Origin: Clostridia bacterium
GTDB lineage: Bacteria > Acidobacteriota > Terriglobia > Terriglobales > Acidobacteriaceae
Assembly (NCBI GenBank): GCA_035561135.1
Contig: DATMYA010000051.1
Coordinates: 1-64,000, forward strand
Length of the DNA stretch: 64,000 nt
Direction of reading: 5' to 3'
Below the pieces are notes generated by a model, which had not been told where the DNA came from, ran no database searches, and saw nothing but the letters and a program-made list of their open reading frames with translations. The position numbers were made by a program, and so were the translations under genes. Positions within the stretch are counted from its first letter, which is position 1, and each line of letters starts with the position of its first letter. Positions 1 to 64,000 of the stretch are shown here, in pieces.

Positions 1-30
1 AAACCGCCGGGCGCAAGGCCCGGCGGCTTT
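1..30 (-). terminator. Rho-independent terminator downstream of pdxS
   Basis: A perfect 9-bp inverted repeat (positions 4-12 and 18-26) encloses the 5-nt loop GCAAG. Read on the minus strand it is a GC-rich hairpin followed by TTT at the window edge. It lies just beyond the pdxS stop codon, so it most likely ends that transcript. The T-run continues outside the window and cannot be judged. Confidence 0.75.
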
Positions 31-50
31 AGCGAAAGTTGTGCGACTCT

Positions 51-986
51 TTACCAACCGCGCGTCTGGAGCATGTCGGCTTCAGCGATGGTGCTGACGG
101 CGAGACCCTTCATGGCGCTGTTGACCTGCTCGCTGACTTCGGCAAGGACCTTGGGATCGTTGTAGTGCGTTGTTGCGAGCACGATGGCCTTGGCGCGGGC
201 TTCGGCTTCGGCGCGTTCGACGGGATTCTTGAGGTCGAGCGCGGAACTGCCGTCCTTCATGAAAATGCCGCTGCCGACGAAGACGGATTCGGCGCCGATC
301 TGCATCATCAGCGACGCGTCTGCCGGAGTCGCAATGCCGCCCGCAGAGAAATTCGGGACAGGCAGTTTGCCAGCCTGGGCGACCATGCGTACGAGTTCAT
401 ACGGTGCCTGATGATTCTTGGCAGCGGCGTAGAGTTCCTGCTCAGACATGACGGTAAGCTGCTTTATCTCCTTGATGATCTGGCGCATGTGCTTGACGGC
501 GTGGATGACGTCGCCGGTTCCGGCTTCGCCCTTGGTACGGATCATGCATGCGCCTTCGGCGATTCGCCGCAGAGCCTCGCCGAGATTCCGCGCGCCGCAG
601 ACAAAGGGAGTCTTGAACGCGTGCTTATCGACGTGATGCTCTTCATCGGCAGGGGTGAGGACTTCGGACTCGTCGATGTAATCGACGCCGAGTTCCTGCA
701 GGATTTGTGCCTCGGCAAAGTGTCCGATGCGGCACTTGGCCATGACGGGAATCGAGACAACCGCCATAATCTCTTTGATCTTTTTGGGGTTCGCCATGCG
801 GGCCACGCCGCCTTCTGTGCGGATCATGGCGGGCACACGCTCAAGCGCCATAACGGCGACGGCACCGGACTTCTCGGCTACTTCGGCTTGGTCGGCACTC
901 ATCACGTCCATGATGACGCCACCCTTCAGCATTTCGGCCAGGCCAATCTTCAGACGCAGACCGCTGTTGCCGTTCTTGTCGGACAT
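51..986 (-). CDS. pdxS: Pyridoxal 5'-phosphate synthase lyase subunit PdxS
   Basis: PdxS makes PLP from ribose 5-phosphate, glyceraldehyde 3-phosphate and ammonia in the DXP-independent vitamin B6 route, using ammonia supplied by the glutaminase PdxT. The protein matches the family from its N-terminus ([14 protein letters not shown]) through the Schiff-base lysine region ([14 protein letters not shown]) and the second lysine/phosphate region ([11 protein letters not shown]). Length is 311 residues against about 294 for typical members. The frame stays open further upstream, but the ATG at 986 is preceded by GAAGGAGA at good spacing, and PdxS homology begins there. pdxT is not visible and may lie beyond the left edge. 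The terminator at 1-30 follows the gene. Confidence 0.95.
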
Positions 987-1247
987 TGGGAATCTCCTTC
1001 GAATCTTGCGGACCTCCGCTGGGCTTCGTGTTTCCGCTGAAAAGCCGAAATGTGCAGGCGTCAGGCGGGAAAAGCCAATTACAGAGCGGATCAATCCTAC
1101 GTGGGACAAACTTATTTTAGCGCGTTGGGGAGAGTTGTGCGAGTGGACCGCTCTTGCAACAAGGCGCAGCGCCAGGAGACAACGGACACCTCTGAACTGT
1201 GTTGCCGCGCGTGGGTTTCGCGGGACGAACAGGCCGCGGTTGGCCAG

Positions 1248-1787
1248 TTAGCGCTTCGTTCGCACCAGCTTGCGGGCAGGTGAGTACGCAGGATTACGGA
1301 CTAATTCGCCGGGCATACGCTTCAAGTACTTCTTGAACATCTTCTCCGGGTTGATTGCGATGAACTTGCCTTTGCTACGGGCAAGCACTTCGCCGTCCTG
1401 ATTCCTGATCTCCGCGACGTTGGTGTGGACTCGTCCTCTCACGCTGCGCTCTCGGCCTTCGACGACGAGCGGTTTTCCAAGCGGAACGGGCTTCACGTAC
1501 TCGATCGACATCTCCCGGGTAAGGGCAACGACGTGCCGGAGCTTATTCACCTTGCCCATGGCTTCGTCGAGAATGGTGGCGATGATGCCTCCATGCGCAT
1601 GTGCTGGCGGGCCGACATAACGTGACGAAAGCTTAAAGCGGCACACGAAGGTTTTGCGTTGCTCGTCGAGAGTGAAATTGAGGTGCATGCCGTCAGGGTT
1701 GTCCGGGCCACAGCCGAAGCAGCGGTTGCGCGGAATTTTGAGGTGCTTGGTGTCATGTCCGTGTGCGGATTTCTTGGAAGTCGGCAT
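1248..1787 (-). CDS. PaaI-type hotdog-fold thioesterase
   Basis: A 179-residue protein of the 4HBT/PaaI acyl-CoA thioesterase superfamily. Residues 65-80 carry the signature HAHGGIIATILDEAMG, where the HGG and the acidic residue of the central helix form the usual active-site region. An N-terminal CFGCGPDNPDGMHL segment is also typical of this group. Members hydrolyse acyl- or aroyl-CoA thioesters in the cytoplasm, but the substrate cannot be told from sequence. The C-terminal 30 residues are basic (ends KLVRTKR). It is upstream of pdxS on the same strand with a 261-bp gap, so co-transcription is possible but unproven. Confidence 0.8.
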   Translation of the reverse strand: MPTSKKSAHGHDTKHLKIPRNRCFGCGPDNPDGMHLNFTLDEQRKTFVCRFKLSSRYVGPPAHAHGGIIATILDEAMGKVNKLRHVVALTREMSIEYVKPVPLGKPLVVEGRERSVRGRVHTNVAEIRNQDGEVLARSKGKFIAINPEKMFKKYLKRMPGELVRNPAYSPARKLVRTKR

Positions 1788-2012
1788 GGTTGGTTCCGGT
1801 TAAGTTCAGAGATGCAGGATGGTAGTTTCAAGTTTCAACTTCTGACCATCGCTGGTATCAGCGCGGGGCTGGCCAAGAGATACTTCGCCTCGGGTTCACG
1901 TCCCTCTCGGGGAAGACCATTGACGAGCGCGCTTCCCCATTCCCTTGCTGCCCGTTCAAAGTGTATAAGTAGCTACCAAATTTAAGCATCCCATCTTGCG
2001 AGGAGAACCCTG

Positions 2013-5000
2013 GTGTCCTCACTACGGGCGGTTTTGTGCACGGCTCTGATCTCCCTCCTTCTTATTCCATCCACATCAATGGCTCAGAAGAAAACGACAC
2101 CGGCGCAGGCTCAGAAACAGGTTGAGCAGCAGAAGTCGGAGACGACGGCACCTGCACCGGGTAACGTCCGGCAGCCTGCTGCTACAGACAAACCGGAAGC
2201 GCGCAAGACGGCCAAAAAGGATAAAACCACAGCCGCGAAAGACGCCACGAAGACGGACGACGCAAACAAGGAAGAAGAGTCGAATGCCAAGGACCCGATG
2301 TCGAGCAAGACATTCAGCGGGTTGAAGTGGCGCTCGATCGGTCCGGCGACGACCTCGGGCCGCGTGCTCGACTTCGCGGTGAACCCTAAGAATCGCGCCC
2401 AGTACTACGTCGCGACGCAGGGCGGTCTCTTCAAAACGCTTAATTCCGGTACGACGTGGATTTCGCTGTTCGATGGCGAGGGCTCGTATTCGATTGGTTG
2501 CGTGACGCTGGACCCGAACGACTCGAACGTGGTTTGGGTCGGCACGGGAGAGCGCAACTCGCAGCGTTCGGTGAGCTATGGCGATGGCGTTTACCGGTCC
2601 GATGATGGCGGCAAGAGCTGGAAAAACGTCGGACTGAAGAAGTCCGAGCACATCGGGAAAATCGTCGTCGATCCACGAAACTCGAACGTGGTGTTCGTGG
2701 CCGCGCAGGGGCCGCTGTGGTCGGCCGGTGGAGATCGTGGTCTGTACAAGACAGCCGATGCCGGCAAAACCTGGAAGCAGGTTCTCAAGATCAGCGAGAA
2801 CACGGGCGTGACGGATGTCGCGTACGACTTCAACAATCCGGACATCATGTATGCGGCCAGCTACCAGCGCCGGCGACATGTGTTCACGATGATCAACGGC
2901 GGCCCGGAGTCGGCGATTTACAAGTCAACAGATGGCGGCGAGACGTGGGCCAAGCTGAAGAACGGCCTTCCGACGGATGAGATGGGAAAGATCGGCCTGG
3001 CGGTTTCGTCGGCGGATTCGAATATCGTTTACGCCTATATTGAAGCGGCGAACGGCAAGGGCGGTTTCTTCCGCTCCATCGACAAGGGCGCGAGTTGGGA
3101 AAAGCGCAATCCGTTCGACGCGACGGCGCAGTACTACGCATATATCTGGGCCGACCCGAAGAACCCCGACAAGCTTTACTACCCGAATTTCCACGTAATG
3201 ATGTCGAGCGATGGCGGCAAAACGCTGGTACCCCTCCCATCGAAGACACGCCACGTCGATAACCACGCGATCTGGATCGATCCGAAAGACACGAATTACA
3301 TGCTGGTAGGCGGCGACGGTGGCGTGTACGAAACCTTCGACGGCGGCCAGAACTGGGCATACAAATCGAATCTACCAGTCACGCAGTTTTACGACGTGAC
3401 GGTGGACAACTCGCAGCCGTTCTATTTCGTTTATGGCGGCACGCAGGATAATTACTCGCTCGGTGGGCCGTCGCGCACACGTAATGCCAGCGGTATCGTC
3501 AATTCAGATTGGTTCGTCACGCAGGGTGGCGATGGATTCCGATCACAGGTCGATCCTGTCGATCCGAACATCGTTTATGCGGAGGCGCAATACGGTGCGC
3601 TGGTGCGCTTCGATCGCCGCACGGGCGAAGGCGTTGGCATTCAGCCGGTCGAAGGCAAAGGCGAGGAACCGCTGCGCTGGAACTGGGATTCGCCGATCCT
3701 GATCAGCCCGCATCAGCACACGCGCTTGTACTTCGCGGCAAATAAGCTTTTCCGCTCGGACGATCGCGGAGATTCGTGGAAGGCCATCAGTCCTGACCTT
3801 TCACGCCAGATCGATCGCAACAAGCTCCCGGTCATGGGCAAGGTGTGGGGGGCGGACGCCGTCGCGAAGAATGCTTCAACCTCCTTCTACGGGAACATCG
3901 TCGCCCTGACGGAGTCTCCGAAGAGAGAAGGCCTGCTGTACGTGGGCACCGACGACGGCTTGATCCACGTGACGGAAGATGCTGGCGCGCACTGGGCGAA
4001 GTACGAGAAGTTCCCCGGCGTTCCAGAGATGACGTACGTGAGCCGCCTCGCCGGTTCGCATCACGATGTGGGTACGGTTTACGCGTCGTTCGAGAATCAC
4101 AAGAATGGCGACTTCAAGCCTTATCTGTTGAAATCCACGGACAACGGCAAAACGTGGACCTCGATTGCAGGAAATTTACCGGAGAACGGTCCGGTGCTGG
4201 CGTTTGCAGAAGACACGGTGAACCCGAACCTGTTGTTTGCGGGCACGGAATACGGTGCGTTCTTTACGAATGACGGCGGCAAGAAGTGGATTCAACTCAA
4301 GGGGGGACTGCCGACGATTGCGGTGCGCGACATCGTCGTGCATCCGCGCGAAGGCGACCTGGTGATCGCGACCTTCGGTCGCGGCTTCTACGTGATGGAC
4401 GATATCACGCTGCTGCGCCAGGTAAAGGCCGAAACACTGCAACAGAACGTTGCGATGTTCCCGGTCAAGGACACCATGATGTTCATGGAAGCGTTCCCCA
4501 TTGGCGGACGCGGCAAGGGATACCAGGGCGACAACTTCTTCACCGCGGAAAATCCTCCGTATGGCGCGACCTTCACGTATTACTTGAAGGACAAGCTGAA
4601 GTCGAAGAAGGACAAGCGTCAGGAATCGGAAAAGGAAGCAGCGAAAAAGAATGAGGCTGTAACGTATCCGACCAACGATGAGCTACGTGCGGAGGCGGAA
4701 GAAGAAGCTCCGTACATGTTCTTTACCGTGCTGGACGCGCAAGGCAAGCCGATCCGCAGACTTTCCGCGCCAGGCAAGGACGGCATCAATCGCGTAGCGT
4801 GGGACTTCCGCTATCCCAATCCGGCGCTGCGCCCTGAAGTTGCACTGTCAGAAGGCGATGAGGACTGGCCATCGGATCGTTCCATTGGTCCGCTGGTGCT
4901 GCCGGGCAAGTACGCTGTAACACTCTCACAGAAGGTGGACGGCGTGGTGACGGACCTGACGCAGCCGGTCTGGTTCAACGTCTACGCCGAGGGCACTTCG

Positions 5001-5492
5001 ACCATGAAGCTGGAAGACCGACTGGCGCTGAACGAGTTTCAGCAGAAGGTCTCACGACTCCATCGGGCAGTGAACGGTGCAGGCAAAACGGTGGACGACG
5101 TGCGTTCGCGCGTGAAGCAGATTAAACGCGCATTGAACGAAGTTCCTTGGGCCGACCGCGGACTTTCCCAGCGTGCCGACAAGATTGAAGCGCAACTGAA
5201 CCTCATTCAACGCAAGCTTCGGGGCGATAACGCGCTTCGTGCGCGGAACGAAAATGTCGCAACGTCAATCCAGGAACGCGTGGGTGGCGTGATGGGAGAC
5301 ACTCGCATGATTATCCAGCGACCCACCGGCACGCATATGCAGAGCTATGCAGTAGCTGCTCAGGAGTTTAAGGAGCAACTGGCCGCTTTGCGCACGCTGG
5401 TCGATGGCGAATTAACACCGCTGGAGAAGGACATGGAAACGGCTGGAGCGCCCTGGACGCCCGGTCGCATTCCGACCTGGCAGGAAGAATAA
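2013..5492 (+). CDS. Large secreted VPS10/BNR-repeat beta-propeller protein (glycosyl hydrolase-like)
   Basis: A 1159-residue exported protein. Translation starts at GTG with AGGAGA just upstream. Residues 1-25 form a signal peptide ending in SMA-Q. A Lys/Ala/Thr-rich spacer (about 26-95) leads into repeated Asp-box motifs of the S-x-D-x-G-x-T-W type (SDDGGKSW, TADAGKTW, STDGGETW, SDDRGDSW, STDNGKTW, TNDGGKKW), consistent with one or two sortilin-like beta-propellers spanning about 100-830. The last 300 residues are Lys/Glu-rich and helical. Such proteins are common in acidobacteria and Bacteroidetes and are often labelled glycosyl hydrolase, but I see no catalytic signature. A surface or periplasmic binding role is equally possible. 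A hairpin terminator follows at 5532. Confidence 0.8.
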   Translation: MSSLRAVLCTALISLLLIPSTSMAQKKTTPAQAQKQVEQQKSETTAPAPGNVRQPAATDKPEARKTAKKDKTTAAKDATKTDDANKEEESNAKDPMSSKTFSGLKWRSIGPATTSGRVLDFAVNPKNRAQYYVATQGGLFKTLNSGTTWISLFDGEGSYSIGCVTLDPNDSNVVWVGTGERNSQRSVSYGDGVYRSDDGGKSWKNVGLKKSEHIGKIVVDPRNSNVVFVAAQGPLWSAGGDRGLYKTADAGKTWKQVLKISENTGVTDVAYDFNNPDIMYAASYQRRRHVFTMINGGPESAIYKSTDGGETWAKLKNGLPTDEMGKIGLAVSSADSNIVYAYIEAANGKGGFFRSIDKGASWEKRNPFDATAQYYAYIWADPKNPDKLYYPNFHVMMSSDGGKTLVPLPSKTRHVDNHAIWIDPKDTNYMLVGGDGGVYETFDGGQNWAYKSNLPVTQFYDVTVDNSQPFYFVYGGTQDNYSLGGPSRTRNASGIVNSDWFVTQGGDGFRSQVDPVDPNIVYAEAQYGALVRFDRRTGEGVGIQPVEGKGEEPLRWNWDSPILISPHQHTRLYFAANKLFRSDDRGDSWKAISPDLSRQIDRNKLPVMGKVWGADAVAKNASTSFYGNIVALTESPKREGLLYVGTDDGLIHVTEDAGAHWAKYEKFPGVPEMTYVSRLAGSHHDVGTVYASFENHKNGDFKPYLLKSTDNGKTWTSIAGNLPENGPVLAFAEDTVNPNLLFAGTEYGAFFTNDGGKKWIQLKGGLPTIAVRDIVVHPREGDLVIATFGRGFYVMDDITLLRQVKAETLQQNVAMFPVKDTMMFMEAFPIGGRGKGYQGDNFFTAENPPYGATFTYYLKDKLKSKKDKRQESEKEAAKKNEAVTYPTNDELRAEAEEEAPYMFFTVLDAQGKPIRRLSAPGKDGINRVAWDFRYPNPALRPEVALSEGDEDWPSDRSIGPLVLPGKYAVTLSQKVDGVVTDLTQPVWFNVYAEGTSTMKLEDRLALNEFQQKVSRLHRAVNGAGKTVDDVRSRVKQIKRALNEVPWADRGLSQRADKIEAQLNLIQRKLRGDNALRARNENVATSIQERVGGVMGDTRMIIQRPTGTHMQSYAVAAQEFKEQLAALRTLVDGELTPLEKDMETAGAPWTPGRIPTWQEE

Positions 5493-5531
5493 AGGGTGCG
5501 CCGGCTTCCCTGCCGGAGTGCTTGAAGGTTG

Positions 5532-5560
5532 GGCCGGTGACTCGTTCACCGGCCTTTCCC
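5532..5560 (+). terminator. Rho-independent terminator after the BNR-repeat gene
   Basis: A perfect 9-bp stem (GGCCGGTGA 5532-5540, TCACCGGCC 5546-5554) with loop CTCGT is followed by TTTCCCTT. It sits 40 bp after the stop codon at 5492. The U-tract is short but the stem is strong. Confidence 0.75.
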
Positions 5561-5728
5561 TTGCCGAGTGCCGCTGCATTATCCTCTTGATTTTCTTGGG
5601 CATCTCCATGGGACAGTCGCCATCCTAACCATCACGGAGTGCAAGGTTAGGCAGCACTTTTTGTTCCCAAAGGCGACCATTCGCCATCTATTGAAATGGC
5701 AGGTCAAACCCTACCCAGGACATCGCAA

Positions 5729-6487
5729 ATGGCGACACTCCCTCCACCCTTCAGAACCAAGCAGCCCCCGACATCTGCCGGTGGCGGCGGGCGTGGTCCC
5801 GTACCGCGCGAGCCAAGGGGCGGCGGAGGCGGTGGGCGCGGCGATGGAGATAACTTCCAGAGTCACGGCGAGCGTTTACGCAGGTATCGGCTCGGACTAT
5901 TCTTCATGCTGGTATCGGTCACGATGTTGTTCGTGTCGTTCACCACGCTGTACATAGCACGGAGAACGGCAGGACGCTTTGATCCCATGTCAGGGGATTT
6001 TCAGACGGATTGGGTTCCGGTCACACTGCCGATAGGCTTGCTGCTCATCAACTCGGCCGTGCTGTTACTCAGCAGCTTCACGGTCGAAAAAGCCCGCAGA
6101 GCTGCTGCGATCGAAGCTGCCGTGGTTCCGGCAAGCCACATTCCCGGGATCGCGCCAATCCATGAAAGTTCTGGCCGCTGGGTGCAGGCGACAGCCTTGC
6201 TGGGCTTGGCTTTTCTGGCGGGCCAAACGATGGCCTGGCGGCAGTTGAACGTGCAAGGGATATTCCTCGATACAGGCCCAGCAAGTTCCTTCGTATTCCT
6301 GCTGACTGGTGCGCACGCTGTTCACCTCGGGGGCGGCATACTTGCACTGATCTGGGCCGCGGCCAGCAACTTCTTGCACAAGTCGCTGGACTCCCGGCGC
6401 GTCACCCTTGACGTGACAGCTATCTACTGGCATTTCCTCGGCGCTCTTTGGATCTACATTTTCGCGCTGCTGTGGTTCGTCCACTGA
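5729..6487 (+). CDS. Cytochrome c oxidase subunit III family protein (orphan)
   Basis: A membrane protein of about 252 residues resembling heme-copper oxidase subunit III (CoxC/CyoC). A Pro/Gly-rich cytoplasmic leader of about 45 residues precedes five hydrophobic segments. The C-terminal motifs GAHAVHLGGGILALIW and DVTAIYWHFLGALWIYIFALLW are characteristic of the family. Subunit III stabilises the oxidase complex rather than carrying redox centres. I prefer the ATG at 5729, which has AGGA 8 nt upstream, over the in-frame ATG at 5696, which has no Shine-Dalgarno. No subunit I, II or assembly gene is adjacent, so its partner oxidase must be encoded elsewhere. Confidence 0.82.
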   Translation: MATLPPPFRTKQPPTSAGGGGRGPVPREPRGGGGGGRGDGDNFQSHGERLRRYRLGLFFMLVSVTMLFVSFTTLYIARRTAGRFDPMSGDFQTDWVPVTLPIGLLLINSAVLLLSSFTVEKARRAAAIEAAVVPASHIPGIAPIHESSGRWVQATALLGLAFLAGQTMAWRQLNVQGIFLDTGPASSFVFLLTGAHAVHLGGGILALIWAAASNFLHKSLDSRRVTLDVTAIYWHFLGALWIYIFALLWFVH

Positions 6488-6532
6488 GCTCTTGCTCAAA
6501 ATCCCCCACCCTGCAGGCAGTTTCTCGCTCCA

Positions 6533-6561
6533 TTGAGCGGGTACTCGCCGGGATTTATAAT
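6533..6561 (+). promoter_or_regulatory. Sigma-70-type promoter upstream of uvrA
   Basis: A -35 TTGAGC (6533-6538) and a perfect -10 TATAAT (6556-6561) are separated by exactly 17 nt, about 75 nt upstream of the uvrA start. This is the best vegetative promoter match in the window and probably drives the uvrA-TPR operon. No LexA-like palindrome was recognised next to it. Confidence 0.75.
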
Positions 6562-6642
6562 AAAAAGATTCAGGAGCCCTCGGGAAAGCCCTAGTAGGCG
6601 CGGTGATCGCGTCCACGGCCGGGGACTCTGCCTTCGGAGCCA

Positions 6643-9576
6643 ATGTCTTCAGACCCAATGTCAACGGAAGCAATCGTCGTACGGGGCGCTCGCGTCCACA
6701 ATCTGAAGAACGTCGACTTCGAGATTTCGCACAACACTTTAACGGTGGTGACGGGAGTCTCAGGCTCGGGGAAATCTTCGCTTGCATTTGACACAATCTA
6801 CGCGGAAGGACAGCGCCGGTATGTCGAGTCGCTGTCGGCTTACGCACGGCAGTTCCTGGAGCGAATCGAGAAGCCGGACGTTGACTTGATAGACGGAATA
6901 GCACCGGCAGTCGCGATTCGGCAGAAGAACCAGACACGCAACCCGCGTTCGACGGTGGCCACGGCGACAGAAATCTACGATTACCTGCGCCTGCTGTTTG
7001 CGCGTGTTGGCCGGACCTACTGCCAGCAATGCGGCGCAGAGGTGAAGAAAGACACGGTCGATGAGGTTGCCGACCGGATTATCGCGCTTGGCGAAGGAAC
7101 GCGTCTGAATGTGACTTTCCCTTTGCTGCCGCCAAATGCACCTGCCGAACCTGAGAACAAGCCGAAAGGTCGCACGAAGAAGAAAGTCGCATCTGCGCCG
7201 GGTGCTTCCGAGTTGCTGAAAGAGCGCCTGTTCGAGTTACGGAAAAGAGGCTTCAACCGGCTCTACCAGAACGGGCAGGTGTACGAATTTTCAACGCCCG
7301 AGTCTCTGCTGGACGTAGATTTCACCCAGCCCGTTTACCTTTTACTGGACCGAATCGCGGTTTCGGCTGACGTACGCTCGCGCATCGTGGATGCGGTGGA
7401 GAGCGGATATCGGGAAGCAGGCGAGGTGCTGTTTGAAACCGCGCCTCGTGACGGAGCGGAACCAGAACGCCTGCGATTTGCCCAACGCTTCGAGTGCAAG
7501 CAGTGTAGCCTGCGATACGAAGAACCTGAGCCACGCCTGTTCTCATTCAATAATCCCTATGGCGCGTGTCCCAGGTGCCAGGGCTTCGGCAACACTATCG
7601 ACTTCGACCTGAATCTCGTAATCCCCGACGCCACAAAGACCTTGGGCGACGGCGCAATCGAGCCGTGGACGAAACCGAAATACCGCCCGCTGTTGACGGA
7701 CTTAAAGCGTTACGCGAAGTCTGCCGGGATTCCGCTGGACGTACCCTGGGCGGAGCTTGAGCCCGAGCAGCGACGGGTTGTGATCGAAGGCGACGGCAAG
7801 TATCACGGCATTCGCGGCTTCTTCGCATACCTCGAGCGCAAGAAGTACAAGCTGCATGTACGTGTGTTCCTGAGCAGATATCGCGGATACTCGCTTTGCT
7901 TGACGTGCTCGGGAACTCGCCTGCGCACCGAGGCACGGCAAGTCAAAGTGTCGGGCAAGGACATCTGCCAGGTCTGCTCGATGACGGTGGAAGAGGCGAC
8001 GAACTTCTTCGCGACGCTGGAACTGTCGCGGCAGGAGGCGGACATCGCGGGGAGGCTGCTGGAAGAGATTCGGGAGCGCCTTCGTTTTTTGTACGACGTC
8101 GGGCTGGAGTATCTGACGCTGGACCGCTTGGCTTCAACGCTTTCAGGCGGCGAGGCGCAACGCATTCAACTCGCGACCTCGCTCGGCTCGCAGCTCGTGG
8201 GCACGCTGTATGTGCTCGACGAGCCCTCAATCGGACTGCACAGCCGAGATACGCAGAGGCTGATACGCATCCTGCACAACCTGCGCGACCTGGGGAACAC
8301 GATCCTCGTGGTTGAGCACGATCCGGAGATCATGAGATCTGCGGATCGCATTCTCGACTTGGGGCCGGGCGCAGGCGAGAACGGCGGCAAGTTGATCGCT
8401 GCGGGGACTTATGAGGAGATTCTGCGCTCGCCGGCTTCCCTGACTGGGCGCTACCTGAATAACGACCTGCATATTCAAATCCCGCAGACACGGCGCAAGC
8501 CAGGACGAGAGCAGATCAAGCTGATAGGAGCGCGTGGGCACAATCTCAAGGGCATCGATGTAAGCATCCCGCTGGGGATGATCGTCGCAATAACCGGAGT
8601 CTCGGGCTCGGGGAAATCGACGCTGGTCCACGATGTCCTGTATCAGAGCCTGGCGGCGCGGAAGCGGCAAACGACAGGCGTTGTACCCGAGGGGGCGGTC
8701 GCTAGCATGGAAGGCGACCAGTACATCGACGACGTGGTGCTGGTTGATCAGTCGCCGATCGGCCGGACGCCGCGTTCCAACCCGGTCACGTACATAAAGG
8801 CCTTCGACGCGATTCGCGAGTTATTCGCTTCCCTTCCCGAAGCCCACAAGCACGGATACTCCGCAGGGCATTTCTCGTTCAACATCTCAGGCGGACGCTG
8901 CGAAACTTGCCAAGGCGATGGCACGGTCACGGTGGAGATGCAGTTCCTGGCGGACGTGGAACTCGTCTGCGAAGAGTGCAAAGGCACTCGGTACAAGTCA
9001 GAGATTCTGGGAGTTCACTATCGCGGCAAGAACATCCATGATGTGCTGAACCTGACGGTGAAGGAGGCGCTGCACTTCTTCGCCGGTGTGCCAAAGATCG
9101 TGGACAAGTTAAAGGTGCTGGAAGAGGTTGGCCTTGGGTACCTGCGCCTGGGACAATCAGCGACCTCGTTGAGTGGCGGTGAGGCACAGCGCATGAAGCT
9201 GGCGGCGCATCTGCAGCCACGCCCGCGCGACGTGGGCCGGCGGAATGGCGATGAGCAGCGCCGCCGCAAGCCGCGAATGTTGTACATATTTGACGAGCCG
9301 ACTACGGGTTTACACTTTGACGACGTAAGTAAGCTGCTGGCGGCTTTTCGGCGACTGATCGAGGCAGGAGGTTCCATCATTGTCATTGAGCATAACGTGG
9401 ACGTGATCAAGGTGGCGGATTGGGTTATCGACTTGGGACCGGAAGGCGGCGCACGCGGCGGCAACGTAGTTGCGGCAGGTACGCCGGAAAGCGTGGCGCG
9501 CAATGTTACTTCTTACACCGGACAGTGGCTGGCGCGCATCTTACCTGAAAATGGGAACTCACACTCTGATGCGTAG
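6643..9576 (+). CDS. uvrA: Excinuclease ABC subunit A (UvrA)
   Basis: UvrA is the damage-recognition ATPase of nucleotide excision repair and loads UvrB at lesions. The 977-residue protein has two ABC modules: Walker A GVSGSGKS at residues 38-45 and again near 651, plus two LSGGEAQR signatures, each followed by a DEPS/DEPT-x-GLH Walker B. Zinc-finger cysteines are present in each half ([16 protein letters not shown] paired with CEECKG). About 17 extra basic residues lie between the second signature and its Walker B (around 858-875), where the spacing is usually shorter. The start is ATG with GGAG only 3 nt away; the ATG at 6658 is an alternative. The stop overlaps the next gene by 8 nt. Confidence 0.95.
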
Positions 9577-10885
9577 ACCGATTCTCATAGTTGCGGTATT
9601 GGCCGTGGCCGTGTTGGCACCGCCGTATCTTCCGGCACAGCAGACGGGGCGAACTGTCCGCAAGAGCAGGGTCGCGGTTGAGGAACACCCAGCGGACATC
9701 CAGAAGGCGCAAGCGGCCATCGAGCAGCGCGACCTTGCCTCCGCAGAAGCGCTATTGCAGGAAGCTCTGAAGCAGGACCCTCAAAACTATCAAGCGCACT
9801 TCTACCTCGGTTACGTGTATAGCAACACGAATCGCCGCCCTGAGGCGATCGCAGCGTATCGCAAGTCGGTAGCGGCGCGACCGAATCTGTTCGAATCGAA
9901 CCTGAATCTAGGGATGTTGCTCGCGGCTGACGCCTCGCCGGAAGCATCGAAGTACCTGAAGGCCGCAACGCAACTGAAGCCTTCGGGCAAACAGGATGAG
10001 GCGCTGGCGCGTGCGTGGATGTCATTGGGGCGCGTGCTGGAGAGCGCCGATCGTGCAGGCGCAGTCGATGCGTATCAGCGAGCGGCCGAGCTACAGCCTC
10101 GCAATCCGGCACCGCACCTTGAGCTCGGCCAGATGCTTGAGCGGCACAGCGACCTTGCGGGCGCGGAGAAGGAATACAAGGTTGCACTCACACTCGATGC
10201 CAACTCGGCAGACCCTCTAGCATCACTCGCCAACCTGTACATGCGAGGGAAAAGGCTGCCGGAAGCGGAGAGCACGATTCGGGAGCTACTCAAAACGCAG
10301 CCCGGCAACGCCAACGCGCGGGTGCAACTGGGTCGCATCCTCGCAGCGCAGAACAAGCAGGACGAAGCCGCCGCCGAACTGGAGGCGGCGCTGCAATTGG
10401 CTCCCACGGATGGCGATGCGCTCCGGGAGTTGGCAAGTATCCAGATGAAGCAGAAGAAGTTTGAGGCGGCGGCTGCGAGTTACGGAACGCTTGTCGCGAA
10501 GTCGCCAAAGGATCCCGACCTGCGTTATGCCCTTGGGTCGGCCTTAATGCGCGTGAACAAGTATCCGGAGGCGCAGCAGGAGTTCCTGACGACAATCAAG
10601 CTGAAGCCAGAATGGGGAGAGGCATACGGCGAACTAGCGGTCGCAGCCTCGGGCAATAAGGACTACAACCTTACGATCCGTGCCTTGGATGCTCGCGCCA
10701 AGATTCTCCCCGAAATGGCGGGCACCTACTTCCTGCGCGCCGTTGCCTACGACCACCTGGGAGCGGTAAAAGAAGCATCTGACAACTACAAGCAATTCTT
10801 GGGTGTTGCGAACGGCCAGTTCCCCGACCAGGAGTGGCAGGCGCGGCACAGGCTCATTGCGATAGACCCTTCGCGCAAGAAGTGA
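9569..10885 (+). CDS. Exported tetratricopeptide-repeat protein
   Basis: A protein of about 438 residues beginning with a signal peptide ([23 protein letters not shown]) followed by roughly ten TPR units. Helix-pair motifs such as LGYVYSNTNRRPEAIAAYRK and LGQMLERHSDLAGAEKEYK recur every 34 residues. It should be periplasmic or envelope-associated and act as a protein-protein scaffold; no enzymatic domain is visible. The frame is open upstream inside uvrA, but only the starts at 9551 or 9569 give a sensible signal peptide. Choosing 9569 makes a short overlap with the uvrA stop. The next gene starts 2 nt after its stop, so it is part of the uvrA operon. Confidence 0.8.
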   Translation: MRRPILIVAVLAVAVLAPPYLPAQQTGRTVRKSRVAVEEHPADIQKAQAAIEQRDLASAEALLQEALKQDPQNYQAHFYLGYVYSNTNRRPEAIAAYRKSVAARPNLFESNLNLGMLLAADASPEASKYLKAATQLKPSGKQDEALARAWMSLGRVLESADRAGAVDAYQRAAELQPRNPAPHLELGQMLERHSDLAGAEKEYKVALTLDANSADPLASLANLYMRGKRLPEAESTIRELLKTQPGNANARVQLGRILAAQNKQDEAAAELEAALQLAPTDGDALRELASIQMKQKKFEAAAASYGTLVAKSPKDPDLRYALGSALMRVNKYPEAQQEFLTTIKLKPEWGEAYGELAVAASGNKDYNLTIRALDARAKILPEMAGTYFLRAVAYDHLGAVKEASDNYKQFLGVANGQFPDQEWQARHRLIAIDPSRKK

Positions 10886-10887
10886 AG

Positions 10888-11334
10888 ATGCGGATCGTCC
10901 TATTGATTATCGTGCTGACGATCCTGTCGGCAAATGGCTCAGCAGCCAACCGAGAGCAGAGCTTGGCAGAAGTACGCGCGCGTGCGGACGCCGCGCGTGG
11001 GGAGGACTGCGCGAAGGTATGTCCGGACGCAGCCCGCGCCATGACAGAGGAAAGCAACAGCCTTTTCAACCAGGGCGAGGTTGAGAACGGCCACGCAGCG
11101 ATGAGAGACGCCGTGGCATATGCGCGTAAAGCGGCGCAAGCTTCCATAGAGTCTCGCAAGAAGCAAAAGCAAACGGAAATCGCGCTGCGGAAATTGGCGA
11201 AACGGATGACGGACATCAAGGAAACATTGAGCGTTGATGACCGCGCGAGCGTGCAGGAAGCAATCGATCAGGTGGAAGCGTTGCGCTCGGAGTTGCTGGC
11301 CGCGATGTTCGATATGAAAAAGGACAAGAGATGA
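10888..11334 (+). CDS. Small exported hypothetical protein, helical
   Basis: A 148-residue protein with an N-terminal signal peptide (MRIVLLIIVLTILSANGSAA) and a mature part that looks entirely alpha-helical and charged, with a heptad-like pattern in the C-terminal half. The mature protein has two cysteines close together (EDCAKVCPDAA). I do not recognise a family. The ATG at 10888 comes 2 nt after the TPR gene stop, and the gene ends in a 4-nt ATGA overlap with its successor. It is therefore probably translationally coupled and functionally tied to these envelope proteins. Confidence 0.65.
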   Translation: MRIVLLIIVLTILSANGSAANREQSLAEVRARADAARGEDCAKVCPDAARAMTEESNSLFNQGEVENGHAAMRDAVAYARKAAQASIESRKKQKQTEIALRKLAKRMTDIKETLSVDDRASVQEAIDQVEALRSELLAAMFDMKKDKR

Positions 11335-11987
11335 AGCGCACTACTGCCCTCGTGTTTTCCGCGCTGCTTACGCTTTCGCTGCTGATGAGCCCGGCCGCGG
11401 CGCAGCGTCATCGCGATCCTTTAACGGAAGCCGAATCGGACCAACTGCGCGAGACCGCAGTGGAGCCGGTCAAACGCATGAAGCTGCTGGTTAAGTTCGC
11501 GCGCGCGCGCATGGAGGCCGTGGACCACATGCGTTCCGTGCCGAAGATGACGGACGAAGAAGCCGAGAAAGTCCGGTCTCTGCTCGACGATGTTGCTAAC
11601 CTGGTGGATGAGATTGACGACAACCTGTCCATGTACAACGGACGAGGCGACGACCTTCGCAAAGCCTTGAAAGAAGTAATCGAGGTGAACTCCGACTTCC
11701 AGTTGAAATTACGCACGCTGAAGGAAACCTCGTCACCAGAGGCTCTGAAGCAATATGGGTTTTCGCTGGAAGATGCTATGGAGTCGGTGAACGCCAGTGC
11801 CGATTCGTCACGGGCGATGCTGGAAAGCCAGAACGCTAGCCGCGGAAAAGATAAGAGCAAGGACGCCAAAGATAAAGACAAGGATGAGGATACGGAGACC
11901 AGGAAGAATTCTGGTTCCAACTCCGACAAAGCGGAACAGAGACAACAGAAGAAAGAGCAGGATAGGCGCTGCCCGCCGCCGTGCTAA
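11331..11987 (+). CDS. Exported hypothetical protein with charged low-complexity tail
   Basis: A 218-residue protein with a signal peptide (cleavage near SPAAA-QR), a helical central region of about 130 residues, and a tail from about residue 165 composed almost only of Lys, Asp, Glu, Arg, Ser and Gln that ends in CPPPC. The start overlaps the previous stop by 4 nt (ATGA). No known domain is recognised. The length, signal peptide and coiled-coil character resemble the preceding protein, so the two may form a pair in the periplasm. The tail looks intrinsically disordered. Confidence 0.65.
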   Translation: MKRTTALVFSALLTLSLLMSPAAAQRHRDPLTEAESDQLRETAVEPVKRMKLLVKFARARMEAVDHMRSVPKMTDEEAEKVRSLLDDVANLVDEIDDNLSMYNGRGDDLRKALKEVIEVNSDFQLKLRTLKETSSPEALKQYGFSLEDAMESVNASADSSRAMLESQNASRGKDKSKDAKDKDKDEDTETRKNSGSNSDKAEQRQQKKEQDRRCPPPC

Positions 11988-12028
11988 TCTGAAAAGTACC
12001 TCTCTCAAGTTCCTATGGTTGACGTGCT

Positions 12029-12715
12029 TTGAAGGAATCCTTGCTCACAATTCTCCAGGAGACCTACCGGGAGTTACGGCCCCGTGCCGAGATGCCGGAG
12101 TTCCGCTTCGAGTTCTACCCTTTTGCAAACGTCAACAACACGATTCGGCTCCGCGAAGGCGTGCTGAAAATACGAATCTCGGACCTGCTGGAAGGCGCTC
12201 CGGACACGGTTCTGCGCTCGATTTGCCATATCCTGCTGGCCAAAATCTATCGAAAGCCCATCGAGACGGCGCACGCGACGCGCTACCGGCGCTACGTCTC
12301 CAGCCATGACATGACCTCGAAGGCCCACCTGGTACGGCAGATGCGCGGACGCAAGCGCATCGAGTCGGCGCAGGGACACGTTTACGACCTGGATGGCATC
12401 TTCGACGAACTCAACGTGCGGTTCTTCCATGGGTTATTGGCGCGTCCGCAGATGACGTGGAGCCGCGACCACGCACGCAACAGCTTGGGCCACTACGATC
12501 CGGCGCACAACGCCATCGTCGTGAGCCGCATCTTTGACCACCCGTGCGTGCCGCATTATGCGATCGAGTACCTCGTTTACCACGAGATGCTCCACCTGAA
12601 GCATCCGGTGAAGTTGCGCGGCAGCCGGCGCTGCGTGCACGGACGAGAATTCCAGGCGGAAGAGAAGCTGTTTCCCCGGCTTGAAGAGGCCAAAGCTTTC
12701 CTTAAGAAACTTTGA
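12029..12715 (+). CDS. SprT-like zinc metalloprotease
   Basis: A 228-residue cytoplasmic protein. Residues 185-189 form HEMLH (HExxH zinc motif), and a further histidine in HGREF (204) fits the third zinc ligand of the SprT/Spartan-like family. The preceding segment FDELNVRFFHGLLARPQMTWS also matches SprT-like domains, whose characterised eukaryotic members cleave DNA-protein crosslinks. An N-terminal domain of about 115 residues is not recognised. The assigned start is TTG at 12029 with a weak ribosome-binding site; an ATG around 12092 is possible. It follows the previous gene by 41 bp. The link to uvrA in one operon suggests, but does not prove, a DNA-repair role. Confidence 0.72.
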   Translation: MKESLLTILQETYRELRPRAEMPEFRFEFYPFANVNNTIRLREGVLKIRISDLLEGAPDTVLRSICHILLAKIYRKPIETAHATRYRRYVSSHDMTSKAHLVRQMRGRKRIESAQGHVYDLDGIFDELNVRFFHGLLARPQMTWSRDHARNSLGHYDPAHNAIVVSRIFDHPCVPHYAIEYLVYHEMLHLKHPVKLRGSRRCVHGREFQAEEKLFPRLEEAKAFLKKL

Positions 12716-12724
12716 CGCGGGCAG

Positions 12725-13696
12725 CTATGCGACGAGTTCTCCTAAACGATCACCGTCAATGATTTGGAGCAGCTTTTCCGCACTAGCCTCCACGCGGTAG
12801 AGCCGCACGGTATCGGTTGCGACGCGCAGTTTGTAGGGATATTCGCCCGTCATGTAATCGCAATCGAGACCTTCGGCCAGCGAGAGCGCCGTGGCTTCAT
12901 AGACAAGAGATTGCCCTGGAGAGTGTTCAGCCCAGCGCTGGTCGAAATAGATTGTGTAGAAGTTGCGCGTGTGGCCATGCAGGAAGGTGACTAGGGAGGC
13001 AACGACTTTTTCGTTACACTCGTACGTGAAGACCTCGCATCGCGATGCCGGTTCGGCCGCCATGCGGACCATGAACTCGCGGCGTAGCGCATCGGCAAAC
13101 ACGTTGGCTTGTCGCGCAGGCTGGCTTCCCTTCTGTTCGTAAATCCAGCGAATAAGTCCAGAGTTCATTCCGGCATGTCTCTGTAGTTCCACGCCGCGGC
13201 GCGACAGTCGGCGGGCGCGACTGCCAAGGCGTGAGTGGGTGGATGAGAACTCGTCGGCGGAAGTATGCGTTCGCAGAGTGCATGGCGCATTCGCAAACGG
13301 TTGTGGTGCGAAATCCTGCCAGCGTTTGCAGGCGTAGCTATCGCGCAAAGCGACAACTGAGAGCGGCATCCGAAGCTGCATTAGCCGCGTCCACGCGTAG
13401 CGCAGAACATCTGGATCGCCGGAGGCAAGAACGTCTCGATAGTCGAAAAGCGCTTCTCCAACAAGCGCAATCGTCTTATCCGTCCGAATAACGGCGGGGA
13501 TGATGGCGAGCCCCGAGTCGCTCTCCGCCACGACAAAATGCGGCGTTTCGCGTTGTGCGAAGTGCGTTCCCGCAAGTCGCGCAATATCGAATTGCTGAAA
13601 CACGCCGTGGAACGGAGATTCCCGTAAGATGTTCACCCAATGCGGGCGCAGATTGTCTAATTCGTGCTCGGTTCGTGCTACGAAAAGGCGGCGCAA
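12725..13696 (-). CDS. FemAB/BioF2-like (GNAT-fold) acyltransferase family protein
   Basis: A 323-residue protein resembling the CelD/BioF2-like acetyltransferase group. The N-terminal half has the expected FHGVFQQFDIARLAG and GLAIIPAVIRTDKTIALVGE segments. The C-terminal GNAT-fold core has EVFTYECNEKVVASLVTFLHG, the FYTIYFDQRWAEHSPGQ region, and a final LDCDYMTGEYPYKLRVA stretch. Members often modify cell-envelope or polysaccharide components; the substrate is unknown here. Translation appears to begin at TTG (13696), supported by GGAG 6 nt upstream. It converges with the SprT-like gene (9-bp gap) and lies downstream of tonB, but a strong terminator separates it from tonB. Confidence 0.7.
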   Translation of the reverse strand: MRRLFVARTEHELDNLRPHWVNILRESPFHGVFQQFDIARLAGTHFAQRETPHFVVAESDSGLAIIPAVIRTDKTIALVGEALFDYRDVLASGDPDVLRYAWTRLMQLRMPLSVVALRDSYACKRWQDFAPQPFANAPCTLRTHTSADEFSSTHSRLGSRARRLSRRGVELQRHAGMNSGLIRWIYEQKGSQPARQANVFADALRREFMVRMAAEPASRCEVFTYECNEKVVASLVTFLHGHTRNFYTIYFDQRWAEHSPGQSLVYEATALSLAEGLDCDYMTGEYPYKLRVATDTVRLYRVEASAEKLLQIIDGDRLGELVA

Positions 13697-13792
13697 ATGG
13701 ACTCCGATTTCGTATGGCGTGCGACAGGTAATTAGAAGCAGGGTCTCGCGACCGGGTTCTCTGGCGCTCCGGGTACCGCTACGCGAAGCAAA

Positions 13793-13828
13793 CTAAAAGG
13801 GAGAGGCTGGTTGTCCTCTCCCTTTTAG
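13793..13828 (-). terminator. Perfect 14-bp hairpin terminator between tonB and the FemAB-like gene
   Basis: A 14-bp inverted repeat without mismatches (13793-13806 and 13815-13828) encloses the 8-nt loop CTGGTTGT. The outer part is A/T rich on both sides (CTAAAAGGG and CCCTTTTAG), giving a U-tract in either direction. It lies 30 bp beyond the tonB stop codon and should end tonB transcription on the minus strand. Confidence 0.9.
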
Positions 13829-13857
13829 CATTCCCGGTTTACTAGAATTGGTTAGTT

Positions 13858-14856
13858 CTAGTACAGCCTGAAATTCACTTCGACGTTGATCTGCACAGCG
13901 ACGGGCCTTCCGTCCTTCATGGCAGGCTCAAACTTCCAACGGCGCACAGCCTCGACCGCTTTCTGATCAAGCCCCATACCGAGGCTGCGTGCCACGCGCA
14001 CGTCACGCGGTTGACCATCCGGGCCGACGATCAGCCAGAGAACAACAGTTCCCTGGTACTTCGCCTTGCGAGCTTCCTCCGAATACTCAGGGTCAGGAGT
14101 ATCCAACGCGCGCGGAGCCGAGACGCCGCCACCAACCCGGAATATGCCGCCGCCAATACCACCGCCACGGCCCGGACCTACGCCGGGGCCAGTACCGGAG
14201 CCTACCCCGCCGCCGCTACCCGAACCGATGCCGCCACCGGAGCCGGTCCCATTGGACGCCGGACCGGAGGGGATCACAGCCTTGGGATCACCGAAGTTCG
14301 GAAGATTGGCATTCGCAATTTTCACTTGAGGAGGAACAACAACCGTGGGCTCGACCGTGAGCTTGGGATTCTCATTGCGCACGATCATCGCCGGAGGCGT
14401 GATCTGCTCCATCGCGAACTTGGGAAGCTTTCCTTTTGGTGCCTGCAATTTGTCACGATCGCCGCCACCGCCGCCGCCGCCGATCTGGTCGATTTTCTTG
14501 CTCGACAGCGGCATGTACTCGGAGATATCCGGCGAAACCAGCTCAACGTGCTCCTGGTTCGTGGCCTGCTGCACCACCCTGGCCCCGACCACAGACGCCG
14601 CGATCAACCCAGCCACTGCGGCTCCGTGTAAAACCACCGAGAACCATGCGCTCTTCTTTCGGTAGTTGTACTCTCCCCAAATTTCTCGAACCCGAACGGG
14701 ACGCGACGTCAACTGAAGCGGGGGCAACTTCTCGGGGAAAAATGTGTCGCGAAAGTTGGTGCTCAATGACTGCCAGAGAGAGTCATTGAACTGCTCTTCA
14801 GGCAGAAGGTTGAGCTCCGGTACATCTTGTCGGGGAATGGAAACCTGGTTCGCCAT
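13858..14856 (-). CDS. TonB family energy-transducing protein
   Basis: A 332-residue protein with a cytoplasmic N-terminus of about 70 residues, one membrane segment (about 71-92, WFSVVLHGAAVAGLIAASVV), and a long periplasmic linker very rich in glycine (GGGGGGG near 127-133 and a Gly/Ser/Pro block at about 203-245). It ends in a TonB C-terminal domain (about 250-332) with the typical PEYSEEARKAKYQGTVVL and AVEAVRRWKFEPA motifs. It is expected to couple the ExbBD motor to outer-membrane transport, though exbB and exbD are not adjacent. The linker is glycine-rich rather than the classical Pro-Lys type. A sigma-54-like site lies 63 bp upstream. Confidence 0.88.
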   Translation of the reverse strand: MANQVSIPRQDVPELNLLPEEQFNDSLWQSLSTNFRDTFFPEKLPPLQLTSRPVRVREIWGEYNYRKKSAWFSVVLHGAAVAGLIAASVVGARVVQQATNQEHVELVSPDISEYMPLSSKKIDQIGGGGGGGDRDKLQAPKGKLPKFAMEQITPPAMIVRNENPKLTVEPTVVVPPQVKIANANLPNFGDPKAVIPSGPASNGTGSGGGIGSGSGGGVGSGTGPGVGPGRGGGIGGGIFRVGGGVSAPRALDTPDPEYSEEARKAKYQGTVVLWLIVGPDGQPRDVRVARSLGMGLDQKAVEAVRRWKFEPAMKDGRPVAVQINVEVNFRLY

Positions 14857-14918
14857 AACTTATCTATCGGCCCTTTTTGCTAGCGCGCCCTCTGTTGCCG
14901 CCACTCGGCTGAAAGATG

Positions 14919-14935
14919 AGCACATCAAGTGCCAA
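14919..14935 (-). promoter_or_regulatory. Sigma-54-like promoter candidate for tonB
   Basis: The minus strand reads TTGGCACTTGATGTGCT, close to the RpoN consensus TGGCAC-N5-TTGC. The invariant GG (-24) and GC (-12) are correctly 12 nt apart. The -12 element has GTGC instead of TTGC. It is 63 bp upstream of the tonB ATG. One such match can occur by chance, and no sigma-54 activator gene is nearby. Confidence 0.3.
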
Positions 14936-15138
14936 GTTGCTTTCGTCCAGATAACTGCCCAAATACAAGTCGAACTGAGCCCCGCGCCACCGAATAGCTT
15001 TTTGTGGGTGTCCGGCTTCCTAACTTTAGATGCCTGAATTCCCATCCGAGTACCGCAGATCAGGGCTTCTTCATTGAAATTCTGCCGAACGAGAAGCCTG
15101 AGTTGGGCCAGTGAATGTATAGGGCGACCGGCCTCTCG

Positions 15139-15144
15139 TATAAT
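15139..15144 (+). promoter_or_regulatory. -10 element of a candidate ileS promoter
   Basis: A perfect TATAAT lies 68 nt upstream of the ileS start codon. No good -35 box is present at 16-18 nt, so activity may need an activator, or the match may be fortuitous. Confidence 0.45.
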
Positions 15145-15212
15145 GAGAGTTTCACCGGGCAAATTTTTCTTACCCTGTGTAAGGCGTTTCATCGCCACGG
15201 AGACAAACCGGA

Positions 15213-18035
15213 GTGCCGCTCGAGCTAAAGTCGACCCTGAATCTTCCTACGACCAAGTTTTCCATGAAGGCCAACCTGCCGCAGAACGAGCCTAAGATGC
15301 TTGCGTGGTGGGAAGAGATACGCATCTACGACAAGATTCGCGAGGCCCGCAAGGGCGCGGAGTTTTACGTCCTGCACGACGGTCCTCCGTACGCGAATGG
15401 TCCGATACATCTGGGCCACGCGCTCAACAAGTGCCTGAAAGATTTCGTGGTGAAATCGCGCACAATGAGCGGGTACGACTCACCGTACGTGCCGGGCTGG
15501 GACTGCCATGGTCTGCCGATTGAAATCAAGGTTGACGAATCGCTCGGACGCAAGAAGCTGGAAATGGCTGCGCTGGAAGTGCGCGCTGCCTGCCGCAAGT
15601 ACGCGCAGAAGTATCTCGACTTGCAGCGCGAGCAGTTCAAACGCATCGGCATCTTTGGCCGCTTCGAAAATCCGTACTCCACGATGACGCCTGATTACGA
15701 GGCTGCCGTCATCGAGACGTTCTACGCGTTTTTCGAAAAAGAAATGGTCTACAAGGGCCTGAAGCCGGTTTACTGGTGCATCCATGACCGCACAGCGCTC
15801 GCCGAGGCCGAAGTTGAATACGCGAACCACACCAGTCCGAGCATCTGGGTTCGCTACGCGCTGACCAGCGATCCTGCCGCCATCGATGCTGCGCTCGCGG
15901 GCAAGAAGGTTGCGACCATCATCTGGACAACGACTCCGTGGACGCTTCCCGCGTCAATGGCCGTCGCCTTCAGTCCCACAGAAGAGTATGTCGCGTTGGA
16001 CGCTGGCGAGTGGACGTACATAGTCGCCGCAAATCTTGCGGAAGCGACAGTGCAGAACTGTGGGCTGGTGGCGCCAAAGAAGATCGCAACTTTCCCCGGA
16101 ACCAAGCTGGAGCGCGCGACCTTCGCGCATCCGTTCCTGGACCGCAGCATCCTTGGCGTGCTTGCCGACTACGTCACGATGGATCAGGGTACGGGCGCCG
16201 TGCACACCGCTCCCTCGCATGGCGCAGACGACTTTTACACGGGCGTGAAATACGGCCTGGACCAGACGTGCAATGTGGACGCAGCCGGGCGCATACAGAA
16301 CGGCTTGCCCGCATACGATGGCAAGCGCGTTTTCGATGCGAACCCGCTCATCGTAGAGCTGCTGAAAACCCGTGGCGTGCTCTTGGGTTTTTCGGAGATC
16401 GAGCACTCATATCCGCATTGCTGGCGCTGCCACAATCCGATCATCTTCCGTGCCACAGAGCAGTGGTTCATTTCGATGGAAGGCAATGTCGGAGATGGCA
16501 CGCTCCGCTCCGTCGCGCTGCGCGAGATCAACGATAACGTGCGGTGGGATCCTGCCTGGGGACGGGAGCGTATCGCGAACATGGTCGCAACGCGTCCCGA
16601 CTGGTGCATCTCGCGCCAGCGCATCTGGGGTGTCCCCATCGCAATCTTCTTCTGCGAAGGCTGCGGCGAAGCGCTGCACTCGAGTGAAGCGCACAAGGCT
16701 GTTGTCGAACTCTTTGCGCGCGAAGGCGCAGACGCCTGGTACAAGTACACTCCTCCCGAAATTCTGCCCAAGGGCAGCAAGTGCGGCAAGTGCGGCGGCA
16801 CAGAGTTCCGCAAGGAGATGGACATCATCGACGTGTGGTTCGAGTCCGGCTCATCGCAAGCTGCCGTGCTCACGCCCAAGAACGGTCTGCCGTGGCCTGC
16901 CGACCTTTACCTCGAAGGCGGCGACCAATATCGCGGCTGGTTCCACTCTTCCCTGCTGTGCGCGATCGGGTTGAAGGGCTCGTCGCCCTATCGCGCAGTG
17001 GCCACGAATGGCTGGACGCTGGACGACCAGGGTCGCGCTCAGTCCAAGTCAATTGGCAACGTCGTGGATCCGGTCGATATTGCGAAACGCCTGGGCGGCG
17101 AAATCGTGCGCATGTGGGTAGCTTCCGTGGATTTCCGCGAGGATGTCGTCTCCACAGAAGCACTGATGCAGCGCATCGCTGAGAACTACCGCAAGATCCG
17201 CAACACGTTCCGGTATGTGTTGAGCAACCTGTATGACTTCGATCCGGCGCGCGATGCCGTCGCGTTCGATGACATGGAATCACTCGACTCCTACATGCTG
17301 CTGCGGACCGCCGAACTGGCTGACGAACTGCGCACATGGTATGACGAGATGCTGTTCCACCGCATCTATCAGCGGCTCATCCAGTTCTGCGTTGTCGATC
17401 TCAGTTCGATGTACTTCTACGTACTCAAGGACACGTTGTACACGGCGGCTCCGAACTCCAGGAAGCGCCGCTCGGCCCAGACAGCTATCTGGAAAATCGG
17501 TGAGGCCTTGGTACGACTGGTTGCGCCTATCATGAGTTTCACGGCGGAAGAAATATGGAGCTTCCTTCCGAAGATGGAAGGTCGGGCAGAGAGTGTGCAC
17601 GTCGCGCTCTTCCCCACGACGCAAGACATCACCGGGGACGTCTCCGACCCGGCAGCGCTTGAAGCGCTCAAGCGTGATTGGCACGAGTTGCTGGTCATCC
17701 GCGATGAAGTGCTAAAGGCGCTGGAAGTCGTTCGCAGGGACAAGATCATCAACGACGGATTGGAAGCGCAAGTAACGTTGACGCTGCCCCCGGCACTGTT
17801 TGCGATAGCATCACGCTATCGCAACGAACTGCCGGGGCTGTTCGTCGTCTCGGCTGTTCATATGGCAGAGGCCCAACCGACCGATGGCGCGTTGGGAATC
17901 GCTGTTCAAGTGGAACGCGCCGACGGAGAGAAGTGCGAGCGATGCTGGAATTACTCGACGCATGTCGGAGAAGACAAGAAGTATCCGACGGTGTGCGAGC
18001 GTTGCAGTGCCGCTATCGCTGAATCTGAGCGGTAA
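15213..18035 (+). CDS. ileS: Isoleucyl-tRNA synthetase
   Basis: IleRS charges tRNA-Ile. The 940-residue class Ia synthetase has the HIGH motif as HLGH at residues 66-69, the CP1 editing domain with WTTTPWTLPAS near 233-243, a catalytic region with DVWFESGSS, an anticodon-binding domain, and a C-terminal zinc finger (CERCWNYS ... CERC). The KMSKS loop is unusual: residues 609-613 read A-Q-S-K-S, so the first lysine and the methionine are replaced while the catalytic SKS core is kept. The start is GTG at 15213; a later ATG at 15264 is possible but would trim conserved N-terminal sequence. lspA follows after 27 bp, an arrangement common in bacteria. Confidence 0.95.
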   Translation: MPLELKSTLNLPTTKFSMKANLPQNEPKMLAWWEEIRIYDKIREARKGAEFYVLHDGPPYANGPIHLGHALNKCLKDFVVKSRTMSGYDSPYVPGWDCHGLPIEIKVDESLGRKKLEMAALEVRAACRKYAQKYLDLQREQFKRIGIFGRFENPYSTMTPDYEAAVIETFYAFFEKEMVYKGLKPVYWCIHDRTALAEAEVEYANHTSPSIWVRYALTSDPAAIDAALAGKKVATIIWTTTPWTLPASMAVAFSPTEEYVALDAGEWTYIVAANLAEATVQNCGLVAPKKIATFPGTKLERATFAHPFLDRSILGVLADYVTMDQGTGAVHTAPSHGADDFYTGVKYGLDQTCNVDAAGRIQNGLPAYDGKRVFDANPLIVELLKTRGVLLGFSEIEHSYPHCWRCHNPIIFRATEQWFISMEGNVGDGTLRSVALREINDNVRWDPAWGRERIANMVATRPDWCISRQRIWGVPIAIFFCEGCGEALHSSEAHKAVVELFAREGADAWYKYTPPEILPKGSKCGKCGGTEFRKEMDIIDVWFESGSSQAAVLTPKNGLPWPADLYLEGGDQYRGWFHSSLLCAIGLKGSSPYRAVATNGWTLDDQGRAQSKSIGNVVDPVDIAKRLGGEIVRMWVASVDFREDVVSTEALMQRIAENYRKIRNTFRYVLSNLYDFDPARDAVAFDDMESLDSYMLLRTAELADELRTWYDEMLFHRIYQRLIQFCVVDLSSMYFYVLKDTLYTAAPNSRKRRSAQTAIWKIGEALVRLVAPIMSFTAEEIWSFLPKMEGRAESVHVALFPTTQDITGDVSDPAALEALKRDWHELLVIRDEVLKALEVVRRDKIINDGLEAQVTLTLPPALFAIASRYRNELPGLFVVSAVHMAEAQPTDGALGIAVQVERADGEKCERCWNYSTHVGEDKKYPTVCERCSAAIAESER

Positions 18036-18062
18036 CAACCGCGCGCTGAAGGGGAACATTTC

Positions 18063-18584
18063 TTGGGTCAAGAGAAAGCAGGAATGAGGAAGTACTACTT
18101 CCTGATCGCAGCGCTCGTGTTCATACTGGACCAGGTCGCTAAGTCGGTCATTCAGCAGAAACTCCCGCTGAACGATAGCATTGGCGTAATCCCCGGATTT
18201 TTCCGTATCTCGCACGTGCAGAACTATGGCGCGGCATTCGGGTTATTCGCCGACTCCGTCTCACACTGGAAGGTAGTTTTCCTGGTGGGCTTCTCGCTGC
18301 TGGCGATGGCGGTAGTGGCTTACCTGCTTTGGAAGAACACTCATGCGTATCCGACCACGGGGATAGCACTGGCGCTCATCCTCGGCGGCGCAATGGGCAA
18401 TCTGTACGACCGTCTTGCCGATGGCTATGTGGTGGATTTCCTGGCATTCTTCTTCGGCAGGTATCATTGGCCGGATTTCAACGTCGCGGATAGCGCTATT
18501 GTAGTCGGCGCCGTGTTGCTGGTTGCCGAGATTCTTTTCACGAAGCCTCCGGAAGAAGAACATGCAGGCCAGGCCCGGCGCTAA
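18063..18584 (+). CDS. lspA: Lipoprotein signal peptidase (signal peptidase II)
   Basis: LspA is the inner-membrane aspartyl protease that removes signal peptides from diacylglyceryl-modified prolipoproteins. The 173-residue protein has four hydrophobic segments and both catalytic-aspartate blocks: GNLYDRLADGYVVDF (about 119-133) and FNVADSAIVVGA (about 144-155). Near the N-terminus it has the typical DQVAKSVI motif and an NYGAAFGLF segment. The start may be TTG (18063), which has AAGGGGA upstream, or ATG (18084, MRKYYF). It is the second gene of an ileS-lspA operon and is followed by a clear terminator. Confidence 0.93.
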   Translation: MGQEKAGMRKYYFLIAALVFILDQVAKSVIQQKLPLNDSIGVIPGFFRISHVQNYGAAFGLFADSVSHWKVVFLVGFSLLAMAVVAYLLWKNTHAYPTTGIALALILGGAMGNLYDRLADGYVVDFLAFFFGRYHWPDFNVADSAIVVGAVLLVAEILFTKPPEEEHAGQARR

Positions 18585-18608
18585 TGCTTCATCATGAGAA
18601 CCAAAAGC

Positions 18609-18638
18609 AAACCCCGCATCGTTGCGGGGTTTCTTTTT
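18609..18638 (+). terminator. Rho-independent terminator after lspA
   Basis: A perfect 9-bp stem (AAACCCCGC 18609-18617, GCGGGGTTT 18624-18632) with loop ATCGTT is followed by CTTTTT. It is a textbook plus-strand terminator 25 bp after the lspA stop. Confidence 0.92.
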
Positions 18639-18674
18639 ATGCCTTGTGTTCGCTGGAAATCCGGCCTTTGCGCG

Positions 18675-21029
18675 TTAGTTGTTGGGATAAAGCTTTCTAT
18701 AGACTTGGGCGTTGCGCATGATGGCCTGCACGTACTCACGAGTTTCGGTGAACGGAATAGACTCCACGAACTCCACCACGTCGCGATACTTGCCGTTGTC
18801 TAACCAGTCTTGTACACGATTTGTGCCGGCGTTGTAGGCTGCCAGTGCATATTCAATCTGTCCGTTCTGATGATCCACCATCTCTCGGAAGAAGCGCGTA
18901 CCGAGTTGTAGGTTCAGGTTGGGGATGAGCAGTTGTTCGGTATTGAAGCGCCGGACCTTCAGCTCACGAGCCTCGCCCTTGCCTACCGCTGGCAGCAGCT
19001 GCATAAGGCCCCATGCATTGGCATGAGAAATAGCGCCAGGATTGAACTCAGACTCCTGCCTGATTAACGAAGCCACGAGGTACGGATCGAGTCTATTCTG
19101 CGTCGAAAACTTCCTGAGGTCCGTCCAGTAGGGACGCGGAAACAGGAACTCCCAATAGGGGCGTGGAAGGTCCGAGATATCCATAGCGTAGTAGCTGGGC
19201 AAAGCGCGCTTGAGGAACTGCAATGCGCGGTGGTACTGCCCAGACTCGCGGTAGATCCGCGCGATCTGAAGCGTTGCCCAGTTTGGACCTTTACCGCCGG
19301 AGGCTAGCTGCAACTCCTTGATCGCGAGGTCGAATAAGCCAGCGTTCTCCAACAACTTGCTCTTCTGTACCCGAAGGTCGTCGCCCGGAGGATCCTCCAC
19401 CAGCGCGCCATCTCCAAGAGCCTGGACCGACGGGATGCGATCCAGGAGCGGGACCGAAGCGGTCGCTCCGTTCTCGCCCAACTTTGCCAGGCGCTCGCGT
19501 GCCTGGTGTCCGTAGTAGTAGTTGCGGAAGCGGTCGGCAGCTTTCGCGTACCAGGCGCGGGCCGTTGCGAGATCGCCGGATTCTTCTGCCAGGCGGGCGC
19601 GCCAGTACAGCGCCGCGGCAACCTCGACTGACCTTGGATACTGCTCAACATGCTTCTCGAACTCGCGCCTGGCTTCTTCGTTTCTGCCCTGGCGGAAATT
19701 GAGCCATGTGGCCTTCCAGTGCGCGTACGAAGCGCGCGGCCCATTTGGGAACCGCTCGTGAATCTCTCGATACTGATCTATCGCCTTGTCGTAATCGCGC
19801 TTCAACAAATACATGTTGCCGGCTGAAAGGAGCGCGCTTTCAAACCAGGAACTCGTCGCCGCTGTCTTACGCATCTGGCCCAGGTTGTCGATGACAGCGC
19901 TCTCGTTATCTTCCGAACGCGCGATCTCGCCGAGGTTGTACAGACGCTCAGCGTTCGCCTCGCCAGTGGCCTCGGTCTGCTCGAGCAATCGGCGACCTTC
20001 ACTGGCGTTCCCGCTGCGCCTAAGCGCAACACCGAGCGCGACCGAAACATTCGCGCGCTGATCGGGCGGAGCGTCGTTCAGGAGCGCGCGATCTTCCCTC
20101 GCCGCATCGGTCCAGCGATTCGACTGCGCAAGCAACCTCGCGCGCAGCATCCGGTCACTGAAAGATGCGGGTGCGAGTGTCGTAGTGGCTGAGATTGTGT
20201 CAATCAGAGTAGACGCCTGCGCAGCTTCCCCGCTACCAGGCATGGTGTAGTAGATATGACGAAGCACCTCTGCGGCCTTTTGCGGATTTCCGGCCTTTAG
20301 GTAAGCACGGCCGAGCGCCAACTCGACATCGGCTCGGGTAGGCTGGCGATTCGCTTCCAGGAACTCAACCGCTTCGTTCGGACGCCCTGCTGCTACGAGG
20401 GCATCGCCATAAACGTCAACCGCGTCGCGCAGAAACACGGACTCGGGCCAGGTCTTCGTGAAGTCCTTGAGGGTTGCGATAACCTTCTCGCTGTCTCCTC
20501 GACTTCCATACGAAAGGGCCTTGAAGTAGAGAACATAGTCCCCAAGCTCTCCGGCTCTGGGCTGTGCCTTTTCGAGCGGCAAAAGTGCTTTGTCGTAATC
20601 GCGATCAAGGATGTGAGCGTATCCGACGGCCAGCCACGCGAGGGCTCCGGCGTCCGTGCCGGCGTGCTTGCGTGCATAAGCCTCAACGCCGGAGTACGCT
20701 GCCCTCGTGCGGTTCTCGATCAATTGGCGTGCCATCGGTTTCAGGTCCGCCGAAGTTACGAATGCTCGCGCTACACGACGGAGCCGCGCCGAACTGACAG
20801 GCTTCTTCCGCTTCGGCTTGAGCGCAGCTTTATTCGCCCGCGCCTTCGTGGAAGGCGATTTGACGGCTTGCTTCGTTTTCGCCTGCTTTTTCTGCGAAGC
20901 CGTTGATGAGGTTATCTTTGCCTTGGGCGAGAGCTTCTTTGTGCCGCGCTGGCTGGACTGTGCCCACGCCGCGACGCTCAACAGAACCAGTACAAACAGG
21001 ACTACGGAAGAAGAGGACCTGGGTTTCAT
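18675..21029 (-). CDS. Soluble lytic murein transglycosylase (Slt70-like) with TPR superhelix
   Basis: A 784-residue exported enzyme predicted to cleave the MurNAc-GlcNAc bond in peptidoglycan with formation of 1,6-anhydroMurNAc. It has a signal peptide (about 1-23), a Lys/Ala-rich spacer to about 80, a long alpha-helical TPR-like region (about 90-600) corresponding to the Slt70 U-shaped domain, and a C-terminal SLT domain. In the SLT domain the catalytic glutamate is E659 in LIRQESEFNPGA, followed by GLMQLLP and YALAAYNAG. The start at 21029 follows the GAF gene stop by 14 bp, so the two form an operon. Confidence 0.92.
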   Translation of the reverse strand: MKPRSSSSVVLFVLVLLSVAAWAQSSQRGTKKLSPKAKITSSTASQKKQAKTKQAVKSPSTKARANKAALKPKRKKPVSSARLRRVARAFVTSADLKPMARQLIENRTRAAYSGVEAYARKHAGTDAGALAWLAVGYAHILDRDYDKALLPLEKAQPRAGELGDYVLYFKALSYGSRGDSEKVIATLKDFTKTWPESVFLRDAVDVYGDALVAAGRPNEAVEFLEANRQPTRADVELALGRAYLKAGNPQKAAEVLRHIYYTMPGSGEAAQASTLIDTISATTTLAPASFSDRMLRARLLAQSNRWTDAAREDRALLNDAPPDQRANVSVALGVALRRSGNASEGRRLLEQTEATGEANAERLYNLGEIARSEDNESAVIDNLGQMRKTAATSSWFESALLSAGNMYLLKRDYDKAIDQYREIHERFPNGPRASYAHWKATWLNFRQGRNEEARREFEKHVEQYPRSVEVAAALYWRARLAEESGDLATARAWYAKAADRFRNYYYGHQARERLAKLGENGATASVPLLDRIPSVQALGDGALVEDPPGDDLRVQKSKLLENAGLFDLAIKELQLASGGKGPNWATLQIARIYRESGQYHRALQFLKRALPSYYAMDISDLPRPYWEFLFPRPYWTDLRKFSTQNRLDPYLVASLIRQESEFNPGAISHANAWGLMQLLPAVGKGEARELKVRRFNTEQLLIPNLNLQLGTRFFREMVDHQNGQIEYALAAYNAGTNRVQDWLDNGKYRDVVEFVESIPFTETREYVQAIMRNAQVYRKLYPNN

Positions 21030-21043
21030 CTCTGCTTCCCAGT

Positions 21044-22102
21044 TTAACCCGGAAAGCTGCTGCCTAGTAGAGATGAATCGCCATCGGCAAGGATTCGCAC
21101 CAATTCCTGCTTGAAATAATCCACGTCGGTGATTGCGCCGCCGTAGCGCTTATCGTAAGTGGCACGGCTCTTGTCGATATCGTCCTTCAGGCGGTCGTAC
21201 AAATCCCGCTTCTGCTTCCCTTCCGCGACCTTCTGCTGGTTGTAGAGTCTGAGTTCATCCACCAGTAGCTTGGCGAAACGCCGCGCTTTGTTGTGGGCTT
21301 CGTCTTCTTCTTGGGCAGCGGCAGGGGCAGGAGTCGAAGGTGCTGCGTACGCGGCCTTAGCAGCCACCGGCGGCGGAACCGATTGGGCGGTAGTGACGTG
21401 CGCGGCCGTGGCAGCCGGAGGCTGTGCAGGGGCGGCGTGCGATGCGCTCTCTGCTGCGGAGGTCTTTCTGAGAGCCAGCACTTCAAGCCACAGGCCAGTC
21501 GTGCGGACGAGTAGTTCCATGGCGGAAGAATCAAGACCGGCAGCACCCTTCGTTCCCCCGTCGCAATACAGCAGGGCCGCAACTTTGTCTTTGATAACAA
21601 GCGGCAGAACAAGGGCGTTTCCGTCGATAGGTGCGCCAAAACGCGACGCGAAAGCGGAGTCAAACTCGAAAGCAGCCGCGGACGCCGGTGTGTGAGAGTG
21701 CAGCACGCGTCCGCCTAGACCTCTGCTCACATCCACGGTCGCCGTGCGGAATGAGTCGCTCTCGTCGAAGCCGCGTGCCTGCCAACCGCTGGCTATGGTG
21801 CCGCGAAGCACGAAAAGCCCGCACCGCTGGCTAAACCTGGCGCCTCCGTCAAGTAGCGCACGCAAAATGTCTGTTTGCGAGGACGCGTCTTGAACAGACA
21901 GGACCGCAGCATTAAGCACGTCCGTGGGAGAACTGCCCGGCGGAGTGGCGAGCGCAGGTTCCACCTCTGCCATGACGCGCACGACGACGTCGCGGCGCAC
22001 GTCAGTCAGGCGCTCCTGTAGAACTCCGGTGACAACTCGTTCGATGGAATCCCTAATCTTGTTCAGATCGGCCACGTTTGGGTCCACTTCCGGCGCCAGC
22101 AT
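21044..22102 (-). CDS. GAF-domain-like protein of unknown function
   Basis: A protein of about 352 residues. After a helical N-terminal segment (residues 1-60) there is a GAF-like sensory domain (about 70-215) with characteristic elements: a helix leading to ILRALLDGGARFSQRCGLFVLRG, then GNALVLPLVIKDKVAALLYCDGG. An Ala/Pro-rich low-complexity linker (about 220-270) and a C-terminal helical domain (about 270-350) follow. No output domain such as HisKA or GGDEF is present. The ATG at 22102 is preferred because AAGGTG lies just upstream. It is the promoter-proximal gene of a two-gene unit with the lytic transglycosylase. Confidence 0.65.
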   Translation of the reverse strand: MLAPEVDPNVADLNKIRDSIERVVTGVLQERLTDVRRDVVVRVMAEVEPALATPPGSSPTDVLNAAVLSVQDASSQTDILRALLDGGARFSQRCGLFVLRGTIASGWQARGFDESDSFRTATVDVSRGLGGRVLHSHTPASAAAFEFDSAFASRFGAPIDGNALVLPLVIKDKVAALLYCDGGTKGAAGLDSSAMELLVRTTGLWLEVLALRKTSAAESASHAAPAQPPAATAAHVTTAQSVPPPVAAKAAYAAPSTPAPAAAQEEDEAHNKARRFAKLLVDELRLYNQQKVAEGKQKRDLYDRLKDDIDKSRATYDKRYGGAITDVDYFKQELVRILADGDSSLLGSSFPG

Positions 22103-22343
22103 GCAACACCTTGCAAGGCGGATTATATGGCCTGCGCGGCCAGTGTCAACGCTCGCAGATGCTGCGAGTTTAGCGATGAGGTACTGAGCCCCCTGGGCCG
22201 GAATCCAAGCCACACAGTGCGGCACAGCATCTCCCGAATTAATTGAGGCAGTATTCCGAGGCAACCTTTACAATAGTTTTCCGGCTTGGCGGCATCACAT
22301 TGGCATTACGCTTTTAAACCGGAAAATCTGAATCGACAAAAGC

Positions 22344-22970
22344 ATGGAAGCCATCCAACCAAAAGTAGGAGAGCCCACCAGCGATGAATCGGTACTGGTA
22401 GCGGCTGCGAAGCAAGGAGCCATCTCCGCGTTCGAGGAGCTCGTTAAGCGCTATGACCGGAATGTATTCCGGATAGCGCAACACATAACGCAAAACCGCG
22501 AAGATGCGGAAGACGTTGTGCAAGACGCTTTCTTGAAGGCGTACCAGAACTTGCCGCAGTTCCAAGGTCAGTCAAAGTTCTATACCTGGTTGGTTAGAAT
22601 CGCGGTCAACGAAGCATTGATGCGCTTGCGGCGGCGACGCCCCGAGCGGATGGTTTCGCTGGACGAAGACATCAAGACAGACGAAGACAGCATGCCGCGG
22701 GAAGTCGCGGACTGGGCTCCGAATCCTGAACAGTTGTATACCCAGGCGGAGTTGAAGGACATCTTGGGAAAGACGATCCAGGGACTTCCGGCCAGTTTCC
22801 GAACCGTGTTCGTGCTGCGAGATGTAGAAGGGCTTTCAACGGAGGAGACGGCCGATGCGCTCGACTTGAGCGTACCCGCTGTGAAGTCACGTTTGCTCCG
22901 TGCCCGCTTGCAATTGCGAGATCGGTTGAATAAGTACTTCAAACAACGAGATGGGGATGGGAAACAGTGA
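22344..22970 (+). CDS. ECF-type RNA polymerase sigma factor
   Basis: A 208-residue sigma-70 family protein of the extracytoplasmic-function class. Region 2 (about 28-95) contains FEELVKRYDRNVFRIAQHITQNREDAEDVVQDAFLKAYQNL. Region 4 (about 145-195) contains LPASFRTVFVLRDVEGLSTEETADALDLSVPAVKSRLLRAR, the DNA-binding helix-turn-helix for the -35 element. Its GTGA overlap with the anti-sigma gene indicates translational coupling and tight stoichiometric control. The regulon is not predictable from this window. A RpoE/SigW-like envelope-stress role would be typical. Confidence 0.93.
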   Translation: MEAIQPKVGEPTSDESVLVAAAKQGAISAFEELVKRYDRNVFRIAQHITQNREDAEDVVQDAFLKAYQNLPQFQGQSKFYTWLVRIAVNEALMRLRRRRPERMVSLDEDIKTDEDSMPREVADWAPNPEQLYTQAELKDILGKTIQGLPASFRTVFVLRDVEGLSTEETADALDLSVPAVKSRLLRARLQLRDRLNKYFKQRDGDGKQ

Positions 22971-23203
22971 CTTGCTCTGAGTTTCTGAAAGAGCTCACCG
23001 ACTACCTCGACGAGTCGATGGATGCCCGCACAAAGGCAGAACTCGAGGATCACCTACAGTGGTGTCACAACTGTTACGTCGTTTGCAATACGACTAAACG
23101 AACCATTGAAATCTATCGCGACTCTGAGCTTTACGAACTCCCTGACGACCTGCGCTCCCGTCTTCGCGCAGCCATCATTCAAAAGTGCAAGCATCCGGTA
23201 TAG
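22967..23203 (+). CDS. Zinc-binding anti-sigma factor (zf-HC2 type)
   Basis: A 78-residue protein with the ZAS signature HLQWCHNC (H-x3-C-x2-C, about residues 29-36) and an upstream Cys in MTCSEFLKELTDYLDE, together forming the zinc site of RsrA/ChrR-like anti-sigma factors. It starts with GTG overlapping the sigma gene stop. There is no transmembrane segment, so it is a soluble cytoplasmic inhibitor. The zinc/thiol site makes redox sensing possible, but that is an inference. Confidence 0.88.
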   Translation: MTCSEFLKELTDYLDESMDARTKAELEDHLQWCHNCYVVCNTTKRTIEIYRDSELYELPDDLRSRLRAAIIQKCKHPV

Positions 23204-23267
23204 GGCATAAAGCTCGCTGGCCGGCACCAATGAACGAGGCCCTCCGGGGTCTCGCGCCCGTTCCGGC

Positions 23268-23285
23268 ATCACAACTCGTTGTGAT
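23268..23285. promoter_or_regulatory. 8+8 bp palindrome, candidate operator
   Basis: ATCACAAC-TC-GTTGTGAT is a perfect inverted repeat with a 2-nt centre in the gap between the anti-sigma gene and the next plus-strand gene. It has no T-run, so it is not a terminator. The dimension fits a dimeric repressor or activator site. The binding protein is unknown. Confidence 0.4.
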
Positions 23286-23469
23286 ATGCGCCCGCTCTGA
23301 TGGCGTTTCCGTGTGACATAGAAACGACTCCTAACAATATTCCTCGCCGCAGCCTTTCTTTCTTCCTGGTTTCGAAACCTTTTACCTCAACTTGGAATCT
23401 AAGTTCCTGAAGCCAGTACTTGGCTTTCGCCCACACAATGGTGGGTGGCAGCAAAAAGGGGTGGGTACA

Positions 23470-23718
23470 ATGATTTTCAATCTCTTCGATATGGTTTTCG
23501 GCTGCTGGCACCGGAACTACAGTTTCCCGATCACGGCAAAAGGCAGCAAGCGTCGCTCTAAGGCGGCGAGCCTGACGGGCACGTACGTCGTGTGCCTGGA
23601 TTGCGGCAAGGAATTTCCATATAACTGGGAAGAGATGAAAGTGATAGCCGCCATGCCAAAGCAGGCTGCCGCCATAAGCGGCGAGTCGGTCGAGACCTAC
23701 GCAAACAAAGCTGCGTAA
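23470..23718 (+). CDS. Small conserved protein with putative zinc site
   Basis: An 82-residue protein starting at ATG 23470 with a G-rich Shine-Dalgarno-like stretch (GGGGTGGG). Conserved-looking features are FGCWHRNYSFPIT near the N-terminus and YVVCLDCGKEFPYNW in the middle. The C-x-H and CxxC pairs could form one zinc site. I do not know an assigned function. It lies 266 bp downstream of the sigma/anti-sigma pair, with a palindrome in between, so it may be separately regulated. Confidence 0.6.
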   Translation: MIFNLFDMVFGCWHRNYSFPITAKGSKRRSKAASLTGTYVVCLDCGKEFPYNWEEMKVIAAMPKQAAAISGESVETYANKAA

Positions 23719-23863
23719 CCTGATTCAATGTAAGCGGGTGCGTGTCGGCCAAGTGCCCCGTAGCCAGCGTCTCGTTCAGCGAGCAGGAGCGAGAATTCCC
23801 ATTTTTACCCTGGCGGCATCTGCACCGCACCGAGACACCCTCCCCAAACGAACGACAATAACG

Positions 23864-24214
23864 CTATGAAGCGATCGCGAAGACGATTTCTGCGGATGCC
23901 TCGCCTCGCAACAACACAACCTCTTGCCCGTTCTTCAACGTTGCGCGGATCCACCGGTTCCACAAACTTACTGGGACGGCAAGAACGAACAGGTTCGAAA
24001 CCTGGCGTTGCCGCGCGACATGAAACAGCTTGGTTTCAATAGTAGCAGTAATCGTCTGCTTGAGCTCTGGGAGACTCCCGCATCGCAGTTCGACCTGCAG
24101 ATCGAGACAGTACGCAACGTACTCGCTCTCGGCGTGTTCGATTAGCACGCGTATATTCAGCAGCGGATTATTACCGAGCCTTGCAGGCATTTGCTTCTTC
24201 GAACCCTTTTCCAA
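23864..24214 (-). CDS. Small HicB-like hypothetical protein at the end of the polysaccharide operon
   Basis: A 116-residue protein. Residues 18-62 (NIRVLIEHAESEYVAYCLDL ... LPELKQTITATIETKL) resemble the alpha/beta fold of HicB-type antitoxins: a first strand, a YVAYC-DL strand, then an amphipathic helix. The DNA-binding C-terminus of true HicB is not obvious and no hicA is adjacent. It begins 3 bp after the stop of the sugar transferase gene on the same strand, so it is co-transcribed as the last gene of the cluster. Function unknown. Confidence 0.5.
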   Translation of the reverse strand: MEKGSKKQMPARLGNNPLLNIRVLIEHAESEYVAYCLDLQVELRCGSLPELKQTITATIETKLFHVARQRQVSNLFVLAVPVSLWNRWIRATLKNGQEVVLLRGEASAEIVFAIAS

Positions 24215-24217
24215 TAT

Positions 24218-25606
24218 CTAATACGCGTTCTTACCGAACAACCCTGTCCAAACGGTCATGAGAATGATCCTCATGTCCAAACCGAAGCTCCAGTTTTGCA
24301 GGTAATAGAGATCGCATTCCACGCGCTTCTCGATGCTCGTATCGCCACGCCAGCCGTTCACCTGTGCCCAGCCTGTGATCCCGACTTTCAGGCGGTGCCG
24401 GTCGCCGTATTGCGACACTTCATTCATGAAGGTCTCTACAAAGTGCGGGCGTTCCGGGCGAGGTCCTACAATGCTCATGTCACCCGTTAGCACGTTCAAG
24501 AATTGCGGCAACTCATCCAGGCTTGTTTTTCGAAGCAACGCGCCGAAAGGTGTTTTCCGCGGATCGTCCTCTGTAGTCCACAACCTGTCACTCTCGCTGG
24601 GGGCGCTGACTCGCATCGTCCGGAACTTAAACATCGGAAACACGCGCCCATTCAGGCCGACTCGCTCCTGCACGAAGAATATGGGCCCCTTCGACGTCAA
24701 CTTGATCAAAATCGCAATGAGTACCGTGAGTGGCAGGCTCAGCAGGATCACCAGAGATGAAAATGCAATGTCGAATGCGCGCTTGATGAGCAGGTAACTC
24801 ATGGACTCGGCAGGTGTGGTGCCGAGGTCCAGCATGTGCAACTGACCGACCTGGAACAGCTTGTCGCGAATAATGACGCCTTGCCCAAGATCGACGACCA
24901 CGCGTGTGGGCATGCTCAGGTTTTTCAATGCGCTCATGATCGCGGGGATCTCGATGAACCGATCAGGCGGCACCGCCAGCACGATGTCGTCAACCGCACC
25001 CGACAATTGCAATTCGTTAATCTCGCTCAGGTCGTGAACAGGTGCATCGCGCACGACCGTGTCCTCGCCTGGGAGCCGCAGGTAAGCAACCACCTCGCAC
25101 TGAAACGAGCTCCTCTTGAGACGCGCGATAGCACGACGAGAAAAGGTGTCTGTGCCGACGATCAACAAGCGAAGAGGGCGATGCTGCCGGCCTTCCGTAC
25201 AAACGATCAAGCGGAACGCCGCACGGAGCGCCACCACAAGCAGCAGTAGCCACACGCTGCTTAGCAAAAAGAAGGCGCGAGAGAACATGGCGGTTCTGTA
25301 AAAGAACAGCACGGCGAAGCAGAGCATGTAAGTCGCACCGGATGCCTTCAGCGCCGCGCGAACTCCCGTCCGCTCTACAAAGAGTTCCTCTACGCTTGTA
25401 ATGCCGTAATGCTCCGAGGCCATCGCCCACGCCATGGTGAGGAACGCCAGGAGAAAGACGTATTCGGGCAATGAGTATTGCTGGACCGCACCTAGCCAGG
25501 GTTGTAGATAGAAACGCGAGAACGCGGCAAGGAGAAATGCGATTGCCGGTAGCACGTAGCACAAGCCGCGCAGATAAAATTTGTATAGATTCAGCCTTCG
25601 CAACAT
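24218..25606 (-). CDS. Polyprenyl-phosphate sugar-1-phosphate transferase (WcaJ/GumD-type initiating enzyme)
   Basis: A 462-residue inner-membrane enzyme that transfers a sugar 1-phosphate from a nucleotide sugar to undecaprenyl phosphate, the first step of polysaccharide repeat assembly. It has four N-terminal membrane segments (about 5-120), a central CoA-binding/Rossmann-like region (about 135-265), and a re-entrant membrane helix beginning KRAFDIAFSSLVILLSLPL. The C-terminal catalytic domain has KGPIFFVQERVG, FPMFKFRTM, TSLDELPQFLNVL and SIVGPRPERPHF. The ATG at 25606 is chosen for its GGAG at 7 nt. The gap from rmlD is 118 bp, the largest inside the operon. Confidence 0.92.
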   Translation of the reverse strand: MLRRLNLYKFYLRGLCYVLPAIAFLLAAFSRFYLQPWLGAVQQYSLPEYVFLLAFLTMAWAMASEHYGITSVEELFVERTGVRAALKASGATYMLCFAVLFFYRTAMFSRAFFLLSSVWLLLLVVALRAAFRLIVCTEGRQHRPLRLLIVGTDTFSRRAIARLKRSSFQCEVVAYLRLPGEDTVVRDAPVHDLSEINELQLSGAVDDIVLAVPPDRFIEIPAIMSALKNLSMPTRVVVDLGQGVIIRDKLFQVGQLHMLDLGTTPAESMSYLLIKRAFDIAFSSLVILLSLPLTVLIAILIKLTSKGPIFFVQERVGLNGRVFPMFKFRTMRVSAPSESDRLWTTEDDPRKTPFGALLRKTSLDELPQFLNVLTGDMSIVGPRPERPHFVETFMNEVSQYGDRHRLKVGITGWAQVNGWRGDTSIEKRVECDLYYLQNWSFGLDMRIILMTVWTGLFGKNAY

Positions 25607-25724
25607 GACGGTGCTCCACGAGAGCGGCACCCCAGGCGTAAGTTCTCTGGAGGCTACCGAATGGCCAAACTACAAGGAAAATTTGGGGAATTGATTGCGC
25701 CGCACCACGAGGGAAGGTCCGGTA

Positions 25725-26657
25725 CTACAGGTGCAAGCCCGATATTGCATTAGTGTTTTGTGAACTGTGCAAGCATTCGATAAGACCTGCTAACTGCTCG
25801 CGCCAGCATGGCAACTGCACACCAAACACATCCGCTAATTTGTTGTTCGCGAGAACTGAATACTTTGGACGACGCGCCGGCAGTGGGAAATCAGCAGAAG
25901 CGATTGGAACGATGTCCTTCACCGCGAATTCGCATCGCTGGTCGCCAAGCCTCTGCCGGCATAAAGAAACGATTTCGGTCGCAAAGCCATGCCAACTTGT
26001 CAGCCCCGCTGCCGTCATGTGATACACGCCACTGCTTAATTCAAACGGCGGATATGCCGACAGGCTCTCCCTCGCCAAGATAGCTGCAGTGGCTTCAGCA
26101 ATATGCCTGGCCCAGGTAGGACTGCCGACTTGATCGCTGACGATGCGAAGCTGCTCGCGCTCGCGCGATAGGCGAAGCACCGTTCGGAAGAAGTTTTTTG
26201 AATGCTCGGAGTAGATCCAGCTTGCCCGGAAAATAACGTGCCTTGCCTGCGAGTTGCGTATTCCCTGCTCGCCCGCGAGCTTCGTACTTCCGTACACGCT
26301 TAACGGACCGGTGGCGTCTTCTTCCGTATAAGGAGCCGTGGCCGTACCTGCGAATACATAATCGGTCGAATAGTGTACGAGCGCCGCACCACGTTTCGCA
26401 GCCTCCTCCGCCATTACCACCGGCGCAATCGCGTTGATGCTGCGAGCGACTTCCGGTTCACTCTCAGCGCGGTCCACGGCTGTGTAGGCAGCTGCATTCA
26501 CGATGATGGCCGGAGCGAATGTGCGGACAGCAGACCGAATCGCAGCGATGTCCGCCAAGTCCAATTCGGCCCTGCCAAGTCCGCACACCACGGCGCCTGC
26601 GTCCGCCAGTACACGCTGCAGCTCGATTCCGAGCTGACCATTCTTACCGATCAGCAA
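25725..26657 (-). CDS. rmlD: dTDP-4-dehydrorhamnose reductase
   Basis: RmlD performs the last step of dTDP-L-rhamnose synthesis, the NAD(P)H reduction of dTDP-6-deoxy-L-lyxo-4-hexulose. The protein has the nucleotide-binding start LIGKNGQLGIEL, the YSTDYVFAG segment and the active-site YGSTKLAGE (Tyr-x3-Lys). Start choice is difficult. The open frame reaches a GTG at 26792 inside rmlC, but the only other in-frame start is TTG at 26657, exactly where family homology begins and 14 bp after the rmlC stop. No strong Shine-Dalgarno is present, so translation may depend on coupling to rmlC. Length from TTG is 310 residues, normal for the family. Confidence 0.9.
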   Translation of the reverse strand: MLIGKNGQLGIELQRVLADAGAVVCGLGRAELDLADIAAIRSAVRTFAPAIIVNAAAYTAVDRAESEPEVARSINAIAPVVMAEEAAKRGAALVHYSTDYVFAGTATAPYTEEDATGPLSVYGSTKLAGEQGIRNSQARHVIFRASWIYSEHSKNFFRTVLRLSREREQLRIVSDQVGSPTWARHIAEATAAILARESLSAYPPFELSSGVYHMTAAGLTSWHGFATEIVSLCRQRLGDQRCEFAVKDIVPIASADFPLPARRPKYSVLANNKLADVFGVQLPCWREQLAGLIECLHSSQNTNAISGLHL

Positions 26658-26671
26658 AAGTTTTTGTTGTG

Positions 26672-27226
26672 TTAGCGGTAGGATGGCAGCAATTCCTTTG
26701 GCGTTCGATCCAGGCGAGGGTAAAGCCGATCCTTGGCAGAGAGAATAGGATCCTGAAGGTGCCAGTCGATGTGAAGCGACGGATCGTTCCACGCGATTCC
26801 GTGGTCATCCTCGGCGTGGTAGTACTCGCTGCACTTGTACAGAAACTCGGCGCTCTCCGAGAGTACGGAAAAACCGTGCGCAAACCCTTCGGGAATGTAC
26901 AACTGTTGTTTGTTCTCCGCCGAAAGAATTGCGCCAACCCATCGTCCGAAGCTCGGAGATCCAACGCGGATGTCAACGGCAACGTCAAACACTTCTCCGT
27001 GCACCACACGGCATAATTTCGCCTGTGGGAAGACAAGCTGGTAGTGCAGCGCTCGGATGGTGCCTCGGGCTGAACGGGAATGATTGTCTTGCACAAAGGC
27101 GTGGGTTACGCCCATCTCAGAAAATTCCACCTGCCGATAGCTCTCGAAGAAGAAGCCGCGATCATCGGTGAACACGCGAGGCTTAAAGAGGTAAACGCCC
27201 GGGATATCTAGTTCAATTCGTTCCAT
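26672..27226 (-). CDS. rmlC: dTDP-4-dehydrorhamnose 3,5-epimerase
   Basis: RmlC epimerises dTDP-4-keto-6-deoxy-D-glucose at C3 and C5. This 184-residue cupin has the family order: FKPRVFTDDRGFFFESY, QDNHSRSARGTIRALHYQ (catalytic His region), GEVFDVAVDIRVGSPSFG, and IPEGFAHGFSVLSESAEFLYKCSEYY with the conserved Tyr. It lies 6 bp after rmlB and 14 bp before rmlD in the order B-C-D. Confidence 0.95.
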   Translation of the reverse strand: MERIELDIPGVYLFKPRVFTDDRGFFFESYRQVEFSEMGVTHAFVQDNHSRSARGTIRALHYQLVFPQAKLCRVVHGEVFDVAVDIRVGSPSFGRWVGAILSAENKQQLYIPEGFAHGFSVLSESAEFLYKCSEYYHAEDDHGIAWNDPSLHIDWHLQDPILSAKDRLYPRLDRTPKELLPSYR

Positions 27227-27232
27227 GAGTTG

Positions 27233-28282
27233 TTAGTCGTCGGCTTTGGCGGTCTGCGCAAACTGCCTCAGGGTCGCCGTCCTGTTCACGTAATAGGTTT
27301 CGTAGTACTTCTTATAATCGCCACTGCGGACAGAGGCCACCCAGTCTTTGTTGCTGGCATACCAGTGCACCGTCTCACGAAGGCCCTGCTCCAGGTCGGT
27401 CGTCGGCTGCCAGCCAAGGTCGTTAAGCATCTTCGAGCTATCCAGCGCATAACGGCGGTCGTGGCCAGGCCTATCCGTAACGTGCTCCAACAAATCATCC
27501 GGCTTGTTAAGAATTTTCAGCAACTCGCGCAGCATCCATAAGTTCGTGCGCACCTGCCCACCGCCGATGTTGTAGACCTCCCCGGTTTCCCCACGTTCGA
27601 GAACTGCAAGCAGACCACGGCAGTGATCTTCAACGTGTAACCAGTCGCGTTGTTGCAAGCCGTCTCCGTAGACCGGTAGCCTCTGATGCCCCATTGCATT
27701 GCAGATCATCAGGGGAATGAACTTCTCCGGGAATTGGTACGGGCCGTAATTGTTGGAAGCTCGTGTAACGATTGCCGGGAACCCATACGTCCTAACATAC
27801 GAAAGTACAAGAAGGTCCGAACTTGCCTTGCTTGCCGAATACGGGCTACTGGGCACTATGGGAAAGCGCTCGTCGGCAACAGCGCCAGGAGGCATATCTC
27901 CATACACTTCGTCCGTGGATACATGAAGGAACCTGCTTACTCCGAGCCCGCGCGCCACATTGAGCAGGCAGGATGTGCCGTTGACATTGGTCTCTATAAC
28001 CGGGCCCGGATCGAAGATGCTGCGATCAACATGAGATTCAGCAGCGAAATGCACGACAGCATCGCAACACTTCATGGCTGCGGCGACCGAGTTCGGATCG
28101 CAAATATCGCCCCGGACAAATTCATAACTCGGGTTAACGTCGCACGCGGCGAGGTTTTGCAGGTTGCCGGCATAGGTCAGCTTGTCGTAGTTGACAACCG
28201 AGTAGCCCGCATCTTTTCCGAGGACATGCCGTATGAAGTTCGACCCGATGAATCCGGCGCCGCCGGTCACAAATAGCTTCAT
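27233..28282 (-). CDS. rmlB: dTDP-glucose 4,6-dehydratase
   Basis: RmlB converts dTDP-glucose to dTDP-4-keto-6-deoxyglucose with bound NAD+. The 349-residue extended SDR has GGAGFIGSNFIRH at residues 7-19, HFAAESHVDRSI, the STDEVYGD catalytic block, and YSASKASSDLLVLSY with the Tyr-x3-Lys pair. The N-terminus overlaps the rmlA stop by 4 nt. It provides the shared keto-sugar precursor for rhamnose. Confidence 0.96.
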   Translation of the reverse strand: MKLFVTGGAGFIGSNFIRHVLGKDAGYSVVNYDKLTYAGNLQNLAACDVNPSYEFVRGDICDPNSVAAAMKCCDAVVHFAAESHVDRSIFDPGPVIETNVNGTSCLLNVARGLGVSRFLHVSTDEVYGDMPPGAVADERFPIVPSSPYSASKASSDLLVLSYVRTYGFPAIVTRASNNYGPYQFPEKFIPLMICNAMGHQRLPVYGDGLQQRDWLHVEDHCRGLLAVLERGETGEVYNIGGGQVRTNLWMLRELLKILNKPDDLLEHVTDRPGHDRRYALDSSKMLNDLGWQPTTDLEQGLRETVHWYASNKDWVASVRSGDYKKYYETYYVNRTATLRQFAQTAKADD

Positions 28283-29043
28283 CGTCCCGCTCCTGCGACG
28301 GCGTGCGTTTCCTGCGGCAACTTGTTTGCTCCGCTCTGGGCAACCAGATTCGAGGCTTTTAGCAGCGAATCAAATGTCCCAGCATCGGTCCACCAGCCAT
28401 CGAGAATGTCATACGAAAGCGCATCATCCTCGATGTAGAAATTGTTTACATCGGTGATTTCCAGTTCGCCGCGGCCCGATGGCTTTAGGCGCTTGATCTT
28501 CTGGAAGACCGTGGAATCATAGAGATAGATACCAATCACGGCATAGTCCGACGGAGGAGAGGACGGCTTTTCCTCAATGCGTACGACGCTGCTGCCCCGT
28601 AGCTCCGGCACTCCGAAGCGCTGCGGGTCCGGAACCTGTTTCAGCAGAATTTTGGCGCCTCGCTCCTGCTGAGAATAGCTGGCCACGGCACCGCAGATGT
28701 TGTTCTCAATCAAGTTGTCCCCAAGTACGACACAGATGGGTTCGCCATCGGCGAAGTCTTCCGCGAGAGATAAAGCCTCTGCAATACCGCCTTCGCCATC
28801 CTGGTAGCTGTAGTGCAGGCGCTTCAGCCCGAAATCGCGTCCGTTACCCAGTAAGCGCAGGAAATCGCCCGCGTTTCTTCCGCCTGTGACTACCATGATT
28901 TCCTTGATGCCAGCGTTCACCAACGTCTGGATTGGATAGAAAATCATCGGCTTGTCGTATATAGGCAGCAGGTGCTTGTTCGTGATCTTCGTCAGCGGAA
29001 AAAGACGACTCCCGGTCCCGCCGGCCAGAACTACGCCTTTCAT
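28279..29043 (-). CDS. rmlA: Glucose-1-phosphate thymidylyltransferase
   Basis: RmlA makes dTDP-glucose from dTTP and glucose 1-phosphate. The 254-residue protein has LAGGTGSRLFPLTKITNKHLLPIYDKPM at its N-terminus and VLGDNLI with the metal-binding Asp. It is shorter than the about 290-residue classical RmlA because the C-terminal extension that forms the regulatory site in many homologues is missing or reduced. This short form is common outside enterobacteria. It heads the rmlA-B-C-D block, 68 bp after gmhB. Confidence 0.94.
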   Translation of the reverse strand: MKGVVLAGGTGSRLFPLTKITNKHLLPIYDKPMIFYPIQTLVNAGIKEIMVVTGGRNAGDFLRLLGNGRDFGLKRLHYSYQDGEGGIAEALSLAEDFADGEPICVVLGDNLIENNICGAVASYSQQERGAKILLKQVPDPQRFGVPELRGSSVVRIEEKPSSPPSDYAVIGIYLYDSTVFQKIKRLKPSGRGELEITDVNNFYIEDDALSYDILDGWWTDAGTFDSLLKASNLVAQSGANKLPQETHAVAGAGR

Positions 29044-29111
29044 GAAGCCTCCATTGGCTTAATAGTCGCCCACACCTGCGCTTGATGGTTGTGGCCGAGG
29101 ATTTTTCGAGA

Positions 29112-29645
29112 TTAGGATTTTGCGAGAAAACGAATGATCTGCTTAGCAACACTCAGAAGATCAGGCCCAACCAGATCCGCGCTAAAGCCATTCGGATGGA
29201 TGCTCACCAGAGCGGTGCGGCAACCGGCTACTCGGCCTGCTTCGATATCACACTCGCTGTCGCCCACCATCCATGATCCGCGCAGATCGATCCCGAACTC
29301 AGATGCTGCCCTGTGCAGCATGCCGGGCTTCGGTTTGCGGCATTCGCAGGCATCTGCGTAATCGTGTGGACAGCAGTAAACGGCGGAGATACGTCCGCCG
29401 GCCTGGCGGACCGCTTCAGATACGCGATGATGAATGTCCTCAACATCTTGCCGCGACACGAGACCACGCGCGATTCCCCGCTGGTTTGTAACGATGAAGA
29501 TTTCGTATTCAGCGCGCGTCAATTGTGCAACCGCTTCGAGCGATCCAGAAAGGAGTTCGATTTCATCCCAGCGTCGAACATACTGTCCTTCCGGCGCCTT
29601 ACGATTCAGCACGCCATCGCGGTCAAGAAATATCGCTATTCGCAA
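29112..29645 (-). CDS. gmhB: D-glycero-D-manno-heptose 1,7-bisphosphate 7-phosphatase
   Basis: A 177-residue HAD-family phosphatase that removes the 7-phosphate in ADP- or GDP-heptose synthesis. HAD motif I is IFLDRDGVLNRK, motif II IFIVTNQRGIARG, the zinc-loop cysteines are in YCCPHDYADACECRKPKPGM, and motif IV is MVGDSECDI. The frame is open far upstream but only as a shadow of gmhA. The TTG at 29645 starts exactly at the family N-terminus and overlaps the gmhA stop by 23 nt. Together with hddC, hddA and gmhA it completes the pathway to an activated D,D-heptose. Confidence 0.9.
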   Translation of the reverse strand: MRIAIFLDRDGVLNRKAPEGQYVRRWDEIELLSGSLEAVAQLTRAEYEIFIVTNQRGIARGLVSRQDVEDIHHRVSEAVRQAGGRISAVYCCPHDYADACECRKPKPGMLHRAASEFGIDLRGSWMVGDSECDIEAGRVAGCRTALVSIHPNGFSADLVGPDLLSVAKQIIRFLAKS

Positions 29646-30234
29646 AGAGCTCGCTTTCCACAATTTCGCAAAGGATGTGACCGGTAAGGATGTGAGCCTC
29701 CTGAATTCGGGGCGTGTCGCTGGAAGGGATACAGAGACAGTAGTCGACAGCGGAACGAAGCAGTCCGCCGTCGAACCCGGCGAACCCAATCCGGAGCATC
29801 CCCTTCTCCTCGGCAACCCGCATGGCCTGGAGCACATTGCGCGAGTTCCCGCTTGTGCTGATACCGAGAGCAACATCGCCCGGCACCGCCAATCCCTGCA
29901 ACTGGCGCGCAAAAACGTGGTCAAAGGAATAGTCGTTCCCGATCGCCGTCAGTGCCGAGGTGTTCGCATTCAACGCAAGGCCAGCCAAGGCCGTGCGCTC
30001 CTGCAGGTACCGCCCGGTCAGCTCTGCCGCGAGATGCTGTGCATCGGCCGCGCTGCCGCCGTTACCGAAGAAGAAGACTTTCCCGCCTTTTCGGAGAGAG
30101 TCGGCCATGAGCATGCCGACTTCAGTAACCTGTTGCAGGAATCGAGCATCGTTCAAAAGCAATTGCTTGACGGCGATGCTTTCTTCGATTCGTTTCGCTG
30201 CCAGGACCGCATTATGCGCCGCTGCGGGCTTCAT
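29623..30234 (-). CDS. gmhA: Sedoheptulose 7-phosphate isomerase
   Basis: GmhA isomerises sedoheptulose 7-phosphate to D-glycero-D-manno-heptose 7-phosphate. The 203-residue SIS-domain protein has FFGNGGSAADAQHLAAELTGRY and ALGISTSGNSRNVLQAM, the phosphosugar-binding loops, and the C-terminal IQEAHILTGHILCEIVE with the catalytic His. The ATG at 30234 is preceded by GGAGGG, so the longer upstream frame is not used. It overlaps hddA by 23 nt upstream and gmhB by 23 nt downstream. Confidence 0.94.
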   Translation of the reverse strand: MKPAAAHNAVLAAKRIEESIAVKQLLLNDARFLQQVTEVGMLMADSLRKGGKVFFFGNGGSAADAQHLAAELTGRYLQERTALAGLALNANTSALTAIGNDYSFDHVFARQLQGLAVPGDVALGISTSGNSRNVLQAMRVAEEKGMLRIGFAGFDGGLLRSAVDYCLCIPSSDTPRIQEAHILTGHILCEIVESELFANSDIS

Positions 30235-31243
30235 GCACCCTCCACGTCTGCAGTCCAGTCGGCTCGAACGCGAACTCGGTTGGAGTGGCTCCCATTCTGC
30301 GCAAGGCTTCCGCGACCTTGTGTTTCTTCTCAAACTCGCAGTAGAACATCATGTATCCGCCGCCGCCTGCACCTGTGATTTTTCCGCCGAGGGCACCGTG
30401 CTTCCGAGCTTCCTCGTACATTTCGTCGATATGTGGATTGCTGATGCGCGTCGACATCTTCTTCTTGGTCTCCCACGCGCTATGCAGCAGATCGCCCATT
30501 TCATTGAGTTGGTGTCGCAGCAGCGCGTTCTTCATCGTCACCGCCAGCTCTTTCTGAGCGGCGAGCGCTGCGACCGTATCTCCCTGCTGTTCGGTGAAAC
30601 GGCTGGTCTGATCTTCAATGATGCGGTCTGAACGGCGTGTTGTGCCCGTGTAACACAGGAGCAGGTTGTGTTCGAGTTCGTTGCAAACGTCGGGCGTGAT
30701 CCGAAGCGGGTTCACGATAACGCGATCCTTCTCGAATTCGATAAAGTTGAAGCCGCCGAAACCAGCCGCGTACTGATCCTGCAATCCGCCCTTAATGCCG
30801 AGGTCTTCCCGCTCGATGCTGTATGCAAGTTGAGCCACCTCGTAGTTCGTGAGCGGAAGGCTCTTGAATTCCTTCACTAATCCGACTAGGGCGACCATCA
30901 GCGCCGACGACGAGCCCAAGCCGGAGCCCGGCGGCGCATCGCAGTGCAGGAAGATGTCGAAACCATGCGAGTTAAGTGCGCCTAATCTTTTCAGCGCGGC
31001 TTTGACCAGATCAAGCTTTCCATCAAAAACCAGATCCTGGCCGACTTCGAACTCCATCGAGAGATCAAGATCAACGGACTCGATTTTGATAATGCCATCG
31101 GGCCTGCTGCGAAGGCTTCCCCATGCGAAGTTGTCGATTGTGGCGTTCAAAACGCAACCGCCATGAGTTTGGGGATAAGGCGGCACATCCGTTCCTCCGC
31201 CAGCAAAGCTGACGCGGAGTGGTGCCTTGGCTCGAATGATCAT
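30212..31243 (-). CDS. hddA: D-glycero-alpha-D-manno-heptose 7-phosphate kinase (GHMP family)
   Basis: HddA phosphorylates D,D-heptose 7-phosphate at C1 with alpha configuration in the GDP-heptose branch. The 343-residue GHMP kinase has an N-terminal RAKAPLRVSFAGGGTDVPPY, the ATP loop PPGSGLGSSSALMVAL (about residues 105-120), and the C-terminal GAGGGGYMMFYC motif. The FAGGGTD and APPGSGLG-SS pattern is specific to the HddA/fucose-kinase subgroup. It overlaps hddC by 4 nt. The alternative ADP branch would use HldE, which is absent here. Confidence 0.92.
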   Translation of the reverse strand: MIIRAKAPLRVSFAGGGTDVPPYPQTHGGCVLNATIDNFAWGSLRSRPDGIIKIESVDLDLSMEFEVGQDLVFDGKLDLVKAALKRLGALNSHGFDIFLHCDAPPGSGLGSSSALMVALVGLVKEFKSLPLTNYEVAQLAYSIEREDLGIKGGLQDQYAAGFGGFNFIEFEKDRVIVNPLRITPDVCNELEHNLLLCYTGTTRRSDRIIEDQTSRFTEQQGDTVAALAAQKELAVTMKNALLRHQLNEMGDLLHSAWETKKKMSTRISNPHIDEMYEEARKHGALGGKITGAGGGGYMMFYCEFEKKHKVAEALRRMGATPTEFAFEPTGLQTWRVHEARSGA

Positions 31244-31968
31244 GACTGAAAGTGCTCCCTGAGCTCCGACTGGGCCCTTGTAAAGTCTTCCGGCACGCCT
31301 ATGTCAATGAAGTAGCCCGTCGTCTTGAAGCCGAGAAAACGGTCGCCGACGAGCGAAGGAAGTATCTCTTTTTCGAGCGAAACCTGCCTGCCTTGCGGAA
31401 TGAGATCTAGAACCTCTGGCTCAAATACATAAACTCCGCCGTTGATGAGCGAGCTTTGCGTGACATCAGCGTCGCCGCGTGCCTGCTTCTCTACAAATGC
31501 GCGGACGCAACCGTCATTATCAAGTCGCACGGAGCCGTAGCGCCCACTGTGCGAAACCGCCGGGAGCGCCATGGTCACGAGAGCGCGCCTCTGTCTGTGT
31601 GCTGAAACCATCGTCGCGATATCACAATCAACGATGGAGTCGCCATTCAGCAAGAGAAATGATCGCTTGCCGATCTTGTCCGCGGCTAGACTCAGCGCTC
31701 CCGCAGTTCCCTTCGGTTCGCCTTCGACAGAATAGTGGAGGTCCAAACCCCAGCGTCGTCCTTTGCCTGCCCAGCGCTGAATATATGAGCGCTTGAACCC
31801 GACGCATAAGATGACCTCTCGCACGCCGCAGTTCTTCAACTGCATGAGCAGGTACTCGAGGAATGGGCGGCCCCCAACGGGAGCCATGCTCTTTGGACCA
31901 GAGTGGTACACGGAACGAAGGCGCGTCCCCAGGCCACCGGCCAAAATCACTGCTGGCGTGTCATTCAT
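31240..31968 (-). CDS. hddC: D-glycero-alpha-D-manno-heptose 1-phosphate guanylyltransferase
   Basis: A 242-residue nucleotidyltransferase with the NTP-binding start VILAGGLGTRLRSVYHSGPKSMAPV and LLLNGDSIVDCD carrying the metal-binding Asp. The length and context next to hddA and gmhA point to HddC, which makes GDP-D-glycero-alpha-D-manno-heptose. A glucose-1-phosphate-type specificity cannot be excluded by sequence alone, but rmlA already fills that role in the cluster. Confidence 0.87.
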   Translation of the reverse strand: MNDTPAVILAGGLGTRLRSVYHSGPKSMAPVGGRPFLEYLLMQLKNCGVREVILCVGFKRSYIQRWAGKGRRWGLDLHYSVEGEPKGTAGALSLAADKIGKRSFLLLNGDSIVDCDIATMVSAHRQRRALVTMALPAVSHSGRYGSVRLDNDGCVRAFVEKQARGDADVTQSSLINGGVYVFEPEVLDLIPQGRQVSLEKEILPSLVGDRFLGFKTTGYFIDIGVPEDFTRAQSELREHFQS

Positions 31969-31993
31969 GAGTGTAAATTTTCCTGAGGCGAGA

Positions 31994-33202
31994 TTAACGG
32001 CTGGCCACCGCTGCGATCGACGTATCTACGCCAGCGCACTGCATTAGAACCGATTCCATGTGACGGGCGACGATCTCCCAATCGTATTGCTCCTCAACCA
32101 GCTTGCGCCCGGCATTCGCGAGCGACTCCCTCAGTTCGCGGTTACTCAGCAGCGCGAGGGTATTGTCGGCAAACTCCCGCGGAGTGCTGGCAAGCAGCAG
32201 ATGCTCACCATGCCTGACCGGCAAATCACCGCAAGCCATCTGCGTCGCCACCATCGGCGTGCCGACAGCGAATGCCTCCAGTATCTTGTTGCTGACTCCC
32301 GCACCTACAACAATGGGCGCTATTGAGACAGTCGCACTTGCAAGCGCTGGGCGCAGTTCCGGAACAAAGTCCGTAATCTGGAGACCCGGAGTGCCACGAT
32401 GTTCCTTCAAGAGGAAACGGCTTGCCTGGTTTCCCACAAGAACCAGCCGCACGTTCGACCTCTCCTGCCGAATTAGCGGGTACACGTGCTGGATGAAGTA
32501 GCGAACGGCGTGGCGGTTAGGACGGTATCCAAAAGCGCCCGAAAAGAAGATTGTTTCCGGGTCCTCTTCGCCCTCGGACTTCCGGTAGAAGCGGTCGCAA
32601 TCGACGCCGTTGGCTACTTGCACGCAACTGGCATCCGGCGCGAGCGCCTGGACGGATTCCTTGTCAACGTTGGAGCAGAACACAGCAGAAGCCACGCGAC
32701 GCGCCAACTTCGGTTCGAAGCTGCGGAACTTCAAATACTCTTCCGTGCCGATGATGCGCTCCCACCAGCATCCTGCCGACATCAGCCGACGGTTATAGAG
32801 CGTCATCGAATCCGTCGGATCGCAAACGATCGGGACGCGACACTCCTGCGGTACATACTGCAGCGCCCGCCAGCGCTCGACGTAAATCACGTCTGGCTGA
32901 TTCTGCGCGATTGCGTCCCCAACCTCCCGCCGCATCGCAGACGATTGGAAAAATGCTTCCCGAAGCGGCCGTCTTGTCGGCAGCGAAATGGCCGTACGTG
33001 CGAGGGCTCCGAACTTATTGTGTCCACAAACACGAACGCTGGCGCAATATTTGCGCACCTCATCAAGCCTGCCCATGTCTTGCGCAGACGTGGCCAGGCA
33101 TACGAGATCAATCGAGTGCTCGCGTGCCAGTCGCGGAATCAGGTTGTAGGACCTGACACGAACCGGCCACGGCACAAAAGGAAGGATGTAGAGAATGCGC
33201 AT
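31994..33202 (-). CDS. Glycosyltransferase family 4-like protein
   Basis: A 402-residue GT-B glycosyltransferase. The N-terminal domain begins MRILYILPFVPWPVRVRSYNLIPRLA, like the sugar transferases associated with exopolysaccharide/EpsH systems. The C-terminal domain has IFFSGAFGYRPNRHAVRYF and KILEAFAVGTPMVATQMACGDLPV, with the Glu of the retaining GT4 EX7E-like region. The ATG at 33202 is preferred to an upstream extension that overlaps the methyltransferase gene. Donor and acceptor are unknown; GDP-heptose is a candidate because the heptose genes follow directly. Confidence 0.85.
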   Translation of the reverse strand: MRILYILPFVPWPVRVRSYNLIPRLAREHSIDLVCLATSAQDMGRLDEVRKYCASVRVCGHNKFGALARTAISLPTRRPLREAFFQSSAMRREVGDAIAQNQPDVIYVERWRALQYVPQECRVPIVCDPTDSMTLYNRRLMSAGCWWERIIGTEEYLKFRSFEPKLARRVASAVFCSNVDKESVQALAPDASCVQVANGVDCDRFYRKSEGEEDPETIFFSGAFGYRPNRHAVRYFIQHVYPLIRQERSNVRLVLVGNQASRFLLKEHRGTPGLQITDFVPELRPALASATVSIAPIVVGAGVSNKILEAFAVGTPMVATQMACGDLPVRHGEHLLLASTPREFADNTLALLSNRELRESLANAGRKLVEEQYDWEIVARHMESVLMQCAGVDTSIAAVASR

Positions 33203-33213
33203 CGATTGGGTGC

Positions 33214-33891
33214 CTACTGATTCGTTCCAATCTCGCGTTGGCACGCTGTGACCTTGCGAAGAAGGACACTGCCCCACAGATCGGGTATCTCAACGAGGTG
33301 CTCCGGTTTGTCCTGAAGGAAGGGGTCCAGCGCCCGTTTCATTGCGTAGTTCGATTCCGGAGAGTTGTAGTCGTGAACCATCAGGTACCCACCACGGGAG
33401 ATGCGCGGATAGAAGAACTCCAGAGCAGCTGCGGTAGGCTCGTAGATATCAAGGTCAAGCAGCACGAACGCGAACGTAGTTCCGCTGACGTCGGCCAGCG
33501 TCTCTGGGACGGTGCCCGGATGAATGATCGCATCCGGCAAACTACTCCGTAGTCGAAGTGCGCTCGTATCACGAAACCGCTTCGAGTCACCGGCGTGCAT
33601 GATTTCACATTCCGAGAGCTGATCTTTCGGGAACCCTTCAAAGGTGTCGAACAGGTGAAGTTCTCGATTAGTGCAAGTGCGGATAAACCGACTTGTATCG
33701 CCGCGCCACACGCCAACCTCTGCAATTTCGCCCGGAACTTCATCCGTGTCGATACGCTTCAGTGCGAGCGCTATTGTTGAGAAGCGCACGGGATCCCCGT
33801 TCGACGACACGGCCTTGCATGCCTTGTCGTTGTACGTAGGAAACCTCATATGTGGGTAGAAGCGGGTAAGAACTTTCATAAGTGCCGCCAT
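33214..33891 (-). CDS. TylF/MycF-like sugar O-methyltransferase
   Basis: A 225-residue SAM-dependent methyltransferase of the macrocin O-methyltransferase (TylF) family. Characteristic elements are GEIAEVGVWRGDTSRFI (SAM-binding), HLFDTFEGFPKDQL, FVLLDLDIYEPTAAALEFFYPR (metal-binding Asp region) and GGYLMVHDYNSPE. Family members methylate sugar hydroxyls with Mg2+. In this operon it probably caps or decorates a deoxysugar or heptose. The start may be ATG 33891 or ATG 33879. Confidence 0.86.
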   Translation of the reverse strand: MAALMKVLTRFYPHMRFPTYNDKACKAVSSNGDPVRFSTIALALKRIDTDEVPGEIAEVGVWRGDTSRFIRTCTNRELHLFDTFEGFPKDQLSECEIMHAGDSKRFRDTSALRLRSSLPDAIIHPGTVPETLADVSGTTFAFVLLDLDIYEPTAAALEFFYPRISRGGYLMVHDYNSPESNYAMKRALDPFLQDKPEHLVEIPDLWGSVLLRKVTACQREIGTNQ

Positions 33892-33950
33892 TTGAGAGCG
33901 CCCTTTTGACGTGAAGTTGCGAAGTAAAACTCTGAAATCAAACTATTGAT

Positions 33951-35165
33951 TCACTCGCCCATACTGTGGGCATTTACCGCCTGCCCCAGCACCGACTGGT
34001 AGCACTGCACGAAGACACCAGCGAGGTGAGTCCACGCATACTTGCGCTTGACCATCTCATAACCAGAATTCGCTAGTTCTTCGCGCAGACCGCGATTGCC
34101 GAGCAGCAACACTGCGGCGTCGGCAAACTCCTGTACGCCGTCAGCAATGAAAGCATCCTTGCCGGCGGAGACATCGATTCCCTCGCAGCCCAGCGCGTTC
34201 GAGAGCACGGGCTTGCGCATCGCCATAGCCTCAAGCACCTTCAGCGCAATTCCACCGCCGCTCTCGAGGTAATTCAGCACCAAGGTCGCGCTGTGCACAT
34301 AAGGCCGGACATCCGGCACAGGTCCGGTTACGACCGCGCCATTTGCCTCAACCTCCCGCCTCAAGCTCTCGGGAACTCCCTTGCCCACTATGTACAGTTT
34401 CGCTTCCGGCAGCTTCGCCTTGATGCGAGGAAATATCTCGGTTGCAAGCACTCTAAGATTGTGCTGCTTCGGCTTCCACTCGAAGCTGCCTGTCAGGACC
34501 ATCGTGCATGGCTCTTCCGCTACGTTCGTCGCCGGTGCAAAGTACTCCGTGTCAACACCCGACGGTATCGTCAGCGTGTTCGCGCCAGGAGCAATCTCGC
34601 GCAGATAGCGTTCGTCCGCCTTGCTAACCGTGATGCATCGTGCAAACTTTCCAGCCATGCGCGCCTCATAGTGGCGAATCCGTGGCGTGCAGAGCCGCAC
34701 GAACATTCTTTCCATAATGCTGCGGGCGTGCTGGCCGTGCCGCTCCCAGACTTTGTATTCCACATTGTGCTCGCGCAGGATCACCGGCACTCCAGCCGCG
34801 TATGGCAGATAGGCCGCAGTGTTCAGGTGTTGCAACTCGACCAAATCGGTATCGAAATCGCGCACCGACGCACGTATGAGTTCGCCCATGCGCGGATCGA
34901 AATAGGTTCCGGCACTTCCGGGCGGGTCTGTGAAGAGGCCCTTCACCAGTCGCGAGTAGCGATTTCCTTTTGGAGCCCCTATGGTCCGAACGTCAGCGCA
35001 GTAATCTCGCAGAGCTCGTATGTTGTCCGCGTCGTCTGCTTCGGCGAATGACACCAGCACGATCTCATGTTTGCGCGACAGATATTTGATCGGGTTGAAA
35101 TACCCGATCCGTCCACCATCGTTCGGCGGATACGGCAGGAAATGCGTTACGAATAGAAGGCGCAT
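33951..35165 (-). CDS. Glycosyltransferase family 4-like protein
   Basis: A 404-residue GT-B enzyme, related to the GT4 protein at 31994-33202 (same overall plan) but clearly distinct. The N-terminus reads MRLLFVTHFLPYPPNDGGRIGYFN, typical of the group. The donor-binding half has MVLTGSFEWKPKQHNLRVL, LYIVGKGVPESLRREVEA and LKVLEAMAMRKPVLSNALGCEGIDV. It is cytoplasmic and should add one sugar to the lipid-linked repeat unit. The gap to the next gene is 59 bp. Confidence 0.85.
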   Translation of the reverse strand: MRLLFVTHFLPYPPNDGGRIGYFNPIKYLSRKHEIVLVSFAEADDADNIRALRDYCADVRTIGAPKGNRYSRLVKGLFTDPPGSAGTYFDPRMGELIRASVRDFDTDLVELQHLNTAAYLPYAAGVPVILREHNVEYKVWERHGQHARSIMERMFVRLCTPRIRHYEARMAGKFARCITVSKADERYLREIAPGANTLTIPSGVDTEYFAPATNVAEEPCTMVLTGSFEWKPKQHNLRVLATEIFPRIKAKLPEAKLYIVGKGVPESLRREVEANGAVVTGPVPDVRPYVHSATLVLNYLESGGGIALKVLEAMAMRKPVLSNALGCEGIDVSAGKDAFIADGVQEFADAAVLLLGNRGLREELANSGYEMVKRKYAWTHLAGVFVQCYQSVLGQAVNAHSMGE

Positions 35166-35177
35166 TTGAAAGCTGGA

Positions 35178-36446
35178 CTAAACGGTTCCCTTTGCTTCGG
35201 CCTGGGGCGTTATGGCTTCGCCCTGGAAGTCGCGCGAAAGCAACTTCACGAGAGCGGCTATTGTGCAAAACAATGCAAGGTAGTGCTGGCCTGCAAACGG
35301 AACATCCACGATATTTGCAAGCATGGTGGCCAGCAAGCCGACCCACAGCCCCAACGGTACTGCGGTCAGCGTTCTTGCAGCCAACCGATATGTTCTGACG
35401 ACGACCAGTCCCACGAGAGCGAAATAGGGTATGGCGCCAACAAGTCCGAGCTCTGAGAGCGAATTCAAAACGAAGTTGTGTGCTGTAAGTCGAATGCTAT
35501 CGATACTGAGCGCAGCCGTTAAATTGACAATCTGTCCTGGGCCGACCCCCAGCAACGGGTTCTCGAGGAAAGCATTCCAAGCTAGGCGGTAGATGTCAAA
35601 ACGATCAAAATCGGGCTGATTGATTCGTTCCATCAACAGAACGGTGTTTGCCGATACCATTTCGTCTGGTAATAACAGCAGAACCGCGGCAAGAACAACC
35701 ACAACAATTGCGATGTGCTTGAACTTGAGGCCGGCCCGCAACATCAAAGGCAATGACAGCACCGCTGATGCGATCAGCGCGAGAAACGCGCCTCTTGACA
35801 TGGCAATGAACAGCCCAAGCAGCATAAAGGCGCAGGCAACACCTGCGATCCACCGCCTCGCGCCACGCTCTCTCTTGGCCTGACCTGCCCCAATAGGAAA
35901 AAGAAACACAAGTATTGCGGCGATGTAGTTGTGCTGGCCCATAGGAAGCTCAACGAGGTTCTTGAGCGCACGCGCCGTATCTTCTCCTTCGAAGACAGCA
36001 CTCCATCCAGAGACAAAGCCATAAAGCAGCATTAGTCCTGTCACGCCGCCGAAGAGCACCAGAGTAGAAAGAATTTTCCGCTCATAACCGGGCAGAAATG
36101 CAAGAACATAAACGAGTATTCCAAAGGCGAAGACTTTCGTTGAGACCAGGCTTTTGAAGATGTCGTTTGGGTTCGCGAAAGACGACATCATATGCGCAAG
36201 CAGGCAAACTACGGCAATGCTAAGAAACGTTGTATCCGTAAGGTCGGGCCAGTACTGCCCAAACACCATCTCGACACTCAGCACGCACACGAGCGCCAGC
36301 ATGACGACGTCAAAAACAAGAATGACAGGGGCGCGCTCCGACAACGCGACATTGGTACCGCCCAACAGTAGCGAAAACAGGAGCAGTGGTAGCGGCCACC
36401 AGGGGCGGCGGATGTCGGCTGGCCGTGGTTGTGCAATATTCGCCAT
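35178..36446 (-). CDS. O-antigen ligase/polymerase-like membrane protein (Wzy/WaaL family)
   Basis: A 422-residue protein with about 11-12 membrane segments and a large periplasmic loop near residues 285-345. That loop contains RLAWNAFLENPLLGVGPGQIVN followed by TAHNFVLNSLSELGLVGAIPY, the hallmark of the Wzy_C/O-antigen ligase superfamily (His-Asn in the loop). In this setting, beside Wzz and Wzx, it is more likely the repeat-unit polymerase Wzy than the ligase WaaL. The ATG at 36446 starts 7 bp after the wzz-like stop; an upstream extension overlaps wzz. Confidence 0.82.
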   Translation of the reverse strand: MANIAQPRPADIRRPWWPLPLLLFSLLLGGTNVALSERAPVILVFDVVMLALVCVLSVEMVFGQYWPDLTDTTFLSIAVVCLLAHMMSSFANPNDIFKSLVSTKVFAFGILVYVLAFLPGYERKILSTLVLFGGVTGLMLLYGFVSGWSAVFEGEDTARALKNLVELPMGQHNYIAAILVFLFPIGAGQAKRERGARRWIAGVACAFMLLGLFIAMSRGAFLALIASAVLSLPLMLRAGLKFKHIAIVVVVLAAVLLLLPDEMVSANTVLLMERINQPDFDRFDIYRLAWNAFLENPLLGVGPGQIVNLTAALSIDSIRLTAHNFVLNSLSELGLVGAIPYFALVGLVVVRTYRLAARTLTAVPLGLWVGLLATMLANIVDVPFAGQHYLALFCTIAALVKLLSRDFQGEAITPQAEAKGTV

Positions 36447-36453
36447 CGCCCGG

Positions 36454-37785
36454 TTACTTCTCTTGTGTGACGACAAGCTTGCGGCTACCGAAGCGAGCCA
36501 GAAGTGGACGGACTGCGCTGCCTGCCTCTCGTAACAATACTTTTCGAGAGTCGTCATCCGCCATGCGAGCCCATCGTTCTCCCGCAAGAACCCAAAGCGA
36601 TGCGCACATGAAGCAGAGTGCCGTTCCTACAAGGACGAGAATGGTTCGAGGTGGGCCGGATTTTTTTTCGGGAACAACGGCGGCATCCAGAACCTTCACA
36701 GTTGGGATTTCTTTTGCTTCTTGTACCTTCGCCAGTTCGTACTCTTTCGTCAGGGTTTCGAACACCGCCTCCTGAATTTTCGTTCGGCGAAGGAGATCAA
36801 CATAGGTCACGCCAATGATGGGAAGGCTGCGAATGGACGGGTATGAACCGGAGGCGTCGGGACCCGCGAGGCTCGCATCAGAGCCGCGCAACTTCTCAAC
36901 TTGTTTCTTTAACTCTGCGATTCTCGCCTGAACAGATCGGACGCGTATATTGTTCGGTGTGTAAATGGCTTCCAGCCCGCTGAGTTCAGTTTGGGCAGCC
37001 ATGAGTTGCCCTTGCAGCAAGGCTGCCGCCTCGACCATCGCGCGCCCCTGCTCTTTGATGTCGATGGTCGTATTCTTACTCGAAAACTGGCTCAGGTCTT
37101 TAGCCGCTATATCCAACTCCTGCTTTACCGCTCGCAGCCGTTCATCGAGGAAAACGCGTTCCCGGTGCGCCGACGAGGTGCTCAGTTGGGCGACAGAGCG
37201 ATCCAGTTGCGCAACGTATTCTTGTGCCATCTCAGCCGCTCGCTTGGGGTCCTTGTCGGTTACGCTGATCGTGATGATTCCGCTCTTTCTGTCTTCCGAA
37301 ATCTCGGTTTTCTGCCCGAGTTTTTTTCGTGCGGTCTCGTAATACTTAGTTCGATAAATTTTTCGTAAATCGAATTTGTTGATCAGTCCATCCCGGACAG
37401 TGCGACTGTGCAGAATACCCACAAAGAGATCGCCCGTATTCTTGATTCCGAAAAGACTGCTGGCAAGTCCTCCCATGGCTGGGCTGCCTCCCGAAAAGGC
37501 AGACAGCATCGCCAGAGGATTCGAGGAGGCACCGTCCGGCGGCATCAACTGAGTCTGCGCACGATACCAATTTGGAATACACAGAGAAATGACAACGGAC
37601 GCGAGGAGCCCGTATGTGGCAGCACGATACAGTGTTCGCCGGCGTCGCCACAGCAGCCGTATGTAGCTCATCTCTCGTTCTCGGGGATCCGAGCCGCCAT
37701 TGTTCACCGCGCCCTCGTTCGGCGCTTGTCTCTCCTGGCTAGCGTCAAATACAGTGCTTTCCATGTCTCCATCTCGGCGGATCAC
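36454..37785 (-). CDS. Wzz-type polysaccharide chain-length regulator
   Basis: A 443-residue inner-membrane protein: a cytoplasmic N-terminus of about 50 residues, a first membrane helix (about 57-75), a long periplasmic coiled-coil region (about 150-330), and a second membrane helix near 400-420 preceded by the proline-rich KVLDAAVVPEKKSGPPR motif typical of Wzz/PCP proteins. No C-terminal tyrosine-kinase domain follows, so it is not a Wzc. The GTG at 37785 overlaps the preceding stop (GTGA); the alternative is ATG 37764. It sets polymer length together with the Wzy-like protein encoded directly downstream. Confidence 0.87.
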   Translation of the reverse strand: MIRRDGDMESTVFDASQERQAPNEGAVNNGGSDPREREMSYIRLLWRRRRTLYRAATYGLLASVVISLCIPNWYRAQTQLMPPDGASSNPLAMLSAFSGGSPAMGGLASSLFGIKNTGDLFVGILHSRTVRDGLINKFDLRKIYRTKYYETARKKLGQKTEISEDRKSGIITISVTDKDPKRAAEMAQEYVAQLDRSVAQLSTSSAHRERVFLDERLRAVKQELDIAAKDLSQFSSKNTTIDIKEQGRAMVEAAALLQGQLMAAQTELSGLEAIYTPNNIRVRSVQARIAELKKQVEKLRGSDASLAGPDASGSYPSIRSLPIIGVTYVDLLRRTKIQEAVFETLTKEYELAKVQEAKEIPTVKVLDAAVVPEKKSGPPRTILVLVGTALCFMCASLWVLAGERWARMADDDSRKVLLREAGSAVRPLLARFGSRKLVVTQEK

Positions 37786-38744
37786 TTAATGTCCGCAAGA
37801 ACCTCGGTTGTCTCCGGTTCACGCCTCTCTCGACGCGAGGCAACAAAAACGCGCACACCTTCTATGAATGCGCTCGAAGCTGTGGTGAAAAGTTGTAACG
37901 AACAGGTTCGCATCAAGAGCTTGGCTGTAATCTTCAGTGCGTATCCAAACAGCAGCACGACCGCAAGCAGACGTCCGAAATTCTTCAGCAAATAATAAAC
38001 GTGGTTGCGGGTGATGTACCGCACGGCGAAGGACGATTCGTCGCCCCCTGTCAAACTGCTGACCTTGTGGTACAGCGTTACTGCAGGCTCGTAGTTCAGA
38101 ACCAGTCCCGCCTGCTTTGCGCGATAGCAGAAATCGGTGTCATCGAAATACACAAAGTAGCGCTCGTCCATGTAGCCGATACGCTCGAAGACGCTCTTCC
38201 GCACAAGCATGCAGCATGTTGGTGCGTAGGTCACTTGCCGCGGAGCGTCGAACTGCCCGCAATCGCGTTCGCGCATCCCATAGTGTTCGCCGGAGTAGCC
38301 GCGCCATGGATTGATCCACCCGCCCGCGCACCAGATCGTGTCCTTTGGCTCGAAGTACATCATCTTCGGGATGATCATGTCGCAGCCCTGTTGCGCCATG
38401 CTATCCGCCAGCTTCGCCATCAGGCCCGGCTCGAACTCCGTATCGTTGTTGATCAGCAAAATAGCATCGCAACCATCCGCGAAAGCCGCATGGATGCCTT
38501 GGTTGTTGCCCGCCGCGACGCCACGGTTGTCATCGTTTCCAATCACCAGGACAGGAACGTTAGAGCAGGTGCCAGCTAGTTCCGCCGAGCCGTCTTTCGA
38601 GGCGTTGTCCACAACGTACAGGGTGTAGTTGCCCCACGTCTGGCCAGCCATGGACCGAAGAAATCCTGGAAGAACGCCAGCACTGTTGTACGTGACCGTG
38701 ACGACGCCGATCTTCCAATCGCTGGCCATGGGCCGGTTACCCAT
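37782..38744 (-). CDS. Glycosyltransferase family 2 protein (rhamnosyltransferase-like)
   Basis: A 320-residue GT-A enzyme. The N-terminus IGVVTVTYNSAGVLPGFLRSM, YVVDNASKDGSAE, and ILLINNDTEFEPGLMAKL with the DxD-like metal site are classical for GT2 rhamnosyltransferases. YFDDTDFCYRAKQAG supplies the likely catalytic acid. One C-terminal hydrophobic segment suggests membrane association. The ATG at 38744 has GAGGA upstream and overlaps the epimerase stop by 8 nt; the long upstream frame is a shadow. A dTDP-rhamnose donor fits the rml genes but is unproven. Confidence 0.86.
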   Translation of the reverse strand: MGNRPMASDWKIGVVTVTYNSAGVLPGFLRSMAGQTWGNYTLYVVDNASKDGSAELAGTCSNVPVLVIGNDDNRGVAAGNNQGIHAAFADGCDAILLINNDTEFEPGLMAKLADSMAQQGCDMIIPKMMYFEPKDTIWCAGGWINPWRGYSGEHYGMRERDCGQFDAPRQVTYAPTCCMLVRKSVFERIGYMDERYFVYFDDTDFCYRAKQAGLVLNYEPAVTLYHKVSSLTGGDESSFAVRYITRNHVYYLLKNFGRLLAVVLLFGYALKITAKLLMRTCSLQLFTTASSAFIEGVRVFVASRRERREPETTEVLADIK

Positions 38745-39864
38745 GGAAGAGTCCTCGATCGCGCATCTCTTGCAGCGAAGACTCGTACTTCGTCGCAGCA
38801 CATTCCTGCCCGGCAGCCCACTCCAGGAACCGCTGCACGCCTTCCTCAAACTGCCATACAGGTTCGTAGCCAATGCGCGCGCGTACCCGGCTGAGGTCTG
38901 CGAGGTTGTGCCGTATGTCTCCCTGCCGGAATGCACCTGTAACCGAAATCTCGGAACTGCTGCCGAAGAATGCAGTGATCTCTTCGACAACCTTCTTAAC
39001 CGTCGTGCGCTCGCCGGACCCTACGTTCAGGGCCACTGCGGCAACATCGTCGCAAGCGAGGCACCTGGAAATGGCATCGACCACGTCGTCTATGTAAACG
39101 AAGTCGCGGCTCTCCTCGCCATCCTCGAAGATGTAGATAGGAAGATTTTTCCGTGCCTGGGTTGCAAAGATGGCAAGGATGCCCGTGTACGGATTTTTGA
39201 GAGACTGTCCGGGGCCGTAGACATTCTGGAAGCGCAACGCATATGTGCCGAGGCCAAGCGCCTGCCCGAACATCAGCGTCATCTGCTCCTGTACCTGCTT
39301 GGTGAGTCCGTAGAAGGAGGTCGGCTGGAGCGGGGCTTCCTCCGGCGTGGGCTCGGAGAACACGTCGCAACCGCACGAAGGGCAGCGCGGATTGAATCGG
39401 CCAGCCTCCATATCGGCGACAGCGCGCACTGGAGGGTACACCGTGCCGTGCTCGGCGCAGCGATAACTTCCCTCGCCGTAGATGGCGCGCGATGACGCCG
39501 TGACAAGCCTCCGAACGCGATGCGTCTTGCAATTGACCAGGTAATCCAGAAGCACGGCGGTGCCGCCCACGTTGACGTCCTGGTAGCGCACAACTTCATA
39601 CATCGACTGCCCGGTTCCGGTCTCGGCAGCGAGGTGTACGACTGCATCCTGCGCCTGCAGCGCACGCGCAAAGACGTTCCCATCGCGCACGTCTCCAACA
39701 TGAAGCGCAATGTGATCGATCAAATCCGGGGCCAGCGACTGGTTGCTTCCGTGAATCTGCGGACTGAAGTTGTCGAGGATGGAAACCGCGTGGCCTTCGC
39801 GCAATAAGCGACGTGCGAGGTGGGTACCGATGAAGCCTGCCCCGCCGGTGATAAGAATTTTCAT
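38737..39864 (-). CDS. NDP-sugar epimerase, dTDP-L-rhamnose 4-epimerase-like
   Basis: A 375-residue extended SDR: MKILITGGAGFIGTHLARRL, VHLAAETGTGQSMYEV, TASSRAIYGEGSY, and SFYGLTKQVQEQM with the Tyr-x3-Lys. Between the Ser/Tyr and the YxxxK blocks lies a cysteine-bearing insert (YRCAEHG ... CPSCGCDVF, about residues 134-167). This C-x2-H/C-x2-C insert is, as I recall, typical of dTDP-L-rhamnose 4-epimerases of the WbiB type, which make dTDP-6-deoxy-L-talose. The presence of rmlABCD in the operon supports that substrate. A UDP-sugar epimerase is the alternative. It overlaps the methyltransferase by 4 nt. Confidence 0.75.
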   Translation of the reverse strand: MKILITGGAGFIGTHLARRLLREGHAVSILDNFSPQIHGSNQSLAPDLIDHIALHVGDVRDGNVFARALQAQDAVVHLAAETGTGQSMYEVVRYQDVNVGGTAVLLDYLVNCKTHRVRRLVTASSRAIYGEGSYRCAEHGTVYPPVRAVADMEAGRFNPRCPSCGCDVFSEPTPEEAPLQPTSFYGLTKQVQEQMTLMFGQALGLGTYALRFQNVYGPGQSLKNPYTGILAIFATQARKNLPIYIFEDGEESRDFVYIDDVVDAISRCLACDDVAAVALNVGSGERTTVKKVVEEITAFFGSSSEISVTGAFRQGDIRHNLADLSRVRARIGYEPVWQFEEGVQRFLEWAAGQECAATKYESSLQEMRDRGLFHG

Positions 39865-40781
39865 AGTTGGTCAGCCTTGCGAGCCGTGATCTCGATGACG
39901 TCTCCGAGGCCGAACAAATCAAAGGCGCGGGCGATACGTTGTGCGCCGAACCGAAGGAACTTATTGTTGTAAGCCCAACCCTGCTCCGCAGTACGCTTGG
40001 AATTTCTATTGAGCCAGATCTGAAAGCTCCCCAAGAGGCCAGAGTAATCCGAGTTGTACGTCACCTTTTCAACGGCGAAGCCATGTTTTGAAAGGAGCTG
40101 TGAGAGCGTGCGAGGAGAGTAATGAAAAGTGTGCACTGGTGCGCAGAGATACCACCAGTGATGACGAAAAAAACGAGCATTCGCCCCCTCTATGTTCGGA
40201 ACGCCAATCAACAGCTTGCCCGAGGGCTTGAGGATTCGATGCAGCTCTTTGAGCGTTTCATTCGGACGGGACATGTGCTCGAAAGAGTGGTTCGAGCGGA
40301 CATAATCGAAGAAATTGGGAGCGAATCCTGCATCGAAAATCGTTCCGGCCTTAATGTTCAATTCAGCGGTTTGCCGCCCTATGCGGGCTGCTTCGGAAGA
40401 GATCTCAACACCATACGTATCCCAACCGCGTGCTCGCATGTTCGCCAGGAACCAGCCTGTTCCGCACCCCACATCGAGAATACGTCCAGGCGAAGAGAAG
40501 TTGGGGTCTTTCGTTCCAGTACGCATTCCGAGTAGTGACTTCAGAATCTCCCAGTAACGGCTGGCCCTACGCGAGAGGTCTTGGTAAGCGTAGTAATTCT
40601 GTGGATAGAGACTTGCAAGCTCCTGGTCCGAGTACATTGGATTCAAGAATACGAGCTCGCATTCAGAGCAGCGCGTGAGCCGGTACTCGCCAGCTATACC
40701 GTAGTGACGATCCCTTGCGCTAAACGCTTCGGTGTGCTGCCTGCACTCGCAAACCGGGCAGGCTTCTAATTCGTAACTCAA
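39861..40781 (-). CDS. Class I SAM-dependent methyltransferase with N-terminal zinc motif
   Basis: A 306-residue protein. Residues 8-45 hold CPVCECRQH and CSECELVF, a putative zinc-binding pair found in several sugar C- or O-methyltransferases. Residues around 100-215 form the Rossmann core, with RILDVGCGTGWFLANMRARGW and DYVRSNHSFEHMSRPNETLKELHRILKPSGKLLIGVPN. It should modify a nucleotide sugar or lipid-linked glycan in the cytoplasm. The exact position methylated cannot be told. It follows the flippase gene by 93 bp. Confidence 0.82.
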   Translation of the reverse strand: MSYELEACPVCECRQHTEAFSARDRHYGIAGEYRLTRCSECELVFLNPMYSDQELASLYPQNYYAYQDLSRRASRYWEILKSLLGMRTGTKDPNFSSPGRILDVGCGTGWFLANMRARGWDTYGVEISSEAARIGRQTAELNIKAGTIFDAGFAPNFFDYVRSNHSFEHMSRPNETLKELHRILKPSGKLLIGVPNIEGANARFFRHHWWYLCAPVHTFHYSPRTLSQLLSKHGFAVEKVTYNSDYSGLLGSFQIWLNRNSKRTAEQGWAYNNKFLRFGAQRIARAFDLFGLGDVIEITARKADQL

Positions 40782-40874
40782 TTACTTCCCTTTCGAGACT
40801 GGAACCCACAATGATGATGCAAATCGTACTGCCCCATCTCACTCACGCGAATCTCGCACCATAGTTTCCAGACC

Positions 40875-42410
40875 TTAAGCACCCGCCGAATTAGGCCATT
40901 GCGCTGTTCCATGGCGCATCACATTGCGGAATCCGCCAACATCCCCCCACTTCAGCGCACAAACGAGAGCCCCTATGCACCCGAAGAGAAACGATGTGGC
41001 ACGTACCACAGGTGTTCCGCCATTGATCCAGTGGAGCACTAATCCCACGGCGAGTATCGGCGTGGAACAAACGAGGGGTTTGAGAATCGCGCCCTTGATT
41101 AGCTTCTGAACATCGACTCGTATGTCAGCAGTTTTCCGCATGTTGTACAAGAGGTGCCCTAACACTCCCGCTACTGCACCTGCGAGAGTCCCAATGGCAA
41201 CACCAATCGCACCATAAAAGGGAGCAAGCACCACACTCACAGCCAGATTGGTCAAACCTTCCAGAAGCGGAGTCATTATGACTAGCCGCTGTTGTCCAGT
41301 GCCTACCAGCAGGACGGAATAGGGCGTCATGGAAAGGCGAATAATATTTGCCACGATCAGTATCTGAAGCAACAGGAAACCGTGCGCGGCATACGCACCA
41401 CCTACCCACAACCTCAGAACCCAATCACCGAGCAATATGAGTGGGAGTCCGGTGAACAGAAGGAGGAACATGCCGTAACGACTTGTCACCTGCAACAATG
41501 TGCCGAGTTCCTCTGTAGCGCCACGAGCGTGCAGCACAGCAGAGTTTGGAATCATTGCGCTAAAAATCGCATTCTGCAAACCTGCGATGAACGTTACGAG
41601 ACTCGCCGCTATTGAATAGTAGGCTACTGCGCCAAATTGATAATGCGCAACAAGCGTGACATTCAGTCCCGTTATCAACAGCATGGCGAAGGACCACACT
41701 GTGAGGCTCAGGCAATATGCGCTGAGTTCCTTCAGGTGGCGCTTGGAAGCCAGGGATGGAGTCAGGCGCATAGAGGGCGCGAGACGCCGGAACATGACGT
41801 ACTGAACGATGTACGCAGCGACATTCACCAGCGCCATGCTAGCCGCGATTTGCGGGATCGTGCCGCCGTGTCGTACAACAACAATCAGCAGGACCGCGCT
41901 GATGATCCGCGATGTCGCGATGATGCCGGCGGGAACTTCGTTTCTTTGCAGGCCGACAAAGACACCGTTGAAAACGGACATCGGCAGCCCTATTGCCAGC
42001 GACGATCCAACCAGGAGCAGCGCAAGGCGCGCATCGTTGAATAACGCAGGGGGCATCTCGCCAAACAACCTCGGCATGAGGGCCGCGCCTGCGATAAGCG
42101 CGATAACCGCCAGCGCGCCGGCAACCGTAAGCACCACGAACGCGGTATTCACCATGCGATCGCGGAAGTCCGCGTCCCCGCGCTCGTTGGCGTGAGCGAC
42201 GAACCGGCTTACGGCCGTCTGAATTCCAAAATCGAGATAGCCGACGTACGCGCTCAGTTGGAGTACGAGGGCCCACACGCCATATGTCTCTGGCGACATG
42301 GCGCGCGTAAGAAATGGCGGTACTGCCAGCGCAACGATTGCCGAACTGCTGCCGCGTACCACGTTCGCGACAGCATTCTTCACCAGCGTTATCTTCTCGT
42401 CGGGTACCAA
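40875..42410 (-). CDS. wzx: Wzx-type polysaccharide flippase
   Basis: A 511-residue protein with about 14 hydrophobic segments of the MATE-like/polysaccharide_synt superfamily, predicted to flip the undecaprenyl-linked repeat unit to the periplasm. The N-terminus after the start (EKITLVKNAVANVVRGSSSAIV, then LTRAMSPETYGVWALVLQLSAYVGYLDFGIQTAVSRF) is typical of Wzx. The frame runs upstream into the Wzi gene, but TTG at 42410 has AAAGGA 5 nt before it and sits 14 bp after the previous stop, so I choose it. Confidence 0.87.
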   Translation of the reverse strand: MVPDEKITLVKNAVANVVRGSSSAIVALAVPPFLTRAMSPETYGVWALVLQLSAYVGYLDFGIQTAVSRFVAHANERGDADFRDRMVNTAFVVLTVAGALAVIALIAGAALMPRLFGEMPPALFNDARLALLLVGSSLAIGLPMSVFNGVFVGLQRNEVPAGIIATSRIISAVLLIVVVRHGGTIPQIAASMALVNVAAYIVQYVMFRRLAPSMRLTPSLASKRHLKELSAYCLSLTVWSFAMLLITGLNVTLVAHYQFGAVAYYSIAASLVTFIAGLQNAIFSAMIPNSAVLHARGATEELGTLLQVTSRYGMFLLLFTGLPLILLGDWVLRLWVGGAYAAHGFLLLQILIVANIIRLSMTPYSVLLVGTGQQRLVIMTPLLEGLTNLAVSVVLAPFYGAIGVAIGTLAGAVAGVLGHLLYNMRKTADIRVDVQKLIKGAILKPLVCSTPILAVGLVLHWINGGTPVVRATSFLFGCIGALVCALKWGDVGGFRNVMRHGTAQWPNSAGA

Positions 42411-42424
42411 GGAATCCTTTAGCT

Positions 42425-44902
42425 CTACGGAGCAGAGGTCGTGCCGGGTTTTGGCGAATGTCCGGGCCGGTAAGATATCTGAAGCCACGTGGCGAAGTTC
42501 GAGTTAGTGCCACTCGACAGCATCGGGAAATTCCAGCGTTCGTACTGTGTAAATGCTGAAACCTCGTAATTGCTCTTCACGCGGAATTCAGCTTTCGCCG
42601 AGAAGTTGTGAAGGTTGCCGCCTTTCAGGTACTCGGGATTAGCGATCTGGTGCCGGTATCCAAACTGAATCCGATTGAAAGGCGAGATCCAGTACGTGCT
42701 CCACAATTGCAACCCGCGGCTATCGCGCCCTGCCCAGGTTGCGATCAGTTGTCTGTTGTTTGTATAGGAGTCGCGGTAAACGCCGTTCCAGTACGCGAAG
42801 TGTCCGCCGCGAACCTGGGTTGGCGTGCCCGGAATATCTGTGTAAACGGCTTCCGCTCTGAAATCGACCTTCGGCAGTCCCGGCAGTTGCGGGATGTAAA
42901 TACCGGGGTTCATGGCAGCCCTGTGCGGCGCAGCTAGCGCGGACGGGTCATCATCGGTCATGGAGTCGTTGTACAGAACCAACCATTTCCGCAAGCCTGG
43001 TACTCGGTAACTGAAATCGAACCCGCCGCGTCGATCGCCAGCGTCGTTGCCCGGCAAGTCCGCGTTAGGATGATCCCCCACTGAGAAGTATGTCTTAAAG
43101 AAAAGTCTCGGCGTGAGTGGAGTTCCGGCTCCCGCAAAAATGACTGTGCGAGAGAAACCCAATTCAAGGTTCGGCGTGGGCTTGAAGCTGATCTTCTCAC
43201 CGTGAATCATCGGGCGTGCCGGTCCAACATGGCCTGAAAGCTTGCCGAGGAACATCTCGCTGCGGATCGGGCCCATCTTGCTAAATATCCAAGGAAGCAG
43301 GATTGGCGCGGTTCGCGTCATGCGGAACATGTAGATAGACTCCGCATTGTTGCTGAACAGCATGGCCTGCCCCCGTCCGGGGCCCCACCAAAGCGGTTGC
43401 TTGCCGAACGAGAAGCTGATGTCTCGATACTGCACGGCGACTGAGGCCTCCACAATGTGCAGGCGGTCGAGCGAGTTAGCCGAAGGGCCCGGAACGATCG
43501 GCTTGACGTCAACGTCTGAGATCGTCTGCTGCAATTGGAGTGAATAAGGAATATTGGGCGCGGAGTGCTGGTATTCGCCGCGGAATGAAATTGCTGCCGG
43601 GCCAGCAACCGCTCGGCCGGAGACACCGAGGGTGGAATTGAACCCCTCACCGTACGGTCTACCGTCATCGTTTATTACGGTTTGTCCGAAGTGTAGGCCG
43701 TCGGTTAATGGTCTTCCCTGGATCCCGCCGACTCGGGTGTAGATGGAATCGATTTCGGCGCCAAGATTTGTATCTCCATCGAGACGGCGAGATTCCAGCG
43801 CGAACTCGTTTGAGAGTGCCTTGACCAGCTTCTCCAAATCCGCGTCGTCCGGACCAAGTTCCGACTCAGCAGAGGCCTCTTGCAGGAGTCGTGCGCATTC
43901 CATTCGGGTCCACGGTCGCAGGCCCAGGAATGCCGACTGTATGTACCCCCTGGCAATCAGGCGATCGAATACCGGATAGATCCAGCTGTCCATCGGCACG
44001 GAGGGCGATGCCATGTTGGCGGAAGAGCGTTTTGTTTCCCCGGTTTCCTTTACGAACGTGCCGATCCCCTCGCCGCCGAGAGACGTGTCATGATGCGCGC
44101 GGTAGATCTGCCGTCCAACCAGCCAACCGATCGTGCTACCGATCAATACATCCGACGGAAAGTGCTGCTGCCCGATTACGCGCGCGGTGCTGATTGCCGC
44201 CGCGCCGCCGTAGGCCAGCAATTTCGTTCCTGTTCCCGGGTATTCGTGGGCGATGACGCTTGCGGCAGCCCATGAAACCGAAGCGTGGTCGGAAGGAAAG
44301 GACGCGCCACCAGACCAGAACCGTCCCGCGCGATTATCCTCAAGAGGCCGCGGGCGGCGCGTTACCAGCTTGAGAGCGGTTGTAACCGCGGCCGCATTCG
44401 TCACCGCTTCCCCAGTCAATATTCCGGTCTCGCGCAGATGGTCACTATCTGTGAAGTGGCCCCAACCATAGAACAGTCCGCTAAGGGCCACGGCCGAGAA
44501 GGCTCCAACGTCAGAGAACTGCCTTGCCCTGCGACTGGTGTTCTCGGTGGGAGAAAACCTCCGCATTGTCGACTCGTCCGATGCGATTAACCCGCCGGTA
44601 GCGAGCCCGATCGGCAGCAGCCACTTCGTGTCGCGTGCTTTCAGCCGCAGGGGAGACGTCCAGATCGCCTGCTGATCTTCGCCGAAACGCTTCAGGTACG
44701 AGACCACGAACACTCGTTTTGGTTTCGGCGTCGGCGTTGCTTGTGACGAGTCGGACTGTGGTTTCTGATGAACAGGGTCCGCAGTCTGCGCCACCTCTTC
44801 TTGGGCGAGGATGCTCACCGGAGAAAGCAGCAACAGCACTGTCATCCAAAGGACGACTCTCCCGCTGAACTTCGAGGACACTGCAATGACGGCCCAATTC
44901 AT
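42425..44902 (-). CDS. PAP2 phosphatase - Wzi capsule-assembly fusion protein
   Basis: An 825-residue exported protein with two parts. After a signal segment (about 12-33), residues about 95-265 form a PAP2 acid-phosphatase domain with all three motifs: K178-x6-R185-P186 (KLVTRRPRP), PSDH at 203-206, and R241-x5-H247-x3-D251. Residues about 300-825 match the Wzi capsule-assembly beta-barrel type, with QPLWWGPGRGQAMLFSNN and many alternating beta-strand patterns up to a C-terminal aromatic-containing strand. PAP2 proteins dephosphorylate lipid pyrophosphates, and Wzi anchors polymer at the outer membrane. The start overlaps the SLBB gene by 1 nt. Confidence 0.82.
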   Translation of the reverse strand: MNWAVIAVSSKFSGRVVLWMTVLLLLSPVSILAQEEVAQTADPVHQKPQSDSSQATPTPKPKRVFVVSYLKRFGEDQQAIWTSPLRLKARDTKWLLPIGLATGGLIASDESTMRRFSPTENTSRRARQFSDVGAFSAVALSGLFYGWGHFTDSDHLRETGILTGEAVTNAAAVTTALKLVTRRPRPLEDNRAGRFWSGGASFPSDHASVSWAAASVIAHEYPGTGTKLLAYGGAAAISTARVIGQQHFPSDVLIGSTIGWLVGRQIYRAHHDTSLGGEGIGTFVKETGETKRSSANMASPSVPMDSWIYPVFDRLIARGYIQSAFLGLRPWTRMECARLLQEASAESELGPDDADLEKLVKALSNEFALESRRLDGDTNLGAEIDSIYTRVGGIQGRPLTDGLHFGQTVINDDGRPYGEGFNSTLGVSGRAVAGPAAISFRGEYQHSAPNIPYSLQLQQTISDVDVKPIVPGPSANSLDRLHIVEASVAVQYRDISFSFGKQPLWWGPGRGQAMLFSNNAESIYMFRMTRTAPILLPWIFSKMGPIRSEMFLGKLSGHVGPARPMIHGEKISFKPTPNLELGFSRTVIFAGAGTPLTPRLFFKTYFSVGDHPNADLPGNDAGDRRGGFDFSYRVPGLRKWLVLYNDSMTDDDPSALAAPHRAAMNPGIYIPQLPGLPKVDFRAEAVYTDIPGTPTQVRGGHFAYWNGVYRDSYTNNRQLIATWAGRDSRGLQLWSTYWISPFNRIQFGYRHQIANPEYLKGGNLHNFSAKAEFRVKSNYEVSAFTQYERWNFPMLSSGTNSNFATWLQISYRPGHSPKPGTTSAP

Positions 44903-47775
44903 CAGAAAGTAGTTGCCACGCGTGCTGCAATTGCGACCGACGAGGTCACCTGTGCCGCATTCAGCAGATTACGCCAGAAGGTGTTTTCGGTGGCAATGCG
45001 CTCCGGAACGACAAGAGAGTCGCCCGGCTGCAACACGGTTCCCATGACTCCGCCAGACCACCATCCCCCGTTGCCGGCGCCAATGACTGAACCATCGGCG
45101 CGTACTACAAAAATTGCCTTCTTGTTTCCGAACTCCGTTGCTCCACCAGCCTTTCGCAAATACCACTGCGCGTTCTTGCCGGGCACGTAGGTGATGGCCG
45201 AAGGGCTGTTCACCTGACCATTCACAAGCACGAAATCCGGGCGCTTCGGGATGATGAGCACATCGCCTGCTCGTATCTCGACGTCAGCGGGAGTGTTCTC
45301 CCATTTACCAAGATCGGCACTGATACGGATGACCTGCCGGCCCGCCGGAGCCTCTTCTTTTAAGCGCGTCAAAATCTGCTGTTGCTGCTGCATGAATGCG
45401 GTGGTCATCACAGCCTGTTCCGCTCCAGCACCCTTAGGCTTGGCGCCCTCTATACGACGGATGAGCGCCTGGCGAGCCTGGCGGTCCATCTGTCGTACTT
45501 GCGTGCGTTGCAGCACGGCGCCTGCGGGATAGGCGCTCTCCCGGAAGCCTCCGGCGCGCCGCAGCAGCGAACTGAGCCGTTCGCTTTCCTGGATTCCATA
45601 GGTTCCGGGATGCTGGACTTCGCCGGATACCGTGACCGCACCGCCGATGTCTTCCCAACCTGCTAATTGGCGAACGGTAAGCACGTCTCCCGGTTTCAAC
45701 CGAATATCCATATCTGCCACACCATCCAGCGCTTTGCTGATCTCGACGACGCGGTGGTCACGCTGCACGCGCTCGCCGCCCTCGATTTCGTAGCTGGCCA
45801 AGTCCGCAGTCTGCCGGTAGGCGCTGCGCCTGAATCCACCAGCCATTCGCACTAATTCTGCGGTGCTCATTCCATCCGTAAGCGGATACTCTCCCGGGCG
45901 CAAAACTTCGCCGAAGATAGCGACCTTCGGGGCGTCCACTTCGTATCGGCCAAACACGCGTACGGTATCGAAGGGTTGCAACATCACAGTAGCTTTGTGT
46001 TGCATCACCTCGCTAAGGCTGAACTGCAAGACCATCGGGCGGAAGTCCGGCGGTTGTAACCGAATGATCTCTGCTTGAGTTGACGGTTCTGGAAGCAGGT
46101 CCTTATAAGACCGGATTAGGTCGCTGACCTGAATGTCTTTCCTGAATGGGTACTTACCCGGCCGCGTAACATGCCCGTCGAGATAAACGGTTTCGTTACT
46201 ATAGGCAGGGATCGAGGAGATAGTCACTCGATCTCCGTCCTGCAGTTTGAAGGACACTAGAGCCTGCTTCAGCGAGGCGATGTCGGTTCCTTCGGGAAGA
46301 TCGAGGCTAAGCATTACGCGACGTTCGTGCGCTTGCACGCGCTCAACCGCAATCTGGCGCAACGAGCCAGCCACCAGCACACCGCCCGCAAGTTCAAGCG
46401 CCTCGTAAAGTTCAGTTTCGCCCTTCAATTCATATAAGGCTGGACGGCGTACCATTCCGGCGACACTTACCTGTGGGCCCATTGGAGGCACCAGAATTGT
46501 GTCCCCCGCTTCCAGTCTTCCCACTTCGTCACTGACCCCATTGAGCAGAAGGTTGTAGATATCTACTTCCCGGATAAGCTCTTTGCCACGGTAGTGCTTT
46601 ACGGTTCTGAGCGAGCCTCGCGCCGTTGGACCGCCCGCCGCATAGAGTGCGTTCAGTGGCGTCGAAAGCGAACTAATGTTATAAGCGCCCGCCCGCACGA
46701 CATCGCCGACAACGTAGATCCGCACGGTACGCAAACGGCCGAGCGAGACATCCACGCCGACATCCTGCAATTGAGTGCGCAGGACCTTTCCTACAAACTC
46801 ACGGGCTTGATCGAGTGTTTTCCCGCCGATCTGTACGGTGCCAACCTCTGGCAGTGCAATTCGTCCTTCTCGATCGACCGTCAGGCTAAGTTTTCGCGTC
46901 AGGCTGCCCCAGAGTTCGACCGTCAATCCGTCTCCGGGACCTAGCACATAGTCAGGTCCAGCGGGCAGGTCCATCTGCTTCGGATCTGGCGCCATGCCCT
47001 TGCGGAACATGTTCGCACCAAACCGCTCGAGCTTTACCGTGGGATCAAGCGTCTGAGTGTAAAGGTCCTCTAGAGATTGCAGACTGCGATGCGGCGGTCT
47101 GCGATGACGCAAGAGCACTTGTTCGTTGTCACGCTCCTTCGCAACACGCGGAAACTCTGGAACGGTCACCCGCGGACGACCAGCGTTTTGAGCACGCGAG
47201 GATTCTTTGCCATCAAGCGTAAGGTCCTCTTCACCATCTTCTTCGAAGTCATCCGGCCAGTTGCCGGGGCGTCGTTCGTTCTTGTCTGTGTAGGGGGTCT
47301 CGCTTTCGTCGGAGCCTGCAGGCCGCTTCAATTCAGGGTCGTCCGGTTCTATGTAACCCCGCTTCAACAGTTCTTCGGTGATGCGACTGCGCAGCTCTGC
47401 ATCCTGCTCAATACGGCGGAGCAGCAGCGAATCGGGTACATCGCTCTCCTGAACAACTCTTCCCTGCTCGCGCAGTACGCGCGCGATTTCAATCTTGACC
47501 TGGGAGAGCAACTCAGGGTCCTGCTGCAACATTGCGATGATCCGCGACGCCGGTAGTTCATACCTGTTTCCGTAGGACGGCGAGGACGCTGTGCTCTTGC
47601 CGGTTTTGGGGCGGCCGCTCGGGGCACTACTCTCGTCCTGCGCGTGCAACGGAGCGAGCGCCAGCACAGCAACTATGAATAGCAGAACGCCAATGGCGAG
47701 CGAACGGCGAGGCGAAGATATCTTTTGAGATGGCAGGCTGTTCACGCTAATGACTCCATACCGATTCAACTGCAT
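44902..47775 (-). CDS. Polysaccharide export protein with multiple SLBB domains (Wza-like)
   Basis: A 957-residue exported protein. It has a signal peptide (about 26-46, ending LHA-Q) and a charged variable region to about residue 250. The poly-export domain begins PAGPDYVLGPGDGLTVELWGSLTRKLSL, followed by several SLBB repeats each of the form VSVAGMVRRPALYELKGETELYEALELAGG, VYLDGHVTRPGKYPF, VAIFGEVLRPGEYPL and VTVSGEVQHPGTYGI. No lipobox cysteine is seen, unlike E. coli Wza, and the protein is much longer. It likely forms the outer-membrane exit channel for the polymer. The first gene after the NusG-like regulator, 66 bp downstream. Confidence 0.9.
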   Translation of the reverse strand: MQLNRYGVISVNSLPSQKISSPRRSLAIGVLLFIVAVLALAPLHAQDESSAPSGRPKTGKSTASSPSYGNRYELPASRIIAMLQQDPELLSQVKIEIARVLREQGRVVQESDVPDSLLLRRIEQDAELRSRITEELLKRGYIEPDDPELKRPAGSDESETPYTDKNERRPGNWPDDFEEDGEEDLTLDGKESSRAQNAGRPRVTVPEFPRVAKERDNEQVLLRHRRPPHRSLQSLEDLYTQTLDPTVKLERFGANMFRKGMAPDPKQMDLPAGPDYVLGPGDGLTVELWGSLTRKLSLTVDREGRIALPEVGTVQIGGKTLDQAREFVGKVLRTQLQDVGVDVSLGRLRTVRIYVVGDVVRAGAYNISSLSTPLNALYAAGGPTARGSLRTVKHYRGKELIREVDIYNLLLNGVSDEVGRLEAGDTILVPPMGPQVSVAGMVRRPALYELKGETELYEALELAGGVLVAGSLRQIAVERVQAHERRVMLSLDLPEGTDIASLKQALVSFKLQDGDRVTISSIPAYSNETVYLDGHVTRPGKYPFRKDIQVSDLIRSYKDLLPEPSTQAEIIRLQPPDFRPMVLQFSLSEVMQHKATVMLQPFDTVRVFGRYEVDAPKVAIFGEVLRPGEYPLTDGMSTAELVRMAGGFRRSAYRQTADLASYEIEGGERVQRDHRVVEISKALDGVADMDIRLKPGDVLTVRQLAGWEDIGGAVTVSGEVQHPGTYGIQESERLSSLLRRAGGFRESAYPAGAVLQRTQVRQMDRQARQALIRRIEGAKPKGAGAEQAVMTTAFMQQQQQILTRLKEEAPAGRQVIRISADLGKWENTPADVEIRAGDVLIIPKRPDFVLVNGQVNSPSAITYVPGKNAQWYLRKAGGATEFGNKKAIFVVRADGSVIGAGNGGWWSGGVMGTVLQPGDSLVVPERIATENTFWRNLLNAAQVTSSVAIAARVATTF

Positions 47776-47841
47776 GACGGCTCGACACGCAGGATGGCAC
47801 GCAGATAAAGACTTCGGAAGGCCGGGAACAACGCAACTTGT

Positions 47842-48369
47842 TCAATTCAGTTTTTCCAGGTCAGCAACATCCACTTCAACTGACACTGCTCGCATGATGG
47901 CGTCAATGTTCAGCACGACTCGGTAAGCATTCTTCTTACGGATCAGGACGCCTTCGCTGCTGGCAAGCGGACCACGCCGCACCCGCACACGCTCTCCGAT
48001 CTTTAAATACGGATGTGGCTCTGCGTTCAGCCCCGAAATTGCATGGCGCAGGCGCGCGATCTCGTCGTCTGCAATCGCCACAGGAGGGCCGTTGAAAGAT
48101 ACAAAACGATGAACGCTCGCAAGACCCAGCACCCGCAGTCGCTCGGAGAGCGGAATATGCACAAAGACATAGCCGGGAAAGAGTGGTAGCTGGACCTGAG
48201 CATTACGGTCTTTCCAACGCCGAACCGTCTCGTATAGCGGGAGATAATACTTGACCTGCTTCAGGTCGAGTTGTGCCGCGACCTGCTTCTCGTGCCTGGG
48301 CAGCGTGCAAGCTACGTACCAGCGCGCCTCAACGGTTTGTTCGGTGTGTTGATTACTTGCTTCGTTCAT
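47842..48369 (-). CDS. NusG/RfaH-like transcription antiterminator (UpxY type)
   Basis: A 175-residue NusG paralogue. The NGN domain (about 15-110) has ARWYVACTLPRHEKQVAAQLD and LPLFPGYVFVHIPL. The KOW domain (about 118-170) has KIGERVRVRRGPLASSEGVLIR. Genome-core NusG normally sits by secE/rplK; this copy heads a polysaccharide operon, the position of RfaH/UpxY-type specialised antiterminators. It probably allows RNA polymerase to read through the about 24-kb operon. ATG 48369 is used; a GTG at 48393 would add eight residues. Confidence 0.88.
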   Translation of the reverse strand: MNEASNQHTEQTVEARWYVACTLPRHEKQVAAQLDLKQVKYYLPLYETVRRWKDRNAQVQLPLFPGYVFVHIPLSERLRVLGLASVHRFVSFNGPPVAIADDEIARLRHAISGLNAEPHPYLKIGERVRVRRGPLASSEGVLIRKKNAYRVVLNIDAIMRAVSVEVDVADLEKLN

Positions 48370-48865
48370 GCGGCTTACACAGGGTACGCACACAGCTTCG
48401 CCCCGTCACTTACAGGTACTCGTGACCTGACCTGAACAGAACCTTTGCATGGGGGAGAGAGACTCGCGAACTGAACGCCCGCAGAAAGCCGCAGAAGCTA
48501 ATGGAATGAGCTCTGCATCGCCAGTACTCAACTGAATATCGGCCACCCAGTTCCAACGCGATCAATGCACCACGTTCGGGGCAAAGCCACTTGCTTCAGT
48601 ACTCGCGACTGCTTTCGAGGGTCAGTGTCTGACAACTATAGCTGAAAACTCTGTGACAAACATCATAAGTATTTGTGAGAGGGAAAGAAATAGCGAAGAT
48701 GCGACAAACCGAGCCGCCTGCTCTCGTATTCCCGAATAGGGAGCCGAATGCAAAGTAACGAATTAAATGGGAGCATTTTCTCGCTTCGACACTCTACAAT
48801 TCGGGTTCTCTTCAATCATTCCTTTTCGACTCCGCAACCATTCGTAATCGCGGAGAGGGGCCCTA
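48370..48865. other. Long divergent control region of the polysaccharide operon
   Basis: About 500 bp without a gene separates the NusG-like gene (minus) from the fibre-like gene (plus). On the minus strand a TATGAT -10-like hexamer lies at 48662-48667 with a poor -35; if used, the leader RNA would be about 290 nt. On the plus strand TACAAT (48795-48800) is a possible -10 and GGAGAGGGG precedes the ATG at 48866. The 8-mer CAGTACTC occurs twice (48522-48529 and 48597-48604). I found no match to the enterobacterial ops/JUMPstart element. Confidence 0.5.
48621..48633. promoter_or_regulatory. Short palindrome in the polysaccharide control region
   Basis: GTCAG-TGT-CTGAC is a perfect 5-bp inverted repeat with a 3-nt centre, about 250 bp upstream of the NusG-like gene and next to the candidate minus-strand promoter region. 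It could be an operator half-site pair. The arms are short, so chance is a real alternative. Confidence 0.25.
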
Positions 48866-51199
48866 ATGCACGCTATCCGGTCGCTCGCGGCCGTTCTCAT
48901 ACTTATTGCATCTATTACCCTGTCAGGCTTTGCTACTGGCGATCAACCCGTCCCACGGCTCATTCGTTACTCTGGCATACTTCGCACAACAGATGGTCAA
49001 CCGCGAACCGGCACTGTTGGAGTTACTTTCTCAATCTATGCAGATGAGCATGGCAGCTCTCCTCTTTTCATCGAGACCCACAGTCTCTCACTGGATGAGC
49101 ACGGTGCTTACGTTGCGCTGATTGGTTCGGAACACGTTGGCGGACTCGCTGCCGACCTATTCGCTGACGGCGAACCGCGGTGGCTTGCTGTACAGGTCGA
49201 GAGCGAGCCCGAAGACGCAAATCGCGTCTTACTTGTCAGCGTGCCCTACGCATACCGGGCAGCAGATGCAGAGACCTTGGGAGGCAAGCCGGCATCTGCA
49301 TATCTCCTTGCTCCAACGGATGGCACGGCCGGAACAAGCGTTAAGACTGTGTCGAACGCTCTTTCTGCATCCCTGCCTCTCAATGCACTCAACGGGGCGA
49401 CGAACGCAATCGCTAAATTCGTGGATGCCACAACTCTCGGCAATTCCACGATGTTAGAGAGCGCGCTTGGTGTCGGCGTCGGGACTACGAATCCCACCCA
49501 GCGGCTGGATGTAGCCGGACGAATGCTTCTCCGCGGTACGCCAGCGGCTGGGCCCGGACTCATGCTCGGCGATGATGCAGGAGCATCATCCGTTCTGATC
49601 GGCCAGTACGCAAACCAGACTGCGTCGCCGCTTGGTTTCTGGCATTCCGGGAAGCTGGCCATGTCACTCGACTCCAGCGGCAGGGTCGGAGTTGGCATTC
49701 CCTACCCTTATGAGCGCTTCGAAGTCGCAGGTCGCGCAAAGCTTCGCGCCGATGGCGACACTACGGGAGGCTTTTGGCTGACCGGCGCTGACGGCAATGG
49801 TCAGCTGTTCGTTGGGCAGGCCGGTGCTTCCAGCTACGACCCTTTTGGCGTTTGGCATAGCGGACGCTGGCGGTTCACTGTCGGCGCAAACGGCAATGTG
49901 GGAGTCGGGGTTGATCGGCCGTATGAGAAGTTCGAGGTTGCTGGCCGTGCGAAGTATCGTACCGACGGCGCAAATACAGCCGGTTTCTGGCTCACAGGAC
50001 CCGAGGGCAACGGCTCCCTCTTTGTAGGACAGGCGGGCACAACGAGTTCCGACCCATTCGGCGTTTTTCACGCCGGTGCTTGGCGGTTTGTTGTAACGGC
50101 AGCGGGTACGCTCGGCGTGGGGACGATGAACCCTTCCGCACAGCTTGAAGTTGTGCGTCCGGCGAACGCTTCATCAGCGGCAGCCATCTACGCTCACGAC
50201 GATGCCACGACTGAACTCTCCTACGGAGTGCGCAGCGAGACTGCAAGCGACACGGGCGTTGCGGTGCACGGCGTGGCGCTAGCAAAATCGGGCACGGCAA
50301 CGGGAATCTACGGCCGGACAAACGCTCCCGACGGCACAGCTATCAACGGCGAAGCCTACTCAAGCACCGGGCGAAGCTACGGCGTTCACGGAATCACGCG
50401 AAGCCCGCAAGGCATGGCGCTCGCTGGTGATGCCGTCGCTACCGGCGGGACCAGTTACGGCGTGTACGGCTCCACGGCCGGAGACGGCTACAGCGCTGGC
50501 GTGTACGGATTGGCCACATCGCAGATGGCGACGGCCAGCACCTACGGTGTATATGGAAAGGCAGCCAGCGCCAAAGGCATCGGCGCAATTGGGTACGCCT
50601 CTTCGATGACGGGATACACGAGCGGCATCTACGGCATGGTCGAGAGCGGCACGGGCACAGCGGGTGAGTTCAATAATTTTGCGGGAGGCACTGTGCTGCT
50701 TGGCCGCAGCGCGGGAATGAAAGTGTTTCGTGTCGATGGCTACGGAAAGGTGTTCGCCAACGGCGGAACGCAGGTCGGCGGCGCTGACTTTGCCGAGTCG
50801 GTGGCCGTCCTGGGCGCGCGTGAAAGCTACGCACCGGGAGACGTGCTTGTAATCGACGCCACGGGCGACCGACGCTTCGCACTAGCGTCTGAGACCTACG
50901 CTACCAACGTGGCAGGAATTTATTCGACCAAACCCGGCGTCTTGGGCACGCCGCACACATTGGACTCTGCGGAGATCGCGCAGGAAGTGCCGCTGGCGAT
51001 GATCGGGATCGTGCCGTGCAAGGCCAGCGCCGAGAATGGCGCGATACGCCGCGGCGATCTGCTCGTCACCTCCGCCACCCCGGGGCACGTGATGCGAGGT
51101 ACGGATCGCAGCAGATTGCTTGGCGCAATAGTTGGGAAAGCTCTGCAGCCGCTCAGTGCCGGCATCGGCGTGATCGAGTGCATGGTTACGCTGCAATAG
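48866..51199 (+). CDS. Secreted fibre-like repeat protein
   Basis: A 777-residue exported protein. A signal peptide (about 1-22) is followed by a beta-rich domain (27-140) with RYSGILRTTDGQPRTGTVGVTFSIY, a pattern frequent in acidobacterial exported proteins. Residues 203-415 are three tandem 71-residue repeats, each starting (V)GVG-x3-P-x2-R/K-L/F-x-VAGR and resembling phage tail-fibre shaft sequences. Residues about 445-640 are a tyrosine-glycine series (YGVYG, YGVHG, GIYG), suggestive of a beta-helical shaft. A C-terminal domain (about 665-777) contains VGGADFAESVAVLG. It may form a trimeric surface fibre. It is divergent from the polysaccharide operon. Function unknown. Confidence 0.68.
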   Translation: MHAIRSLAAVLILIASITLSGFATGDQPVPRLIRYSGILRTTDGQPRTGTVGVTFSIYADEHGSSPLFIETHSLSLDEHGAYVALIGSEHVGGLAADLFADGEPRWLAVQVESEPEDANRVLLVSVPYAYRAADAETLGGKPASAYLLAPTDGTAGTSVKTVSNALSASLPLNALNGATNAIAKFVDATTLGNSTMLESALGVGVGTTNPTQRLDVAGRMLLRGTPAAGPGLMLGDDAGASSVLIGQYANQTASPLGFWHSGKLAMSLDSSGRVGVGIPYPYERFEVAGRAKLRADGDTTGGFWLTGADGNGQLFVGQAGASSYDPFGVWHSGRWRFTVGANGNVGVGVDRPYEKFEVAGRAKYRTDGANTAGFWLTGPEGNGSLFVGQAGTTSSDPFGVFHAGAWRFVVTAAGTLGVGTMNPSAQLEVVRPANASSAAAIYAHDDATTELSYGVRSETASDTGVAVHGVALAKSGTATGIYGRTNAPDGTAINGEAYSSTGRSYGVHGITRSPQGMALAGDAVATGGTSYGVYGSTAGDGYSAGVYGLATSQMATASTYGVYGKAASAKGIGAIGYASSMTGYTSGIYGMVESGTGTAGEFNNFAGGTVLLGRSAGMKVFRVDGYGKVFANGGTQVGGADFAESVAVLGARESYAPGDVLVIDATGDRRFALASETYATNVAGIYSTKPGVLGTPHTLDSAEIAQEVPLAMIGIVPCKASAENGAIRRGDLLVTSATPGHVMRGTDRSRLLGAIVGKALQPLSAGIGVIECMVTLQ
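49472..50110 (+). repeat. Three tandem 213-bp coding repeats in the fibre-like gene
   Basis: Units 49472-49684, 49685-49897 and 49898-50110 each encode exactly 71 residues. Units 2 and 3 are the most alike (shared FEVAGRAK, GFWLTG, LFVGQAG, DPFGV); unit 1 is more diverged. Equal length with diverged sequence suggests old duplication under structural constraint. Confidence 0.9.
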
Positions 51200-51254
51200 C
51201 TCTTCTGTTTTCGTGGGAGTTCGTTGGCTTCGATTGCACTCGTATTGATGGCGA

Positions 51255-53195
51255 TCAGGCGTTCTGTTCGATAAGGCCTGATACGTCTTCCCACTCGGAC
51301 ATGAGCTTCTCCAACTCGGAGCGCTTGTCGGCCATCAGATCGGTCAGGCGCTGCGTTTCCGCAACAGTCACAAATGTTGCCAGAGCATTCTCTGCCTCGG
51401 CGATTTCCGTCTCAGCGCGAGCAATACTCTGCTCAAGTTCTTCGCAGCGTTCCTGCATTTGCCGCATTTTGATCGGATTCAGGCGCTTCTTCGATTCAGG
51501 CTTCTCGTCATCGCCACCGTTCACGACGGCCGCCCCGCCCCCGCCGTTCGAACCTGTGCCGGAAGCAACGGGCGCTGCCTCGCCCTGTGCTTCCTTCTCT
51601 TTGCGCCAGAGGTAATCTTCGTAGTTGCCAGGGAAAACCGTAACCGCGCCGTCGGCGACTTCGAAGATTCGAGTTGCAAGGTTGTCGATGAAGTAGCGAT
51701 CGTGCGAGACGAAGACGACCGTTCCTTTGAATTTCTCGAGCGCGTCCAGGAGAACATCTTTAGCGCGCAGGTCGAGGTGGTTCGTTGGTTCATCCAGCAG
51801 CAGAAAGTTAGAGGGCTGCAGGAGCATTCGCGCCAGTGCGTAGCGGTTGCGCTCACCGCCGCTGAGAACGCCGATTTTCTTGAATACATCGTCTTCTGAA
51901 AACAGGAAGCTCCCCAGCAGGTTCCGAAGCTCGGTGTGGCCGGACTGCGGTGCGATGCTGCCCAGGTCGTCGATCATGCGGCGCTCGCCGTCAAGTTCCT
52001 TATATTGGTCCTGCGCAAAATAGTCTGGCTCAGCGTTGTGACCCAGGCGGTACTCGCCCTCGGTCGGACGCTCGGCTTGTGCCAACAACTTGATCAGCGT
52101 CGACTTGCCTGCGCCGTTAATGCCGACCAATGCGATGCGGTCTCCGCGCTCGATGATGAAATCCACGCCGCTGAAGACGCGCTTCTCCCCATAGCTCTTG
52201 GCTACGCCGTTGAATTCGGCAACGATGCGCCCGCTCGGTTGCGGCTGCGGGAAAGTAAAGTGGATGGTTTTCTCTTCCGCAGGGATCTCTATACGCTCAA
52301 TTTTGTCGAGCTCCTTGATGCGGCTCTGCACCTGCTTCGCCTTGGTCGCCTGGTAGCGGAAGCGGCTGATAAAAGCCTCAAGCTGCTCGATACGTTCGCG
52401 CTGATTCTTGTACGCCGAGATGAGTTGATCGCGCCGCTGCTCTTTCTCGCGAAGGTACTTCTCGTAATTGCCATGATAAAAGTGAACGCGCTTGTTCCAT
52501 ATTTCGGCGATTTTGTTCACCGTGACATCCAGGAAGTACCGATCGTGCGAGATGAGCACAAAAGCGTATGGATACTGGCGCAGGTATCCTTCCAGCCAAT
52601 TGCGTGTTTCGAGATCAAGATGGTTTGTTGGCTCATCGAGCAGGAGCAGGTTGGGTTTCTGAAGCAGCAGCTTGGCGAGCGCGATGCGCATCTGCCAACC
52701 GCCGGAGAACTCTTCGGTCTGACGCGACCAGTCTGCCTTGCGAAATCCGAGGCCCGTGAGAACCGCCCCTACCTGCGCTTCGATGGCGTACCCGTCTCGA
52801 GTTCGAAACTCGTTATCGAGTCGATGGAACCGGTCCGCCACCTGCACGTACTCGGGACTGGCGGGATCGACTTCGGACATGCTGTGCGTAAGCTGCACGA
52901 GCTCGCGTTCAATGCAGTGCAGATCTTCGAAGACGCTCAGGCACTCATCGAATACCGAGCGGCCGGCGAGGCGAAGACCATCCTGCGGCAGATAGCTGGA
53001 GCTGACTCCCTTTTGACAAGTCAGCAATCCGTAGTCGAGCGACTCCAGGCCAGAGAAAATCTTCAGCAGCGTGGATTTACCCGTGCCGTTGGCACCGACC
53101 AGCCCCACACGATCCTGCGGAGTGATCATCCAATCCAGGTTTTCGAAAAGGAGTTTGTGGCCGAAACGCTTACCGGCCCCGGACAACTGGATCAT
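51255..53195 (-). CDS. ABC-F family ATP-binding protein
   Basis: A 646-residue protein with two ABC ATPase domains and no membrane domain, typical of ABC-F translation factors. Domain 1 has Walker A GANGTGKS near residue 34, signature FSGGWQMR and Walker B LLLLDEPTNHLD. Domain 2 has GINGAGKS near 357, LSGGERNR and LLLDEPTNHLD. The linker (about 235-300) is the charged P-site tRNA interaction motif. The C-terminal extension (about 540-646) has a Gly/Ala-rich spacer and a coiled coil. It is a housekeeping-like Uup/YdiF relative; antibiotic resistance is possible but not indicated. Confidence 0.9.
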   Translation of the reverse strand: MIQLSGAGKRFGHKLLFENLDWMITPQDRVGLVGANGTGKSTLLKIFSGLESLDYGLLTCQKGVSSSYLPQDGLRLAGRSVFDECLSVFEDLHCIERELVQLTHSMSEVDPASPEYVQVADRFHRLDNEFRTRDGYAIEAQVGAVLTGLGFRKADWSRQTEEFSGGWQMRIALAKLLLQKPNLLLLDEPTNHLDLETRNWLEGYLRQYPYAFVLISHDRYFLDVTVNKIAEIWNKRVHFYHGNYEKYLREKEQRRDQLISAYKNQRERIEQLEAFISRFRYQATKAKQVQSRIKELDKIERIEIPAEEKTIHFTFPQPQPSGRIVAEFNGVAKSYGEKRVFSGVDFIIERGDRIALVGINGAGKSTLIKLLAQAERPTEGEYRLGHNAEPDYFAQDQYKELDGERRMIDDLGSIAPQSGHTELRNLLGSFLFSEDDVFKKIGVLSGGERNRYALARMLLQPSNFLLLDEPTNHLDLRAKDVLLDALEKFKGTVVFVSHDRYFIDNLATRIFEVADGAVTVFPGNYEDYLWRKEKEAQGEAAPVASGTGSNGGGGAAVVNGGDDEKPESKKRLNPIKMRQMQERCEELEQSIARAETEIAEAENALATFVTVAETQRLTDLMADKRSELEKLMSEWEDVSGLIEQNA

Positions 53196-53277
53196 CGACG
53201 CTGTGCTCTAGCTTTCATAACAATGAGATCGGTACTCCCCATTCTCTCACGCGCCGTGACTGCTTGGCTGGCCGGAC

Positions 53278-53300
53278 AGTCGCTGAGCTACCGAGCTACC
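53278..53300. repeat. Short dispersed repeat related to 63829-63865
   Basis: The segment AGTCGCTGAGCTACCGAGCT shares the blocks AGTCGCT and TGAGCTACCGA with the nuoD-nuoE intergenic segment 63829-63865, where they are separated by a short hairpin. It contains a tandem GAGCTACC duplication. Two copies of the same motif in two unrelated gaps suggest a dispersed intergenic repeat. Confidence 0.5.
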
Positions 53301-53307
53301 GCAAACC

Positions 53308-53425
53308 GTTGTCCTCCTGAGCGAGAGCGCAAGACCGAGTCGAAGTCCCCCTTCTGGCAGCTCCGTGCTGATCGCAGGGATCCTTCGACTTCGTGACTGT
53401 GTCGCTCCGCTCACAGGAGGACAGC
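53308..53425. repeat. Long imperfect inverted repeat (palindromic intergenic element)
   Basis: The ends are near-perfect inverted copies: GTCCTCCTGAGCG at 53311-53323 against CGCTCACAGGAGGAC around 53408-53422, with a 2-nt indel. Inside, GTCGAAG (53339-53345) faces CTTCGAC (53383-53389). The whole about 118 bp could fold as one long stem. It resembles the TCCTGAGCG...GTCGAAGGA type of intergenic element I associate with acidobacterial genomes. It does not encode protein. Confidence 0.6.
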
Positions 53426-53535
53426 ACATTCCCTGGCAGCTTTCATTGCGTCTGAGCTACCTGCCAAGGTGCGTGCATTTAGAAAATCCTACATACAAAT
53501 CCACAACTTCCTCCCTGCGCACATTTTGAATCACC

Positions 53536-53563
53536 TTGACAGGCAACAAAGCGGGCCTAAGAT
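53536..53563 (+). promoter_or_regulatory. Candidate promoter of the MerR gene
   Basis: A perfect -35 TTGACA (53536-53541) is followed after 16 nt by TAAGAT (53558-53563), 4 of 6 matches to the -10 consensus. The start codon is 136 nt downstream. Confidence 0.5.
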
Positions 53564-53574
53564 GTTTCAAACAT
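53562..53574. promoter_or_regulatory. Palindrome overlapping the MerR promoter
   Basis: ATGTTT-C-AAACAT is a perfect 6-bp inverted repeat around one base. It touches the -10 box and the likely transcription start, the right place for an autoregulatory operator. Binding by the MerR protein itself is an inference; classical MerR operators lie between -35 and -10. Confidence 0.35.
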
Positions 53575-53698
53575 TTCAGAGGCTTTTTGTTTTGGCCTCC
53601 TTCAGTTTCGGACGACGCAGTTTTGGTGTTAGTTCGGAATGCAACAAACTCGGCGCTCCGGAATCTGCAGCCATTCCGGGGATTGAGTGAGGAGTGGA

Positions 53699-54277
53699 GT
53701 GGACAATACGTTCACATCCAATGAGGTGGCAGCGCTGACTGGCATCACACAGCGCCAGTTGCAGTGGTGGGACGAGCGCGGAATCGTGGTTCCGGCGCGC
53801 GATGGCCGCCGTCGGCTCTATTCCCTGCCCGACCTGGCCGAAGTCGCCGTCATCTGCGAACTGCGTCAGCGTGGCTTCAGCTTGCAGCGTGTCCGCAAAG
53901 TGATGCGCTATCTGCAACGCGAACTCGGCAAGCGTCTCGTCGAAACCGTGAGCGCTAGTTCCGAGTACCACCTGCTCACCGACGGCAAACATATATTTTT
54001 GGAAGATTCGGCCCGTGCTGTCGTAGATATTTTGAAGAATTCCCGCCAACCCATGCTCACCGTCTGCTTGAGCGATACGGTGCAGCGCATCCAGACAGAC
54101 GTTCGGGTATTCACAGACAGGCAGGCGCAGGCTCAACTTTCCGGCACTGCACCGTCATTCATGGCGGCTGCCGCCGGAGTGTCCCACGCAGCGCTCGCCT
54201 CAATGGCACAGAAACGTTCGGCATCACGCACGCGAAAAGGAAGATCCTCTACTCATACTGGCAACAGCGCTTCATAA
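53699..54277 (+). CDS. MerR family transcriptional regulator
   Basis: A 192-residue protein. The N-terminal winged helix (about 3-70) is a clear MerR domain: FTSNEVAALTGITQRQLQWWDERGIV, a wing with DGRRRLYSLPDLAEV, and a second helix pair LRQRGFSLQRVRKVMRYLQ. The C-terminal part (about 80-192) shows no cysteine cluster, so metal sensing of the classical type is unlikely; the effector is unknown. The tail is basic and Ser/Thr-rich. The GTG at 53699 has AGGAG 5 nt upstream and is preferred to the GTG at 53687. A zinc-ribbon protein gene follows after 29 bp. Confidence 0.82.
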   Translation: MDNTFTSNEVAALTGITQRQLQWWDERGIVVPARDGRRRLYSLPDLAEVAVICELRQRGFSLQRVRKVMRYLQRELGKRLVETVSASSEYHLLTDGKHIFLEDSARAVVDILKNSRQPMLTVCLSDTVQRIQTDVRVFTDRQAQAQLSGTAPSFMAAAAGVSHAALASMAQKRSASRTRKGRSSTHTGNSAS

Positions 54278-54306
54278 CGGCTTGCTCGCGGTACGGAGGG
54301 GTGACG

Positions 54307-54570
54307 ATGGTTGCTGAGATCAACTTCCTGAACGAGTGGATCCCCGAACAAATGGGTCCAGGCACGCTGTTCATCCTTGAGAACGCTGGTGAAACTGGCG
54401 AGACAAACGATCCGTACTGGGCCGTACTCGCCTGTCCGGGCTGCGGCACATTAGGGCTCATCACGCGAAAACAGATCGCCGGATTGGTGCCGGTCATTTG
54501 CGGTTCCGATCAGTGCTCGGCGCAGTTCTTTATCAACAACGACGAGATCGTTCCGCGTAAGGTAACGTAA
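54307..54570 (+). CDS. Small zinc-ribbon-like hypothetical protein
   Basis: An 87-residue protein. The centre has WAVLACPGCGTLGLI and, 20 residues later, VICGSDQCSAQFFI, so four cysteines (CPGC and C-x4-C) could bind one zinc. ATG 54307 is preceded by GGAGGG with 6-nt spacing. No assigned function. It probably shares a transcript with the MerR gene. Confidence 0.6.
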   Translation: MVAEINFLNEWIPEQMGPGTLFILENAGETGETNDPYWAVLACPGCGTLGLITRKQIAGLVPVICGSDQCSAQFFINNDEIVPRKVT

Positions 54571-54582
54571 ATGACGAACATG

Positions 54583-54603
54583 GGGCGGGCACCGAGCCCG
54601 CCC
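54583..54603. terminator. Hairpin between convergent genes
   Basis: An 8-bp GC stem (GGGCGGGC 54583-54590, GCCCGCCC 54596-54603) with loop ACCGA lies 13 bp after the zinc-ribbon stop and 26 bp before the Bax-inhibitor-like stop on the other strand. There is no U-tract in either direction, so termination would be weak or factor-assisted. Confidence 0.4.
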
Positions 54604-54628
54604 ATCCATCTCAATTCTGTCGCTCGGT

Positions 54629-55444
54629 TTAGCGACGGTCGCGCCCGCGGCCGATCAGCCTCATGAACATGATGTAGAGATTGACGAAGTCGAGATACAG
54701 CAATAACGCTCCGGTCAGTGCAGCCTTGTTGTTGGCCTCGTCGTCGTCTTCGAACGCCCAGTCGAAGTCGCGGAAATCCTGCGCATGGTAAGACGCAAGG
54801 CTCGCGAACACGATCACGCCGAGGTAGGACGTAGCCCAGTAAACCCTCTCGTTGTTGAACACGACGTTCGCTGCCGACATGATTCCGAGGCCAGCGACGA
54901 GCGTGATCAGCGTGGACCCCATCGTGCCTAGATCGGCGCCGCTCATGCGTCCATACGCGGCCATGGCTGCAAAGGTGAGTGCGGCAATCAGAAATCCGAA
55001 GGCAACCGCGCCGGGCGGGATGAACAGGAAGAACACCGCGAAAGAGATGCCATTGAACGCCGCGTAACAAACGAAGATCAGCGCTGCCAAGCCGATCGGA
55101 ATGTTCTCAATTACTTGCGAGATGATGGCGACCGCCGCGACTTCCAAGGCAAAGATGATCTGGAAGGAGAGCGCGTGTTCGTGCACGTAGGTGAACATTT
55201 CGGGTCGAGCCATCGCCCATCGCGCCACGGCGGCAGAGATTAGCAGGCCCACAGCCATGAATCCGTAAACCTTCACCAGCAATGCGCGCTGCTCGCGCTC
55301 AACCTCTTCCATTTCGTACGACAGCGCCTCGCCGGGCATTGGCCCATCGGGATCGAAGACGTGTCCCACAACAGCCTGAGCGCGCTGCCGTGATGACAGT
55401 TGATCGCCGGTTCGTCTGCCTACACCTTGGTCGCCGCCGGGCAT
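54629..55444 (-). CDS. Bax inhibitor-1/YccA family membrane protein
   Basis: A membrane protein of about 271 residues with seven hydrophobic segments of the BI-1/YccA family. The first follows the EQRALLVKVYGFMAVGLLISAAVA stretch, and later ones include ALIFVCYAAFNGISFAVFF, STLITLVAGLGIMSAANVVF and LLYLDFVNLYIMFMRLIG. A charged loop with an acidic run (WAFEDDDEANN) precedes the last segment; conserved acids of BI-1 are linked to calcium leak and pH sensing. The start is unclear: 55444 or 55339. An upstream extension to 55537 is rejected because it runs through the ribBA terminator. Confidence 0.8.
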   Translation of the reverse strand: MPGGDQGVGRRTGDQLSSRQRAQAVVGHVFDPDGPMPGEALSYEMEEVEREQRALLVKVYGFMAVGLLISAAVARWAMARPEMFTYVHEHALSFQIIFALEVAAVAIISQVIENIPIGLAALIFVCYAAFNGISFAVFFLFIPPGAVAFGFLIAALTFAAMAAYGRMSGADLGTMGSTLITLVAGLGIMSAANVVFNNERVYWATSYLGVIVFASLASYHAQDFRDFDWAFEDDDEANNKAALTGALLLYLDFVNLYIMFMRLIGRGRDRR

Positions 55445-55507
55445 GTGGCGAAAATATATCTTGTTTCGAGTGTGCCTGAGAACGGAAAACGCTTTGCAGC
55501 CCAACGG

Positions 55508-55533
55508 AAAAAAAGGACGCGGTTTGCGCGTCC
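55508..55533 (-). terminator. Rho-independent terminator after ribBA
   Basis: On the minus strand a 7-bp stem (GGACGCG/CGCGTCC, loop of 5 nt, 55515-55533) is followed by seven T residues (A-run 55508-55514 on the given strand). It lies 36 bp beyond the ribBA stop. Confidence 0.85.
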
Positions 55534-55568
55534 TCATCGTTGGATTTCTTTGTGGAAGTTGTCGTTCG

Positions 55569-56738
55569 TCAGTCCTGGCAGCTCATAGCGACATCGATCG
55601 GCACAGGCACCTGTTCCACGATTTGCAGGCCGAAGCCTTCCAATGAGGCGACTTTGCGTGGGCGATTCGTCAACAGACGTATGCGTTGCAACTTCAGGTC
55701 CGACAGAATCTGTGCGCCAATGCCAATCTCGCGCTGCGTTTTTCGCTGCGAATCCGGCAGCGTCGGCAGCCGTAAGTCCCTATGGAATTGCAGCGTCGGC
55801 TTGCCGCCGAGAGATTCCACCGAGAAACCTTTGGAGGTCTGGTGCAGGTAGATGATCGCTCCGCGACCCTCGCGGTTAATCATCTTCATCGACTCCTCCA
55901 AAAGACCGCGACACTCGCACCATGTCGCACTGAAGACATCGCCCATCAGGCAGTGCGAATGCATGCGCACCAGCGTAGGCAGCTCACCGGAATTCTCCAG
56001 GTCGCCTTTGACAATGGCGATATGCGAATCGCCGTTCACTTCCGACTGGTAGGCGATCATGCGGAACTCGCCGAAGCGTGTCGGGACCAGCGCTTCGCCC
56101 TGGCGCACGATGGTGCGCTCGTGCTGAAGGCGGTATCGTATCACCTCCGCGACTGTCACCATCTTCATCTGATGTTCGCGGCAGAACTCGACTAAGTCGG
56201 GGACGCGCGCCATCGTGCCGTCGTCCTTCATAATCTCGCAGATCACTCCGGCAGGAATCAGCCCGGCCATGCGTGCGAGATCGACGGAAGCCTCAGTCTG
56301 TCCGGCGCGAATGAGCACGCCTCCCTTACGCGCACGCAGCGGGAACGTGTGTCCCGGACGAGCCAGATCGTTGGGACGTGTCGCTGGATCGATGGCGATT
56401 TTGATGGTGTACGAGCGATCGTGGGCGCTGATGCCCGTGGTCACCCCCTGCCGGGCATCAATTGACTCCGTGAAAGCGGTGCCGAACTGCGATGTGTTCT
56501 CCGCGGACATCTGTCCCAGGCGCAGATAGTCGAGGCGTTCTTCCGTCATTGAGAGACAGATGAGGCCGCGTCCGTACTTGGCCATGAAGTTGATGGCATC
56601 GGGCGTAACCTTCTCGGCGGCCATGGTGAGGTCGCCTTCGTTTTCCCGATCTTCGTCGTCAACAACGACGATCATCCGGCCAGCGCGGATCTCCTCAATA
56701 GCGGTAGGAACGTCGCAGAATGGTGCATTCGGAGTCAT
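55569..56738 (-). CDS. ribBA: RibBA: 3,4-DHBP synthase with an atypical GTP cyclohydrolase II domain
   Basis: A 389-residue two-domain riboflavin enzyme. Residues about 8-205 are a complete DHBP synthase ([41 protein letters not shown]). Residues about 210-385 align with GTP cyclohydrolase II: the zinc cysteines are kept ([15 protein letters not shown]), as is the C-terminal [10 protein letters not shown]. However, the usual RQEGRGIGL/KxxAYxLQ stretch is replaced by [13 protein letters not shown], so the GTP-site loop and tyrosine region differ. The first activity is secure. The second may be altered or lost. A clean terminator follows the gene. Confidence 0.9.
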
Positions 56739-56770
56739 GAGGAACCTGGATAAATTGTAGCAAAGAACAA

Positions 56771-56802
56771 CAGCCGCTGGGCTGTATGCAACTCAGCGGC
56801 TG
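56771..56802 (-). terminator. Weak hairpin terminator after the PiT gene
   Basis: A perfect 9-bp inverted repeat (CAGCCGCTG 56771-56779, CAGCGGCTG 56794-56802) with a 14-nt loop lies 26 bp after the phosphate transporter stop on the minus strand, followed by TTGTTCTTTG. The long loop and mixed U-tract make it a weaker terminator. Confidence 0.5.
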
Positions 56803-56827
56803 AAACTTACTATCGCAAAAACCGCAA

Positions 56828-57877
56828 CTACGCGTTCGGATTGATCATGCGAATGATCCAGAAGGTGAGCGCCGCCACTGATGCCGAAGCGGGAATGGTC
56901 AACACCCAGGCCCATACAATGCGCGTTGCCACGCCCCATCGCACTGCGGAGAGGCGATGCGTCGTGCCCACTCCGACGATTGCGCCCGTTATCGTGTGCG
57001 TGGTCGATACCGGAATGCCGGCCAGAGCAGTGCCGAAAAGCGTAAGCGCACCAGCAGTTTCGGCGCAGAACCCACCCACCGGCTTAAGCTTCGTTATTTT
57101 TGACCCCATAGTGTGAACGATTCGCCATCCGCCGAAATATGTTCCCAGCGCGATTGCCAAGTGTGCAGACAGGATGATGGGCCACTTAATCGGTCCCCAA
57201 TCGCCTATCATGTCTGCCTTGCTCATCAGCCCGCCGGTATAGAGTGCGCCCGCAATGATTCCCATCGTCTTCTGCGCGTCGTTTCCGCCGTGTCCGAGGC
57301 TGTACGCAGCCGCGGAAAGCAACTGCGCCTTGCGGAACCAGTGATCGACCTGTTGCGGAGCTTTGTTCCGGAAGATCCAGAACACGGCCACCATCAACGC
57401 GAACCCGAGAACCAGGCCAAGAACGGGCGCGACGAGTATGAAAGTCAACGTCTTCGTCCATCCGTGCGGAATAATGACCTCAAATGCCCGTCCCCATCCG
57501 CGAACCATCGCGGCGCGAGCGATTGCCGCACCAGCATAACCACCGATGAGCGCGTGCGAGGAAGAGGTCGGCAATCCCCACCACCAGGTGAGCAAATCCC
57601 ACACGATGGCGCCCAGTAGCCCAGCCATGACCACGTACTGGGTCACGATGTCCAGTTGGATCATGCCTTTGCCGATGGTATGCGCGACGGCCGTACCGAG
57701 CAGAAATGCGGCGACGAAGTTGAAAAATGCCGCCCACAGAACAGCAAGTTTCGGAGAGAGTACGCGGGTCGAGACAACGGTCGCGATGCTGTTCGCAGCA
57801 TCGTGAAAGCCATTTATAAAGTCGAACGTTAGCGCAATTGCAACGGTTAATAGTACAAGTAGCAGTCCTGTATCCAC
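56828..57877 (-). CDS. Low-affinity inorganic phosphate transporter (PiT family)
   Basis: A 349-residue membrane protein with about 10 hydrophobic segments, transporting phosphate or metal-phosphate with protons. The duplicated PiT signatures are both present: GFHDAANSIATVVSTRVLSP near residue 23 and LGHGGNDAQKTMGIIAGALY near 195. A conserved C-terminal block contains GIPVSTTHTITGAIVGVG. DUF47 follows the usual pairing: its gene lies 79 bp upstream on the same strand, so they probably form a unit. Confidence 0.93.
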   Translation of the reverse strand: MDTGLLLVLLTVAIALTFDFINGFHDAANSIATVVSTRVLSPKLAVLWAAFFNFVAAFLLGTAVAHTIGKGMIQLDIVTQYVVMAGLLGAIVWDLLTWWWGLPTSSSHALIGGYAGAAIARAAMVRGWGRAFEVIIPHGWTKTLTFILVAPVLGLVLGFALMVAVFWIFRNKAPQQVDHWFRKAQLLSAAAYSLGHGGNDAQKTMGIIAGALYTGGLMSKADMIGDWGPIKWPIILSAHLAIALGTYFGGWRIVHTMGSKITKLKPVGGFCAETAGALTLFGTALAGIPVSTTHTITGAIVGVGTTHRLSAVRWGVATRIVWAWVLTIPASASVAALTFWIIRMINPNA

Positions 57878-57956
57878 CGATCAGCCTTCCTCGCAAGAGT
57901 TCATCAAAAAGCCGGGAACTTACCTCTAGCGCCCGATAAGCCGCAAGAATATGAGG

Positions 57957-58574
57957 CTACGCGCTCTTGAGGACCACGGTCTCAAGCACGTTGGCGGCGT
58001 CTTCCGCCTTGTCTGTGGCGGTCTCCAGCACTTCTATAAGCTCTTTGATTTTGATCAGGTTGATAGGATCGGTTTCGTTTTCGAAGATGCGTGCAATAGC
58101 ATTACGGCTGACGCTGTCCGCTTCGTTCTCAAGCCGGTTGATTTCGACACAATGTTCGAGGAGTCGCTGGTTGCTTTTCTCCAGCAGGGACACTGCCCGG
58201 CCCAACTCTTCCGACTGCTTTACGATAATCGATGCGAGTTCCACTGCAGCAGGTGGCACGCTCTTAATCTTGTACATAATCAGGCGGTCAGCAGCCGAGT
58301 TGACGAAGTCGAGGACGTCATCGAGGGAGGACGCAAGTTTATGAATGTCTTCGCGATCAAAGGGGGTAATGAAAGTCTGATTCAGTTTGACAAGGACGGC
58401 ATGGGTCATGTCGTCGCCCTTGTGTTCGATTTCCTTGATTTTCTGCACCGAGATGTCGACATTCTGGTAATTCGCCAGCACATCGCGGAGTACGCGCGCT
58501 CCGTCGCAAAGGTTGGCTGACATCTCGGAAAACATGTCGAAGAACTTAGTTTCACGGGGGACAATGCGGACCAT
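57957..58574 (-). CDS. DUF47/PhoU-like partner of the phosphate transporter
   Basis: A 205-residue all-helical cytoplasmic protein of the DUF47 (Pit accessory) family, related to PhoU. The typical features are VRIVPRETKFFDMFSEMS at the start, the helix with IKEIEHKGDDMTHAVLVKLNQTFITPFDREDIHKLASSLDDVLDFV, and INRLENEADSVSRNAIARIFE. The conserved E-x3-D-x3-H positions are of the metal-binding type seen in PhoU. It is thought to modulate PiT transport. It lies directly upstream of the PiT gene. Confidence 0.92.
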   Translation of the reverse strand: MVRIVPRETKFFDMFSEMSANLCDGARVLRDVLANYQNVDISVQKIKEIEHKGDDMTHAVLVKLNQTFITPFDREDIHKLASSLDDVLDFVNSAADRLIMYKIKSVPPAAVELASIIVKQSEELGRAVSLLEKSNQRLLEHCVEINRLENEADSVSRNAIARIFENETDPINLIKIKELIEVLETATDKAEDAANVLETVVLKSA

Positions 58575-58805
58575 CTTTCAGGTGGCTCCCTTAGTTGCCG
58601 CCATCAATACAGCGCGGCTCAAAATTTCTAGTCTGAAACGGATTACTATCTCACCTCGAAATCCTCAGCGTCAAACCAGTGTATCGGTACGAAGAAGCGA
58701 CCTTGACACCGAGCGTTTCAGACGCGGGCGTGCCACGCAGAACTGTAGTGATCTTGGCCGGGACTGAAAACTGTTGGCCTCAATTCCTTGCGCAATCGTG
58801 CGAGG

Positions 58806-59441
58806 CTAGGCGGCGCGATTCCAGGCAGAGGATGTGTCGGGACTAGGAGAGAAGCGCTGGCGCAGACGGCGGAACATGGAACGCAGTGCCCTGATAATCC
58901 ATCGCACGATCAGGATCAGCCCGATCAAGAGGACAACAACGACACCGGCGGCGATGTAAGGATGCGACGTAGCGACCCATGTCAAGCCAATTGCGCCGGC
59001 ATCTTCGGCTGTGCTGAGCGCCATGTTGCTAAAGGGTTCCGGTGAAGGCGTGACGCCGGCGCGCACCGCTGTTTTTCCCGTATGCGCTGCCATCGCGACT
59101 ACGCCACCCAATATCGTGCTCGCCAACTGCGTCTGCGGAGAGAGGCTTGCAGTGGCGCCGTAGGCCAGCAGCGCCGCAACCGGCACTCGAACAAACGTTT
59201 GCAGCGCATTCCAGACCATGTCCACAACGGGGATTTTATCGGCAACAAACTCCAACAGGAAAAGAGCCGCACATGCGCCGATTACCCACCAGTCCTGGAC
59301 GATTTGCAGCGCGGGCGGCAGGTTGAAGACGTCAAACCGCGAGAGCAGGCCGAGCGTGGCCACCGTGGCGTAAACATTCAGGCCGGCCGCAAAGCTCGTG
59401 GCGACCAGCATGGCGACAAGTTCGTTCCCTGCGATCTTCAT
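58806..59441 (-). CDS. DUF4126 domain-containing membrane protein
   Basis: A 211-residue integral membrane protein with about five hydrophobic segments. VATSFAAGLNVYATVATLGLLSRFDVFNLP near the N-terminus, FVADKIPVVDMVWNALQTFVRVPVAALLAYGA and a glycine-rich GGVVAMAAHTGKTAVRAGV segment match DUF4126, a family of unknown function. ATG 59441 has AGGTGTGG upstream. The C-terminus is basic and cytoplasmic. No operon partner is evident: the DUF47 gene lies 231 bp further on. Confidence 0.82.
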   Translation of the reverse strand: MKIAGNELVAMLVATSFAAGLNVYATVATLGLLSRFDVFNLPPALQIVQDWWVIGACAALFLLEFVADKIPVVDMVWNALQTFVRVPVAALLAYGATASLSPQTQLASTILGGVVAMAAHTGKTAVRAGVTPSPEPFSNMALSTAEDAGAIGLTWVATSHPYIAAGVVVVLLIGLILIVRWIIRALRSMFRRLRQRFSPSPDTSSAWNRAA

Positions 59442-59510
59442 AGCCACACCTGAGTTCAAAATAGCAAGGGCCGCCATCTGGCGGCCCTAAACTGTGCAAT
59501 GCTCGGCGCT

Positions 59511-59738
59511 TTACAGAGTCGACTCGATCTCAAAACCCCACGCTTCCAACAGTGGCTCCGGAATGTATTTCGAGTTCTTGTTTCGCCGCGCCCACTCGCG
59601 CAGACGAGTTGACCTGAGGTACTGGTCGGGTTGCAGCTTGAACTCACGGACCACTTGCTCAAACTCAGTAATTGTCGGAGTCACCGGCCCGATCGGTTCG
59701 GGCTTGCCCCAGTTAGGATTGCCACGTCGCTTCGCCAT
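59511..59738 (-). CDS. Small conserved hypothetical protein
   Basis: A 75-residue basic protein (start MAKRRGNPNWGKPEPIGPV) with a predicted helix TEFEQVVREFKLQPDQYLRST and a basic stretch REWARRNKNSKYIPE. I have seen similar short proteins in acidobacterial genomes but know no function. The ATG at 59738 has a distant AAGGTGGGG (13 nt), so translation may be weak. A promoter candidate lies about 285 bp upstream. Confidence 0.6.
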   Translation of the reverse strand: MAKRRGNPNWGKPEPIGPVTPTITEFEQVVREFKLQPDQYLRSTRLREWARRNKNSKYIPEPLLEAWGFEIESTL

Positions 59739-60021
59739 TTCTAATCTGCCCCACCTTAAACGAGATGAAGTTACCGGAAACAATTGTAAGAAGAGGATTC
59801 CTTAACTTAGACTCCGGAAACTACGAAAGGTTTCATGTCACGGAGTGATTTATTCATGCTGCCACCAGGCTCAACCGCTCACGATGAAACATGAAAGCTT
59901 ACGGTGAAAACGCCAGAAAATCAATCAGAAAATCACCCGACTCGACTTCTTTCAGAAAGCCAATACGCGCAAGAAGGCATGGCACGATCGCGCCTATGCG
60001 CAAAAGTAAGTGCTTACATTA

Positions 60022-60049
60022 GTTATACTTCGAAGCATAATCGTAACAA
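60022..60049 (-). promoter_or_regulatory. Minus-strand promoter candidate upstream of the 75-residue gene
   Basis: On the minus strand TTGTTA (60044-60049) and TATAAC (60022-60027) are 16 nt apart in an AT-rich setting. It points toward the small gene at 59511-59738 and would give a leader of roughly 280 nt. Confidence 0.4.
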
Positions 60050-60077
60050 TGAGCTTTAATAGCTTATTTTCGATATT

Positions 60078-60093
60078 GTGACCCGGCGGTCAC
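60078..60093. promoter_or_regulatory. Palindrome GTGACC-CGGC-GGTCAC
   Basis: A perfect 6-bp inverted repeat with a 4-nt centre, about 30 bp upstream of the minus-strand promoter candidate. Position and size suit an activator site. No T-run is present. Confidence 0.3.
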
Positions 60094-60278
60094 GAAGTCA
60101 AAGGCCTTCCACTGAGGCATTTTAGACACACTTCCATACTCGCACAGCGTGGCGTTCTGGACACATCGGCATGAAACAAAAACATCGAAACAGGCATGCC
60201 GCGCCGCTTCCCGGAGGGCAATCTACTCTGGAAACGACGATCAAGGATGAAGAATGACAGAAGGTTTTGCCTTGAAGG

Positions 60279-60367
60279 TGGTGCCGGGAGGGGGAATCGA
60301 ACCCCCACAACCCTTTCGGGTCTGCGGATTTTAAGTCCGCTGCGTCTGCCAGTTTCGCCATCCCGGC
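60279..60367 (-). tRNA. tRNA-Leu (anticodon UAA), CCA encoded
   Basis: The minus strand folds as a class II tRNA: acceptor stem GCCGGGA (5' end at 60367) pairs with TCCCGGC, and the anticodon loop ACTTAAAAT carries TAA. The long variable arm contains GACCC-GAAA-GGGTT, the T arm contains GGGGGTTCGATTCCCCC, and the discriminator A is followed by an encoded CCA (60279-60281). UAA reads UUA/UUG leucine codons. Confidence 0.97.
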
Positions 60368-60463
60368 GTAGAAAAGCTGAGCTCTGGATGCCCATTTTGT
60401 AGTTTAGTACGGGCAGACGCCTCAAACCAGGCTGAGTAGGCGTCCGTGCGTATAGGGCGCTGC

Positions 60464-60664
60464 TTAACCGCCGCCAACGAAGTGCACAACCTCGAGCTTG
60501 TCGCCTTCGGTGAGCTCGATAGTCTCCCAACTCGCGCGTGGGGCAATGTCGCGATTGAGTTCGACGGCGATTCGGTCGCCCTTGATACCGAGCTGACTGA
60601 TAAGCGCGGCCAGCGTAAGTCCGGACGTGAAGTCCTTTTCTTCCCCATTAATGATGAGCTTCAT
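60464..60664 (-). CDS. thiS: Sulfur carrier protein ThiS
   Basis: A 66-residue beta-grasp protein (MKLIINGEEKDF ... VVHFVGGG). The C-terminal Gly-Gly is the site of adenylation and thiocarboxylation for thiazole synthesis in thiamin biosynthesis. A MoaD-type role is unlikely given the short length and N-terminal pattern. No thiG, thiF or thiO is adjacent, so the gene is isolated from its pathway partners here. The ATG at 60664 is preferred over a start four codons upstream. It is 96 bp from the tRNA gene and 86 bp from the hypothetical gene upstream. Confidence 0.88.
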   Translation of the reverse strand: MKLIINGEEKDFTSGLTLAALISQLGIKGDRIAVELNRDIAPRASWETIELTEGDKLEVVHFVGGG

Positions 60665-60750
60665 CGTGGACACCAAGATAACAGATGGCTTGCGCGGCAG
60701 ATAACGGCAGCAGGTGGCAGACCATTTGTTGCACCGTTGGAGCAGGATCG

Positions 60751-61437
60751 CTACTTCCCACGCACGCGAAACTTACGGGTAGCGGTCTGCCCGGCATGCG
60801 TCGCCTGCACCAGCACCGTAGCGTCGTGTAGCGCTGCTTCATCCAAAAAGAGCCGAACCTCGGCGATGCCATCAATCCCGGTTACCCCTTGGGAATAGAT
60901 GGGCGCCTCCTCCCCGCCGGGAGTGGTCAGGGAAAAGCGACACACGAGCCGCGCGCCCGCTATCGGAATCTCGGCATCTGTCACCAGCAGGCACAGCGTT
61001 ACCGCGTCCTCCAAGAAAATCGACTCGGAGTTGATGAGTTCGAGCGACAGTTGCGGAGTGCTGTCCAACACAGGTTCAGGGCCGGTTGGCATCTCCGCCA
61101 CTTGCTCAGGCACCTTGCTGCCGGCTGCGGGGCCACCAGACCTCGGCTCAGAAATCATTGCCATAGGTGCGGGTGCGGCCAGCGCTTCTGCTACTCGACC
61201 GGAGCGGATCGCTTCCACCATAGCCCGATGCTGAGCCTTCAGCATATCGTGGGCGGCCGATTCGGAGAACTCGTGAGAGCCTGCCAGATTTTTATATGGC
61301 GTTGCACGCTTTCCAATGCAGCGCCCCCGAACGAAGACCTGCGTTTGCAACACCAGGTCGTTCGTTCGTTCCTCGCTCTGTACGTGGTAAACGGTGTCAG
61401 CGTACTTGATATCCGTATTGAAGCCGAAGACGGTCAT
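60751..61437 (-). CDS. Conserved hypothetical protein with Ig-like C-terminus
   Basis: A 228-residue protein without a signal peptide. Residues 1-80 (FNTDIKYADTVYHVQSEER, QTQVFVRGRCIGKRATPY) look like a small beta domain. A Pro/Ala-rich linker spans about 85-130. The C-terminal 90 residues have a beta-sandwich-like pattern with PIAGARLVCRF and GVTGIDGIAEVRLFL, like Ig-type carrier domains. No enzymatic signature is present. Function unknown. Confidence 0.6.
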   Translation of the reverse strand: MTVFGFNTDIKYADTVYHVQSEERTNDLVLQTQVFVRGRCIGKRATPYKNLAGSHEFSESAAHDMLKAQHRAMVEAIRSGRVAEALAAPAPMAMISEPRSGGPAAGSKVPEQVAEMPTGPEPVLDSTPQLSLELINSESIFLEDAVTLCLLVTDAEIPIAGARLVCRFSLTTPGGEEAPIYSQGVTGIDGIAEVRLFLDEAALHDATVLVQATHAGQTATRKFRVRGK

Positions 61438-61506
61438 GTTCGAAGCTGCGCTACCAGCGCGAATGAGCTAACGACTGGCGCGAGATTCGCCGCACTGTTT
61501 TCGTTT

Positions 61507-61560
61507 GCACATTGTCGTCGCACATTGTCGTTCAGTTCAGCGCGATGTGCAATGACACAA
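61507..61560. repeat. Cluster of GCACATTG repeats upstream of nuoA
   Basis: GCACATTGTCG occurs twice as direct repeats (61507-61517, 61520-61530) and is followed by an inverted relative, GATGTGCAATGAC (61544-61556). They lie about 85-140 bp upstream of the nuo promoter, in the gap between divergent genes. Such phased half-sites are typical of regulator binding arrays. Confidence 0.45.
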
Positions 61561-61643
61561 TGCGTCACCGGTCGAGAGCTAGATTGTGCAGTGCAGATAA
61601 TCGCGAGCAGCCGGAAACGCGCGTGTTATGCGCGGCTTACGGC

Positions 61644-61671
61644 TTGACACTCCGTAGATATGAAATCTAAA
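61644..61671 (+). promoter_or_regulatory. Promoter candidate of the nuo operon
   Basis: A perfect -35 TTGACA (61644-61649) lies 16 nt before TCTAAA (61666-61671) or 18 nt before TAAACT; both match the -10 consensus at 4 of 6 positions. It is about 55-80 nt upstream of nuoA and the only good -35 in this gap. Confidence 0.5.
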
Positions 61672-61725
61672 CTCGGATGTTTACCCGACTACTACTTCGG
61701 TGCAAACCAAACACGTGCATTTCCT

Positions 61726-62118
61726 ATGTCAGAGAATTATTTCGCCCGTTATTTGCCTCTTCTGATGCATATGTTCGCGGCTGCCGGCCTGGCGGTTGCG
61801 ATCGTCCTGCTGTCCACATTCATTGGGCAGCACAAGAAAAACCGGGTGAAGATGTCGCCGTACGAATGCGGCATGATTCCGCAGGGCGACGTCCGCCAAC
61901 GCTTTTCGGTGAAGTTCTACCTCGTCGCGATGCTCTTCATTCTGTTCGACGTTGAGGCAATCTTTCTTTATCCCTGGGCCATTCTTCTCAAGGAATTGAA
62001 GATGTTCGGATTCTGGGAGATGTTGATCTACATCGGAATCGTCACGGTTGGGCTCTTCTACATATGGAAGAAGGGCGTTATCGACTGGAACAAGCCGACA
62101 CGCGAAGAGGTCATGTAG
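61726..62118 (+). CDS. nuoA: NADH-quinone oxidoreductase subunit A
   Basis: NuoA is a membrane-arm subunit of complex I that contributes to the quinone-site/proton pathway junction. The 130-residue protein has three hydrophobic segments and the conserved central motif KMSPYECGMIPQGDVRQRFSVKFYLVAMLFILFDVEAIFLYPWA, including the typical acidic residues (FDVE). The frame is open to 61660, but ATG 61726 (MSENYFARY) matches the family start. First gene of the nuo cluster. Confidence 0.95.
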   Translation: MSENYFARYLPLLMHMFAAAGLAVAIVLLSTFIGQHKKNRVKMSPYECGMIPQGDVRQRFSVKFYLVAMLFILFDVEAIFLYPWAILLKELKMFGFWEMLIYIGIVTVGLFYIWKKGVIDWNKPTREEVM

Positions 62119-62120
62119 CC

Positions 62121-62618
62121 ATGCCCCTTGAGACGGCAATCGACAACATCGAACAACTTAAAGACCGTCCGGCGCTGGCGCAGCTTTTGGCTTGGCGGCC
62201 GGAAGTTGTGCAGGCCGCGAAGTGGGACCGCAGCGAACTAACAATTTGGCTGAACCGAGGTGCGCTCTGCGAGGCTCTCGCTGTCCTGCGCGACGACCCG
62301 GCAACACAGTTCGCCTTCCTTTGCGATGTTACGGCCGTGGACTGGTATCCTGCCGAGCCGCGCTTCGAAGTCGTTTATCACGTACTCTCGATGAAATTGA
62401 AGCAGCGTGTGCGTATCAAAGTGAAGTTGAGTGGCGCGGATGCGAGCATCGACTCCGTCACCCCGATGTGGCCCGGCGCGAATCCTTTTGAGCGCGAAGT
62501 CTTCGACCTCTTTGGAATCCGCTTCACTGGGCATCCCTACTTGCGGCGCATCATGATGCCGGCGGACTGGGAAGGCCACCCGCTACGCAAAGATTATCCA
62601 GTTGAGGGCTACCGGTAA
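62121..62618 (+). CDS. nuoC: NADH-quinone oxidoreductase subunit C
   Basis: NuoC (30-kDa subunit) belongs to the hydrophilic Q-module of complex I. The 165-residue protein ends in the hallmark PGANPFEREVFDLFGIRFTGHPYLRRIMMPADWEGHPLRKDYPVEGYR. It is a stand-alone NuoC, not the NuoCD fusion of E. coli. It starts 2 bp after nuoA; the usual nuoB is not between them. The TAATG junction overlaps its stop with the nuoD start. Confidence 0.95.
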   Translation: MPLETAIDNIEQLKDRPALAQLLAWRPEVVQAAKWDRSELTIWLNRGALCEALAVLRDDPATQFAFLCDVTAVDWYPAEPRFEVVYHVLSMKLKQRVRIKVKLSGADASIDSVTPMWPGANPFEREVFDLFGIRFTGHPYLRRIMMPADWEGHPLRKDYPVEGYR

Positions 62619-63826
62619 TGGGCACCGTTGGACAGTACGTCGCGACACTTGAGCCTGGCGAAGATCGCACGATGATCCTGAACATGGGCCCGCAGCATCC
62701 GTCCACCCACGGCGTGTTGCGCCTCGTCCTGGAGATCGATGGCGAAACCATTGTGCGGATTATGCCCGACATCGGCTTTCTGCACACCGGCATCGAAAAG
62801 ACCACCGAAGCCAAGTTCTACCAGCAGGTCGTGCCTCTTACCGACCGCATCGACTATCTCTGCCCACTGACCAACAACCTCGCGTACTGCCTTGCGGTAG
62901 AGAAATTGCTCGGACTAGAGATTCCCAAGCGCGCCGTATGGATGCGCGTGATGCTCAACGAACTGTCGCGCATCAGTTCTCACCTGGTCTGGCTGGGCAC
63001 GCACGCGATGGACATCGGCGCAATGACGGTGTTCCTGTACTGCATGCGCGAACGGGAAGACATTCTGCGGATTTTCGAGATGGTCAGCGGTCAGCGCATG
63101 ATGACTTCGTACTTTCGCATTGGCGGCCTTGCGATGGAAGCTCCGCTGGATTTGTTTGAGCGAGTGAAGCACTTTGCAGACAGGTTCCCCGAGCGCATCA
63201 ATGAGTACGAAAACCTGCTTACCGCAAATCCGATCTGGATGGACCGCACGAAGGGCGTTGGAAAACTCTCGGCCGAGGACGCGATTGCGCTGGGAGCGAC
63301 CGGGCCAACCGCACGCGGCAGCGGCGTTGACTGGGATCTGCGCCGTGACATGCCGTACTCTGGCTACGAAAACTTCAGTTTCAAAGTGCCTCTCGGCAAG
63401 AACGGCGACGTGTACGACCGTTACTTGTGTCGGGTCGAGGAACTGCGCGAATCCATCGGCATGGTGCAGCAGGCGCTACAAGGGATGCCGGAAGGTCCCA
63501 TCAAGGCCGATGCGCCGAAGGTCGTTCTGCCCGACCGCGAGAAGATGAAGACCCAGATGGAGTCGTTGATCTATCACTTCAAGATCGTGACCGAGGGCTT
63601 CACCGTTCCAGCGGGCGAGGTGTACCAGGGCGTAGAGTCTCCTCGAGGCGAGATGGGTTACTTCGTGGTTAGTGACGGAACAGCGAAGCCATACCGCGTC
63701 CACATGCGGAGTCCCTCGCTCGCGAACCTCAGCACCCTCTCCGTCATGTGCGAAGGCGGCTTAATAGCTGATGTAGTAGCAGCCGTGGGATCGATCGACA
63801 TTATTCTTGGAGACGTGGACAGATAA
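62618..63826 (+). CDS. nuoD: NADH-quinone oxidoreductase subunit D
   Basis: NuoD (49-kDa subunit) forms the quinone-binding site with NuoB. The 402-residue protein has the family start MILNMGPQHPSTHGVLRLVLEIDGE with the quinone-site His-x-x-x-His, DIGFLHTGIEKTTE, and the C-terminal SLANLSTLSVMCEGGLIADVVAAVGSIDIILGDVDR. Complete and without oddities. Confidence 0.97.
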   Translation: MGTVGQYVATLEPGEDRTMILNMGPQHPSTHGVLRLVLEIDGETIVRIMPDIGFLHTGIEKTTEAKFYQQVVPLTDRIDYLCPLTNNLAYCLAVEKLLGLEIPKRAVWMRVMLNELSRISSHLVWLGTHAMDIGAMTVFLYCMREREDILRIFEMVSGQRMMTSYFRIGGLAMEAPLDLFERVKHFADRFPERINEYENLLTANPIWMDRTKGVGKLSAEDAIALGATGPTARGSGVDWDLRRDMPYSGYENFSFKVPLGKNGDVYDRYLCRVEELRESIGMVQQALQGMPEGPIKADAPKVVLPDREKMKTQMESLIYHFKIVTEGFTVPAGEVYQGVESPRGEMGYFVVSDGTAKPYRVHMRSPSLANLSTLSVMCEGGLIADVVAAVGSIDIILGDVDR

Positions 63827-63828
63827 GT

Positions 63829-63936
63829 AGTCGCTAAGCTGCTAAGCGACTGAGCTACCGAACTGGATATTGAGATTGCTGGATAGAGCCGACGTGCTCC
63901 TGCTTAGGAGCTTTAAGGCTCAGCAGCTTAGAGACT
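63829..63936. repeat. Inverted-repeat element between nuoD and nuoE
   Basis: The segment GTCGCTAAGCTGCTAAGCGAC (63830-63850) folds on itself (10-bp stem with one mismatch). It is also complementary to CTCAGCAGCTTAGAGAC near 63920-63936, giving a possible stem across about 107 bp. The block TGAGCTACCGA after it recurs at 53278-53300. It separates nuoE from nuoD inside an otherwise tight operon and does not have a U-tract terminator. Confidence 0.55.
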
Positions 63937-63939
63937 TGA

Positions 63940-64000
63940 ATGCAATTTTCTAGCGAATTCGAAACCCGCTTCACCGAGATGCTGACGCATTATCCGACCA
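63940..64000 (+). CDS. nuoE: NADH-quinone oxidoreductase subunit E (5' fragment)
   Basis: Only the first 20 codons are inside the window (MQFSSEFETRFTEMLTHYPT). The pattern of an acidic/phenylalanine helix followed by HYP matches the start of the 24-kDa [2Fe-2S] subunit NuoE, and the position after nuoD is right. The remainder, including the iron-sulfur cysteines, lies beyond the right edge. Confidence 0.65.
   Translation, partial: MQFSSEFETRFTEMLTHYPT

Follow-up and report, generated by a model that had tools for sequence, protein, structure and literature searches.

It is not yet fully understood how Gram-negative bacteria keep their capsule attached (PMC12220298). Escherichia coli K30 Wzi (2ynk), the outer-membrane lectin of group 1 capsules, shares with the protein described here an N-terminal helical bundle and an 18-strand barrel, and both are encoded by Wzx/Wzy loci that include an OPX gene. 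The N-terminal phosphatase domain of our protein is absent from E. coli Wzi; polymer binding by our protein is putative. Barrels of the EpsX type are without the helical bundle of the fusion. Table 1 of PMC9603273 reports Wzi homologues in the neighbourhood of OPX genes of every class.

The phosphatase part has its own relatives. YbjG, an undecaprenyl-pyrophosphate phosphatase of E. coli, carries the PAP2 motifs, including an SFPSDH identical to that of the fusion. It is an integral membrane protein with hydropathy values up to 2.3, whereas the PAP2 part of the fusion does not exceed 1.12. LpxE (6ebu), the lipid A 1-phosphatase, shares the PAP2 fold with the fusion. LpxE is a membrane-embedded, stand-alone enzyme, whereas the PAP2 domain of the fusion is soluble-like and tethered to a barrel. 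The class A acid phosphatases (PhoC/PhoN; 1d2t, 9qcj) are soluble, exported, PAP2-type enzymes that match the fusion weakly (E about 1e-3) and, unlike PAP2-Wzi, are not fused to an outer-membrane protein.

To our knowledge, the release of Wzy-made polymer from its lipid carrier is not settled. That Wzi occurs naturally joined to a phosphatase suggests that phosphate is removed during the handover of the polymer from that carrier or close to it, and the fusion may tie phosphate removal to polysaccharide assembly. We found no description of a PAP2-Wzi fusion in the open-licence papers searched. The architecture may already be catalogued in automated domain databases. Excerpts of two accounts of OPX/beta-barrel pairs (PMC9603273, PMC9601211) do not mention a PAP2 fusion, and the word "phosphatase" is absent from PMC9601211.

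Domain organization of the fusion protein

The fusion gene (protein P0001) occupies 42425..44902 on the minus strand of the window, by which we mean the whole 64,000-nucleotide stretch of soil-acidobacterium DNA that was analyzed. It starts with ATG and encodes 825 amino acids with no internal stop. The earlier note had described a single exported chain of this length with a PAP2 domain followed by a Wzi domain. We agree with this description: the reading frame is exact, a probable signal peptide can be recognized, and both Pfam profiles are matched well above their curated cut-offs. PAP2 (PF01569) matched residues 166-271 (E = 2.9e-19; 69.6 bits against a cut-off of 27.2) and Caps_assemb_Wzi (PF14052) matched residues 395-802 (E = 2e-108; 363 bits against 30.1), covering positions 7-390 of the 392 in the profile.

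All the parts of the protein are encoded on the minus strand. A probable Sec signal peptide takes up residues 1-34 (44801..44902); residues 15-34 are hydrophobic, and the end at SILAQ is a cleavage site placed by eye. Within the first 400 residues, this N-terminal segment alone exceeded a 19-residue Kyte-Doolittle mean of 1.6, with a peak of 2.08. The PAP2 phosphatase region, supported by the Pfam match, the fold match and the motifs, spans residues 60-275 (44078..44725). A linker of about 25-30 residues separates it from the Wzi part, which consists of a helical bundle at residues 299-378 (43769..44008), identified from the 2ynk alignment and four predicted helices, and a beta-barrel at residues 380-814 (42461..43765) with 18 predicted strands.

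We built an AlphaFold model of the fusion from an alignment of 29 proteins from the window and the related loci. Its confidence was moderate (pLDDT 72.5, pTM 0.66), while a fold from the single sequence reached only pLDDT 32 and was uninformative. The model shows helices all along the PAP2 part, another four ahead of the barrel, and then 18 strands. The predicted structure has the domain order that the earlier note had described, with the addition of the helical bundle, which that note did not cover. Residues 299-814 of the model aligned to residues 24-476 of the E. coli Wzi chain (2ynk) with Z 31 and rmsd 3.0 over 413 residues at 19% identity (VIA-align); the next-best barrel structure was far lower, at Z 18.1. 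Because this alignment begins at residue 299, the segment between PAP2 and the barrel is taken to be Wzi's own helical bundle. The VPMDSWIYP motif of the bundle hardly varies, and this holds for stand-alone Wzi relatives too. Thus, the model and the 2ynk match give the fusion both features of the Wzi family, the 18-strand barrel and the N-terminal bundle.

Residues 107-269 of the model aligned to LpxE (6ebu) with Z 15.2 over 150 residues (VIA-align), a value only a little higher than the top scores of about 14 that the documentation of VIA-align quotes for helical models lacking a clear match. The LpxE score by itself would be thin evidence, and it is the Pfam match and the motifs that carry the PAP2 assignment. 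Two other readings of the Wzi part were considered. An S-layer-homology domain at residues 299-374 (phmmer to 8bz2, E = 0.028) was dropped, because this region aligns with the Wzi bundle at high Z. An open translocon of the EpsX type is less likely, because the fusion has a helical bundle. A library of viral structures gave no useful match to the fusion.

Features and location of the PAP2 domain

All three PAP2 motifs are present, at the residues that the earlier note had named: K178-x6-R185-P186, PSDH at 203-206 and R241-x5-H247-x3-D251. Among 45 distinct fused proteins, R185, P186, S204, H206, R241, H247 and D251 are invariant, and K178 and P203 are each kept in 41. The mean identity of the PAP2 part among these proteins is 47%, and the median column holds its majority residue in 53% of rows. 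That note had also considered the Asp in PSDH to be atypical. The residue was read correctly, but it is not unusual, as the third position is variable in the fused relatives (Glu in 22, Asn in 13, Gly in 5, Asp in 3, Ala in 1 and Thr in 1) and E. coli YbjG has the same PSDH. We therefore rejected PSDH as an unusual feature.

The PAP2 part has a GRAVY of -0.17 and a best 19-residue mean of 1.12, and thus contains no helices of transmembrane grade. The 45 fused relatives are equally non-hydrophobic in this part (mean GRAVY -0.07). Comparatively, the 19-residue peaks of E. coli YbjG and PgpB reach 2.3-2.4, and YbjG has four non-overlapping peaks of at least 1.67. Judged by its composition, the PAP2 part is best seen as a water-soluble-like domain, not a membrane enzyme.

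In E. coli Wzi, the N-terminal bundle and the C-terminus face the periplasm, as seen from antibody access (PMC3791409). The PAP2 domain of the fusion should be periplasmic too, because it is placed before this bundle. By analogy with E. coli Wzi, we infer that it sits at the inner face of the outer membrane. An enzyme of the inner membrane is unlikely, given the low hydropathy and the short linker to an outer-membrane barrel.

The exopolysaccharide locus

The fusion gene belongs to an exopolysaccharide locus of the Wzx/Wzy type, which runs on the minus strand from 48.4 to 24.2 kb of the window. The locus is headed by a UpxY-type NusG-like antiterminator (47842..48393; NCBIfam NF033644, 122 bits against 100), followed by an OPX polysaccharide-export protein (44902..47775; Pfam Poly_export and several SLBB domains). 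The fusion comes directly after OPX, and the OPX stop and the fusion start share one base in a TGATG junction. Next downstream is a Wzx-like flippase (40875..42488; Pfam Polysacc_synt, E = 2e-15), whose listed GTG start overlaps the fusion gene; its real start may be further in. Then come a methyltransferase, an epimerase, a glycosyltransferase, a Wzz-like chain-length protein of the PCP type (36454..37785; Pfam GNVR above the cut-off, Wzz weak, and an NCBIfam BexC/CtrB/KpsE-like match below the cut-off) and a Wzy-like polymerase of the O-antigen ligase family (35178..36587; Pfam Wzy_C, E = 3.7e-17). Further glycosyltransferases and sugar-nucleotide genes follow, together with the initiating enzyme, a polyprenyl-phosphate hexose-1-phosphate transferase (24218..25630; Pfam Bac_transf, E = 1.2e-69).

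The locus also contains a GHMP kinase and a nucleotidyltransferase as a pair (30212-31968, minus strand), as in GDP-manno-heptose synthesis, and RmlA, RmlB and RmlD genes. These genes hint that the polymer may contain heptose and rhamnose. Divergent from the locus, at 48866-51199 on the plus strand, lies a gene for an exported-looking protein of 777 amino acids with no Pfam match, which has GIYG/GVYG-like repeats and a tail-fibre-like C-terminus. Its relatives flank the PAP2-Wzi gene in two other loci (L111 and L114).

The order UpxY-OPX-fusion-Wzz is conserved in several other genera. An OPX gene was found within 7 kb in 18 of the 29 fused loci, in 8 of the 31 loci with a stand-alone Wzi and in none of the 13 PAP2-only loci. 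The difference between fused and stand-alone Wzi is significant in a Fisher test that ignores kinship and truncated flanks (P = 0.009). No conserved neighbours were found for the stand-alone exported PAP2 relatives, and none of these 13 adjoins polysaccharide genes. In one genome (G121), one cluster (L107) carries a PAP2-Wzi fusion, and a second (L126, 7927-9770) has the order UpxY-OPX-Wzi-Wzz with a Wzi without PAP2. Because some exopolysaccharide clusters have a PAP2-less Wzi in the same slot, Wzi does not in general need the phosphatase.

Possible roles of the phosphatase

Our leading interpretation, to which we give about an even chance, is an outer-membrane Wzi, encoded in a Wzx/Wzy exopolysaccharide operon, whose periplasmic N-terminus bears an active-looking, soluble PAP2 phosphatase. 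Once the protein has been exported by Sec, its barrel would insert in the outer membrane like E. coli Wzi, and the phosphatase would be held at the inner face of this membrane, next to the OPX exit. H247 would act as the nucleophile, with H206 and D251 assisting, and the phosphate removed would come from a phosphorylated molecule that partners the polymer as it emerges. The likeliest target would be polyprenyl-pyrophosphate or a phosphate on the reducing end of the polymer, and the second choice would be lipid A or another outer-membrane phospholipid. Afterwards, the Wzi part would keep the completed polymer attached on the outer side.

The earlier note had suggested that the phosphatase is coupled to polymer attachment at the surface. 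A coupling to polysaccharide assembly is reasonable, because the domains are real, the protein has an export signal, the fusion recurs and its gene lies in an exopolysaccharide operon. A location at the surface is not supported, as the N-terminus of E. coli Wzi is periplasmic. We consider it very probable that the PAP2 part is catalytically active in the periplasm and not inert. Whether the phosphatase serves exopolysaccharide assembly itself seems evenly balanced to us, and the polymer or a polyprenyl carrier can be named as its substrate only tentatively. The cues to the substrate diverge among undecaprenyl-diphosphatases (NCBIfam), acid-phosphatase structures (sequence) and LpxE (fold). Of the 29 aligned relatives, 13 matched NCBIfam models of undecaprenyl-diphosphatases, more than matched any other kind of model (best E = 4e-9; scores far below the curated cut-offs). 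The best NCBIfam match of the fusion itself was acid phosphatase PhoC (E = 5e-4, far below the cut-off), and against the undecaprenyl-pyrophosphate phosphatase model PRK11837 it scored 16.2 bits, short of the cut-off of 229. Recycling of undecaprenyl pyrophosphate by the fusion, which the note had also mentioned, is possible. It does not need the fusion, because the source genome encodes a separate UppP, and the substrate would be hard to reach, because this lipid is in the inner membrane and the fusion is tethered in the outer membrane. In its most specific form, our interpretation would place a release step of the Acidobacteriaceae at the outer membrane: the phosphatase within the polymer-holding protein would detach the exported, Wzy-dependent polymer from the end that is linked through phosphate or pyrophosphate. 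This we consider improbable.

A rather unlikely alternative is an LpxE-like role, in which the domain would act near Wzi on the inner leaflet of the outer membrane, taking phosphate from lipid A or from a different phospholipid and so altering the surface charge for polymer holding. LpxE was the best PAP2 match both in the structure list (6ebu) and to the A1 profile (E = 0.0038). Lipid A is found in the very membrane to which the domain is tethered, and the fusion is the sole PAP2 match, as well as the sole Wzi match, in the source genome. However, the match in fold says nothing on the substrate, the soluble-like domain differs from the membrane-embedded LpxE, and the operon links the fusion to exopolysaccharide rather than to lipid A genes.

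It is also conceivable, but unlikely, that the domain is a general periplasmic acid phosphatase of the PhoC/PhoN kind, which scavenges phosphate and is attached to Wzi merely for retention in the envelope. The nearest solved structures by single sequence are indeed secreted class A acid phosphatases, the NCBIfam match points to PhoC, and soluble-looking, exported stand-alone relatives exist without polysaccharide neighbours. These PhoC and acid-phosphatase matches are weak, however, and a mere scavenger does not fit well with a domain that is stably fused and often encoded near exopolysaccharide export genes.

It is very unlikely that the PAP2 part has lost catalysis and serves only for binding or as structural support beneath the barrel. 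Four of the 45 fused relatives miss K178, four miss P203, and many Wzi relatives do without PAP2, but H206, H247, D251, R185 and R241 never vary in a domain whose median column is conserved in about half of the rows.

Recurrence and history of the fusion

The weakest alternative, an artefact of sequencing or assembly joining two genes, which the earlier note had allowed for, is refuted by the relatives: no point in its support was found, and the same architecture recurs in about 40 (nearly full-length, counted by hand) of 120 separately assembled genomes of the Acidobacteriaceae, the family of the window, and in 15 of the 35 loci of a scan of genome contigs, including isolates of Edaphobacter and Granulicella. 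All of these 35 loci came from records titled as acidobacterial. Matches to the protein were found in 100 of the 120 family genomes, and those without the fusion have Wzi alone, PAP2 alone or both apart. Outside the family, a sample of 199 genomes of the phylum yielded Wzi-like loci of which none matched PAP2. Among 11 plasmid records, none covered 80% of the fusion; ten matched parts of the Wzi barrel only and one also matched the bundle.

On a tree of the Wzi domain, the fused state requires at least six changes. This pattern fits either a gain that was lost again repeatedly or more than one gain. The tree of the PAP2 domain requires three changes, and its deep branches are weak. A clade of stand-alone, exported-looking PAP2 proteins (L099-L104), with no polysaccharide genes near them, is nested among the fused PAP2 domains, which suggests fission of the fusion. 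Among the fused proteins, the PAP2 and Wzi distances are correlated (Mantel r = 0.82; 0 of 2000 shuffles), which is what a stable, joint inheritance of the two domains would produce.

Two single loci differ in their arrangement. In L031 (7860-10476), the fusion is split across two overlapping frames, possibly by a frameshift in a metagenome assembly. In L098 (6815-9900), a stand-alone PAP2 gene lies beside a stand-alone Wzi gene, and the two are convergent.
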